Source of the DNA: Lepidurus packardi
Taxonomy: Eukaryota > Arthropoda > Branchiopoda > Notostraca > Triopsidae
Direction: 5' to 3'
Length of the DNA: 64,000 nucleotides
NCBI GenBank assembly: GCA_023053545.1
Contig: JAKZAN010000001.1
Span: 3,244,565-3,308,564, forward strand
Shown here piece after piece: positions 1 through 64,000 of this stretch. The notes under the pieces were generated by a model. That model was not told where the DNA came from. It did not search any database and saw only the letters and a program-made list of their open reading frames with translations. Made by a program: the position numbers and the translations under genes. Positions within the stretch are counted from its first letter, which is position 1. Every line of letters begins with the position of its first letter.

Positions 1-534
1 AATTTTTTTTACTAAACAGTAGCCACCAAAAATTAAATGTTGACATTTTTATGGATATTTGTTGTCTTCGTTAGTTAAGAACGAAGCACTTTATTACAAA
101 TTTGGAATAAAGCGATTGCTGTCTACAAATAAACGGTTGTTTATTTCAAGAAACAATTGCTTACTGACAGTATCCACGGCAACGACCACTGATTAACAAT
201 AAACTAGTTTACAGTTAAGTAAACAATAACCATGGTAACAAGCGTGTTCGAAAACCTTTTTCCTCAACCTGGTTTATTTCCGCTTTTAAAACCCGTAAAC
301 AAAGCCACCTGGTAACCGTGACAGTAAGCCACGTGACCTTATTGTTTTGAACGTTTCATTATCTAAAAGCTTATTTATTACTTAACGCCTGAAAGAAAGC
401 TTAATATTTCTAGAAACAAGATCTTTTTTTACTCTATTTCGAAGGTTAAGTTGTGTTTAGTTATGGCTATTGTGTATAAAAAAAATTGAGCAGTTTGAAA
501 TGTTTCTTTAAATCGTTTCTTATTTTTGGTTTAG
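1..534 (+). other. Intronic sequence upstream of the midnolin-like last exon
   Basis: AT-rich sequence with no convincing coding frame. It ends in the acceptor used by the exon at 535. I infer it is the 3' part of an intron whose other end lies outside the window. Confidence 0.5.
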
Positions 535-857
535 AAGAAGGGACGCGTATGTCCGAAGAAAACCTGGCAACCCGCGGCAAGTTGGAACAACTGCGAATGG
601 TCATGGAAGAACGAAGAGCACGCAGACGCGCTCGTCGCGAAGCACGTGTTTCCCCTTATGCGTGGTCCGGCTCAGCTAAAGCTGAACCAGCCGCTGCGGC
701 GGCGGCAACAGCCGCCATATTGCACCCAGCTGTTTCTCCTACCTTAGGCGACGTTCCTTGCAACGAAGACACGCCCATGGACACGTCAGACGCGCCCGCT
801 GCTTCCGCTGCCACCGACGTTGCTCGTGAATTAAACGCCGAAGCTGTTGTAGCTTGA
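535..857 (+). CDS. MIDN: Midnolin-like protein, last coding exon
   Basis: The exon opens after a pyrimidine-rich acceptor ending TTTAG at 534 and runs to TGA at 855-857; earlier exons lie upstream of the window. It encodes about 107 residues: a strongly basic helix (MVMEERRARRRARREAR, then SPYAW), an alanine-rich acidic linker, and the C-terminal end AEAVVA. The arginine-rich helix followed by PY-aromatic and a terminal VVA matches what I recall of the end of vertebrate midnolin. In that family the C-terminal helix docks on the proteasome, and the protein feeds short-lived nuclear proteins to it without ubiquitin. The ubiquitin-like and Catch regions are not in view, so the call rests on the tail alone. 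AATAAA stands at 902-907, 45 nt after the stop, so a short 3' UTR is possible. Confidence 0.6.
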
Positions 858-2335
858 AAAGCTAAGAGAAAAAACAAAGAGAGACAGAAAATTTAAAAGA
901 AAATAAACCACTACTCCTTTGAATGCAGGGATAGACAGACAAGGAGAAAAGAGAAGAAAAGGTAATTTTCTTAGAGTAGGACGAAAGTGTTTTTTTTGGT
1001 AGTAAAATGGCCAGTGATTTGGCAAGCATTCTGTCGTCTTTCTTATTGTCCGCTTGTTAGGGCCACTCATACGTAAACAGAAAAGATAAACAAACCTTTG
1101 CTATGGTCCGAGGTTGAAACTTATTCAAGTTCGGAAGTGTTAAACAAGACTTGCGTTTTTTGAGTTTTACGTATGGAGAGAGAGAGAAAGAGTTAGCAAG
1201 TTTTTTTTTGACAAGGTAACTTTTTGAGCCAAGTTATTTAGTTGTACATTGCTTTCTACATCCCACCGTTAATTTGTTTAAGAAGAAGGTAAAATGATTT
1301 TATGTTCTGGTCTCCGTTGCTCAACTCAACAGAAAAAAACACAACTTCGTTTTCATTTAACTTATATTAAATTCCCATAGCCTCCTTCCTTTACACGAAT
1401 AATTTTTATAGTTTGTTTTTACTGGACTTTTTTGTTCGAAAATCAAAGTGTTCAAATTTCATAGCAGCTGCCACCTTCACCCGATCGTACGGATTTTTCG
1501 TTAACTTCAACACTTAAAAATACCCTTTGCACTTCATTAAAAGGAAAAAGAAGATAAAAAAGTGAGTTCATTTGTTTAGTTTTTTAGTAGCCAGTCCTCA
1601 GGCGACGTTTGTTAGAAACAAATGTAATGGGCTCTCTTGCGTATATTTGCGAGTTCTGTATACTGTTGAAAAAAAAAAAATTTGGTTGTTAAGAAGGCGG
1701 GAAAAAAATGGGTTTCCATGTTGTTGCGCCTAGTTTATGATGACAGCAAAAACGGGAAACAGAAAGTTTTGGTGTTATAGCAAGATGTATACAGCAACTT
1801 GACAACGTGTTTATGTATGGGATTTATGCATTGTGGAAAAAATCAGTGTATTGTTGGTTAACTGGCAAAGTTTTTTGGAATGATGTTAAGCTTGCTACTA
1901 GAGAGAAAACAAAAGAAAGGAAAAGATTTCTTCGGAGTTTGGCTGCTTGGTTCCAACGTTGTTTAGCGTCCTTGTCACAAGTTGGTTATGTTTGGCTTTG
2001 GAGAATTACAAGGAGGTTCATTCCAATTCAGAACTGCACTGGCTCAAATTTATTATATTTTTACACAAACTACAAGTGCTCCAAGCTCTTGAACTCAGCA
2101 CAGTTATGGTCTCACTGCATGTAAGTTACCGAACATATAAAGAAAGCCTTTTACAGTGGCTTGGACTTGCTACAAGCGATTGTGTTGACCGCTGACGTCA
2201 TACTGGGTGGACTCAACAAAATAGCTACAGGACGCTTCTTGTTTTGATTAGCTAACAAAGCTTCTTTGAACTGTTCAAGTTCGCTTCTCGGATCTAGCGT
2301 GGGCAGTTTAGGGCACTAGAAAAAGCAGATCACAA
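858..2335. other. Convergent 3' UTR/intergenic stretch between midnolin-like gene and OMA1
   Basis: The two genes face each other tail to tail here. The stretch is AT-rich, with homopurine and GA-rich tracts (for example near 1168-1190) and no coding frame that looks conserved. I see no transposon ends or RNA gene. Confidence 0.5.
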
Positions 2336-3861
2336 TTAGAAATAAAATTGCTGTGGGGGTAAATTTTTAGTCATTTTTGGGTACGCTACTTGGCATTGTT
2401 CCCTGAAGGACATGGCATCTGGAAGCAAGTCTTCCAGGTGTTTTTGACGCTTTTCGTGAGCAGGATGCGTTGATAGGAACTCGATGCCAACCGCACCTTC
2501 AATGTCGGATAAGATTGACATTTTGGACCAAAAGGCACTTGCAACTCGTACATCCACGCACGCCTTTTAGAAGAAAGCGTTCCGTTAAGAATGGTTTGTA
2601 TCACTTTCGTGACGTAATAGCTGTTTATTTTACAAAAACATTACCTTTGCTGCCATCTGTAGGCCAACTTCATCAGCTTCATTTTCCAATTCTCGACTGT
2701 ACGGGAAATGGAAAACTGCCTGAGCGAGATATGCAGCTGTAGCGTAACCCAGAAAAGCTAACAGATCGCTGGGCAATACTGCCCAAGCCAAGCCCACCAG
2801 AAATACTTTGAAAGTTTCAATGAGCTGATCACGTGTTGCGTGCTCGGCTGCGTGTCCTAGAACGGCGTGAGCTATCTCATGGCCTAACACTATTCCGAGC
2901 TCGTCGTCTGTTTTGCAGAGGTTTAACATGCCGGTAAACACGAAAATATTTCCGTTCTATAAACCGCAGCAGTTGATAAATTTAAGGCCTTTCTAGTGTG
3001 GTTTTAGGGATTTTTACTGGCAAGACGAAAGCGTTGATAGAAGCTGACTCTTCCAGGACGGTGATGGACCATTGCTTGTTATAAATCTGAGGCCAGTCTT
3101 GACAACTGGCCAGGAGTCTTTGGGCAACGCGAGCAACCCGCTGGTAGGCTAGATGTTCTACATCGAGTATACGGTCGCGAAATTCTTCGCACATCTGGGT
3201 AACTGTATACTTTAACTTACAGAACTTGTAAAAAAAGATTGAATTTACCGCATCGAACTCGATTTCAGCCAAGTGACGGATTTGTTCGCCGGTAAATATC
3301 ACAAAACGCCTTCTTTTAGTGATGGGTGTGTCTTCTTGGTGGGTTTTATAATAGTAGTATCCAAAACCAGTTCCGAACAATGTCATACCTTAAAAAAATA
3401 GATAAATAAATAGAAGAAAACAGAATCACAAATAAAAATAAATTTTGAAGAAGGAAAGAAAATGTTAGAGGATATTGTTAAGATTGTGAAGTGTAATTAC
3501 CTGCAAAATTGTTGCGATGACGGAATAATCGACGTATGTACTGGCGTTTTTGTTCTGTCGGTAGGCTTTGCCACCATTTCCGGAAATTTCGACCCACCAG
3601 AAAGGCTAATCCTTTGGCCAGTGGTCGCAAAAGGAGGAGGAGAATCGGAGGCACAGCGTTGCTTGGAGGAGTTGTATGCAAACCTCTTGATAAGGAATTG
3701 GATGTCGTGGGCTTTAAATTTGAACTGGTGAAGTTCTTAAGTGCTAAATTGCCTGGTGAACTTGTGAAGTTCTTAGGTGCTAAATGGCCTTCATTTCTGT
3801 ACGGAAAGGATTTTTGGGTTCGTAAACTCCTTACAAGTGATGCTAGAAATTTTAAGGACAT
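2336..3861 (-). CDS. OMA1: Mitochondrial metalloendopeptidase OMA1
   Basis: Four exons on the minus strand (3861-3501, 3388-3018, 2956-2645, 2563-2336) join in frame to 423 aa; human OMA1 has about 524. It is an M48-type zinc protease of the inner mitochondrial membrane that cleaves OPA1 and DELE1 under stress. The N-terminal 100 residues are basic and serine-rich, like a mitochondrial presequence. A hydrophobic segment (TLFGTGFGYYYY) near residue 125 starts exon 2. The zinc motif is HEIAH in LGHEIAHAVLGH (exon 3), and the third ligand region is ELENEADEVG. Exon 4 carries ACVDVRVASAFW and LSTHPAHEKR, which match the family C-terminus. The splice joins VLP/NGNIF and AAK/ACVD reproduce conserved protein sequence, which supports the boundaries. 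Confidence 0.95.
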
Positions 3862-5200
3862 TACGACTTTTTGGAAATATTAATATCAAAGACGTTTGTA
3901 GAGAAAGATTGAGGCAAAAGCTAGTCACTCATACTGATTAATAAAACAAAGAGACCTAGCCTGAGTCCTGCAGATAACACCCTTTTGCTAAAAAATATCG
4001 TAATGAAGTTTAACCAAACGGGTCTACTTTGGTATCTAAGATGGGTTCCTGTCCTATAAAATTGCGTAGTCCTTCGGAGATAATCCTCCTAGAAAATTTT
4101 CGGGCATAATAAGGAAGAATAATTCATGGAAACATGGTCATTCACTGAGACTAGTGTTGTAAATAATCAACATGTAGAACGAAAGTTATAGAATTAAACA
4201 TAAATGAAGCCTAACACTTAGGACCTATATTGCAAATATGTAGGATATGTGTCGAGAGATTGTGATACGATATTATAATATAAATGTATCAATATGATTA
4301 ATTTCCCTCCACTAAGTTTTTCAAAATATTGACGATTAAAAATGTAACAACGTCTATATTCTCTCGAGAAACCTCACTAGATGACGTCTCAAGCATTTTC
4401 TAAATGAAACTTTTGTATGTATCTCTCGGGTAGGTGTCAGAAATTCCTGAATTATTTAAAAAAACTAAACCAATAGTATTTTCCAGAATCCTCTCACCAG
4501 GAACCAGTCTGCCTCTTTTAGGGCTTGCTTACATGCAGTGCTTTGGATGCTTGGTTTGTTGTTCCTTTTTTGTGTGTTTTGACCTCGGGTTTCGGCTTTG
4601 TTTGTATTAAAGTGTGTGACCGCTCAACTCACGTAACCGCGCAGCTGGCTTGCGAACGGGTTTATGTCTGCGGCATACCAGTTCAATGCTGAAGTAGCTT
4701 GTTTTGTAGTGAATTTCCGTAGTTTTTCTCAGCATTGTGCCATTTTTCGTAATGGAATATCAACGACAGTGAGTCGTTACAGACATACAAGCAAAGCCTT
4801 CAAAGGATGGCATAGATAGTGAAAGACTGATTGTATGACATCACTACTAAAGCCATTAAAAAACAAAAACAAATATAGTATAAACCTAAAATACATACGG
4901 GATTCCAAGAATAAATATAAATAGGGTTTCCATAGTTAAAGAAATCTTGCTATAAGTGATAAATTTAAATATATACTTACCCAGCACACAGCCATGCAAG
5001 ACTTGCAAGACCATGCATCCACACTAACACATCCACACTTTTTTTTTTAAAGATCAATTGACCGACGTAGGCTTGCGCCTGTTGTCGGATTTTTTATTTG
5101 TTAATCCATTTGTACACCTTTATTTTCTTGTGTTATTTATACATTATCACAACAATTAGGGTCGGTGGAGTACCTTTCTAGTTGGTTTCTATGATTAGTT
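3862..5200. other. Intergenic DNA upstream of OMA1
   Basis: AT-rich sequence containing the presumed OMA1 promoter. I see no conserved coding frame, RNA gene or clear repeat ends. Confidence 0.4.
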
Positions 5201-5210
5201 GTATAATTGG

Positions 5211-5605
5211 TTAGTAATTTTTTTTTGACATTTCACTCATTTGTTGTGCAAAAAGAGCTAGTGCGTTGAAAGCTTTTGGGTTGGATAGGACTTCTTTTGC
5301 GTTGAAATGAATCCTCCGAAGGCTTAACTGTCGCAGTAGTTTTGCGCTATCTTTGTTTAATTTCGTGCAATGTAACAGTAGGTGGGGACGTTTTGTTTTG
5401 TCCGTGTTTGGCAAGAGCATATATTGTAGTCCATCTTTTTATGCGCTTTAGATATTCTAGACATGGAAAATGGAATCTGCGGATTCTGGTTGTGTGTTCC
5501 ATGCTTGAGCTGCCAGCTCTCGACTTTGTTCTGAACAGGATGTGTCATTTTCTTTTGGGGGGATTTCCTGGAGTCGACCATACATTCCAGTTTCTTGCAG
5601 CGTAA
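5211..5605 (-). pseudogene. Decayed non-LTR retrotransposon C-terminal fragment
   Basis: Minus-strand frames here give HLLLHCTKLNKDSAKLL, then a stretch like the extreme C-terminus of non-LTR retrotransposon polymerases, where a C..C..H..C-type knuckle is followed by an aliphatic helix (KAFNALALFAQQM, stop at 5211). The part just upstream (5357-5605) reads in other frames and resembles the region after an RNase H domain, so it must hold frameshifts. No reverse-transcriptase motif is visible. It is probably an old, broken insertion; the assignment is tentative. Confidence 0.4.
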
Positions 5606-5777
5606 TAATTTAGCTGTTTTGGTGAGTGCTAATTTTACATGGGGTAGTCCAGTTTCTATTTCTAGGGCCTACGTAGGTGTTGTTTTGAGTGCTTCAGTGA
5701 CGATTAACATTACTTTTCTATATATTTGCGATAAAGGGCTTAGGTTCGAGTTGCTGATAGTGCATCATGCTGGATAT

Positions 5778-5832
5778 GCATGGTTCGAACCATGCGGGTA
5801 ACGCTTGCTACCTGGCGTACAGCGAACCCGCA
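5778..5832. repeat. 18-bp perfect palindrome followed by a hairpin
   Basis: GCATGGTTCGAACCATGC at 5778-5795 is a perfect palindrome. Overlapping it, TGCGGGTAACGCT (5793-5805) pairs with AGCGAACCCGCA (5821-5832) around a 15-nt loop. The GGTTCGAA core resembles a tRNA B box, but no cloverleaf can be built. Confidence 0.5.
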
Positions 5833-6699
5833 AGTCACGGCGCGAAAGAGAAGTAATTTTTTGTGATTGAGTTTTTTACAAACTTGTTTCAACATACAGG
5901 GTACCGAATGTTCTGAAGCAGAGCCCTCGCTCAAGAAGTTAGACCCTTTAACTTTTTTTTCTGCAGCGAACAGGTATACAGTTTCGGGTTTTACGGTTAA
6001 ACAGAGTTAAAGAGAGTCCAACACAGAGTCAAACACAGTCAAACGGAGTCAAAGGTTAAAATGTTAAACTTAGTTAAACTGTTAAAAAGTTTTTTTTAAC
6101 TGAACGGTCAGGGTGTATGAAGTTAAACACAACTTGCGAACACGTTGGTAGTTCCTTGTGGCTTACGTTGTTAAAAGCACCACTGATATTACTTTAACTT
6201 TTTTCATATGCAAATGTACATACAATACAGAATGCAATATTTATTATATGTATATTATAAATATGTATTTATTAAGTATGTCCTAGAAATCTTAAAGTTC
6301 TCCCAGCCGTGTACGCATTGTACCAAACCATCCAAAATAAAAGCTACCGGCGAAACCATACTAAGCAGAACAAGCCGGATGGCTCTCCTTTCCGGGACTC
6401 ATAGTGTAAATCCCGCTCGTCAGGTTCGATTCCAATAGGCTCAGTTTTCTCTAAGTTCTGTTTCTGCATAGCAAGCGACATATTACAAGGGTAATATTCA
6501 ATGCGATTGTCATTTTGAATAACAGAATTTAACAGAACACCGTTTAAAACGACGGAAAAACTGCGATGAAAACATCCCACATTAGTACAGTGGGTGATCG
6601 GTTAACGAACAGATCGGATATCGAATTCCCATTCGATATATCAAATATTGTAGCGAACCGACACCAGGCAGTGCAAGAGGTACTGCAAGGCAGTCTGGT

Positions 6700-7148
6700 C
6701 TGTCGTGTAAAGTGACGGATCCGTCACTTTAGGAGCTGAGGCAAATTTGACCGAAAACCATATCAAATCAAGACCGAATACCTCCTCACACCCCTGTAAA
6801 TCGATTTATAACCTGTTTATATCGAAACCATTTGTTACTTTCAATATGAACTTGACGACTAGTGAAAACGAATATGGCGAACATGAAGAAAACAACAATG
6901 AAAGTAGACTTCCGAAGAAGATAAGAACGTTACGAGATTGCTCAAACTAACCTAACCTAACCTAACTTAACCTAACCTAACGTTCTTTGTTTGTGCCAAC
7001 GTAAAGTGAATAGCTCGTTTTGTGTTTATCTGGCGTCACCATCAGGGGTGTGAAGTGCTATTCGGTCTTAACTTGATACGGTTTTCAGTCAAATTTGCCT
7101 CAGCTCCCTTCAGGAGACGGAGACGGATCCGTCACTTTACACGACAGG
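6700..7148. mobile_element. Foldback element with internal CCTAA tract
   Basis: A left arm at about 6700-6803 and a right arm at about 7048-7148 are imperfect inverted repeats of roughly 100 bp, both starting GTCGTGTAAAGTGACGGATC. The left arm contains a 24-bp perfect palindrome centred on GGATCC (6708-6731). The centre holds a short run of CCTAA repeats at 6950-6982. No TSD could be recognised and no protein is encoded. Confidence 0.6.
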
Positions 7149-7178
7149 CCAAGTTGACAAGGGAGAGGCAGAGCGGAG

Positions 7179-7680
7179 CAACACGTTCTCCGGATTTAGT
7201 TACATACGTACGTAAAGTGTCCCTGGGTCAAACATGACACTAGTGTGTCACTGGCCAACAATGAATTCTTCTTTTTTCAGCTAGTGGAGTGAAAGAAAAT
7301 TCAAATTTTAGCGACTCTCATCAACGAAAATTGATGAGAATCGTGAAGCTAACCTAATCTAACCAAACTTAATAACCTAAGCTAACCTAACTTAATAACC
7401 TAAGCTAACCTAACCTAATCAAACCTAAACTAACCTAAACTAACCTAACCTAAACCTAACCTAACCTAAACCTAACCTAACCTAACCTATCCTAACCTAT
7501 CCTAACCTAACCTAACCTATCCTAACTTAACCTAACCTAAACTAATGTATTTACAATCCAACTACCATTTTTGAATTCGAGTGACACCCGTTTGTCATTC
7601 GTTTTCCGAGAACGTTTTGAAACCATAATACACACTAGTGTCATTTTTATCTCGGATTTCCGAAACTGGAGAACCTGTTG
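7179..7680. mobile_element. hAT-like MITE carrying a TTAGG/CCTAA array, copy A
   Basis: A 502-bp element with 13-bp inverted ends, CAACACGTTCTCC on the left and CAACAGGTTCTCC read from the right. It is flanked by the 8-bp duplication GAGCGGAG (7171-7178 and 7681-7688). An 8-bp TSD with CA...TG ends suits the hAT superfamily. The interior is non-coding: a short hairpin (CTCATCAACG/CGTTGATGAG type, near 7317-7343), then about 195 bp of CCTAA repeats with variants (about 7350-7545), then unique sequence. The same element is present in opposite orientation at 29801-30316. Confidence 0.8.
7350..7545 (+). repeat. Interstitial CCTAA (TTAGG) telomere-like array
   Basis: Dozens of CCTAA units, some altered to CCTAT, ACTAA or CTTAA, lie inside the hAT-like MITE. 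TTAGG is the usual arthropod telomere repeat. The array is bounded by element sequence on both sides, so it moved with the element and is not a chromosome end. Confidence 0.85.
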
Positions 7681-8038
7681 GAGCGGAGAGGGGAGTCGAG
7701 TGGGACTAGCGAAGACGGAAGGAACCATTCTGAGAGCGCGAGAGTTTGAATGGCAGAGCAAAGTCGTGTTTGACTATGCCCTAAATCTCGAATTAGAGCC
7801 CCCATGTTAATACATCACCCTAACTAAATTAAATCAAAACTGTGTTCGCCTTTTTCTAAAACCAGTTCCCCTTCCCTTAATGTAAATTAAGCTAGTGTAA
7901 TCGCGAAATACGCTACAATATATCGATATATAAAATATATCGCTATATAATATCGATATCGAAGTATATCGATATATAAAATATATCGATATATCAGATA
8001 GTATATTAGATTCCGATTAAAGTCAATAATAAATCGAT

Positions 8039-8089
8039 GATCGGTTAACGAACATTCTTTTTGGAATGGATAATGTTCGTTAGCCAATC
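8039..8089. repeat. Hairpin at the right end of the Tc1/mariner-like remnant
   Basis: GATCGGTTAACGAACATT (8039-8056) pairs with AATGTTCGTTAGCCAATC (8072-8089), with two mismatches around a 15-nt loop. The left half is a second copy of the element terminus, so the right end looks duplicated in inverted form. Confidence 0.6.
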
Positions 8090-8250
8090 ATCCACTATAT
8101 TGCCATTGTGCCGCAAGCGGAAATCGTCCCGTCAGGTTCGCGAGTCAGCTGGATGATCACATGACTTGAGAAAAACGTTGTCACACTCTGTGTATATATG
8201 TACTGCCAATTTTTGAACAGACAGCACGTTAAGCTAGCATGACCCTTTCT

Positions 8251-8549
8251 AAAAGCAGCAAACCTCATAAAAGCGGGTTGAGGCATGTTGTAGGAGGTGT
8301 CTTAAAAGCAGCCAACCGCATAAGCGGGTTCAGCCGTGTTGAAGGACGTGTCTAAAAGCAGTAAACGCATAAGCGTCCTAACCTAACTTAACCTAACCTA
8401 ACCTGACCAGCCTAATCTAACTTAACCTATCCTAACGTAGCCTAAAATGCCTCGCCTGGGGCGAACTAAGGCTGATATGGTTTGCTGCGGATCGCTGGGC
8501 TACCCTCCTAACATGGCTGAACCCGCTTTTATGAGTTTTGCTGCTTTCT
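8251..8549. mobile_element. Foldback repeat with AAAAGCAG units and a central CCTAA tract
   Basis: Two and a half tandem units of about 50 bp, each starting AAAAGCAGYAAAC, stand at 8251-8303, 8304-8353 and 8354-8380. An inverted copy of the unit lies at about 8500-8549. Between them is a CCTAA tract (about 8377-8452). This is another palindromic, non-coding element with telomere-like repeats in its centre. It ends less than 100 bp before the FYCO1 start codon. Confidence 0.55.
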
Positions 8550-8634
8550 ACGTAAACAAGAAACAAGGTCCTCGTAGCCAGTGCTACAGACAGTGTTAGT
8601 TAAAATTAAAGACTGAATGAGTTAAAATCGAAAT

Positions 8635-11600
8635 ATGGCTCAAGAATTAAACACTGTGAAATCGCAACTCGTCATACTAGAAAGATGCGCTTCGAATTTA
8701 CAAGGTTTCGAAATCTTTTAATCCATTATTAGCTATTTATTTTCATTGTATAATAACAATCAAGACTTCTAGTTATGTAATCCTTGAAAAGCCTTTTAAA
8801 CGAAGTTATATTGTTCAGGTAACAAAAGGTATTACCAATCGCGTGTTAGTGATGGAAATGAGATTCATTTACACTTGGATGAGTTTTGTAATGTCCACAA
8901 GATTTGCTTCACAAACTAAATTTTAGCTTGTCTTGTTTATTAAGTTTATAAAGAAAGACTGTAGTGAACAATAGCTACCGTATGTAATACCTATGTTTTT
9001 GAATATAAAATAGTTATTTATTTAAGTGGTGATTGCATGGTATTTTGTTGCTGATTCTAGAATGTAGTCGCGAAATACTAAAAGAGTTCCAAGAATCCCA
9101 AGTTCCTGTGACGGATGACGATTCTGTTTTCCACCGATTTTGCACTAAGCTCGAGTTCCTTCTGCAACACAAACTGAAAGGCAAGTCGAAGCCATTTATT
9201 TCGATTCGATTTGATAATTTCTGACTCCAAAATCCTCTTAGATAAATCTGGAATCTTTAGTGGTAAAAAAAGCTACTGGGATTACTTTTGTCGTTGCCTT
9301 GTTTCTCACAAAACGAGCGCCCGGGACGGTATCAAATTCGTGAAATCTCTCACCGAGGTCTAAATCAACAACAATACAACCTTTTCTTCTTGCCTTGTCA
9401 CGTTTATCGACTCATTTCTTGTTGCCTCATCCGTAGTTGAAAACATCTGTGGGCAAAGGTCGCGGTTTTCTTCGATTCTGCTTGGTGCATCAATGTTTGG
9501 CCGACACGTTGCAGCAATGCTTGTCTGATCTCGCCTGCACAACAGAGTTCTACCATCCGGACGCGGCACTGTTGCAAAGTCCGTTGTCAACCAACGTGTT
9601 ATCTACTCTCTATGACCTGTCCTCTGTGCAATTTGACTTGGCGCCCACAGGATATGATTTGGATGTGGCCTTCCCCAGCTTCGCCAGGTAAAAAAATAAA
9701 TAAATAAAAAAAATAAAAAATCGATTTGTTGATCCAATAAGCCACTTTCTTAGCTAGAACTTTCCCCACATGAACCATTTTAAAGGCCAGGGTCTTGGTT
9801 CTTTCCTTTAAATAGCCATGCTACTGCCCCCCTTCTTTGACTCTCAAACAGGCCTAAAAATAGCCTCGGTCTCGCGTACTTACCCCTTAAACTTGCATGT
9901 AACTTACAATTGCACAGCATTTCGTTCTGCATTTCTTAATGCTTGCAGTCGGGGGTGGGTAAAATCAAGATTTTTACGGTGATTCATTCTAAGATTAGCG
10001 TGGTAAACTAGAAGCTTTGGTTTGTCGGCACAAAAGAGCCTAATTAATTGTTGCTTACATGTTGGTTTGGCTCCTTGCCCTTGTCTGAGACGTCGTTGGC
10101 AACTTTTGGTGTCTCGTCACGTGGTCCTGGCCTGAATTCTCCCAGTTCATCATGAATCTCGTGGTTTGCGTCGTATTCAATGGTTTCTTTTCGACTCTTT
10201 TCGCAGAAAAACTTACGGAACTCCGTATTCGTGGAGAAGTTCGACTCCCAGTCGGACGATTTCCGTCTCCAGTTTCTCTCTCTCGACACCTCAGGTAAGC
10301 TAGTTTCGCTTTATTTTTGCATGGAAGAGTTGGGCAACTGATTCTTGTGGCTACTTGGATCAAAATTGGGGTGTTAAACCGTCAAAGAAAGGTTAACTCT
10401 TTTGGGGGATGACGGTGGACGTGTGACCGGATCTTTTAGGGTCCAAAGACGAAAGGGAAAACAGTCTGGATAAGCTTATTAAACAGATGTGTGTCCATTT
10501 GTGTAAACTCGGGGTACTAATTCGGTACGATTTTCTCCTTTGCAGAGCCTGAGTTCGTCTTTTCCGCGTGATTTCGCACCGAGAAGTGAAAACGGAGGTG
10601 ACGATACGGGTGCGTTCAGTTGTGATCCAGACATGGAGCAGCAAGTCCAGGAGTTGCAGCTTGAATTGGCCAGAGCGGAAGGAGTGAAAGCGTCCTTATG
10701 TATGAGCGTGTCGACGTTGGGTGAAGAACGCCAGGCGTTGGAAGACAAAGTGACGGATTTGGAAGGCGTCGTAGTTCAAGTAAAAAGTCGTTTTTGTGGG
10801 TTTTTTCCCGAAGGGATATAACTTATAATCTGATATTTTAAAAACATTGCATGAATAAAGCATAGTAATTATGCAAATACTTATAATTCTTTACAAATTT
10901 GGTTCTAAGGAATTCTAATTCTTGTAAGCTTACAAGTAGGTAATAAATTACTAAATCTCTTTTTTTGGGGGTTTTAAGGTCAAGAAGAATGCTGCAGATG
11001 AGAAGGAAGAACTTCGGAAGAAATGTGCCGAACTGGAGGCACAGCTGACTGCCTACCGCAACGAAGAAGTGCCCAACAACAAAGTAGAAGCTTTGGAGCG
11101 TCTTAACGCGCAATTGAGCATACGGTTGACGACCACAGAAGCCGAACGCGAGGATTTGCAGGACCGGCTGGAGCAGGTGAGTGGGGTTTTGGTGTCAGGC
11201 AAGGAGCAATGCAAGATGTACGAGATTCAAGTGAGCAACCTAAAAGAAGCAGCCGCGTTATCCCGGCAAATGCTTGCGATTCGCGACCTCGAAGTGCGCG
11301 AATTACGCGAGCAAGTTGGACAAATCTCCCAAACGCTCCACCAAATCGAAGAATATAAACTCTTCTCCGAGGAGCGAGCCAAGTGGTCGACGCAATTGAA
11401 AGAAATCAAGTTGGCGACGCAAGAATTGCACACAAAATGGTCCCAAGAAAAAGTTACCTTGGAATCCGCTTTGAAAGACAAAGAACATGTATGCCAGTTG
11501 AGCGTCGAGAAGTACACAGGATTGGAAAATAAATTAGTCATTTCGGAGCAAGTAGTCGAGGACCAGCAAAAAAGGATCGAGAAATTGCAAGCAGATCTAG

Positions 11601-14600
11601 TAGCGACTTTGGAGGAGAATAAACAACTTAACAATGAAATGCAGCTCATTCGGAAGCTTTTACGACACATTGAGGGGGAAATCGAAACTCCAGATCTCGA
11701 TAAATGTTTCACGGTCACAAATCTTCCCGAATTGGGCGAATCTCCAGGAAGGATTTTAGGCTCGCAAGTTTCGATCCAATCGGTTTCAGTGCCTGACGCG
11801 GCAGTTCAGGGCACCAACACAACGTTTATCCAACTGCGCGGTTTGATTTTGGAGAAAAAGTCGTTGATATGCCAGGTCAAACAGTTGAAGGAGCTGAACG
11901 CCAAACTGGAGCGTACCTTAAGCTTGCAGGAACGTCGGCTGTCCACTGTAACTATGGAATTGAACAAAACTTGGAGTCTGATCTCGAAACTGAAGATCCA
12001 GCACGGCCAATTGCATACTTCTGAGTGTGTTTTGCGTTACGAGTTGTCTGAAAAACGCAAAGTCTTAAATAGACTCAAAGAAGAGTTGGAAATCTGGCGG
12101 CAGAAGTGGGCGAGTATCCGCGAGAAGAACGTAGAATCGGAACAAGTCTGGCAGAGCATTCGGGACGATTTTGACGCGCGGAAAGCGGGTACCTCTTCTT
12201 CCGCCATTCCCGTTGTGTTGCATGACATTAAAGACGCTGAACAACCGAGTAAAATGGAAGAAGGAACGAGTCCAATTACGAGTTTAAGTACAGGCACGAA
12301 ACCCAAGCGCAAATTGCCACCAATTGACCTGGTTTCAGAGATTGACACTGATAATTCAGGTCACGGCGCGTCCAGTGAAGAGGAAAGCGAAGAAGATGTG
12401 CGTGGAGTACGTCTAAGGTCCTTGGAAGAGCAAAGTCAGTTGCTTTACAGCAAACTCATGGCTAGTACCACGCGTTCCATAAATATTGCTGCTAAATTAG
12501 CGGAATTACACGACCATTACGGCGCAAATCAATCCGAGGAAGATCTTATTGAAGTCCAAGAAAAAGTAGCTGCATCTTCTTCTACTTCTCTGGAAGTAAC
12601 GGAAGTCTCGCCATCTAGCGTCCCACCTCCCCCTCCGCTCCCACCCGCGTTGCTGGTCACAGGTCAAACCGCGACCCCGACCATTAAGCTAGCGTGCAAA
12701 GGCGCTACTTTGGACGACGTTATCTTGAAACGAGAGGAAGCTGGGACTGAAACCACCAGCCAATCTTTGAGTAATCTTTTAATTGAGCAATTGCCTCGTC
12801 GCTTAGATGTCCTCAAACAAGAGAAACGAGTGATTAGTGACCAACTCAAAGTATTGGATTTGCGCTTAAAAGTCCTAAAAACGGAACTGGAGAAGGCCAA
12901 GCGAGAAAAAGAAGAGGATAAACAGGTTTGGATGATGCGTGTGAAACCCCCAGGAATGAGCCATGTTTCGGTCGTTTGCATATGTTTTGATATGGTGACA
13001 CTAACCTGTGTGTGAATTGCCGTTCAAATTAATTTTTCGGGATGTTTGATATTTGTTTTGTTGTTTTTTTGTTATTTAGTTTCCTTATTTATCATTTTCT
13101 ATTCGCTGTTTTGAATTTTAAACGTTAATTGTTTTTCTTTTTCTCTTGGCAGGCTGGAGAGGAACACGTAAAAGCATTGGAAAGCCGAGAACGGGATTTG
13201 TGTGATCAAATTCGGTCACTGAAAGAGGAAAATGCGACCTTGCAGTTCCAGCTGTCGACACAAGCTTTGGAATATGAGAAAGCAGCCCAAGTAAGCGATT
13301 ATATACAAAGTAGGGGGCAAGGGATTGGTTTCACCTAGTTGCAATTGTGTGATGATGCAAACTTTGGCACGTGGGTTACTACAGATGTACCTGCCTTTGC
13401 TGCAGGCTTATAACGAACACCAAGATCTTTTCCAAACCTTGGAACAGCGGGTTGAGAAACATATACTGGTGGAGAAGGAGCTGGAACAGCTCCTAGCGGA
13501 CGTGAAACGCGAGCGAGAAATCGAAAGAGCCGAGTTTGCGGAGCAGTTGGAAACCATGCGGATGTTGCTAGCCACCCGTGAAGAGGAGTGCCAAGGCCTC
13601 AGCGATGAGCTAAAACAGGTAAACCTCTATCTGTCGTTATTCTGGAGTGCTAAGTTCATAGTTTGAGAGTATAGTATCTATGTTTACATTGCTTGTAGAG
13701 TTCGGTGGAACTGAACGAAATACGAGTTGTCTACAGGAAAATGGACGACGAGCTCAAAGCCATTAGCAGTGATCTAGCCAAGAAAGAAGCGGATTTTCAA
13801 AGCGAAGTGACCTTATTACGGGACGAGTCTGTTCAACTACGTCAGAAAATTATCAAGCTCATAAAGTAAAATCTTGAAAAATAATTGCTAATAACACGAT
13901 ATGATGGATCTAATCCTTAAATTTGTAGAGAGAAGGATATGCTCTGGCAGCGAACAGACCGATTATTGCACCTGCAGCGAGTGCAAGCTTCAGATATGTG
14001 GATGCCTGACCGTGAAGTATCTTGTTGCTTGGCTTGTCGAAGTACCTTCACCTTTTTGCTCCGCAAACACCACTGTCGCTTGTGCGGCAGGATCTTCTGT
14101 CACCGGTGCGCTGATAATTGGATTATGACAGCGGCTAGCAAGTAAATTTTTTTATCACATTTCAAATTTCGGAATATTTCACTGAATTAAACTCATAAAT
14201 TATCGAATCACAGTCGGAGAGCACGCGTTTGCAACGAATGTTTTATCGTGCATCGAGACATGGGTTCTGAGTCCAGTGCCTTAGTTTTTAGTCAAGACAG
14301 CGACGTCGGCGATAGTCAAGAACAGCACGACGTGACGGACTTGTTTCAGACGGGTATACAAAAATGTTTGTGTTTTGTATAAAATTTTATAGCTTTTGCC
14401 TAAAACATGATTCATGGATTTGAATTTCTAGATTCTTCTCCGAATTCTTCGTCTGTTTCTTCTCCTCCGACCACGAGCCATATACTTGGTTTGCAGATGG
14501 AAGGCAACAATACTGCAGTGGACGAAGGGACTTTTGCGGTGCTAAGCGATGAAGAAATTACGCGGTCCTTATCGGCGTCTAGTCCATACGCAACATCGCC

Positions 14601-15148
14601 TGTAGCCAGAGGCAATTGGGAGCCAGGGTAAAGACTAAAACGCGGATTTCGATTGAAAAGCTAAGGTTATTTATTGTAGTGAGGTGACAAGCAGTCCCTT
14701 GAGAACTTTAAATGAAATTCAGGACTACGAAGGCGTTGGGGAAGCCTGGATTAACGCTGGCAATGTTTATAAAATTCCCATCTCGGTAGACAAGGCAGGA
14801 ATCGTATTACACTGGGAATTCCGGACTGAGCCAAAGGTATTTTTGTGTGTCAAGAAAAAATAATTTGAAATCTGACTCTTAAAACTTTATGGTATTTTTA
14901 AGAGTATGGCCTTCTCTGTTGTCTACGAGTGTGAGGATGAAGAGGAGAATCGAATCTTGGTGGAGACTACTCGCGTTGCATCTCACTTACAAACGGTTGA
15001 AGGCTCCCTGACTTGCCAGAAACCTGGAACGTATAGTTTAATCTTTGATAATAGTCTATCCCGGTTTTTGGCCAAGAAAATTACTTACCATTTGAGTGTG
15101 TTGAAAACGCAAGAGTCTCCCACAGAAGAAACGCCGGATACAGGCTGA
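8635..15148 (+). CDS. FYCO1: FYVE and coiled-coil domain protein 1 (RUN-coiled coil-FYVE-GOLD)
   Basis: Fifteen exons close in frame to about 1426 aa (human 1478): 8635-8704, 9061-9184, 9261-9357, 9437-9687, 10207-10294, 10546-10779, 10979-12925, 13153-13290, 13406-13618, 13699-13865, 13929-14141, 14214-14353, 14432-14627, 14680-14836, 14903-15148. FYCO1 links autophagosomes and late endosomes to kinesin through Rab7, PI3P and LC3. The RUN domain fills exons 2-4 (KSYWDYFCRCL, VGKGRGFLRF, LADTLQQC, VQFDLAPTGYDLD). Exons 6-10 are coiled coil, mostly one 1.9-kb exon with a proline-rich break. The FYVE zinc finger (CLACRSTF...RKHHCRLCGRIFC) is in exons 11-12. Exon 13 has a likely LC3-interacting motif, TFAVLSDEE. 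Exons 14-15 form the GOLD domain (YSLIFDNSLSRF). The start ATG opens a helix like the family N-terminus. Confidence 0.95.
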
Positions 15149-15803
15149 GTAGTAATTGAATATATTGGGGGACACGAACATTTTACTTTTAATAACGAAG
15201 GAAAAACGTGGTAACTGTTGACGTAAGAATCCGTCCTATACTTACCGTTCGGAATGGAGTCTCCTGCTGCCCTGAAAGATCGTAGACGGATCAGAGTTTT
15301 TCTACATTTACACCGGCCTCTGTAGGAATTGCCTGTTATCTGAATAAAAAGAAGGCTGTCAGTTGGGGTCTTCTGATCCGTATTTCTATGGTTTTTATGT
15401 AAAGTCATCGTAATACAGAGTTGAATTTTTACCATTTTGAGGTACGATTAGTGGATTGTTCCAATGTATAATAGATTCACAGAACATTTGACTGACCTTA
15501 TACCTAAGAATTTTGACACGTAACTAATTGACGTATTTCGGGAGTAGGTTTTCCCTCATCTTCAACCAGTACATGCTGTCACCTAGCTAAGTCACTCTTT
15601 TAAAAAAAAATGCGTTTCGGAGCAAGAGATGGGAATGGAGATGAAGATTTATATTTCTTGAGGGAAGGGAAGTTCTAACTTAACATAACGTAACCTAACC
15701 TAAACTTAATCTAACCTAACTTAACTGAGAAGTGGAACCGTTGCTCTATCATTTATGAAGCAGTTTAGCCAAAACTGCATAGCCCCAAATCGGGAGCTAC
15801 CTA
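15149..15803. other. Intergenic DNA between FYCO1 and Harbinger copy 1, with a short CCTAA tract
   Basis: Presumed FYCO1 3' UTR followed by non-coding DNA. A degenerate CCTAA/CTTAA tract of about 50 bp lies at 15676-15725. I see no gene. Confidence 0.5.
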
Positions 15804-16153
15804 AGCTGCGTTTTATTTGACGCGTTTTCTTAACCGAGTCCGACTCGTTGGCTTGAAGCCGTTTTATTTGTCTGACGCGTCATCTGTTGAGCGTTTTATT
15901 TGTGAGAGAAGCAGACGCGTCGCGTCTTGCCGGACGCGAAGGCCGGACGCGTCAGACGAGAACTGACGTCCTCGTTCAGCGAGTCCGTAGTGCGAGTCCT
16001 TGAAGTTGTTTATATTTTGCCGATGAACATGGAGCAAGTTGTAGTTAATTTAGACGAATTACATTTCATTTCTGTGGCAGATGACACTTTTAATGCATTA
16101 TTACCAAGTACGAATTGTTACTATAATCATTAGAACTACTAATCGTAATCCAG

Positions 16154-17148
16154 GATTTTTTTGTGTCAGATGGCAAACCATTTTCCATTAATAAGGAACA
16201 GTTGTTAAGTTTTGGATGTGATGCTGATTTCGTGACCGGTTTGGAAGAGAGTTTGCTTGGTAACAAAGTCGATAGCCATGATCCAGAAAATAAAGAAGCC
16301 GAAATTCAAGTAAATATATATATATATATTTTCGAGGAGCCTACTAGAATTGTATTCTCTTATAGGCTGAAGTATGGACCCTAAAGTCTTCAGCAAGTCG
16401 CGACAGCGAGGCGACTGAAGCATTGGTCGAGCTACTAAAACAACAGGAAATGAAGTGTGCTTTGAAGAGCAAAGGGAAAGCGGGTCGGGCTTTATACCCA
16501 AAACTTGCGGCGGAGTTGCAAAAAAAGGGCTTTAATCTTGATCTTAATCCAAGTATCAAAGTGAAAGACAAGTGGTCAAACCTAAAAAGATCTTTTAATG
16601 CTTGGAACGACAATGCGAAGAAAACGGGTAGCAAGGCCATAAAGCAGCCTAGATTTTATAACGAAATATTTTATATCATTGGTGACGATGATGTAGTCAG
16701 CCCAAAGGTACTGTTCGATACAAGAAAAACATTTGATGTGCAAGCAGCCAAAACTTTGCTTGAGTCCTCAAAAAAACCCCCAGAAATATGTATTGACGAG
16801 GATATCTGGGAAAGTGAGAATTCCATCACAAGAACGCCCTCTCCAAGTGTGACCAATCAAGATTCTAAGAAAGGGCCTAGGAAGCAGCTGCTGAAAGAAA
16901 CCTTAAGTAAAATGGACATGCAGACAGAGAAGGAAGAATCGTGGAAAGAGGAAATACGAGAGTTTCGTAATAAAATGGTGAATGACCTGCAAGCCAAGAC
17001 GGCTCAAAATGATAGCATGCTAAAGCTGATGGAGCGGTTGGTATCAGTTGAAGAAGAAAGAAACAACAGGGAAAAGGGAAGGTTATCTGACAACAAGGAA
17101 AAGCAGGGAAGAAGGCGACATCACAGCAGTGATGAAGATATGTGTTGA
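16154..17148 (+). CDS. Harbinger-associated Myb/SANT-like DNA-binding protein, copy 1
   Basis: Two exons are clear: 16154-16309 and 16366-17148, with a 56-bp intron that is largely a TA microsatellite. They encode about 312 aa. The SANT/Myb-like trihelix spans the splice junction: VWTLKSSASRD, EALVELLKQQ, then KVKDKWSNLKRSFNAW and YNEIFYIIG. The C-terminal half is charged and probably coiled (MDMQTEKEESWKEEI). In PIF/Harbinger elements this second protein helps carry the transposase into the nucleus and onto the ends. The 5' exon is uncertain: ATGs at 16023/16029 give MEQVVVNLDELHF up to a donor at 16108, but the phase does not match exon 2 in that frame, while the ATG at 16081 does match. 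The product is otherwise intact, unlike copy 2. Confidence 0.8.
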
Positions 17149-17368
17149 TAATTTAATCTTTTCAGTTTGGCAAATTTTTCGTTTCCTTATCTAATTGCTT
17201 TTCAATGCTTATGTCCATAATCAGTTGTTCGTGTTTGATCTAAAGGCTTTGATAAATAATCCTGCCAAAAATAAGTTGATTATACTTCTGAATTTGATCT
17301 GGATTTCTGTATTTTACTGTCTCGAGTACACAAGGTTTTTTTAAAACAAAATTATGGGACCTGTCCGA

Positions 17369-18598
17369 TTACAGTAAAATTTGTGCTATGCGATCACGCT
17401 TCTCTCTCGCTTCTCCGTCTTGACGGTTCGGATTCACATACACGTCTTCTACACCGTTCACTATTGCATCAATATTCACCTCACAAAAAGCGCCTTCGTT
17501 TTGCATACACAAATTGTGTAACGTACAACAAGCACCTATAACATAGGGGATGAACTCTATTTTTGTATCGACAAGAAGAAGCTTGCGAAAGCGTGCTTTT
17601 AAAAGGCCAAAAGTATGTTCCACGGTAATCCTTGTTCGTGAATGACAGTTGTTGTAATGGAGTTCTCTTCTTGTCGAGCTGCTTTTGTAGGGTGTCATAA
17701 CCCAGGGTAAAAGAGGATAAGCTGAGTCACCCAGTACATGGAAACGTGAATCAGGAAAATTAGATAATGGGTTTTCTGAAGTTTGTCTAAAAATTTCTGA
17801 ATTGCGGAAAACTCGAGCGTCGTGGGCCGCACCTGGAAAGCCAATGAATACATCCGTAAATGTTTTGTCGGGAGAACATATGGCCTGCAGAATCATTGAA
17901 TATCCACACTTCCGATTTCTGTAACTATTCTGTTGGTGGGCTGGACATATTATGTCTATATGGGCTCCATCAATCGCACCCACGACGTTCGGGAAGTATG
18001 CCTTCTTTTCAAATTTGGTAGCATAAATTTCACATTCGGCTAATGAAGTGGGCCATTTAATGAAACGAGAATTCACTGCACAAATCATAATACACAACCG
18101 ATGAACACAGGAATGTACTGAACTCTGTGATACACCGAACAAATTTGCAATACTACGCATTGATTCTCTGTTTCCTAAGTACCACAGTGTAATGAGGAGA
18201 GCTTTACGTAATCGAATTGGTTTCTTGCCAGCTCTAACTACTTCTCTTTCTTCTTCATCGGCCTCCATGTAGCTTATCTCGGCCGGGAAAAACTCTTTCA
18301 ACAGTTCTCGTTCGTTTTTTAAAAAATCAAGCGTTAAGGTGAAAGTTTGTCTTTTTAATCGGAAATGACGTCGAAAATCAGCGTCATTCAAGCTTTCCAC
18401 TAATACTTCGGCGAAATTTTCAACTTTATGATGAACTTCGCTTGCTTCCTCTAACCACTTCTGTAATGCTCGCTTATAATTGTAACCGCTAACATTTTCA
18501 CTGCTTTCAAGTTCGAGAAAGATCTGACTTAAGAAAGCTGACCCTGCCAATATACTTCGATAGCAGTTAATGACTAAAAGTAATGTTTTTATGTCCAT
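17369..18598 (-). CDS. PIF/Harbinger DDE transposase, copy 1
   Basis: A single uninterrupted 409-aa frame. The N-terminal part is helical. A helix-turn-helix lies near residues 145-172 (SMRSIANLFGVSQSSVHSCV). The DDE nuclease core follows, with the acidic triad visible as D210 in GAIDGAHIDI, D291 in VLGDSAYPL and E327 in RITVEHTFGLLKARFRKL. The signature GFPGAAHDARVFRNS lies between the first two. This is the normal size and motif order for Harbinger transposases (the HARBI1 family in domesticated form). The start ATG lies just inside the right end of the element. No stops or frameshifts are seen, so the copy may be active. It faces the Myb-like gene tail to tail. Confidence 0.95.
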   Translation of the reverse strand: MDIKTLLLVINCYRSILAGSAFLSQIFLELESSENVSGYNYKRALQKWLEEASEVHHKVENFAEVLVESLNDADFRRHFRLKRQTFTLTLDFLKNERELLKEFFPAEISYMEADEEEREVVRAGKKPIRLRKALLITLWYLGNRESMRSIANLFGVSQSSVHSCVHRLCIMICAVNSRFIKWPTSLAECEIYATKFEKKAYFPNVVGAIDGAHIDIICPAHQQNSYRNRKCGYSMILQAICSPDKTFTDVFIGFPGAAHDARVFRNSEIFRQTSENPLSNFPDSRFHVLGDSAYPLLPWVMTPYKSSSTRRELHYNNCHSRTRITVEHTFGLLKARFRKLLLVDTKIEFIPYVIGACCTLHNLCMQNEGAFCEVNIDAIVNGVEDVYVNPNRQDGEAREKRDRIAQILL

Positions 18599-18800
18599 TC
18601 TTCGTGAGATATATGTTTACGTTTAAAATAGGGATGTTTACAAAACTGACGGGAGCGAATGCTACAAACCGTTTTATTTGGTATGACGCGTCCGAGCAGC
18701 GCGTCAACGCTCGTCCTAAATAAAACGAATTTAGCGCCTGAAGCGAAGGTTTCTCACTGACGCGTTAGGACGCGACTGGAGCAAATAAAACGCAGCTCTA

Positions 18801-19065
18801 GAAGCTCGTAGCAAAACCGTCTCCTGAAACGCGACAATTATTAGCAGCTAATTTGAGGTACAATTTTGGTATGTAGATTTCAGTCTTTAAAAAAAATAAC
18901 TGATTATTCGACAAAATCATGAAAATATATGCATAACCATTTATTGTTTTAATGCTTGACTTGAAAGTTATTAGTTCAAAATTTATTTCGAAAAAAGATT
19001 CGTGGAATAATGCCTGGTAGGCACATGCGAAGCTAACAGGGTCAGCTTCAGAACAAGTATCAAAA
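18801..19065. other. Spacer between Harbinger copy 1 and a MITE
   Basis: AT-rich, non-coding, no recognisable feature. Confidence 0.4.
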
Positions 19066-19791
19066 CCACAGTATAGAGGTTTCACAGTATGGTAACAGGG
19101 GTATCTTCCAATGTTAAGGTTTTCTGACGACCTTCTCGGTCCCCCGAGTAATATTCAGGTAAAAGGCCAGAAAATGAAAGGGTACATTCGCAAACCTCCC
19201 AGTGCAGTTCAAAAAAGGTCACGACGGTTTACAAAGCGCGTAATTTAAATCTATTGCTTTAAACTATGTGAGCTTAAAATAAAAGATGAATTAACTAGGT
19301 CAAAGCACAACACGTATACACATTATAGACTATTTCGCGTTACCCAGGTTGCACCACGAGGAGGCAGTCTATTTTGCAACCCATACATAGGTGTTTTATA
19401 GTATACAGGTTTAACCCCATATACTATAAAATACCCATGTATATTAATGTCTATATGTGTTGTTATGACTATTTATGTCTATATACGAGTTATCCATTAC
19501 ATTGGTACTTTCAAAATCGCGCAATGCTAGTCGAATCTTACGTCAGCCCCAAACTCCCTCGAGAGAAAGGTCACCAGTCCCCCGTTTTGTGAATGTTTTG
19601 TTCTCTTTTCGAACCCTTCTTATAGTAGATTTGGAATGCCTACTTCTGGGGTAGGATGGGCAAGTCTGTGAATCCATCCCTCCTATGTTCCTTGTTACCC
19701 CCACATCCTATTGAGACCGAGAAAATCGTGTTAATCCCTTTACATTGGAAGATACCCCCAGTTACCATACTGTGAAACCTTTATACTGTGA
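19066..19791. mobile_element. MITE with 6-bp TSD, copy 1
   Basis: A 726-bp non-coding element. Its terminal inverted repeats are about 54 bp long and start CCACAGTATAGAGGTTT; the right end has one changed terminal base. It is flanked by TCAAAA on both sides (19060-19065 and 19792-19797). It shares its interior with the outer parts of the composite element at 26747-30795 and keeps the uninterrupted site (ACCCATACATAGG, about 19378-19390) that is occupied by a hAT-like MITE in the other copy. Confidence 0.8.
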
Positions 19792-19797
19792 TCAAAA

Positions 19798-20388
19798 CTG
19801 CTTATTTAGGTATCGGGTGTAATAAACTGCAAGTGCTAATTTGAAACCGTGACAACGTGCGTCTTGTAAAGATGTCAAACGTATAGATATTGTCACGCTT
19901 TAAACTTGCAAACGGTTTTATTCTGCAAGGTGAGCGTAGTTCGTTGGAAATGGTGGGTTTTGAACGTTGTATTATAAAGGTCTAAGTAAGTGGGCTTTAA
20001 GTCGGTTACAGGGTTCAGTGGTACAAATGCTCAACTTGAGGTCTACAACAACCGACTCTCTAACCAGCGACCCTCTAACCACCGAGTCGACCACCACTCT
20101 CACACGCAACCCCCTTTTACACACCACGAGGGCCCCCTCGTTCCTCGCTGGAATGTCAACCAGAGCAAGGCGCCAGGTTACTTGAGACGCCGGAACGGAG
20201 GTTCTCGGGTGCCCTATGCTGCAACATGCAAAGCTTGCTGACCCTACGCCAAGACTCGATGCCCCGTCAGCACATCTCACACTCGGAGATAGCTGACTAA
20301 GCACTGAATCATGTTGTAGGGACGCTGATCATGCAGAAACTAAGCAATGACCTATTCAGGCTGTGACAATATTCGTATCTTGGTATAT
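19798..20388. other. Unassigned intergenic DNA
   Basis: Includes a GC-richer patch (about 20070-20240) unlike its surroundings. No frame is convincing on either strand and no repeat ends were recognised. Confidence 0.35.
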
Positions 20389-21011
20389 AATTCTCCGTCA
20401 GCAGTGATGTAGGTAACGTCGTCGGAAGCTTAAGATTTAATGCCTCGTACGGAAGTTTTTACGTTTGTTTCAAAATTTGCAGCACATGAAGTAAGTTTTT
20501 ACACAAGAAAAATACGCAAAGGCGGCTAATTTTTCAAAACCATTCGTTTTGGGTATTACATTACTGCAGTGGTTTACAGAAACCTCAGATGCAATAGTCA
20601 CAGTCCCACTTACCAGATTGACCACATGGCAGAACTTGCAGCTGGTATTGCCTCTCTGGAAACTTTACAAGGCGGACTTCTTTGCGACACTCACAAGAAC
20701 ATGTAAAATTAACAACATGCCGTTTTTATTCTTTTGTAAGTCATTTCAACGCTGAAAATCTGACCACGAAAACTTAATCCCCCAACACATGTCATGGGAT
20801 TATTGGACGAATCTTTTCAAATGGGAAGTTATTCTATCCACGGGACAGCTTGGTCCACAATATAACTTCAATATCGTTCTGAAGACTATTGGGTGCTCTT
20901 GTGAAAACGTGGATTTACTGGAAGCTGGACGTTTTAGTATGGGGTACGGTTATCTTATAAATGCTGTATTTTCATGGAAACTCATTCATTAAGGCTCTGT
21001 TTCTAAATAAA
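20389..21011 (+). pseudogene. Unrecognised coding-like segment, probably degenerate
   Basis: One plus-strand frame (about 20552-20705) reads GYYITAVVYRNLRCNSH, then DHMAELAAGIASLETLQ and GLLCDTHKNM before a stop. The composition and periodicity look protein-like. Further fragments follow in other frames (GLLDESFQMGSYSIHGTAW near 20790-20850). A donor-like GAAGTAAGT stands near 20489 and AATAAA at 21006-21011. I do not recognise the family. It could be a small multi-exon gene, a decayed gene, or an inserted foreign sequence. Confidence 0.3.
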
Positions 21012-22677
21012 AGTGTATTAATCCAGTTTTTGGTTTATTTATTTGTTACCGAATGGAAACAGTTCCCACATAAAGAAAGGCAAGAAAGAAAATGACAAAT
21101 TTTTAGCCACCAGAGTTGGTACCTACATTTTCGCATGAACCCAATTAAAAATTCAATACTCTCTCGAATGGTTCAAAGAATAACTTTTTGGCTCGCTTAC
21201 TTAGTTTTTTTGCTCTTTTGCTGAGACAAATTGTGTATTCCTAAATATTGTGATGGTGGATAAACGCTTCGGCCAGATTGTTACACGGTCAGCTTCAAGC
21301 TGACCCGATACGCGATAGTTCTGTCCGCACGCCGAGGCACGTGGGTAGGCTACGCGCCTTTCTAGTAAACCCATCCTTGTAGAAGGCAATGTCGAAGTGT
21401 GCCTCTTTGTAAATAACCCTAAAATCATCACAATATATTCATCATTCTTCGGACGGACATCTAGTTGCTTGCTAAATGCGACTATTTGTAAAAATCAGAC
21501 GTCAAAATTTTAACGAGATGACTTCTACGTCAACAGTTTGCAGATGTTGTAGTTAATTACTTATCTAGAGTATTTTCCTCTTGGAAAAACGCCTGGAAGA
21601 AATTAGAGCAATACATAAATAACATTTGTTGCTACCTTATGCTCGGGCAATGTGAATGTTATAAGGAAAGATGAAAATATGAAGTACGGAGGATAAGCTT
21701 AACACGGTCTTACAACCTTGTAACCCATTGTAACATTTGTAACTCTGCAATATCTCAGGGATACAAAATTTTTTAGAACCTTTGTGTACCTGGAATTGAG
21801 TTTCCAATTAAACTCGTTGGCGCTTAACCAATGAGCAGAGACTTTGTGAACTAAAGTGCTATTGGTATACCTTAAAAGACTTAAGGACCTGGCCTCCTAG
21901 TGTCGAGTACACCCGAGTTCTTATATCGAATCGTCTTTCTGTCTACTTCCCATGGGAAAAAGTCGTTCAACCAAAAAGGAATTTTGCCCATGAACCCTTC
22001 TCCAAGGCTTGGGCATATAGCTACCCTTCACCGCCTCCCAGCGCTGGACCTAACGCTTACCAATTTTAAACGGTCGTACTTATTTTAGCAAAACAATCTT
22101 CATACGGGAAACAACGAAACTTTTCCCGAACAATATATTGTACATCACGGTCATGCTGCACTGTTTTGATGTAACCATTCACAACCAATTTAAACAAAAT
22201 GAATCCCACAAAACTCCAATTTTAGTGCCCCGCGAGAAAACAACAAACTAAATTTTTTTCTTCAGAAAGGCTTGGGTAGTAGACTTGAAAGAAATTTAAA
22301 CAAAAATCAAGACGAAAAAAGATCCTAACGACAAACCACACCATCCTAAGCTTGTCAAGAACACATCAACAACTTTTTTCTTCTTTGCCGCCCTAAGCCG
22401 TTCTAACTCGTTTTACCCACCAAGGCACTGGAAATGTCCAACTATGAAACGACAGATTTCAATTACTCAAGAAACCACAAGCCAAATCCTCCAACTGCAA
22501 AAGTATCCTCTTTTGTTTTTTTGTCCTTTTTTTAACAGCAGACAGGACTAAATAACTTAGCACGAAATAAGGCGAAGGGGAAGAGAGACAGATAAGCTAA
22601 AACTTTTGCTTCATATATAAAATACTGGTTCTGCTATTTTTTGCCGTTGACTATGAAACTCTTTAAAGGTTGCGAAG
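21012..22677. other. Intergenic DNA downstream of the adiponectin receptor
   Basis: No conserved frame on either strand. Part of it will be the 3' UTR of the minus-strand receptor gene (below 22678). No transposon ends recognised. Confidence 0.4.
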
Positions 22678-25163
22678 TTAAGCATCAATTATTGCTGGGG
22701 CAGCAACCTCTTCCTCCACGCCAGGAACTGGACAACTACCGGCCGTAAGCCGGTGCATGGCCAAGTTGGTCATTCCATGATAGTGGACACATGCTCCTGC
22801 CACGACCAGCACGTGAAAAATCTGATGGCTATGGAACTATAGTAACAAAACAAAGAATGATAGTTAAAAAACAAAAATTAATATGGAACAGGCAAGGAAA
22901 TGGGGGGAAAATTAGAAGAATGTTCTACCCAAATGTCGAATTTGCCAGGGAAAAATCGTTCGGGCACACGATTCGCGTATAAAACCGCCCCCAAGATATA
23001 TAAAAAGCCCATGAGAATCACCCAACCCAATGTTTCCTGTGACACAGGGTTGATCCAACCTTCCGCCATTGCGTAATGCACCGAGGGAAATACGCCACTG
23101 AGTCCAAACGCAATAAACACTCCTAACGAAAGTAACCGACCCAATATTAGCCAACAGGAACACAATAGTAATGCACTCAATACATATAATCTATAGTAAC
23201 AATTCATAATTATTAAAAAGGGAACAAGGTTTTAGACGTCGGAAGAGATTGAAGTAAAGCAACCCGCTGTGACTGACCGCAGTGACAGTACGACAAGCCA
23301 AACCGCCGGCCTGTACCTTGTGGTCCCATCTTTTGGACAGAGAAGGCTTTCTACTCGCTACGCAGACCGAAACTTGCATAGCTTGGCAGACGGGACTCGT
23401 AGCGGTTCGAACAAAGAACAGGAATTAAAGAAAATATTGATCTGACCGGACCTGTCTATCTCTGCCGTGTCTTACTTTGCTCTATATTTTTTCCAGCGAA
23501 AGGGATATATATTAGTCCATTTCGTTCCTTACTTCTCACATTTTAATGGCGCTTGTGGAGTTTATAACCACATGCTAAATACTAACCCGCGAATGGACTG
23601 TATACGTTGCATTCATAGTGCAGAGCTTTTCGTGCCTGACTCTGTATTCTGCATTTTGTAGAGTTTGGTTAGGCTCGGTGTGTAATCGACTTATTTTGAA
23701 ATGAAAAAGAAAGTGTTATTTTAGTTCTTTGTCAGCACCCCATGAGTGGTTCTCATGCTATGAACCGCGATTGAGGTACGAAACGTGCACGAAACCCGCT
23801 ATATTGTGCAGGTCCCTGCCTCACTATTTAGCATGTGGGGAGTAAACTTCACAAGCGCCATTTTAATCGAGATAAAAAGCTTTTGAAGAAATTAAATAAA
23901 CAAAATTACCTGCTCTGAGAGGTCGGAATTCTGGTTCCCCGAATTTGTCCCATAGGGATACGACGATGGCGCTAATGCCCAGAATGATGACGACAGTTAG
24001 ATATATGATCTTTGGCTGCAAATCACAGTAGAAGCCGTAATAGGTCCAGGGCACGAAAGACCCCATAATGAGCATGGCAATACCGACGTAGTCCAGTTTG
24101 GAAAAGAGCTTGAGCACAGTTTCCGAATGGCAATGTACGGTATGGAAAGTAAACGAGAAGCCCAGGCAGAGAATGGCGCCAGCGAAAAATGACGCGAACA
24201 CCCAACGTTCCTCAAAAGGCAGATCTGGTTGGGCCACCAGTACATAAATGGCCAAAAACGTGAAGAAAGCACAACCTAAGCGAAAAGAAAAAAGAAAAAT
24301 CTCCATTAAAATTCTGTCAAAATCCTGAGATTACATTTACACTGAATAAGTTTTCTACATGCTTTTTAGTCTTAACTCTTCAAATTCTTTAAGATTTTAT
24401 TAAAAAACAAAATTGAAATTTTACTCCAGATCTACCTGGCTAAAAAACAAAAACTTGGAGAATATCGTAAAACGCACCTAGCATGTGGGTCCAAATGTTG
24501 CCAGTCTCAGTATGAATCCTGAATATGCTTTTAAAACAGGCAGTGAATGATGGCAAGGGTGGGCGATGTCCCCTGTGTAGGAAATCGTTGTCTTGGAGCC
24601 ATTTGGGTAACGCATGGAAATTGCAAACCTTCCAGGAAGCTACCAATACTTTTCGAACGAATTCTTCTGCCTGTTCGGCTGCTTGAGCAGCCATGGCACC
24701 AGCAGACGCGGCAGTTGCTCCTGCTGAAGCTGCCAATTCATCTAGGCCAAGTTCCCCCACAAATTTCTCTAGTTCCTCTTTCGCCAAATGGGCCATATTC
24801 AATCCTTCTTCCAACTACAAGACCGAGACACGAGAAAGAGCTTAAAAGCAACCCGCTTCCTTAGAGAAACTTTACCATTTTCTTAGCCGAGTCTATAGGA
24901 AGTGAAGGTGTGGCACAGTCCACCAATTCCTTGACCACAGACATATCCCAACCTTTAACAAAGGCCTGATCTGTTTCGTCTGCCTGATCAGCATCTTCTC
25001 CACAAGTCCGTTGGTCCGTTTTAGCTGATTCTTCAGCATCACAAGGTTCTCTTCCTGCTTCGAAAGTAATATCTGAGTGGTCAGCAAGCTGGTCGTCTTG
25101 TAACTGGTCCAAGTTCTGAGGTTTTCTGCGACGAATGCCTCGCACTGCTGCTTCTACTTCCAT
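22678..25163 (-). CDS. AdipoR: Adiponectin receptor-like PAQR protein
   Basis: Five minus-strand exons (25163-24876, 24814-24478, 24275-23910, 23122-22929, 22836-22678) close in frame to 447 aa. PAQR receptors are seven-helix membrane proteins with a cytoplasmic N-terminus and ceramidase-like zinc chemistry, controlling lipid and energy metabolism. A long acidic N-terminal region and an alanine-rich helix precede the core, which starts near WLQDNDFLHRGHRPP and ETGNIWTHMLG. The zinc-site residues are all visible: FHTVHCHSE, KLDYVGIA and SHQIFHVLVV. PERFFPGKFDIW precedes the last helix. The start is the ATG with a good Kozak context (GACATGG); an acceptor 24 bp upstream points to a non-coding first exon. 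The 787-bp intron (23123-23909) is the longest of the gene. Confidence 0.93.
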
Positions 25164-26740
25164 GTCTTCGGCAAATATTAAGCCTAGATAGAATGTAAAA
25201 AATATACGGACTATTAAAACATGAGAGCAGAACACACGACATTGTTTCCTGCTCTTAGGGTTCTTGCAAAGTCTGTCTTGCAAGACAAGTGTAAGACAAG
25301 TCTGTCTTGCAATTCCATTAAAAAAAAACGTGTAAGACAAAGAAAAACACTACGAACAAACGCAGTTTCAGAAGTCTCAGAAATAAAGGGTCTGGAAACA
25401 AGCATAAGTCGTAACAACCAGTATAGTTGATTTGTCCTAAAGAACACACTAAGGTTGTTTTGAAAATATTGCTTTACCTCCGTTTTTGAATGAAAAACAA
25501 ATGCTACAAAGAACTCGAAAACAAATGTATTTCCACCTCATACGTCACCAAACCTCGACTCGTCTGCTTCAGTTGACGAACTGGCAGGCGAATGGCAACC
25601 ATGCATGGCTACTTGCTACTGTTAAGAAAGGGCTTGTGACGTCACTGGCCTTATGGAGTTTTAGGAACTTTGCAACCAGGTGGTAGCTAACCTTCATAGC
25701 ACAATCCCGATCAATGCCAAACCAACTCCCGTTACTTGATTCAAACAACCTTCGAACAACTAGAACACCCCATTAGCAAATACAAAAAGAAAATCCCCGA
25801 AACTGATTAAAGTGAAAACCTTTAATCAAGGCATCCTTTAGCAATTTCGAGCTCAAACATACGGTTCCCAAGTCCAAATGCCTGAAGCCGAAGTTCAAGA
25901 CTGGACTTGAACAAGAACAAGACTTGGACAAGACTCTTTGTTCAACATAATTATATCTATTCCAGAAGTTCCAGACAAAATAAATCGTTTCCCTTATTGT
26001 AATTTGAAGCGAAACCCATCCACGTTGTCGCCTTGACTTTCCTTTCAACGGGACTATATAAACGCGGAAAAGCTTTCTAATGAAGCTTTGCTGACACGTG
26101 CCGGCGAATCACGTGCACCAAAAAAAGGGCTTGAGCGGAAATTTAGTAAAGGGCGATTGCTGAACAGCGAAGAACGACAGGTCTTGCGTAATTAAAGCCA
26201 GATGTTTCGTCCAATCAGTTAGGAACCTATGGGTGAATAACGTGGCTAAAGAAATGAGTCTCCTCAAAAGTTTTGTCTTCGCCTGAGAGATTTCAGCCGG
26301 CACTGTAATCAGGGTTTAGATTAATTAAACTAAGTTGAACTGACGCTTCAAAATTATAAGCTTCAGATGATTTTCATGATATAGAAGGAAACTCACACTG
26401 TTACTTCAGTTATATAATTTTCAGTATTTTAAACATAGTTTCAAAAGGAAGTATGCTTTTTCCACTGTTCCGGAACTTCTTTTTTCCGTAACTTCGTTCT
26501 CTACTGTTCTTCCGTCAACTTCTGTCGTTCCGTTCGGTTCTTTTTCTGAAAAATTTTCAAAAGAACTTGGTCCGGAACGGCAATTCCCTACGAGTTACAG
26601 ATCCGTTCCGTTCTGAGATCCGTTCTGCTCAAAGATTCATGGATAACAATTAAAAAAATCATTTAAGAACTATTATGCTTAATAAAAGTGAATTGAAACT
26701 AAAAACGCATTTTTTACTTATAATATACAATAATAAGAAG
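25164..26740. other. Upstream region of the adiponectin receptor and intergenic DNA
   Basis: Contains the receptor's presumed 5' UTR exon and promoter. Repeated TGTCTTGCAA-type motifs lie at 25262-25315, and a TTCCGTTC/CCGTTCTG-rich patch at about 26462-26635. No coding frame is convincing. Confidence 0.4.
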
Positions 26741-27063
26741 TTAGGGCCACAGTATAGAGGTTTACACAGTATGGTAACAGGGGTATCTTCCAATGTTAAA
26801 GGGCAATAGCCACCAAAAAACAACTTTGTCTTATAAAATGGAGTAGAAAATCTAGTTTACAGTTTTATGTGTCTTTTTATCATACGCGAAAATATAACTG
26901 CGATATTTCAGAACATGAGAAATCTAAAATTCAAATCGGGCATTTTTGCCATTGGCCCAACGCGGTCACGTGGCGCCGTGACGTCAATAACGGGAGCCAC
27001 GGCACCTTGGCGCACCACAGACCTGCGTTTCGTGTATACAAAGTGATAGACAAAGCGAGTAAA

Positions 27064-27844
27064 ATGGCTGAAGGTTTCGACGAGAGCGTTTATTTTGATA
27101 GAAGCCCCTTTGTAGAGGATGAAGGGACGGAATTGGACCAGGCTTTTGTCATTCCTGTGCCAATAGTTGCGTGTGCTCAGGCCTACCAGTTTGAGCCATA
27201 TAGGGCTCAAAGGTTGCCAATGCCAAACCCACGTGCCAGTGTTAGTGTTTCAACATCACTTGTAGCTGCAGATTCTGGACCTGGAGATTCTGGAGAGTCT
27301 GAAGTTTCTGACTGGTAACTTATTATAAAACATCACGTGCTTCTAACTGTACAGTATGTTGTAGGTGTGATTGTGGGAAGTGCGTTAGGATGCCTCTTCC
27401 TGTCAACAATTTCTGTTGCAGGAGAAATCGTCACTTTTTAGCCAAAATCGACGCTAATAACGAGGACTTTCCACATCAGCAGGCAAAGTGCTATACAGAA
27501 ATGGAAGCTATTCCTCATTTGCTGCATCCGGCAGTCCTGGAATATGTATACCTTAGCTGGTGTACTTACGCTAGTGCCCGGAAAAAACATTTGCCGTTTG
27601 CTGATGATGTAGATCCCAACAGGTATTTCATAAAGTATGGCTAATCAAGCTTTGAAGTAAAATTTTATGTGTTAGGAGGAACAGGTTTAGCGCCTACCGT
27701 GCTGTTACCACGAACGTGTATAAGATACTGGGAGCGAGGACGAGAAAGCCCTTGCCAGCATGTGTTGAACATTTCATCAAAAGCAAGTTTCCAGATCCAA
27801 CTGGCCAGTATGTCGGATACTCGGAGTGGATGCCTGACGCCTGA
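27064..27844 (+). CDS. Cysteine-rich protein resembling the P2X7 receptor intracellular (ballast) domain
   Basis: Three exons (27064-27314, 27365-27622, 27676-27844) with introns of 50 and 53 bp close in frame to 225 aa. An N-terminal linker contains AYQFEPYRAQRLP and an acidic SGESEVSDW. A cysteine cluster then begins at W84 (WCDCGKCVRMP, NNFCCRR), followed by the helical part (HPAVLEYVYLSWCTYAS). The end, SAYRAVTTNVYKILGA, then RKPLPACVEHFIKSKFP and TGQYVGY, resembles the zinc-binding cytoplasmic domain that vertebrate P2X7 channels carry after their last membrane helix and that occurs as a stand-alone protein in invertebrates. There is no channel part here: the N-terminus is soluble. Its location inside a transposon is the notable feature. 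Function unknown; zinc and nucleotide binding are inferred from the family. Confidence 0.75.
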
Positions 27845-28310
27845 TAACGATGCGTGACGCCTTTCGACCCTGGCCTTGCCCGAGCCCTTTTCAGGGCTAA
27901 GGTCATATGAAATCAACAAAAAATTCCGTTTCATAAGCTAAGCTTTTCATTTATTTTCAGGGCTAAAAATCATTCGTAAAAATCCCCTCATTCTTGGTCA
28001 GATGACAAAAAAAAAAGAAAGAAACCGTTTCCCAAGCTAAGCTTTTTGTTACTCATTATTTTGCTTCGGTTTTTTGAAGCGAGTAACTTTTTCGTCCACA
28101 GCTTTCCGCTTATCCGGATGATAATACGTGCTGCACATGGGTGGCGGAACTCGCGATCTGCCTTCCTTCGCGATCTGAGTTCGCAACTGACTCTCGAAAA
28201 CCATAAATTTGCGTTCTTTGTTTCTTTGATCAAAAGGTGGAATTGGAGAGCTAGCTTGTTCCCTAGAAGTAAATGCCTTTATATAGAATACATTCTTGGA
28301 TCAATATAAT

Positions 28311-29274
28311 TTACTCTTTCACGGGTGAAATGTCCGATTCCGTGTCCTCGTATTCGTCGTCCGGTTCAAAATCTACATCGTCGTCAAAGGGATAGCCCTG
28401 TTCAGTTAGGGTACTATTCAGGTTTTCTGAGGTAAAGGTACTGCTTCTTGGAAGCGGGTTCTTTTCCTACATATAGTTTCTCCAATTTAGAACGTTTGAT
28501 ATGCATTGGTATCCTATTTACCGGCAAAAGTAGCCCGTCCTCAGGAAACTGACAAGAGAAGTCTTGGGTCGTCATACCGGAGAACTGACAAGAAAAGTCT
28601 GCCATTTCAACTCCGGAAAATTGACAAGAGAAATCTTTCATGTTAGCTTCGGCCAAAGTCACTTCTTCTTCATTGTTTTCCAGATCAATTGCGGGTGTGG
28701 ACTCCGAAAAAACTAAGTCAGGCACCGAGTCTGACGTACAAGTGCTTGTGGCAACTGTTGGGACAGAACTTGTACTTTCGCCTTGAAGCAGCAATTCTTG
28801 GATAATCTAAAACGTGCATATGTCATTACCCTATTTTGTCTTCAAACGTTGGAGTATATTTACGTTATGGCGTTGTCTTTTCTCAATAGCTGAGGTTTTC
28901 CGAGGTTTGGGTGGACTTCGCAGCCCAGACACAGTAGCCGGCCTATCAAACTTAGTAGGGATAGCGGTTGGCAACAAACTCCTACCACGCCTTTTAGCCC
29001 GAAATCCCATTGCTAACTGTCGATCAACACTACCGTCAAATTGATCTTCGGTGAAGTGATCACCACAGAGAGACGCCGATTTACATGTGGCTTCCACAAA
29101 ATCAGCCCTAGTCCTTTGCACTTGCAACACCCATTGCCGTCTTCTTTCTGCGTCTTTTGGGAATGTATATATCCCTACACCAGATCTTCCACTGTTATTG
29201 CAACCGTAAGCAACACAATAGTTACCACTATGGTTATTTGTCTTTGATGGCAGATTACTTGCCATTTTTTCCAC
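28311..29274 (-). CDS. THAP-domain protein of the Kolobok-like element
   Basis: Exon 1 is 29274-28864 and exon 2 starts at 28806 after a 57-bp intron. The N-terminal THAP zinc finger is complete: C20 and C25 in YCVAYGCNNSG, C70 and H73 in SLCGDHF, P39 and W48 in between, and an AIPT box near residue 107. THAP fingers bind DNA, and in transposases they recognise element ends. Exon 2 is acidic and holds three copies of DFSCQF spaced 12 residues apart. The frame stops at 28414. The sequence directly below it (28413-28311) encodes a strongly acidic tail (DDDVDFEPDDEYEDTESD, stop at 28311) in another frame, so a one-base frameshift or an unseen splice is likely. No nuclease core follows the finger. 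Confidence 0.75.
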
Positions 29275-29800
29275 TAAAAATCACACAGCACAGAGGAAGC
29301 CTACACAAAGCCAGTGTATACGAAGCGCCCGTAAGCCACAACTCTAGCGCTGTTCCCGTTATTGACGTCACGGTTCTAGTGGCGGGAAAATTGCCAAAAC
29401 TTCGCAAGCCAATAACTCGGAAACGGTTAGTCGGAAAAATTTGAAACAAATTTTCCCGTTCTTAGAATAATGTGTACAATAAGAATCCATCCAAATATCA
29501 ATACGCTATACTCGTGGCTATTGCCCTTTAAGGTTTTCTGAGGACCTTCTCGGTCCCCAGAGTAATATTCAGCTAAAAGGCCAGAAGACGAAAGGGTACA
29601 TTCGCAAACCTCCCAGTGCAGTTCAAAAAAGGTCACAACGGTTTACAAAGCGCGTAATTTAAATCTATTGCTTTAAACTATGTGAGCTTAAAATAAAAGA
29701 TGAATTAACTAGGCCATAGCACAACACGTATACACATTCTAGACTATTTCGCGTTACCCAGGTTGCACCACGAGGAGGCAGTCTATTTTGCAACCCATAC

Positions 29801-30316
29801 CAACAGGTTCTCCAGTTTCGGAAATCCGAGATAAAAATGACACTAATGTGTATTATGGTTTCAAAACGTTCTCGGAAAACGAATGACAAACGGGTGTCAC
29901 TCGAATTCAAAAATGGTAGTTGGATTGTAAATACATTAGTTTAGGTTAGGTTAGGTTAAGTTAGGATAGGCTAGGTTAGGTTAAGTTAGGATAGGTTAGG
30001 TTAGGTTTAGGTTAGGTTAGGTTAGTTTAGGTTTGATTAGGTTAGTTTAGGTTTGATTAGCTTAGGTTAGCTTAGGTTAGGTTATTAAGTTAGGTTAGCT
30101 TAGGTTAGGTTATTAAGTTAGGTTAGATTAGGTTAGATTATATTAGCTTCACGATTCTCATCAATTTTCGTTGATGAGAGTCGCTAAAATTTTAATTTTC
30201 TTTCACTCCACTAGCTGAAAAAAGAAGAATTCATTGTTGGCCTATGACACACTAGTGTCACGTTTGACCCAGGGACACTTTTCGTACGTATGTAACTAAA
30301 TCCGGAGAACGTGTTG
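29801..30316. mobile_element. hAT-like MITE carrying a TTAGG array, copy B
   Basis: A 516-bp copy of the element at 7179-7680, in opposite orientation. Its ends are CAACAGGTTCTCC and, inverted, GGAGAACGTGTTG. It is flanked by the 8-bp duplication ACCCATAC (29793-29800 and 30317-30324). The empty site is preserved in the MITE at 19066-19791, which proves the insertion and its exact limits. The TTAGG array is at about 29940-30150. Confidence 0.88.
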
Positions 30317-30801
30317 ACCCATACATAGGTGTTTTATAGTAGACAGGTTTAACCCCATATACTATAAAATACCCATGTATATTAATGTCTATATGTGTTG
30401 TTATGACTATTTATGTCTATATACGAGTTATCCATTACATTAGTACTTTACAACTATTCCTAAATATTACTAACTTTTGCAAGTTTAGTATTTTTCCAAA
30501 AACACTTTCAAATGCGCGCGTTGGCGGTAGGACCCTACGTCAGCAAAAAACTCCCTAGAGTGACCGAGAGAAAGGTCACCAGTCCCCCGTTTTGTGAATG
30601 TTTTGTTCTCTTCTCGAACCCTTTTTCTAATAGATTAGGAATGCCTACATGGGGGTACATGGCACAGTCTGGGAATCCATCCCCCATATAAGCCTTCGTA
30701 CCCTCACATCCTCTTGGGACCGAGAGATTTGTGAGAAAACCTTAACATTGGAAGGATACCCCTGTTACCATACTGTGTAAACCTCTATACTGTGGTTAGG
30801 G

Positions 30802-32637
30802 CCAAATCAGGAAGGTTACTCTTCCAATTCCTCACTATGCATATGTATAGCCACCGCTATTTTAGGAATCCCTACTTCAGTACTCAAAAGTAAAAATAAG
30901 TAAAGCGTTTTATACAAAGAATCGGGAAGTGCGAGACCCTGTTAAAAAGGTTTAAGTCTATGCTGGGTAGAAATTCGTCCTTGAATAAAGGTCTCGTGAA
31001 GAGGTTTAATCATGGGCCGTGCTTACACAATTCTGCTCCCTAGGCAAGGTGTGTGTGGGAGGGGGGGGGGGGCACATAATTCTGCCCCCCCCCCCCCCCC
31101 CTCCCACACACACCTTGAAAAGTTGATTTAAGGCTCTCTCCGACAGACTTTTATTTCCTTCCGTTTTTCCTTAAGATTCGCTCTGAAATCCCGAGTCTTT
31201 CCTTCGCTGCGGGCATGGAAAAATGGAAAACGTAAAAAAAGCCTGTCGGGTAGAGCCTTTAGAATTTATTTGGTTATTTCTTCTCTTCTTGCCCACCCCC
31301 GCTGACTGCTGCGCCCTAGGCCTTATGGGAAATACGACCCTGGGTTTAATCAAGACTTCAAAGCTGGACGTTTACTTTTTGGTTCGTCAGCACTTACAAC
31401 ACTTCTGTAGTCCGATTCCTATCATCTGACTCGTAAAACGGAAAACATTCGTTATTAATGAAATCACAGGTTTTTATTGGAATAAAAATATTATAGGAAC
31501 ATATCAATCAAGGTAATGAAGAGAATCAGCAATCATGGCAAGGAATAGGGTTAAGACATTACATCACTTAATTTTTATTGGACTTTGGTGAATTAACACG
31601 GGCAACTTTCTCCCCATTCACTTCTTGTGCTACGATGAAAGACAATCCCGTATAGGTACACACAGCTTTATTTAAGGCAATTAGGAAATTTCTTACTAAG
31701 GGGATAACGGGCTTCTAGCTCCTGTTTCACAAGACTACTTCGGATTCCGAGCGCCCTGACAACATAATCCAGCTCTTCTTAAACCGAGGGTCGAGAAATG
31801 TTCCGCGAAATCATACGCATATACTTATAATCATTCGAAATCATATGCTATCTTTTCGCATGGCGACTCAAGTTGGATTGCGATGAAATATCCGTCGAGA
31901 ATTAATGCTGGCTTACATAAAACTTGTATTTAGCGAAGACCTTCTTTCTATTTGTTCGCCAGTCCTCAAAAATAACGTTTCTCCAACGTCATCGATTTTC
32001 TTGGGAAGTGGATCCATTGGCACGGTATTCGATGGTAATGCACCGCTCAGTACGTCTGCTTCGGCCTCGACAATTAGAGGGCTTGATCTAGCGAACCCGC
32101 TGCTGGCATGTTGGATTGACTTCGCCCATCTCATTACGTCTTCCGGCTGCGTTACTCGCAGAAAAACTGGCATCCTCCATACTCGTTCATGAACACGTCG
32201 AAACTACGTTTATGAATGGGTAGAACAGAGTAGGAAAGTTTCTAGGTGTGGCAACTAGATGGCCCAAACGCTAGATTGCAGGGCCACTAGAATTAGTGGT
32301 TTGGGAAAGGTAAATTTCTACAAAAAACCGTTCGCTGCCATTTTCGGCACAGCGACACTCCGTTACCGTTCCGCACAAAAGAGCCAAACGGAACGGAGCT
32401 TTTCCGGGAAGTTCCGGAACACTGACTTTTTCAGCTACTCTAGGATCGCGGTTCGCGAGAAGAGCAATGAACTATCTATACGATACAAACGTGACATGTT
32501 GGCTTGTTGTGGTTCGTTTATTTACACCGTCTCCGACTAGAGATACATATGGAAGTCATTTATTGCCCCACATTTGAACGCCGGGGCACGAAACGAGCAA
32601 AACAATATGAAATAAAAATAACAGAGGAAAAGGTACA
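30802..32637. other. Intergenic DNA downstream of TBC1D30
   Basis: Contains the poly-G/poly-C hairpin at 31045-31117 and otherwise no recognisable gene. A TTCCG-rich patch recurs at about 32370-32420. The part next to 32637 is presumably TBC1D30 3' UTR. Confidence 0.4.
31045..31117. repeat. Hairpin with poly-G and poly-C arms
   Basis: CAAGGTGTGTGTGGGA followed by 12 G (31045-31072) pairs with a C-run followed by TCCCACACACACCTTG (31085-31117). The loop is 12 nt. The C-run is about 5 nt longer than the G-run. The stem is about 28 bp with no mismatch apart from that length difference. Confidence 0.85.
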
Positions 32638-35600
32638 TTAATGGGACATTTTCCTACTATGTGTTCCATTTCTTTCTGCCTGTTGGTATAGACCGAGTTT
32701 GAGAATGGCATCCTTTGGGGACCGCACTTTGACTGGAAATGGATAGAACGTGATTGGTTTGCTAGGTGAAGACGGTGAACTGTTTGTCCTGGTCAAAACT
32801 CCGCGGTTTTGGCTGCCGCTGTTGCTGCGAAGAATGTGTTGTAAAATTTCCGTATTTTGCTTCATAATTTCAATGGCTTTCTTGTTGGTTTCTTCTACGT
32901 TTGTGGGTTCCTTTTTGAGTTTATCGGGTTGCACAAAGGAAGCCGGTGGTGAAGAATGGAGCCGTTGCGGATCAATAAGCTCAATATCGGTTTCAATAGA
33001 ATCTTTTGTCTCGGGAAGTCGGGGATTTAGGCTCGATTTCTGATCGACACAAGGTAGATCAGGATCAGAATCACTGTTTACGTCATCGCAAAGCTCCGTG
33101 GAACCACTACTACTATCGTCGTCTGCGCATTCGAAAGACACATTCATTAAGAAAAAGATCAAACCAAGATTTCGTAAGAATTTCCAAGCTATATAAAAAT
33201 CCTAATTTGAGGCTAGTCTTTTCACAAAAAAGAAAGGCCGCGTCAGCCATCTAGCGACTTTAAACATGATTAAAATATACGGCCATTATAATTTTCCGTT
33301 ACTGTTACATAACACTTTTAGACTATTTTGTTCAATTTAGCTAAACTTATATTCCCTGCTGTCGTGGTCACAAGCCTGTGACCAAAATTCGTTTTAGATC
33401 CAGGTATACGAAGATTAATTATTGTTCTTAGAAGTGTATGTGTAGACTACCTGGGTAGAACAAGTTTACGTTCCAACGTAAACAATTATATATCAGTAAA
33501 TACTGAATTGTTACGTTTTCAGTTCAAGTTTAATCACAAATTAAAATCAATAACTGAAATGCCATTGGTAAAGCAAACCGCGCGTGAATCTGCGTTAATT
33601 TCTTCCTCACTGAAATTACGGTTACAAGTTTTTGTCAAAATTTACTCCAGTTCCAAATAGGATGCAACCATTCTTTATAAGAAACCTGCATGTAAATCTA
33701 TCTAACAAAAGTAAGCGTTAACCGAGCATAAAATGTTCTAGTCTGAGCTTCTGAATGCACGTATTGACATATCTACGTCAATGCGTACATTCAAAAGTTA
33801 TGAATAGGACATGTTATTTATAACCTTTAGATAACGGAAGTGAACTTACCTAAACAAAGTTTGCTAACGGCTTTGGTTGTAACAGAGGGCGTAGGTGGGT
33901 TGTTGTGTTTAATCCTAGGCGGCAAATGTAATCTTAAAGTGGATTGCGTGGGTGGCTTCCTGGTGCTAATCAAGGGTTTTTTCCCCATAAGCAGGTGGTT
34001 GATTTGTGTAGGTGTAGTTTTGGGGCTTTGTTTCACCGCAGCTAAACAAATGCAATTAACCATTTATACCGCAAAGTTTGACCGAACACAAGTTAGAACT
34101 TCAGTAGAACTATTGAACCGACCTGTCCATACGATATGAGCTTGACGTTGGCGTTCTCGCAGCTTTGCGTATTGTTTCTTCAAGGCAGCTATGTCTAGCT
34201 GTAACTGTACGCGTTCACGATCCGCCCCAGGTGTCAAAAACCCAGCCACTGTAACATTTGGCGACGGAAAAGGTCCTTTCATAGATCCTACAGATAAAAG
34301 AATGCAGGATTAAACCTCAGAAGCTTTAAATACAGATTTGGGGAGAATTATGTTTTGTTCTAACCTCGTCTGCGGGGAGACTTGAAGAGGGAAGGCACAC
34401 CAAAGGCAGTAGCAACGGCCATTTTTCTACCGTCTTCATCTTCTGCATCTTCTTCATCATCATCTTCATCACTGTAGAAAAGTCGGAAGCCTCGGCGAGC
34501 AGCACTTGAAACCGACTGGACGGGAGTCCACGGTGTAATATTGTACGTGTACTTATCCCTCAATTCCGCTAATCCAGGGAAGGGAAAGGGTGCCACTGTC
34601 ACGATAGTCTAATTGCATAAAATACGAAGCTTGAATTAAACAAAACTCCTCGAACTAATTCACCAAAGGCAGAGAGCGTAACTTGAACTTGAGCCATCCA
34701 GATCTTACTTTGACTAAATGATTAGGATCCATTAGTCCAAACTCTAACATCTCTCTTGTAAGAACTCCCATGATGCTGTAGAATTCATCTGCGGAAGTTA
34801 CCGTTAAAATACGACTATAAAGAAATAAAGAGAAGACAAAAGGTCAAAACCCTTCAAAAGGGAATAAAAGGGTACTACAACGATTATATACTCTGCTAAG
34901 CCATCCCAGATCGCTAATGCCGCGCGAAGCAATACATCATTCCCTTCCAGAAATACCAGGTCCCATACTCGTAAAACTGCAGTCTTGGGCAAACACGTGG
35001 CAAATAATGTCAGGAACCATTGCATGGTGAATACGTTAGTCAATGGTGGTTCATAGCTAGCTCCTGAAGTTTGTAATTTCAAAAATATTAGACCATAACT
35101 TTGTAAAACACAGAAAATATTCACATCTTGTACACGCACAAAGTAAAATTCATTATAAGCTACAAATATTTAAGAAATGCGGAAAATTGTATAATTATCT
35201 TTAGAGCCGTTTAGCGAATCATTAACTTATTTAAAAAAATCCGGGCGGTGACGTAGCGAAGGTGACACAGCGTACCTTACGAACGCTTGTTACCATGGTT
35301 ATTATTTTCAGGCTATAAGCATAAACTATTTTAAAATACTTTATTTAAGTTTCGTTTTTGGTATACGTTCTTTATAAGAGTAAAGAAAGCACTAGGTATC
35401 GTGGATACGGTCACTCGAAAGTGATTTACAAGCATTACGATAAGATTGTACCTGTCATGGCATCCCTGGTTTCAAGCTGAAGATATTCTAAATGGCGCGA
35501 TAATTCGGGTAATCTTCTCCGCAAGAGTTCTCGGAAGACGGCCATATCCACGGACAACCCACGGAGGTTATTAGCAAAATAGCTCTCAGGTAAAACGCCC

Positions 35601-38600
35601 TCAATCAAGTAGATCATAACTTTGAGCGCGTCGGATTCACATCGCCCCATCACTTCCAGGATTAACGCTGCTAACATATTAAATCCTTGGCAGTATCCTA
35701 CGTTTTTATTCCACCTTGCGTACGCCAGCAGGACACGCTTTAAAACGGCTTGATTAGGTTCTGCATCGTCGCCACAAAACAAGCTGCAACCGGTCCTGTG
35801 TAAGTCCTAGGAGGAAAAATACAGATTTACCAAGTGTAATTCTAGAATATATGGCTTTCTAGTGTGCCTTAACAAATCGCTATGTATGAATGGAAAAGTT
35901 GTCAAGATTTCTCAGAAACAGCGAAATCTAATAAACAAACAAAGGATACAAACGAAGATGTTAAATATTTGACAGACACGGAAAGGTTACGTTAGAGTTA
36001 GCGAGAATTTTTTTTTACTCGGACAATCTGAGTGCCTAACTCGTCGTCGTCAGGGTTGCTGCGTTCGTTAAAACAAAGGCGCTCTATTTCCTGCCAACGT
36101 ACGCCTCGGTTTGCAATATGTTGTTCCGCTAAGGTTAGCCATAACTGCAATGAAAATAAAGGAACAATTAAGATTAAGGCAACAACTCTAGTTATGTAAC
36201 ATTTTCTCTTCTCGTACGAGATTCTTAAGGTAACTCCCTCAAAGACCCACGTACTATACATACAAGACACTGATTTGTTTAGTGTAGTACAGTCCTAAAC
36301 GTAACCTTTTAGCCGCAAATGACGCCTCATGCTACTCTTATGAGTCTTACTAAAACAGTTTAACACGAAGCCGTTTAGCACGAAAAACCTGTTAACATAA
36401 AATGGTATTCCGGTCCGGACAAAACGCTATGCAACTCCATGCATTTGTTTCGTTTTAACAAGAAACACAAACCACTTAACATGAACAAACTTTTCGTCTC
36501 GGAGAAACGACAAGGTAGTTTTATTGCGACAAAATATTTTTCGACGAAAAATGTTATTGTGTTCTTACCAACCATCTCCCTCTGCCAATGGGAAGGGTTG
36601 TAGAGCCTTAACAACATCCCTGACTGAAGTTCAAATTTTTGTCTTTCTCGCCCCACGGTCTGTGGGCAGTCAAAACATTTCATTTTTATTTACATTCTGT
36701 TAAAATGCTTTAAACTGTATTATTTATACTTTGGTCCCTTCGATTTCGCGTTAATCGGTTTCCACTGTAATTCAGCTGAAAATATTATTACAAACAATTT
36801 CTAGAAATAGTTAAAAATAGGATTCTCTTAAAAATTTGTTAAAATAAGACTTTCCCTTCCAGAATGTTATAAACAATTTGAATTCTTAACACCAATTATG
36901 TATGCTTCTAACATCAATGTTATAGCAAATGTTATATCAATGTTGTTACGGCATTAATTATAACAATTAATGCCGTAACCCGTTTTTCCTTATTATCTGA
37001 ACCCTTACATAAGTCAACCTCTCATCTTTTTCTCAAATTACACCAGATCCATACAATACATTGCCAGGTGGAATTCATTAGAACTTCAATCTACAACTAC
37101 TATACACAGAAAAGCAAAGCAAAACTGACCCATTCCCACTAAGGACAATACCTAACGCAAGTATAATGTTAAGAGGGAAAGGCTTAAGTAGTCTTAAGAT
37201 CTAGATCTTTCGCTCAAAAGTTTCTCAAGATCACTCACAAAGCCGGACTTTTCTTTATGATGTTCGCTTCGGGTGCATTGTAATTTGCAAACACAAACTA
37301 CAACCCGAAAGTCTGAAATTCAATATAAACGTTTCGTAAAGTATACTGCAATAGACTTTCTTCATAATTTCTTCAATTTCCGGCTAAGAAACTTGCCGCT
37401 TCTTAGTATTAGCCACAGTATAAAGGTTTACACAGTATGGTAACAGGGCTATCTTCCAATATTAAGGTTTCAAGCCGACTTTCTCGGTCTTCAGAGTAAA
37501 TTCAGGTAAAAGGCCAAATAACAAAGGGAAAATTTGCCAACCTCCCAGTGCCGTTCAAAAAAGGTCACGACAGTTTACAAGGTGCAATGCAAGTCAGATC
37601 CTACGCCAGCCCCCCGGTTTGCGAATGTTTTGTTCTCTTACACATAACCTTTTCTAGTAGATTAGGAATGCATAACCTTTTTTCTAGTAGATTAGGAATG
37701 CCTACTTTACAGTACGATGGGCAAGTACGATGCCCTCCTATGTTCTTGTGTACTGCCACATCCTCTTGAGACCGAGAAAGCAGGTAGTAAAACCTTAACA
37801 TTGGAAGATACCCCTGTTACCATACTGTCTAAACCTTTATACTGTGGTATTAGCCACTTGTTAGCTTATTTTTTTCTCTTAAAAAGAAATTATCTGGAGA
37901 GAAATAAAAGGAAATATGAGGAGAAAATTGCTTCTAGGAAAAGAGCTGAAAATTGCTTGACGAGCAAATGCGGGGGTGGGCTTTGCTATAGCAACTTCTT
38001 TGGAAGACCACCTCGTTTGTGTGCTTTCCTCATAGCCGCTAGAAAAACAGTAATGGGAAACTCAAAAAAAAGAGCCAAAGAAGTTCTGCTTACTCGACGC
38101 CGAAATTCAGTGGGAACGCCTCCAGGCAATCTCGCGACCATACGCATTGCGTCGTGCCACTGGCCAAATCCAGTTTCACCTGCCGTTACGGGTTCGATCC
38201 CAAATCGCATGGTCGTGTCTTGACCTTTCCAAAAAGAGCAAAAAATATATTAAAAAACAGTTAGCAAAAAAGACAGTCCAAAAATGGTTTTCCTCTTTTC
38301 CTTTCTTCCCACAATTTGGCCAATCATTCAACGACTGAACCTTTTGATCTCAGCAGAAATTTTGCAACAAGCAAAATACTTAGTCTGGTAAGGTAGAAAT
38401 TAACAAAAAGGGAGAAAGGTACGAGGTTTGCTTCCAAGAGAAGAGGCAAACATTATAGCTTGTGTGGACAAGAAAAAAAGGAAAACTCATAGAAATAACT
38501 AGCAAAAGATAAAAAGCAGAGTTAAACACGTGACGAGTCAGTCCTGGACGATCAATAGCCAATGCACATGGTTATAGTACACGTTCACTCCCTTGTGGTC

Positions 38601-41169
38601 TTATTCGAAGTTACACGGTACACCAGAAACAGTTCCTTGACTACTCGTTGATAGGAATTACTGTATGGAAAAATAACATGCTTAATAACCTTTTGGGAAA
38701 TTAAAATCACCTTTCACTGATGACCAATTTTTGATAGAACTAAACCATCTGCTCATGGTTTAAAAAGGAGTGCAAGGTTAAGATTAGCAGGCACTTTTGC
38801 ACTGTCTTGCTTGCTTTTCTGTCAAAAACTTATCAGGCTACAGACCTTCTTCCTCGGCCTATTTGCCTTCAGCGACTGCTTTCTTGCGATCTAGTAGGAA
38901 TATAGTAACAGTAAACTGGTTGGGGGCAGAGGTTTATTAGTGCGCCTGCGCTTTTAGGCACAACCTGACAGCATACAGCACAGAAAAGGTTTCTTTTCGC
39001 AGGAATTTTTTTAAGCTCTTAAGAAAGGTATACAGCCACCGAGGCAGAAACGATTGATGATCCTCAAACTGGGTCCTCGAAACAATAGAAATGCAGCCAT
39101 TTTACAGGCGATGCTTCGTTAAGATCGGTATTTACATACTCGAATGAAATTGGTACCCATCATTCTCCTTGGCAAGTCAAGGATGGGTCCCTGGGTAAAC
39201 GGCAAAGAGCAGTGTAAGGAACGGGGAAGGGGAGGGAACGATGATTACCGGTTCAGGGTGTGGCCTGGGGTGATCGATAAAAGGGGATTTTCCTGACGTC
39301 AGGTTTAAAAAGGGTCCCTAAATCCAATGCTCGTCATTGTCCGCTTACAAGAGATGCGACTCACGGAATCCCATCTTGGAACAAGCTAACTTTTCCCTTT
39401 TATTTCACTTAAAAAAAAGTCCGACTAATCCATCATGTGCAAAAACGAGTTCTAGATTGAAGGCCGTAGATTAGACGTAGTACGAAGTATACTATGTTAA
39501 GCTCATCGCTGTAATAGGTAGTATTCTATAGAGAAGTTTTCATTGCTGTGAAGAACGGCTTTTTCAGGAGTTAATGGAAACAGAACTGTACAAAATGGAA
39601 TCTAACGTTAGAATCAAAGTAAAGCTCCGCGAGGCAAAGTACAGAAGAATCAAGACGAAGCTTTTCAGAGAAACACAATCTTCATTAAACATTCACACGA
39701 AAAGTTGAGTGACGATAACAAAATTCCCATAAGCAACGATAAACAATACATTAGAGATATCTAACCTTTATCTCCTTCAGAGTATAATCAATCATAGTTT
39801 TTAATTGTTTCTCTTTTTGTTTAACGTAACATAAGTTGTCGCTACCATGAGCGTTTTCACTCGTTCCATGTCTGTGTTTTAGTAAAAAAAACAATAAATA
39901 AAAAAATACTACTTCAGCCCAAGTCTCGCCTTACTTCGTTTAGGGGAAGCTGCTTGAAGAATTGCAGTAATAACATCGTAATGATGTTCCCGCTGGCTTA
40001 ATAAACGGTCTCGGTGGCGAAGTTGCTGCACCAGCAACGCTGCCACTCGATCTAAGTCCTCTTGCAAAGAATGACCCGTCACCGACAATTCCCATAAGCC
40101 TAAAAATTCATTTAAAAATAACATTTACAAGTTCTTTTTGTAATGCTTTTACGACTCCCGTAAAGCTTGGCACCTTACAAGCACACAACCACAAGGTGGC
40201 GTTATGTGCATTGTAGGGCGTATATATGAAGGCGCATTGTTTCTGCGCAACGTGCACGATAACTTCATAACCACATACTCTTATTTGCCAGCAAATTTCA
40301 GAAAAAATACTGGATAAAAATAAATATTTTCCGATAAAAATACAAAATGTCTAGGATGATAGTTCCCAAAAATGTGCTATTACGCTCTTTTTTCGTGTAG
40401 GTGAAAAACTAATTTTGCATTTCTCAAATCAACGAAAGCGAAAACAAGACAAGCGAAACTATTATGCTCGTTTGCATTCGTATTAGCTATATTATTGTCA
40501 AGAGATTTTGTACAAATCTTCTACACTGTTCAAGTAAGAGCGTTTCTGTCTTCCTTGTGCTACCTTGCCGTAGAAAGCTCAGCTATACGGGAACCTGAAG
40601 GTGTTAAGAAGCTAACCTTTGTATGACTTACTTTTAAGAGTTAATGATTTGGGACAGCGTTTAGGCTGTTCACAAGATTCATTCCCACTTTCTGAGGCAT
40701 ACTCCACACTACTACAGGGCCCCGCATGTTTGTTGTTATAGATGGTGCAAAGCAAGTTGTCCACAATACTGGGTTGTCGCTCCCTTATTCGTTTTATCAG
40801 GTTCAGCAATTCGGGGTCGGCGTGTACTTCCGGAAACACCGGCGACGAAGAAGAACCCTGACTAGGGTTACTTTCACTATCGCTGTAGCTGCCGTGTAGG
40901 TGTGCTATACTGAGTCTCGCAGGACAGAGCATCCATACAAAATCGGACTGCGATTCCTTGTCTCGCACGTCTATTAAATCAGAACTTGTTTCCTTTCCAC
41001 GCGCCTCCAATGACGCTCCTGTCGCGAGTGTTGTTGCTGTCTCCGAGGGGATTGCTTGCAGTACTTGCGAATGGTACGCGGGGTCCCATTTGGAAACTCG
41101 ATTAGATTCGTCAATATTTCCTTGCTGTAAGTCTTGACATTGAGCTTGATTCATATCCATTTCAGCCAT
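32638..41169 (-). CDS. TBC1D30: TBC1 domain family member 30-like Rab GTPase-activating protein
   Basis: Eleven minus-strand exons (41169-40632, 40099-39935, 38224-38094, 36144-36019, 35806-35452, 35063-34892, 34814-34709, 34608-34365, 34287-34123, 34041-33850, 33122-32638) close in frame to 892 aa (human about 924). TBC proteins stimulate GTP hydrolysis by Rabs through an arginine and a glutamine finger. The long serine-rich N-terminus contains PSIVDNLLCTIYNN, and exon 2 the helix LRHRDRLLSQREHHYDV. The TBC domain runs from FGQWHDAMRMVARLPGG (exon 3) through RSNPDDDELGTQIVR, KNVGYCQGFNMLAAL (the Q finger) and FANNLRGLSVDMAVF to NVFTMQWFLTLFA. C-terminal conserved pieces are APFPFPGLAELRDKYTYN, TQINHLLMGKKP and ITFYPFPVKVRSP. 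The intron 36145-38093 hosts a MITE. Confidence 0.93.
37413..37847. mobile_element. MITE with 6-bp TSD, copy 3, inside a TBC1D30 intron
   Basis: A 435-bp short member of the family at 19066 and 26747. Its ends start CCACAGTATAAAGGTTTAC. The duplication TATTAG flanks both sides (37407-37412 and 37848-37853). Part of the interior present in the other copies is missing. Confidence 0.85.
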
Positions 41170-44100
41170 AACTCGGAAAACTCGCCTCACACTTTCAGTA
41201 AAAAACTTTGCGAACCCTTTAGAAAACAACGACAAGCACCACAACGTAAAACGTTTTTACTCAACGTAAAAATACCCAGTTTTGAACTGAGCTTGGCGTT
41301 TGTTAAAACCACGCTAACCACACGTCCACACAGCGTACGGAAACTGATAAATATGGGCAACCCTGCTGTGTTTATATATTCATGAATGTGTGTGTGTCTC
41401 TCTCTCTCTGGTTACTCGCCAGTTGATAAAATGTCAACAGACTTCCGCGTTACTCCCTCCTCTTTTCCAAAGTACAGCTTCGATAAGCTGGGAATAATCA
41501 GCTTCCTTATTAGAAATATGACAAAGCACGTATAATAAATTTACAAAACATTCAAAATATTTTGTGAATAAATGCAGTAAAATAATACAGATTATATGAA
41601 AACCAACAGAAAAGCACAGGGAAGAGGGGAAAGAGAGAAGAATATGAGAAAGATTAGGAGGAGAGAAAGAGGGAAATTGGGGAGCAGAACATCTGGTCTT
41701 ATTACGCAGCGGAATAAACACCTGTGTTTCTCTCTCGTCCCTGCCAATCTAAACTTTTCGGGGAGCTACGACCTAATCTAATCCCTCTTAAAACCTGCAA
41801 ACTTTACTCGAAGGCTTTTTCTTTCTACTTTAAGAAAAACTTTAAAAAGTAAGACAAAGTAAAAGTAAGAAAACAAGGAATTAAGAAAAGAAAAGACAAC
41901 AATTAAATAAAATATGTTTAGATTACATAGAATCCCTTAGTTTCTAAAAACTGTAGAAGAAAAAGACTCCCAAGGTACGGTGAAATACATTTTGTGTACG
42001 TTTAGTTTAATATGATTGCATAAAACACGGCAGTATTTTACATTATTTAGAATCTTTATACAACTTGAGAAGAAACGCTTGAAGCAGAAAAAATAAGAAT
42101 GATATTCTGTTTTGAATATTTTGTAGTAAGTTAGTATTTAGATATGGAAATGAATAGTTATGAAAGAAAAAAATATGTAAAGCATTCTAAAGGATTAAGG
42201 TAAGACTCGAAACGAACAGCTTTGTATTTTTTGCAAGATTTTAATCAGGTCGGACTAGCATAGCAGTAGGGGAGAGGAGGCGATCCTGTTTCACTTCCTT
42301 GCTGTATGGCAAGTTGTGTAATTCTTAAAAAAAATATCACTAAATAGTCGAAGCGTGCTTGCTGTTTAGCCAAAGTTTGAGCTTCATGAAACGCAAACCG
42401 GGAGAACAAAAAAAAATCCGAAAATTTTAGGGCAGCTGCTGGAAATTTGACAGTCCAAGGTCGGTGACGTATATCTGCATAAGTATGCTCGTTAAAAATT
42501 CAGTGTTTTTAAGAACTTACACTATAGTTTCAAACCTAAAGGTAATGTTTGTTCCATGTTGATAGTGCAACTGGTTAAGAAGTAACCGACATTTTGCCCC
42601 CGTCGGTCTGAACGGGGTGATCCTGAACAACGATATACCGAACGCGTTCGGTTCCGCCCGTGGTGCAGAACTAAAGCAATGCTAACGTTTCCCCTCAATC
42701 TAGTGTTGGATAATATGTTTTAATTTGTAAGTAAAGCAAAGAAACCAAAGGGTAGGCCAAAAAAACTGACTTTGAGGAAAGGGAATTGACGCTAATGTTC
42801 AAGTATTTTTGCTTTAATATTTGTGTTCCTTACATCTGAATACATCCGTAATTGATAGAACACATAATTTATCTCATACTTCGTTCTGGTATGCATCTCA
42901 AAAGAAGTTTGAATGTAAAATACACGAAATCTGAATATGTTCGGTTTAGCCCCTTGGTTGGGCCACAGTTGGGGCGATTTCGTACACATGAAACCTGACT
43001 GCCCCGAGCTATTTTAAGGGCACATTGACTTGGAATTTTTTTTTTTTAATAGTAGTAGTAAACGAGTAAGTATTGTTTCATATGCCGAAGAAATCAACTC
43101 CGTAGGCCTAATACCTTTTTTCCTGCAGTCAAAAAAGTGAAAATCAGTCGGTATCGCCCCACTCTCCCCTATTTGAATTCTTTTTATCAAATGTGCGTTT
43201 CTCACGCCATTCGGCTCTGCATTTTTTTCGCTATAGCGACTTCCTTTCTTCGCTCTAGCTAATTCCGATGTTTATGTTTTTAGATCTTTTGCTTTACGGG
43301 AGAACTTATCTTTCGAAGAAAAAAGTGTATAAATATTACAAGATATTTAAACAGACAATAAGTTAAATTGCATATTTATGTATTTATTTACTGAATTATC
43401 GTACATTATCTTAGGCACCTTATTGTATAAGATAATTTGGAATGGAATCTTAGGAATTACGAATTACAGACACTAAAGCTGTGATCTTAATTTACTGGAG
43501 TTATAATAAAATATAATTATTGTTCATAGAACCAAGTACCAAAATATACCTAAACTTTTCATAAATGTAAACTTCTCCTGCAAACTTCGACAAATCCTAT
43601 TGATTATGTTCTTTCTACCAGGTTATTGTAAAACCTTCTTAAAAATCCTCTCTTCACTTTAATACAGATCTATACTTAACTATCTCTACAGATCTATACT
43701 TAAATAGCTGATTCAATCTTAAAAGAAAGTACAAAAACTGAATGCGGACTTCAGCAAAAAAAGGGTAACAGAAAATGCGTGCATTATTGCTCCGATCTTG
43801 TATGTTCTTCATATACCTTGGATTTGTAAGTTTTTATCTATGGACCATACAATTAAACTTAACATGTCGTAAAAGTGAAAAAAAGAATAAAACTAAAAAA
43901 TTAAATGACTTTTAAAAGAAGTAAAAAATAAAGAAAGAAACTTCCCCTTTTTCTATTTATATAAAAAAGAAAGTGGAGCGAAGCTCTGTTCAAAACACCA
44001 ATTGGAACAGACGCTCGACTTTCTCAATCAAGTTTGGTTGGCGTTTTCTTTCGATCTACTGCTTTCCAAATTTCCAAAGGAATATCAGCAATCTGGCAAC

Positions 44101-44232
44101 GTTGAATGGTCTCATCTGCATAATAAACAAACGAAAACAGCACATCACGGTATGTATAGTGTAGTATAGTTATAAACTTTTCCAATATTGTCTTATTATT
44201 ATTAATACAGCTAAATCCTTTAGGTAATCCAA
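41170..44232. promoter_or_regulatory. Long intergenic region between divergent TBC1D30 and Rab43/19
   Basis: A 3.1-kb AT-rich stretch between two head-to-head start codons, so it should contain both promoters. A TG/TC microsatellite lies at 41390-41410. Purine-rich tracts occur near 41590-41690 and 41820-41900. No conserved coding frame or transposon ends were found. Confidence 0.4.
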
Positions 44233-45238
<1,006 letters not shown>

Positions 45239-46580
45239 GAATGCTGAAAAGTTTCAGCAAAACTAAAGCTACCTGGCCTCTACCAGACTTAAAAAAAATA
45301 GCTTTTTTTGCTAGACGCTGATCAAGGCTTACTAAACACTGTTGGATTTCTTGCCTTTCTCGAAAGCACCATAAGCTGTGATCAGTTTCGCCTTTCATTT
45401 TTTTTTATTATAATGTACAAATCTTTAAACTTGACTCTTGGCCATACTAAGTTTACAAGCAAGCAAGCAGGGCTATACAACTACAAGCGAGTTTCAGTAA
45501 AAATAGCTGCTTAATTGTGTTTACGTTGTTGTAAACACACGTTCACATTCACTTTTGCAATGACCAGACAGTAACAACAATATTTTTGCTTGTAATGTGA
45601 CTTGATGACTGAAATACTCCCGTATGTAACACTGCAAAACCATGAAACCTTCACAAAAGTTAAATAAAACTTTTACAAGACACAGTTTCTAAAAGTATGT
45701 TTCCAAACGTGATTTTCAAGTCTTACAAGGCTAAACGCGTGCTCTCAAAGTTTAGTATACAACGCTGCATGAACGTGCAAACCGGATTTTATGATATCAA
45801 CTGGTTCATATACGAGTCTAAAAAGACAGTAGTTTCATGTGATTTTCGTTTTTCTTAGCTCGTTTGCGGAGGCTCTGAGCAAAGTTTCTTTAAAAAAAAC
45901 TACCGTAGCATTGTTCTCCATCTTGTGTACAATCTAGCCCAAACCGGGAGTCAGTAGGACTTTTGGTTGTTAACTTATACTGTCACGAAGCCTTATTTTT
46001 TAGAAAACCCAAACTAGATCATTTTCGAGATTTTTCTATTACGTACTTTTTCGTCCTAGAAGCTACTTGCAACATATCACAAATAGCAGAATTATCTCAA
46101 GATTTCAAGTGTATTTTTGTAACTTATTTTGACTTGCAATTTGATCGCAGTGGCCGCTTAAACAGACCACGTTCCGGTACTTTTCAATGAAAATGCATAG
46201 AGAACAACCTTAATCAAAGATTCCGAATTCCACTCAGTGCGTCCAAGTTTAGTTTAAAACTCTTTCTTTTCACTTAAAAAAGTCTATACATTTAATGAGA
46301 GTTGTCATTTTTAAGCCTTGTTATTTACCTTCTAAACTTCCAAGAAATTGGATTTTTCTTCATTAGAGCTTTAGTTTTACAACTTATCCAAAACTTTTGA
46401 TTCCTTTGTGTTTACTACATCAAACGTGTTTGGAACTTGAAACTTGTAAACGGAAACTTATAAAAGCAAGCCATGTTCCTCTTTGTCCAACACGAATTGT
46501 TTCACTCGATCACCCTGCTTGCAAACTGCGCATGTCGTGACTACCAAGTAACTGTAAATTTGATGAAACATACCTTCTTT
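45239..46580. other. Convergent intergenic DNA between Rab43/19 and MYSM1
   Basis: AT-rich 3' flanks of two genes facing each other. No coding frame, RNA gene or repeat ends recognised. Confidence 0.45.
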
Positions 46581-49500
46581 TCACCCTTGTCTCTCTGGAG
46601 CCAGCTGAAGTAAGAAGTCTTTGACTAACGCAAAACACTCCAGGAGTTGAAACGGCGAAACTCCACTCAAATGCCTCGCTAGGCTTTTCAGCACCTTGAA
46701 AAAAAAATCCCATTAAACATGTACGACGCAACACTTCAAAAGGCTGTAAACTGATCTTAGCCTTACTTTGTCAGTGTAAGTCACATTCTGACGCTCTTTG
46801 AACGTCCCATCTAAGGGCAAAAGGGTGGGACACCCATGCATTTGTTTACCAATGTCCCCTAAACCTTCTTTTAAGCTCGGCCTGTCGAAACGATCCCAGT
46901 CCATTTCCATTTCGAACTTGTAAGGCACCAACGTCTCCTCTACCGACTCACTTCCACTCTCTTTACCTTCGAAGACCGTCAAGCACCTTAACCGAGAGAA
47001 TTTAATCTTGTTAAAAGTTTCTCAAACTTTCGTCTACTGGATTTTATCTTGTCTTAAATTCAGAAAGCTAAGGCAGAACCTAATAATAATACCTGATGGC
47101 GGAAGCCCACGCATCTCTCTGAGGCATAAAGTATGGAGCGACAATAACGCCCACAAATGGCGCTTCATTTCGAGCAAACCAGGCTTGGAACTTGGCTTGA
47201 GTTTCCAGATCCCTTACGGATGGTAGCGGCATAAAAGTAGGGTGGGAATGGTACCAGCCGACCACTACCAAGCCTTTCTTTTCGAGCCTGTCACACGCTT
47301 GGGTTTGAGATACTATATATTGTATTTTTTTTTAAAGGGGGAGAAAGTAACAACATTTCTTTTTAGTTATTTTGCCCTTTTGTTAGGCCAATTTACGGAA
47401 TATTTCATAGTATACTTGGACACATTTCACACTGATGACTAGTGGACAAGCTTTGGCATGGTTGAGCCACTGTTATAGATAACTTTCGATTTTCAAAGTC
47501 GTAGTGACCGCCCAGAAGGCCGATAATTTCCGTTTTGCAGAGGTGAGAGTGGACATCCATAACAACTAAGGCGTTTGCTGACAATCTGACTTCGAAAGGA
47601 GCCTAAATAATAATAATCATGAATAAAGTGAGATCAATAATAAACCAAATAACTAATAATTTACGGAATAAATAACTAAAACCTTTAATAAACTAACATG
47701 ATTCATACACAAAACTAGTTTAGACATACAACTTAAATATATTAAGAAAACTTATATTTAAAGTGTAGTATTTTCAAACATGAATGATCATGTTTCATTA
47801 ATGAACTTGTTACAAAGCTTTCCTTGATTATTCAGTTTCAAACTGATTATTTTTTTTTTTTAACTTAATACACACGTAACTAGAATAATAGCAGTACTTA
47901 CGATACGCAACCCTACATTACTGAAACGCTTCGTATTAATCAAGTTTCTTATCTTTCTTGCACCGTGACTACCACGTAACGCTGAAGAATAACCTAGTTA
48001 TAACTTACTGGTAGTTGAGGCGAAAAGGGCAAGCACGGAATAAGGCGGAAAGGATCTTCCATTTTCGTTTCCTTTTTTATCTTTGTCTTTTTAACTTTCT
48101 TAGGAGAGCACGTAAACTCTTGCTTATCATGAGCCACTGTATAGCCTTCAGTTCCGTACTCCATCTAAGAATAAGGCTCCTCAGTCGTTATTTTCAATGA
48201 AAGTAAATTAGATGTTAAACTAAAAATTTTTTTTTTACAAATTTTCGCTTTCGGATTCTCGCAATTTCAGGGTCACGATTCTTCACCTCCAGTTGAGATA
48301 ACGACTGCGAACGTTCTTTGGGCGGTCGGAGCAAAACTGGCTTCCCATATTGAGTTTCCGCTGACCAAAATAAAAAAAATTAATTCAGTAAAGACCTTTT
48401 TCTCATTGTTTCTGATTACCACATCCAAAATTTATGGCACCAGTTTGTTCAAGGTAACAATGAATCCGGCCAATGAGATTGACGTCACCGCAATGTTTCA
48501 AAGCAGGCCTGACCGAGGTTTTGGTCATATATTTGGGTTTTTGCCTTGTCCACTGCTCTAGAATGATGTTGCGGATCCGTAAGTACCGATCTGGTGTTTT
48601 TACGGATTTCCCGACGAAAAAATCCCGATGCACTTCCCTTTCTTCCTCGTCAATAGAGTCGGGCTCAATAAAACGTTCCTTCAAAGGGGCAGGAAACGTA
48701 ACAGGCTCATCCTGAGACTCCTGGGTCTCTTCCGACTCTTCTAGCTGCAGTTTTTCAGCTTGAGAAGCTTCCATTAAGCTTTCTTCTTTCATCTGAAGTA
48801 GGATGGCCTCCTGGATGGGATTTGCCTCCACATTTTCCACAAGACTTGAGGAATGGTTCTGATCAATGTCTTCACTGGCAGCGGAAAGCTCAATTTCTTC
48901 TGTAATTTCCGGTACATCCAAATCGATAACGAATTCCTCGCTAATTTGTTCCGTTTGAAGTTGCAAGTCAGGCTCGTTTTCATCGATATCGATTTCGACG
49001 TCACTCTCGGTGCTGGGTTCTGCGTTTTCCTTCTTTAAACGCACAATTTCGCCGGTAACAAGAGGTACCGGAGTAGGTACCAGCACCGGATTCGTATTTG
49101 ACAAGTTTTTTCGTTTGGGTTTCGGCATTTTGGCAAAGGAATTCATTTTAGGCTTTGCTTTGGTTTTAGAACGGAATCTGGTGGGTAAAAAACCATTAGG
49201 TTTTCGCTGATGGACGGTAGGTTGGCCCGAAGTGACGCTCGCTATGATTTCTTCAATGGAGGCGGGAATGGCAGCTTCTTCGATTAGTTCTTCGAAATCA
49301 AAGGTGAAAGAAGGGATTAAAGGAGCTTTAATAACGACGGGAGGCATCGGACGAGACGAGTTTGACGTCAAAGACAGCTCTGGGTGAGTTCGTAAGAAAC
49401 TTTTAACTTGTAAGGTAGTTTTGGTGCCAATCAGTCGCGCAATTTTGCTCCAATTCTTGCCATGGATTTCCTGAAAAAAAAACAGAAAATACAATTTACA

Positions 49501-50103
49501 ACCGTTATAAATCTAAGATAAATAAAGCTGCTAGAGAACTTGGGATCACGTACAGTGCCTTTTTTCAAGGAGTCTATGTCTTGGCTGGTCCAGACAGGGC
49601 TCAACTTGCTACTAACCCCAAGGGGACTCTTTTCCTTTACGATTTCGATGCTTGTCCCGACCAGTGGGGGCAGGAAATGTTTTTTCTCTTCTTGGAGCAT
49701 TGAATCTAGTGTTGAGCGTTGACGTTCCCGTTCGTCGACATTAACGGAAATAGTTTGATCAAAGTAGAGAACCTTAGAAATACTTAGGTTTTAATAAAGT
49801 TTTAATGACTCATAATTATTCATTAATTATTCAAGCATTCACGTACTTGCGAGTGATCAAGTAACCATGGATGGCGCAGATCATCACCTAATAAGCTGCC
49901 TTGGGTGGGGAATTCGTTAATGTCCACTTCAGTTCTAAATCGTAAATCAGACAGTCACAGAATTTAAAAGTAAATGTTTCCTATTTTATTTTGTTTCAGT
50001 TATTTCTTATTAAGTGAGATGAAGGAAAACCGTTCACTTACTCGATGTTCGCACTGAAATCACCTAATATATCCACTTCATCTTCGTCGTCAATGTCAGC
50101 CAT
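46581..50103 (-). CDS. MYSM1: MYSM1 histone H2A deubiquitinase (SANT-SWIRM-MPN)
   Basis: Ten minus-strand exons (50103-50042, 49934-49847, 49772-49554, 49470-48420, 48360-48239, 48164-48009, 47602-47416, 47312-47093, 46986-46767, 46694-46581) close in frame to 812 aa (human 828). MYSM1 removes monoubiquitin from histone H2A K119 in the nucleus. Order of domains: a SANT/Myb helix set ([33 protein letters not shown]), an acidic linker, a SWIRM domain ([32 protein letters not shown]), and a JAMM/MPN+ protease. The JAMM residues are intact: the glutamate in [11 protein letters not shown], and the H-x-H, S and D of [17 protein letters not shown]. The short last exon gives [11 protein letters not shown] and a leucine-rich tail. 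Start ATG is at 50103, 608 bp from the Rab7 ATG on the other strand. Confidence 0.95.
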
Positions 50104-51490
<1,387 letters not shown>

Positions 51491-52347
51491 CCAAAAAAAA
51501 AATGGGCAAAAAAAATGAAAACTAACACAATAGAGAATAGGTTTATGGTTAGTTTTTACTTTTTCTAAAAACGACAAAAGAGAAGAGCGTTACGGTTAAA
51601 ACAAAATTTGCATACAGAAGTTAAGAAAGGCCTTATTTTTTGTTTTTTCCCAAATCCTTTTTTCTCCTTTGTTTTTCGTTTTTCTTTCCATGCTTTATCA
51701 AGACTTGCGAAAGGCGAACGAAATTTCCGAAAAAAAAAACAAAAATTGAAATACATTTTATTGTTTAGGGGCAGAATCTGGTTGACCAAAAAACTGTTAC
51801 TGTTAGCTTTTGTGATACATGGTGAAATGTAGCTTTTTTCTTCCTCCTTTTCCTCTTTTCCAACGTTAGATAAAATCGTGTATAAACAAAAACCTTAAAT
51901 ATTCTTCTCCCAGAAAAAAATGCCTACAGCCTCAGAACTTCATGTAAAGATTGTGTCTTTCGTTTTGTTTCTTTCTGGTAGCACCTTTGTTGGTATGTAT
52001 GTAAAGTATGAAACAAAAAGGCTCAGTTATCACCAATACACGAGATAAGAATATTTGGAATATTCGGAGTCCTATCCATGTTCTAACAGTTGCTCTGTTT
52101 TGCATTACTTCAGTAAATAGCGAAGTTTCGAAGTAAAAAAAAAAATTAATCAAAAAGCTCGGCCTTCTTTCTTATTTTGATTAGAGAAATAATTCCCAAT
52201 TAATCGAACAAATGAAATTATGTAGAAAACAGTACTCTTTGGCTAAAACTGTTTACTTCTGGTATCTGTAATGGATTTTCTTTTTCTTTTCTAGAACGTA
52301 TTGCCATGGAAAAACGCATCAAGATTGGTACCTTATTTCTGTGTGTA
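51491..52347. other. Convergent 3' region between Rab7 and GET3
   Basis: Homopolymer-rich (runs of A and T) non-coding DNA holding both 3' UTRs. Nothing else recognised. Confidence 0.5.
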
Positions 52348-53753
52348 TTACTGCGAAGGCTTATAGGGCTTAATAAGGTTATCGGAGAACAATTTGACTT
52401 GATCCACACCGCGTACTTCGTGGTCCAATAAAGGTAATAAAGTCACATTAAAATCTTCGTATAAATCTTGGATCTAGACAATAATATTTTATGAATAAAA
52501 CAGAACATTCGAGTGACTTTTGAAAATGCGGTTAATACCTGGTCAAGATATTTAGCTTGGATCCGTCGCCTAGCAGCACACAAGTTACAGGGTTTATTCC
52601 CGTCCGTGGGCGTCAGAAGCAATTGGTTAACAATAATATTGTGTGTGTCAATGTTGCTTTTAGCGAGTTCTTGGACTAAACGCTCGGTTTCATATAACGA
52701 GAGGAATTCCGCGATGCAAACACACACGAACGTTGTACGACTCTACGAAATACAAGGAAAAATATCAACAAATATCTACCGGTAAAGTATAGAGAAAATA
52801 TATACCGGATCCCTGAATTGCTCATTAACTTGGCGAATTACGGGCAACATACCCTCCAGTTTCGAGGATAATGCGTCTGTGTTGAAATCAGACATTCCTA
52901 ACAATCCGCTAACCTTGAAGAAAGCAAAAAGATAACGGAAAACGTGAGGAGTAATCATTTAAGAAAGAAGAAATTAATACTTGATTGATGAATGGTCCGA
53001 TTTGGTTTTTGAGTCTCAGCAGTTTGCCTAAACCCTTTTCTACGACGGAAGGGAACGCCAGTAAACGTAATGTATGTCCTGTTGGAGCTGTGTCGAATAC
53101 GACAACCGAAAAATTCATGCCCTGAACCAATCTATAGGAGAAAAACACAAGAAATCAGGGAACACAAGGGCATACCGTAAAAAAAGAAAATTTAACTTAC
53201 TTCATAACTTCCACGTAACTCATCGCTTCGTCAATGCCAGGAAACGCTCCAAAAACTTCTTGTAAAAGTCCGCGATTACTTCTCCAGAAATCTCCTTCGC
53301 CTTCGAAGTAATCATCGGGTAATTCATTAAAACCTACGTTAGGGTCAATTTCCTATACAAATATATTCAGATAAGTAAACTGAGAGCAGTTCTAGAAGTT
53401 AGACACTCTTTCTCTTAGTCTTACCATAGCGAAAAGGTTGTCAAAGCCTTTAACTTTCGAAGGAACTTTGTTGAATTTCTGGTCAAATGCGTCAGAGATG
53501 TTGTGAGCAGGATCAGTCGAAATAATCAGTACAGACTCCCTAGCTTTTGCCAGTTGCGAAGCTAAACTACAACTACATTAAGAGTAAATTGATTATTTTA
53601 AACTTTTTTAAATATCAGTACTTGATAGGAAACTAACCTGCATGTTGTTTTGCCGACACCGCCTTTCCCTCCTACAAATATCCATCGTAGACTTTCTTGT
53701 TCAATCACATTTTTTAGGGAAGGCTCAGGGAGAGGAAGCTCTTCCACATCCAT
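52348..53753 (-). CDS. GET3: GET3/ASNA1 (TRC40) ATPase for tail-anchored proteins
   Basis: Seven minus-strand exons (53753-53638, 53572-53425, 53352-53201, 53131-52981, 52913-52806, 52742-52539, 52473-52348) close in frame to 334 aa (human 348). GET3 is a homodimeric cytosolic ATPase that shields the membrane anchors of tail-anchored proteins and delivers them to the ER. Visible motifs: the deviant Walker [15 protein letters not shown], the switch I region [12 protein letters not shown], the A-loop [13 protein letters not shown], the helix [17 protein letters not shown], the zinc-binding CxxC in [11 protein letters not shown] that joins the dimer, and the conserved end [12 protein letters not shown]. 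The first ATG opens [13 protein letters not shown], a normal N-terminus. Confidence 0.96.
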
Positions 53754-54128
53754 AGCTAAATACTGTCGATTGGAACTTCCTTTACTTTATTTGCTGGACC
53801 GAGAAAGCTGACAACAAGACGACAGACGAGCTGTCGAGTGAGCTATGCAAGTATAGTGAACGGGTAGTTGTTAGGTTTATTTTGTATGCATGTGAATGTG
53901 TTGTGCGTCACACGGTAGATGGCCCAAATGGAATCGAAATTCGCGTAAAGGAAATGTTGGGTGTTGTAGGGTTGTAAAGTGGAAGCGTGAATGTAAATAA
54001 TGGATTGGTGTGATTTGTTTAAAATTGATGGATGGAAGTGTATGGTAGCTAAGAGTATGTGACACTTAAGTTTGTGTTGCTTATTTAACACAATTAACAC
54101 ATTAACACAATTCTGTCGGTAGAATATT

Positions 54129-54495
54129 TTATACTTTGAACGAAGTGGTGTAAGGTGTCATAGAAGTCATCCATGCTATCTGAATGGTGTCTATACAGAG
54201 CGTAAATGTACAAAGATTGTTATGTATGTGCTGCACAGCTCTAGACAGTTTGTCGATGCGATATTTGAGAGGACTGCGTCTTGTCTTGTATATATTGCCA
54301 TACCGTAAGGTAACGGTGTTGTTACCAAAGTCATCATCCAAAAGCGCGTATGCCGGGTTGAGGAGAAGTTCCCTAATAGCCTTATAGTTTTGTTCTTTGG
54401 CCACCGCAATTATCTTCGGTACATATCTCCTCCAATTTAGTGTACACTTAGTTGCCTTCCCGCTTCCGAGGAGCAAGTCCACTTCCCAAAGCAGC
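54129..54495 (-). CDS. Unrecognised terminal exon
   Basis: On the minus strand a good acceptor (GATATTACAG) leads into LLWEVDLLLGSGKAT, NWRRYVPKIIAVAKEQN and AIRELLLNPAYALLDDD, ending at 54129. About 121 residues are open, with balanced composition. A possible upstream exon ends near 54575 (NATCAYLNQQ then a GTATAT donor), in compatible phase, but a stop precedes it closely and no start is found. The family is not recognised. It could be a young, decayed or lineage-specific gene. Confidence 0.35.
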
Positions 54496-54575
54496 TGTAA
54501 TATCGATATTATGAGTAAATAGTAAGCGTTTCCATTTATTATTTTACGTAACATATTTTAATTACATACATATAC

Positions 54576-55352
54576 TTGCTGGTTCAGGTACGCACAGGTT
54601 GCATTAACGTCGTCAATCGATTATTGTAACCTGCCTTACCTGCTTGAAATATAATATTGCGTAATTTTTTCTCGTTTCAGTCATTGATAGTCAATTTTTA
54701 TTCTGAAAATCAAACTTCGCTAAATAGATTAAATGTAACAAAATAATATGCAATTCATAAGAAACCCGAGGACAAAGGAACTGTCACTGTAACATTACAA
54801 CGTTAGTGTTTATAAACTAACATTACGAGTAAACTGACTTCAGACATATGCATGGCGGTTTGTCGTTGGGAAATATAGACTTATAGTGCTGCATTTTTCG
54901 ACACCGACTGAGTTTTCTAAGCACTACGATATGGTGTGTTTGAAAAAGTAAGTGCTAGATAATCCTGCACCAGTGGTCCCAAGGAAAAACACCAATAACA
55001 GAACTTAAACATACGTATATAAAACTTAAAGGACTTATCCTTAAAAAAAATGGAATTACACACGTAGCTGCTAATAAAAAATAACAGCACGAACCATAGC
55101 AACGAACAGACTACTTACAAATCACAACAACAGTAAACGTCCATGCGACGAAGAAAGGGCAGGCAAAACGTCTCTCCGAGCTCATTTGGCTTGGCGGACA
55201 TGCTAGTTCAAGTTGCTCCTCCTGGCCGCTGGCAAAATAGCCTTATCCAACTCCCCACGAAGTCACCCACGAAATGCACAGCGCTTACGGGAAGCTTGCT
55301 GTGCCAAACCACCCACTGGGAGCTGGCCCGGAAAACGATAGAATAAGCTATA
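54576..55352. other. Intergenic DNA, nothing recognised
   Basis: A GC-richer patch at 55140-55345 stands out from its AT-rich surroundings but has no recognisable protein or repeat ends. Confidence 0.35.
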
Positions 55353-56143
55353 CTCCTTGCATAGCTAATATGTATGGAAGCCCTGAGAGGACAAAACTCG
55401 GGAACCGCAGAAAGTGACTCGGGAACAGCAGAAAGTACACTTATGGGAACATATTGACTTTCGGGAACACGGGAACCAGTTTTCGGAACATGGGAACCAG
55501 TTTTGGGAACACTATCGGGAACACGGGAACATTATCGGGAACACGGGAACATATCGCTGTTTTCGGAACATATCGATACCTTCGGATGCAAGGTCGCTTT
55601 CACACTGTCATACAACTAGGCCCCCCCCCCCCCCCCCCAAGACCATAAAACCAATTTATCTTCTTCCACTAGCTTGCGCCCCCTTGTATGACAGTGTGAA
55701 AGCGACCTTGCATCCGAAGATATCGATATGTTCCGAAAACAGCGATATGTTCCCGTGTTCCCGATAATGTTCCCGTGTTCCCGATAATGTTCCCGTGTTC
55801 CCGATAGTGTTCCCAAAACTGGTTCCCATGTTCCCAAGTTCCCAAAAGTTTTGGGAACTAGGGAACATGAGAACCAGTTTTGGCAAAACTGGTTCCCATG
55901 TTCCGAAAACTGGTTCCCGTGTTCCCGAAAGTCAATATGTTCCCATAAGTGTACTTTCTGCTGTTCCCGAGTCACTTTCTGCGGTTCCCGAGTTTTGTCC
56001 TCTCAGGGCTTCCATAGGTTCCCGTGTTCCCGAAAGTCAATATGTTCCCATAAGTGTACTTTCTGCTGTTCCCGAGTCACTTTCTGCGGTTCCCGAGTTT
56101 TGTCCTCTCAGGGCTTCCATAAATATGCTCCTTGCATAGCTAA
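55353..56143. mobile_element. GTTCCC-rich foldback element with 16-bp flanking direct repeats
   Basis: The left arm (about 55373-55617) and right arm (about 55682-56121) are inverted copies ending TATGGAAGCCCTGAGAGG. The arms consist largely of GTTCCC/GGGAAC words, including tandem 20-bp units GTTCCCGTGTTCCCGATAAT (two in the left arm, three in the right). The right arm also holds a 105-bp tandem duplication (55912-56016 and 56017-56121). The spacer starts with 18 C. CTCCTTGCATAGCTAA flanks the element directly at 55353-55368 and 56128-56143. Open frames through it only reflect the repeat and are not genes. Confidence 0.75.
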
Positions 56144-56800
56144 AAACAAAAGCTTACACGTTTACGAAGCGGCTGGGCAGCGAAACGCGAATTGGCTAAA
56201 CCTGAGAAGGGCGAGTGAATTGAATTTGAAACTTAATTAGCTAAACCATCTATACTTTCTATTCATTTATGATTTATTGATTCAGTTTATGTTGGTTATA
56301 ATAGTTTCAGAATTGCAACTGAAGGAAAAACAGCAGAAGACAATAGCACCCATCCTATGTATCAGGAATATGGAAAGAAATGAAAGTGAACGAGCGAAAT
56401 TACGTAAGGTTAGAAAATAAAATTGACCACACAAACTAACGAGAACCGCAAACTAAAACCCAAAAGTAACAGATTTGAGGATTTCCTTCTTTCTTCTTCT
56501 TTGTGTTGTTAAAGACGACAGGCGAAGTGGCATCGCATCGTCGTCTGCTGCATTCCGATAGGTGCCGCTGTCTATTCAACTCCGGTTGACTTTGGTCCGA
56601 ACACGAATTTACACTATTATATTGGGATGGGCGTGCACAGGAAACTGCACGTTAAAGAAAGGTGATAGAATTTAGACCTTCACTGAACATTTAAATAATA
56701 TCGACAAGTCCTGTAACTCTTATGTAATCAACTAAAAATGACGGGGCTAAAATATTGTTTGTATTCTGTAAGATTGCCAAAACCCAGTACGTTCTCGAGC
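56144..56800. other. Non-coding DNA downstream of the LINE reading frame
   Basis: May include the 3' UTR of the retrotransposon remnant, whose reading frame ends at 56801 on the minus strand. No poly-A tail or TSD was identified. Confidence 0.35.
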
Positions 56801-57986
56801 TTAAATTCGATTCCAGCTTTTATTCTTTAGTATTTCCCGTTCAAATGAGTGGTACAAGCATTCCATAATCTTGTGTTCCACCGCATCTTCCCTCTTTCCA
56901 CACCTATCACACGTGCTATTTCTTTTTAGATTAAATCTGTACATCCTGTTTTTCCGTGTCCACATCTCATTCGCAAAAGAGCAACTGATACTTTCCTGTT
57001 TTTTTTGTAATAACGAGGGTGCTGTCCTGATGTTTTGAGCGAATTGTGCAAAGTTTTGAGAAGAGCTCTTTTTTAATCGCTGTAATACTTTCCCCTCTAG
57101 TTTCTGTTTAAATACGGCCGAAAGCTCGTGTCTTGTGAGGTCTCTTAACATTATTTGGTTGGAGTCTTTGCCAATCTTTTCTGCGGTATCTACTGCTTCG
57201 TTTCTTGCGATTCCTACATGAGCTGGAACCCATTACAACGTGATGTCAAAATTATTTGCTTGTAATGTCATTATTCTACTCTGGATTTCTTGGACTATCT
57301 CGAAATATGCCTTCTTTCCGTAAGAATCAATAGCCCCGATGGCCGCTTTTGAGTCCGACAGGATAAGATAATTCTTTGCGCTCGAGTTCTCTATAATAAT
57401 TAATGCTTCTTTGATGGCGTACAACTCCCCTGCCATTACTGACGACCACCGAAGGAGACCGAAAGCGACAGTTATTTCCAGTTTCTATATGTATCCCGAA
57501 TGCCCGTCTTCGTCTCTGGACACATAGGTAAAAACTTTGTTGTGGTTGGGGAGATTATTATTTATGTACTTGTACACGAGTTGTTTACAGTCATTTAGCA
57601 GTTCTTTTTTCATGCTTAGTTTCGGTATATCTTTAACTATATTCTTGGGATCAAAATTCCATGGTCGTATTAGATTCTCAAAGAAATCTCATTCTTTTGG
57701 TTTCGCAATTTCAAAAGACTCGTACATCTGTTTAAACGACGTCCACAGCGAAGAATTACGGTTGTTGACAACCCTTTTGACTACTAGAGCTGCGTTTTAT
57801 TTGCTCCAGTCGCGTCCTAACGCGTCAGTGAGAAACCTTCGCGTCAGGCGCTAAATTCGTTTTATTTAGGACGAGCGTTGACGCGCTGCTCGGACGCGTC
57901 ATACCAAATAAAACGGTTTGTAGCATTCGCTCCCGTCTGTTTTGTAAACATCCCTATTTTAAACGTAAACATATATCTCACGAAGA

Positions 57987-59217
57987 ATGGACATAAAAAC
58001 ATTACTTTTAGTCATTAACTGCTATCGAAGTATATTGGCAGGGTCAGCTTTCTTAAGTCAGATCTTTCTCGAACTTGAAAGCAGTGAAAATGTTAGCGGT
58101 TACAATTATAAGCGAGCATTACAGAAGTGGTTAGAGGAAGCAAGCGAAGTTCATTATAAAGTTGAAAATTTCGCCGAAGTATTAGTGGAAAGCTTGAATG
58201 ACGCTGATTTTCGACGTCATTTCCGATTAAAAAGACAAACTTTCACCTTAACGCTTGATTTTTTAAAAAACGAACGAGAACTGTTGAAAAGAGTTTTTCC
58301 CGGCCGAGGTAAGCTACATGGAGGCCGATGAAGAAGAAAGAGAAGTAGTTAGAGCTGGCAAGAAACCAATTCGATTACGTAAAGCTCTCCTCATTACACT
58401 GTGGTACTTAGGAAACAGAGAATCAATGCGTAGTATTGCAAATTTGTTCGGTGTAGCACAGAGTTCAGTACATTCCTGTGTTCATCGGTTGTGTATTATG
58501 ATTTGTGCAGTGAGTTCTCGTTTCATTAAATGGCCCACTTCATTAGCCGAATGTGAAATGTATGCTACCAAATTTGAAAAGAAGGCATACTTCCCGAACG
58601 TCGTGGGTGCGATTGATGGAGCCCATATAGACATAATATGTCCAGCCCACCAACAGAATAGTTACAGAAATCGGAAGTGTGGATATTCAATGATTCTGCA
58701 GGCCATATGTTCTCCCGACAAAACATTTACGGATGTATTCATTGGCTTTCCAGGTGCGGCCCACGACGCTCGAGTTTTCCGCAATTCAGAAATTTTTAGA
58801 CAAACTTCAGAAAACCCATTATCTAATTTTCCTGATTCACGTTTCCATGTACTGGGTGACTCAGCTTATCCTCTTTTACCCTGGGTTATGACACCCTACA
58901 AAAGCAGCTCGACAAGAAGAGAACTCCATTACAACAACTGTCATTCACGAACAAGGATTACCGTGGAACATACTTTTGGCCTTTTAAAAGCACGCTTTCG
59001 CAAGCTTCTTCTTGTCGATACAAAAATAGAGTTCATCCCCTATGTTATAGGTGCTTGTTGTACGTTACACAATTTGTGTATGCAAAACGAAGGCGCTTTT
59101 TGTGAGGTGAATATTGATGCAATAGTGAACGGTGTAGAAGACGTGTATGTGAATCCGAACCGTCAAGACGGAGAAGCGAGAGAGAAGCGTGATCGCATAG
59201 CACAAATTTTACTGTAA
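57987..59217 (+). pseudogene. Harbinger transposase, copy 2, frameshifted
   Basis: Almost identical to the transposase at 17369-18598 but with one extra A in the A-run at 58287-58290, after residue 101. The frame then stops at 58331. The rest, including the full DDE core (GAIDGAHIDI, VLGDSAYPL, VEHTFGLLKARF), is open from 58318 to 59217, where an ATG could start a 299-aa piece that still contains the helix-turn-helix. Few other substitutions separate it from copy 1. Confidence 0.92.
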
Positions 59218-59449
59218 TCGGACAGGTCCCATAATTTTGTTTTAAAAAAACCTTGTGTACTCGAGACAGTAAAATACAGAAATCCAGATCAAATTCAGAA
59301 GTATAATCAACTTATTTTTGGCAGGATTATTTATCAAAGCCTTTAGATCAAACACGAACAACTGATTATGGACATAAGCATTGAAAAGCAATTAGATCAG
59401 GAAACGAAAAATTTGCCAAACTGAAAAGATTAAATTATCAACACATATC

Positions 59450-60429
59450 TTCATCACTGCTGTGATGTCGCTTTCTTCCCTGCTTTTCCTTGTTGTCAGA
59501 TAACCTTCCCTTTTCCCTGTTGTTTCTTTCTTCTTCAACTGATACCAACCGCTCCATCAGCTTTAGCATGCTATCATTTTGAGCCGTCTTGGCTTGCAGG
59601 TCATTCACCATTTTATTACGAAACTCTCGTATTTCCTCTTTTCACGATTCTTCCTTCTCTGTCTGCATGTCCATTTTACTTAAGGTTTCTTTCAGCAGCT
59701 GCTTCCTAGGCCCTTTCTTAGAATCTTGATTGGTCACACTTGGAGAGGGCGTTCTTGTGATGGAATTCACACTTTCCCAGGTATCCTCGTCAATACATAT
59801 TTCTGGGGGTTTTTTTGAGGACTCAAGCAAAGTTTTGGCTGCTTGCACATCAAATGTTTTTTTTGCATCGAACAGTACCTTTGGGCTGACTACTTCATCG
59901 TCACCAATGATATAAAATATTTCGTTATAAAATCTAGGCTGCTTTATGGCCTTGCTACCCGTTTTCTTCGCATTGTCGTTCCAAGCATTAAAAGATCTTT
60001 TTAGGTCTGACCACTTGTCTTTCACTTTGATACTTGGATTAAGACCAAGATTAAAGCCCTTTTTTTGCAACTCCGCCGCAAGTTTTGGGTATAAAGCTCG
60101 ACCCGCTTTCCCTTTGCTCTTCAAAGCACACTTCATTTCCTGTTGTTTTAGTAGCTCGACCAATGCTTCAGTCGCCTCGCTGTCGCGACTTGCTGAAGAC
60201 TTTAGGGTCCATACTTCAGCCTATAAGAGAATACAATTCTAGTAGGCTCCTCGAAAATATATATATATATATATATATTTACTTGAATTTCGGCTTCTTT
60301 ATTTTCTGGATCATGGCTATCGACTTTGTTACCAAGCAAACTCTCTTCCAAACCGGTCACGAAATCAGCATCACATCCAAAACTTAACAACTGTTCCTTA
60401 TTAATTGAAAATGGTTTGCCATCTGACAC
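59450..60429 (-). pseudogene. Harbinger Myb/SANT-like protein, copy 2, truncated by a nonsense codon
   Basis: Matches the copy 1 protein exon for exon, including the TA-repeat intron (here three TA units longer, about 60218-60284). The tryptophan codon in KEESWKEEI is TGA here (59642-59644), which removes about 75 C-terminal residues. The SANT-like part is retained. Confidence 0.9.
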
Positions 60430-61145
60430 AAAAAAATCCTGGATTACGATTAGTAGTTCTAATGATTATAGTAACAATTCGTACTTGGTAATAATGCATT
60501 AAAAGTGTCATCTGCCACAGAAATGAAATGTAATTCGTCTAAATTAACTACAACTTGCTCCATGTTCATCGGCAAAATATAAACAACTTCAAGGACTCGC
60601 ACTACGGACTCGCTGAACGAGGACGTCAGTTCTCGTCTGACGCGTCCTGCCTTCGCGTCCGGCAAGACGCGACGCGTCTGCTTCTCTCACAAATAAAACG
60701 CTCAACAGATGACGCGTCAGACAAATAAAACGGCTTCAAGCCAACGAGTCGGACTCGGTTAAGAAAACGCGTCAAATAAAACGCAGCTTAGGTCGTGTTT
60801 CGGGCACTCGACCATTCTATTGATATAATTAGTAGCTAACAGCTCCCTTCTGTCCCTCAGCGGTATGCTGCCTATTGCGCAGAATAAAACTGCTATCGGG
60901 TTAGTTTTGCTAGCTCCTAGAATAATCCTTAGGGCTCTATTTTGAATTACCTAGGCATTGCAGTTTTTTAACATTGATATCTTTGAATACTATGGGGCCA
61001 TATTCAAGCTTTGATCTTATTAATCCTTGATAGAGGGTTTTCATAACGTGTTGGCCATTCCCCCAACTGGTCCTTGCTAGTCTACTGAGCATCCCTATAG
61101 CTTTAATACCTTTATTCCTGATATTGAGGATTTCCGTTTTTGACT

Positions 61146-61494
61146 CAATTTAGCGCCTGAGTCGCCATCTAGCTTCCGAACCATAACATTGCCACAGTAG
61201 TGCCAATTGCCGTTAAATTAGTCTGAACGAAGCCGTAGGCGGGGTTCGTGCCGAAATAAGCACAGTGCAGTAAGTCTAAGCGTTTAAACTTTAATATTAC
61301 AACGACTTACGCCATTATTAAACGAAATCTTAACAGATATGATGAAGACGCTGATCTAGTGTAAATTGAATCTGTTTCTCCCAATCTTTTAGGCACCCAT
61401 GTTTTTTTAGTTTGTGTTGGCTGTTTGGCGTGTTCTTTTCTGTTGCGAACTCTATTTATTGACGTACAAAAAGGTTATACTCTCCGTTTAAAAA
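61146..61494. promoter_or_regulatory. Upstream region of the G-alpha-i gene
   Basis: 349 bp between the truncated LINE and the G-alpha-i start codon. It presumably contains the 5' UTR and proximal promoter or an intron. No specific element recognised. Confidence 0.4.
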
Positions 61495-62869
61495 ATGGGT
61501 TGTTCCTTCAGCTCACACGACAAGGAAACAGAGCGTTCCAAGAAAATTGACCGACAATTGCGCATCGATGGCGAACGGCAATCTAAAGAAGTGAAACTGC
61601 TCTTGTTGGGAGCTGGCGAGTCTGGCAAAAGTACCATAGTCAAACAAATGAAGATCATCCACGAAACCGGATACTCCAAAGAAGAATGTGAGCAGTATCG
61701 CCCTGTTGTTTACAGCAATACCATTCAAAGTCTCATGGCCATCATCAGAGCCATGGGACAACTGCGAATTCAGTTTGCTGACATGACCGCGAGAACAGTT
61801 AAGTTAAATAAGAAACTTTTTAATACTATAATGCTTAGAACATGTGAAAAATTGAGGAACTTCGATTAGCGAAAACGTCCTGTGATATTGTTTTCTAATT
61901 ATGTGTCTGATTAGGATGATGGTCGCCTGTTTTTCACATTGGCCAGTGCAGCTGATGAAGGCGTGTTAACTGGAGAGTTAGCACAAGTAATGAAGAGACT
62001 ATGGATGGATGGTGGCGTCCAGCATTGCTTCTCGCGTTCCAGAGAATACCAACTTAACGACTCGGCTGCTTATTACCTGAACGCTTTGGATCGCATCTCG
62101 GCACCCCATTACGTACCAACTCAGCAAGACGTGCTCCGTACGAGGGTCAAAACGACGGGTATTGTAGAAACCCAGTTTACCTTTAAGGATCTGCATTTTA
62201 AGATGTTTGATGTCGGGGGTCAGCGCTCGGAACGCAAAAAGTGGATTCATTGTTTCGAGGGAGTTACAGCCATCATCTTTTGTGTGGCTTTATCAGGTAA
62301 TGTTTGTTTATTATTATTTCTTTACAATTTTCAGGGATGTGTTCATAATACTTTTCACATTTCAGGTCTACTTGTTTAATATTTTAAATATTTTTTTTTT
62401 TGCGAAAAAAGGTTACGATTTGGTGCTAGCAGAGGATGAGGAAATGAATCGAATGATTGAGTCGATGAAACTCTTTGACTCCATCTGCAATAACAAGTGG
62501 TTTGTGGAAACTTCCATCATTCTTTTCCTCAACAAAAAAGATCTCTTTGAAGAGAAAATTACGAAGTCGCCACTTACCATCTGTTTCCCAGAATATAAAG
62601 GTAAAGCTCAGAAATTCTCTCAAATTTCCTTATAGACTTCGTAAGCCATCTCCGTTTAATTTTCTTTTCGTTATAAAGGATCCAACACTTATGAAGAGGC
62701 TGCAGCCTACATTCAAATGAACTTCGAAAGCTTGAACAAACGAAGGGACCAAAAAGAGATTTACACGCACTTTACTTGCGCCACCGATACGAACAACATC
62801 CAGTTTGTCTTCGACGCCGTCACTGACGTAATCATCAAGAACAATTTGAAAGATTGTGGACTCTTTTAA
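61495..62869 (+). CDS. GNAI: Heterotrimeric G protein alpha subunit, Gi class
   Basis: Four exons (61495-61797, 61915-62296, 62412-62600, 62679-62869) close in frame to 354 aa, the same length as human Gi1. It couples membrane receptors to inhibition of adenylyl cyclase and, with GoLoco proteins, to spindle orientation. MGCSFSS gives the N-myristoylation glycine and palmitoylation cysteine. Motifs: [19 protein letters not shown] (P-loop), [15 protein letters not shown] (switch I with the arginine finger), [13 protein letters not shown] (switch II), FLNKKDLF and TCATDT. The end [10 protein letters not shown] is the Gi tail; Go would end GCGLY. The cysteine four from the end is the pertussis-toxin target in this family. 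The intron 2 acceptor (GCGAAAAAAG) is weak. AATAAA stands at 62903-62908. Confidence 0.97.
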
Positions 62870-64000
62870 GTTCAACACGTCTTTCCCTGTTACGAAGAAA
62901 AAAATAAAGGAAAAAAAAACTCCGCCAGAGCCATATTCCCTATAACTCAAGTGACTGTGCATTTCCATAAATCCATTCCTTTTTTCCTTCTCGGTTTCAT
63001 TATGAGTTATTTTTAGTGCCAATTTGCTTTTTATTTCTTTTAACTTGTTATGTTTTCTTTCTTTTTCTTTTTTTTTTTTTTTTTTAAAAAAAAAGCCCGT
63101 TTGCCAAAATTTCCTGCTCAACTTAAAAAAGAAAAGGTGAAACTTTTCCTGTGCCTTGTTACCCATATTTTAAAACTAATTAAGCTGCCGTAATCATTGC
63201 ACAACTTACCGGATCGGGACAAAAACCAAACAAGAAATTTTTCGACTTTTCTCTTTCAAATTTGGGTAGGTATTAGAGTATTTGACCTTAAACTATACGC
63301 AAAAACAGTTTGGCTCTTCAAAAGCTCTCTTTTCATTCCGTGTGTGATATTGGTACTTTTCTATCAATACAAAAAAGAAATAAAAAAAAAAGAAAACTAG
63401 CTTCCCAAACTTCGTGCCCAAACCTGCAGGGGATCATATTATCATACGGTACACACAAAAAGTTTACATAATAAATATTGCCAATAATTATATAACTGGG
63501 CAGTTTTACTTTTGCTTTTTTTGCTTGTTTTTTTTTTGCAAGTTTACGCTTATGCACCTTACGTAATGGGTACGCATTACACTAAATAGTTGCCAAAAAA
63601 CGAGACACGCAAGTTTGTATGTGTGAGACGAGCACGAGCGGCAGAGGTAGCCATAAAGGAATTATGTAACTTTGAATTTGCTACAATATTTGCAAATGGA
63701 CGTTGCTCGTTTAACGTTTTCGGACGACATACCAATATGAACAGTAGTATCCAAGTTTAAGTTATACAAGGGGAAAGTAGAAGTCCCATAGAGAGCGAGT
63801 ACGACTGCTGGAAGTTCCCCAACGTTTGAGTTAACCGTTACCTTTTAGCTCTTCAATGTTTTTCAAAGATGAAGCGTGAACGGGAAGCGTTAGCTCAAGC
63901 GTTGAACCACGATACAGATAAGCAACTCAAGTGTTAAAGGACCAAGTGCCGAATTCGCTCTCTGTCTGGACGGGGAATCTTCCCCATGTATGCAGGACAC
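62870..64000. other. 3' flank of G-alpha-i to window end
   Basis: T- and A-rich sequence, including a long poly-T tract at 63069-63085. No coding frame, RNA gene or transposon ends recognised. Confidence 0.4.

Follow-up and report, generated by a model that had tools for sequence, protein, structure and literature searches.

The transposon at positions 26800-29527 of the window (the whole stretch of DNA analyzed here: 64,000 nucleotides of Lepidurus packardi contig JAKZAN010000001.1, positions 3,244,565 to 3,308,564, forward strand) is very probably a young, non-autonomous, internal-deletion derivative of a KolX-bearing (Kol0) Kolobok DNA transposon, judging from sequence comparison. Its proposed membership in Kol0 is taken from KolX, the ends, and the layout and not from a DDE tree. 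The predicted THAP protein on its minus strand is the transposase of that transposon with the core deleted in frame.

Kojima and Bao reportedly described a Kol0 lineage of Kolobok with KolX in 2022. According to PMC9587614, this lineage encodes a transposase together with KolX, which has the cytoplasmic ballast fold of P2X7 and seven conserved cysteines, and P2X7 originated when a P2X4-like gene fused with KolX; the transposon route to the P2X7 tail that the earlier note on this DNA put forward has thus been in print since 2022.

Ends and target site

Sequence inspection gave an intact insertion of 2,728 bp with perfect 14-bp terminal inverted repeats (TIRs) and the following outer features.

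26796..26799, no strand: left TTAA target site duplication (single TTAA at the empty site)
26800..26813, plus strand: left TIR AGGGCAATAGCCAC (exact 14-bp match)
29514..29527, minus strand: right TIR, inverted AGGGCAATAGCCAC (exact 14-bp match)
29528..29531, no strand: right TTAA target site duplication (empty-site comparison)
19066..19386, plus strand: related repeat with the empty target site (97% over 322 nt)

The 14-bp inverted ends that the earlier note had read are exact, and together with the TTAA they form 18-bp perfect inverted arms. Pairs of TIR matches (at most 2 mismatches) appeared in 4 of 100 shuffles of the window. In the genome-wide search with these ends that had been called for, the exact 14-mer occurred 43 + 43 times, against 0 + 0 for a reversed control, and a chance TIR pair was rejected on that zero; TTAA plus 12 TIR bases (at most 1 mismatch) occurred 95 + 93 times, against 1 + 1. 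The flanks of the element, when joined, match 19066-19386 (97% over 322 nt) with a gapless junction and one TTAA, as expected from the clean empty site claimed near 19066. TTAA was found in 38 of 40 end rows, among which some sites appear twice (exceptions, L003 and L007), and the element begins and ends with AG...CT, the 5'-RR/YY-3' form. A TTAA target and RR/YY ends are part of the Kolobok definition in PMC9587614.

Interspersed degenerate TTAGG arrays lie at 29936-30140, 7349-7545, and 8377-8445 of the window, one of them adjoining the element's host repeat, and TTAGG repeats reach the last base of contig C3. Elsewhere in the window, 16366-18616 and 58288-60220 are two copies of a two-gene element with facing open frames of 415 and 309 aa, which we take to be a Myb/MADF-like protein and a HARBI1-like DDE protein of a probable PIF/Harbinger element. 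Two perfectly identical 105-bp tandem units stand at 55912-56121 amid GGTTCCCG-type repeats. Open frames at 61915-62635 carry a signature peptide, presumably that of a G-protein alpha subunit gene.

KolX gene

The plus-strand gene was modeled from DNA alone, with splice sites picked to keep the frame; the predicted product has 225 aa, and the introns are GT-AG.

27064..27314, plus strand: exon 1 of KolX, the P2X7 ballast protein (splice model)
27365..27622, plus strand: KolX exon 2, with WCDCGKC, CC, and cysteine 126 (splice model, Pfam, cysteine positions)
27676..27844, plus strand: KolX exon 3, with LPACVEHFIKSKFPDPTGQYVGY and the stop (splice model, Pfam, PDB comparison)

The earlier note had described a P2X7-type, cysteine-rich protein of 225 aa, and the HMM search it proposed bore this out: the product matches Pfam P2RX7_C in two stretches (E, 2.7e-9; 37.7 bits; cut-off, 23.5), the sole Pfam match at E up to 1. 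A P2X channel domain was not found in the 225-aa protein, and a P2X7 receptor or receptor fragment was rejected for that reason. PDB chains of P2X7 match weakly (E, 0.012, 0.016, and 0.024). Nine cysteines are present, of which C85, C87, C90, C101, C102, C126, and C199 fit, by eye, the three P2X7 cysteine clusters of PMC7016195, with a 102-126 spacing wider than printed there for P2X7. The second gene of the Kol0 lineage, KolX with its ballast domain and seven cysteines, is therefore present, the assignment to clusters being by eye. A protein search returned one relative at an E value of 0.001 or below (Pomacea, 27%). GDP binding, as in P2X7, is not claimed for KolX, since, by eye, of the five pocket residues R546 is identical and another has K in place of R.

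Truncated transposase and its full-length relative

On the minus strand, the splice model gave four exons and a deletion junction.

28864..29265, minus strand: truncated transposase exon 1, THAP domain (splice model, Pfam)
28471..28806, minus strand: exon 2, DFSCQFSG repeats (splice model; same exon in L046)
28315..28397, minus strand: exon 3, acidic (splice model)
28049..28262, minus strand: last exon, in which a KFMVFESQLRT stretch runs on in frame into the C-terminal tail (splice model, L046 comparison)
28166..28177, no strand: deletion junction with short filler, where about 1.6 kb including the DDE core present in L046 is missing (copy comparison)

The predicted protein has 344 aa, with a complete THAP domain (Pfam, 52.4 bits across the full profile), a middle part that is repetitive and acidic, and a short tail. 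The full THAP finger reported by the earlier note was thus upheld by the HMM search it asked for; in the splice model, however, the THAP protein extends beyond the single 144-aa open reading frame to 344 aa and is a truncated transposase, not the product of a separate gene.

The full-length relative L046 (C16:1235957-1240307; 4,351 bp) has ends and body in common with the window copy and matches it over element positions 1-1367 and 1378-2728, with about 1.6 kb extra between. Its KolX gene is convergent with an uninterrupted 804-aa THAP-plus-DDE transposase, predicted to have nine exons and eight introns of 45-73 nt (splice sites picked by eye). The core motifs are GDGRADSPGH, TDRH...DVWH, and VECFNS, so that a THAP and DDD/E transposase with C/DxxH between the second D and the last E, a Kolobok feature, is found in L046. 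Uncharacterized proteins of Ptychodera and Priapulus align with this core at all three catalytic places and a Bufo protein through the second; Xenopus LOC779912, in which Pfam places a THAP domain, aligns with the transposase without the first motif. No relative of the DDE core returned by the protein search carries a Kolobok label. In the DDE exons, no Pfam transposase family passes its cut-off (Mutator comes up at E 0.018, in family B only), and the identity of these exons was taken from protein relatives and alignment. Together with the TTAA and the RR/YY ends, the L046 transposase agrees with the Kolobok identity first suggested for the element.

An autonomous Kolobok has its own complete DDE transposase; the window copy has none, and because its DDE core is deleted, it was filed as a non-autonomous derivative. 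Since the last exon joins the start of the core to the C-terminal tail in frame, the copy is an internal-deletion derivative. Among junction types that retain some of the tail exon, 3 of 3 preserve the frame, for which chance would give 1 in 27 if the types were independent, which they may not be. In L017, one copy of the third type, the frame is lost.

A piggyBac-type element, from the other TTAA superfamily, that had acquired a THAP gene would share the TTAA target, yet the ends here are 5'-AG (Kolobok-like RR), the KolX cysteines and the L046 transposase also speak against it, and no piggyBac transposase domain (Pfam, E up to 1) was found in the 2 window proteins or the 4 DDE pieces scanned; we regard this origin as extremely improbable and retain the Kolobok reading.

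Copies in the genome and a second family

A search of the 108.6-Mb genome with the element (best 40 of 171 candidates scored) gave at least five 100% copies with a length of exactly 2,728 bp, the window copy included (scores, 4920 for three and 4916 for two), one 97% copy, and longer and shorter relatives. The flanks of the five 2,728-bp copies differ, and all five sit at TTAA.

The DDE exon of family A has four near-full matches (97-99%), all in paired elements with KolX exon 2. At C16:1547981, a 69% DDE match is adjoined by a 65% KolX match; diverged partial DDE matches at C6:10092043, C2:7423130, and C2:7664816 (56-72%) have no KolX match nearby.

The second family (B) is represented by L050 (C4:338000-345500; element, 543-6118; 5.58 kb), which has TTAA, ends AGGGGGAG, TIRs of about 0.5 kb, and KolX and THAP-plus-DDE genes in the same layout as in L046. 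A genome Pfam search, for which the KolX exons of family A score too low one by one, returned 7 matches to P2RX7_C, all of the L050 family; in 7 of 7, a THAP match lies downstream on the opposite strand and faces it. One of the seven loci, L045, is a deletion derivative lacking the DDE stretch. Two Kolobok-type families of this genome thus combine the ballast gene, a THAP domain, and a DDE transposase between TTAA sites, the recurrence that the earlier note had wanted checked.

Among copies with the window's own type of ends (subfamily A1; the L046 subfamily is A2), an intact donor was not found: neither of the two with a DDE exon looks intact. L047 (C5) has a frame-breaking length change in the second-last exon, its exon-2 end is unmapped, and its KolX gene holds a nested insertion; the C8 copy has no THAP match. 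The nested insertion in L047 (456-6110, in KolX exon 1) has open frames of 359, 421, and 450 aa, the latter two with no Pfam match better than E 0.17, and carries element positions 399-405 on both sides, as a 7-bp target duplication would give.

What derivatives keep

Searches with 200-nt A2 ends (best 40 of 88 and 40 of 83 candidates scored, so that copy numbers are lower bounds) found at least 25 left and at least 27 right A2 ends (96-100%) and at least 11 + 11 A1 ends (84% left; 89-91% right). The paired copies of these two youngest subfamilies number 35 (at least 24 A2 and at least 11 A1), and the derivative counts cover a minority of the 188 TIR ends. A THAP match is present in 34 of the 35, KolX exon 2 in 11, and a DDE exon in 4. 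A local cluster of A2 derivatives lies at C1:4585109-4781565; at least three of its members, near 4.69-4.78 Mb (L026, L027, and L029), share one flank and therefore represent a duplicated segment and not separate insertions.

In 11 mapped A2 junction types, right breakpoints lie 660-1624 and left breakpoints 214-465 from the ends, none within THAP exon 1; the probability of sparing this exon is 0.25 under a uniform null and 0.016 under a null bounded at 1624. L057 (931 bp) has the same TIRs and no match to the element body, and copies without THAP therefore exist. As a lead, THAP may be retained as a protein (a transposase competitor), as cis sequence, or partly by chance; a need in cis would look alike.

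KolX is dispensable in cis because 24 of the 35 paired copies lack its exon 2. The spread of these copies, like the three diverged DDE matches with no KolX match nearby, is what one would see if the ballast gene had been a host gene, unrelated to transposition, that a TTAA transposon picked up as cargo. On the KolX matches examined, a set that leaves aside some such as C1:8817714, C3:2816272, and C4:10809987, such a capture is nonetheless very unlikely, as KolX is positioned and oriented alike in two families whose ends differ, accompanies the 69% DDE match at C16:1547981, and is the published second gene of Kol0 (PMC9587614). The earlier note had proposed that the ballast module travels as cargo or works in transposition; stray cargo does not fit a known second gene, and any role in transposition would not be one required in cis. 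KolX as a regular gene of the transposon is the reading kept here.

Subterminal inverted repeat

Within the TIRs, a second inverted repeat was found.

26976..26995, plus strand: left subterminal inverted repeat CCGTGACGTCAATAACGGGA (20 bp, 100%), a candidate transposase/THAP site or shared promoter element
29354..29373, minus strand: right subterminal inverted repeat, a perfect copy of 26976-26995 (inverted-repeat comparison)

The longest inverted word common to both ends was 11 bp in 300 shuffles of these ends, against the real 20 bp. Perfect 17-20-bp repeats of their own type are present in 26 of the 28 A1 or A2 copies for which both ends are known (the decayed ones are L017 and L032), and the repeat is changed identically in both arms, reading TGACGT-CAATAACGGGA in A1 and TGACGT-AGATAGTGGAG in A2.

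Between A1 and A2, identity per 100 nt is 92-100% in KolX exons 2-3 and in transposase exons 2-4, against 63-96% over the THAP exon and right end and 77-92% in the leftmost 400 nt; the first 12 TIR bases are identical, and the drop is a gradient with no step. THAP exon 1 has a dS of 0.17 and a dN of 0.10, against 0 synonymous changes and 1 nonsynonymous change in 166 codons of transposase exons 2-4. This contrast suggests exchange or conversion between the subfamilies and not selection alone.

The 11 positions after TGACGT were compared between left and right arms in 7 copies (S3, S4, S5, L053, L061, and one copy each for A1 and A2); L058 (left arm lost), L057 (ends homologous over about 100 nt), and L064 and L066 (no second end found) were left out. 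True pairs sum to 58 identities, which no other of the 5,040 pairings reaches (mean, 34.7), and no such signal appeared at 13 further offsets (lowest count, 348 of 5,040). Because A1 and A2 had suggested the idea, the test was rerun without both, giving 36 identities, a sum reached by 1 of 120 pairings. Arm-to-arm matches out of 11 were 11 for A1, 11 for A2, 10 for S3, 9 for S4, 8 for L053, 6 for L061, and 3 for S5 (indel). S3, S4, S5, L053, and L061 are decayed, with stops in the THAP frame; the apparent link between word and THAP sequence is drawn from A1 versus A2, the sole clean THAP exons.

There is a substantial minority chance that the repeat is a shared promoter element of both genes and not a transposase site: it ends 68 nt upstream of one start codon and 88 nt upstream of the other, and its TGACGT, which we take to be a CRE/ATF half site, is nearly constant while the remainder varies. 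A host factor alone, however, would not be expected to shift 11 variable positions in step at both ends per subfamily. The two roles may coincide in an autoregulated promoter.

The open-access literature yielded no earlier account of a Kolobok subterminal inverted repeat, and the main text of PMC9587614 does not treat subterminal words. What we did not find in print is the apparent pattern of an 11-nt word that is alike at both ends, differs by subfamily, and shifts along with the THAP exon against a near-identical body. Preferring the transposase-site reading, we tentatively propose, a little short of even confidence, that in Kolobok THAP reads the subterminal word and that new subfamilies would swap both end regions and the THAP exon, keeping the catalytic core, KolX exons 2-3, and the cleavage TIR; such a swap would free full-length copies from short THAP-bearing derivatives at their ends.

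Proposed mechanism

In the full-length relative, KolX reads inward from the left end and the THAP-plus-DDE transposase inward from the right end. As the sequences show, internal deletion removed the DDE core, leaving KolX whole and reducing the transposase to the 344-aa THAP-plus-tail protein. The element was most probably cut at its AGGG TIR ends and reinserted at TTAA by transposase that full-length copies provided in trans. The THAP domain may recognize the subterminal inverted repeat, about 155-180 bp within each end, the AGGG TIR serving as the cleavage end, and KolX would assist in trans as an accessory protein. The truncated THAP protein could sit at transposon ends in competition with active transposase, like KP of P elements. 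In P elements, the transposase binds internal sites, and copies that are non-autonomous can encode KP, a repressor of 207 aa (PMC7776569); the Galileo THAP domain binds about 70 bp inside the end (PMC3688188). Both cases are parallels and not proof.

Comparison with known systems and significance

As described in PMC9587614, Kol0 elements (Kolobok-1_XT group) resemble the present one in TTAA, RR/YY ends, and a DDD/E transposase with a separate ballast-fold protein of seven cysteines; the window copy differs in lacking the DDE core and in its host, which has TTAGG, presumably the arthropod type of repeat, at a chromosome end. Xenopus XKol and T2-MITE (PMC6004289) are alike in TTAA, AG-type ends, and a transposase with THAP, DDE, and H2CH, yet T2-MITEs are described there as short non-autonomous elements, whereas a THAP match is present here in 34 of 35 paired copies. 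The Drosophila P element with KP (PMC7776569) shares a THAP transposase, internal binding sites off the TIR, and deleted copies encoding short repressors; it belongs to another superfamily and, unlike the window element, has an 8-bp target duplication, a GTP cofactor, and no KolX. Invertebrate ZCD/ballast proteins (Rump et al. 2020, PMC7016195) show the same cysteine motif in short channel-less proteins, among them a reported Ixodes protein with THAP (printed TAHP) and ballast domains; they are treated there as genes, and the main text does not mention transposons.

A ballast gene in full-length and near-identical dispersed Kolobok copies, with empty and filled sites, fits the published domestication of the P2X7 tail from KolX. 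The A1/A2 series offers natural material on the joint change of a THAP transposase and its binding site, and the THAP-bearing derivatives are a case for asking about repressors beyond the P-element family. With copies that have KolX and copies that lack it, the same genome may serve to ask whether KolX has a role in transposition.
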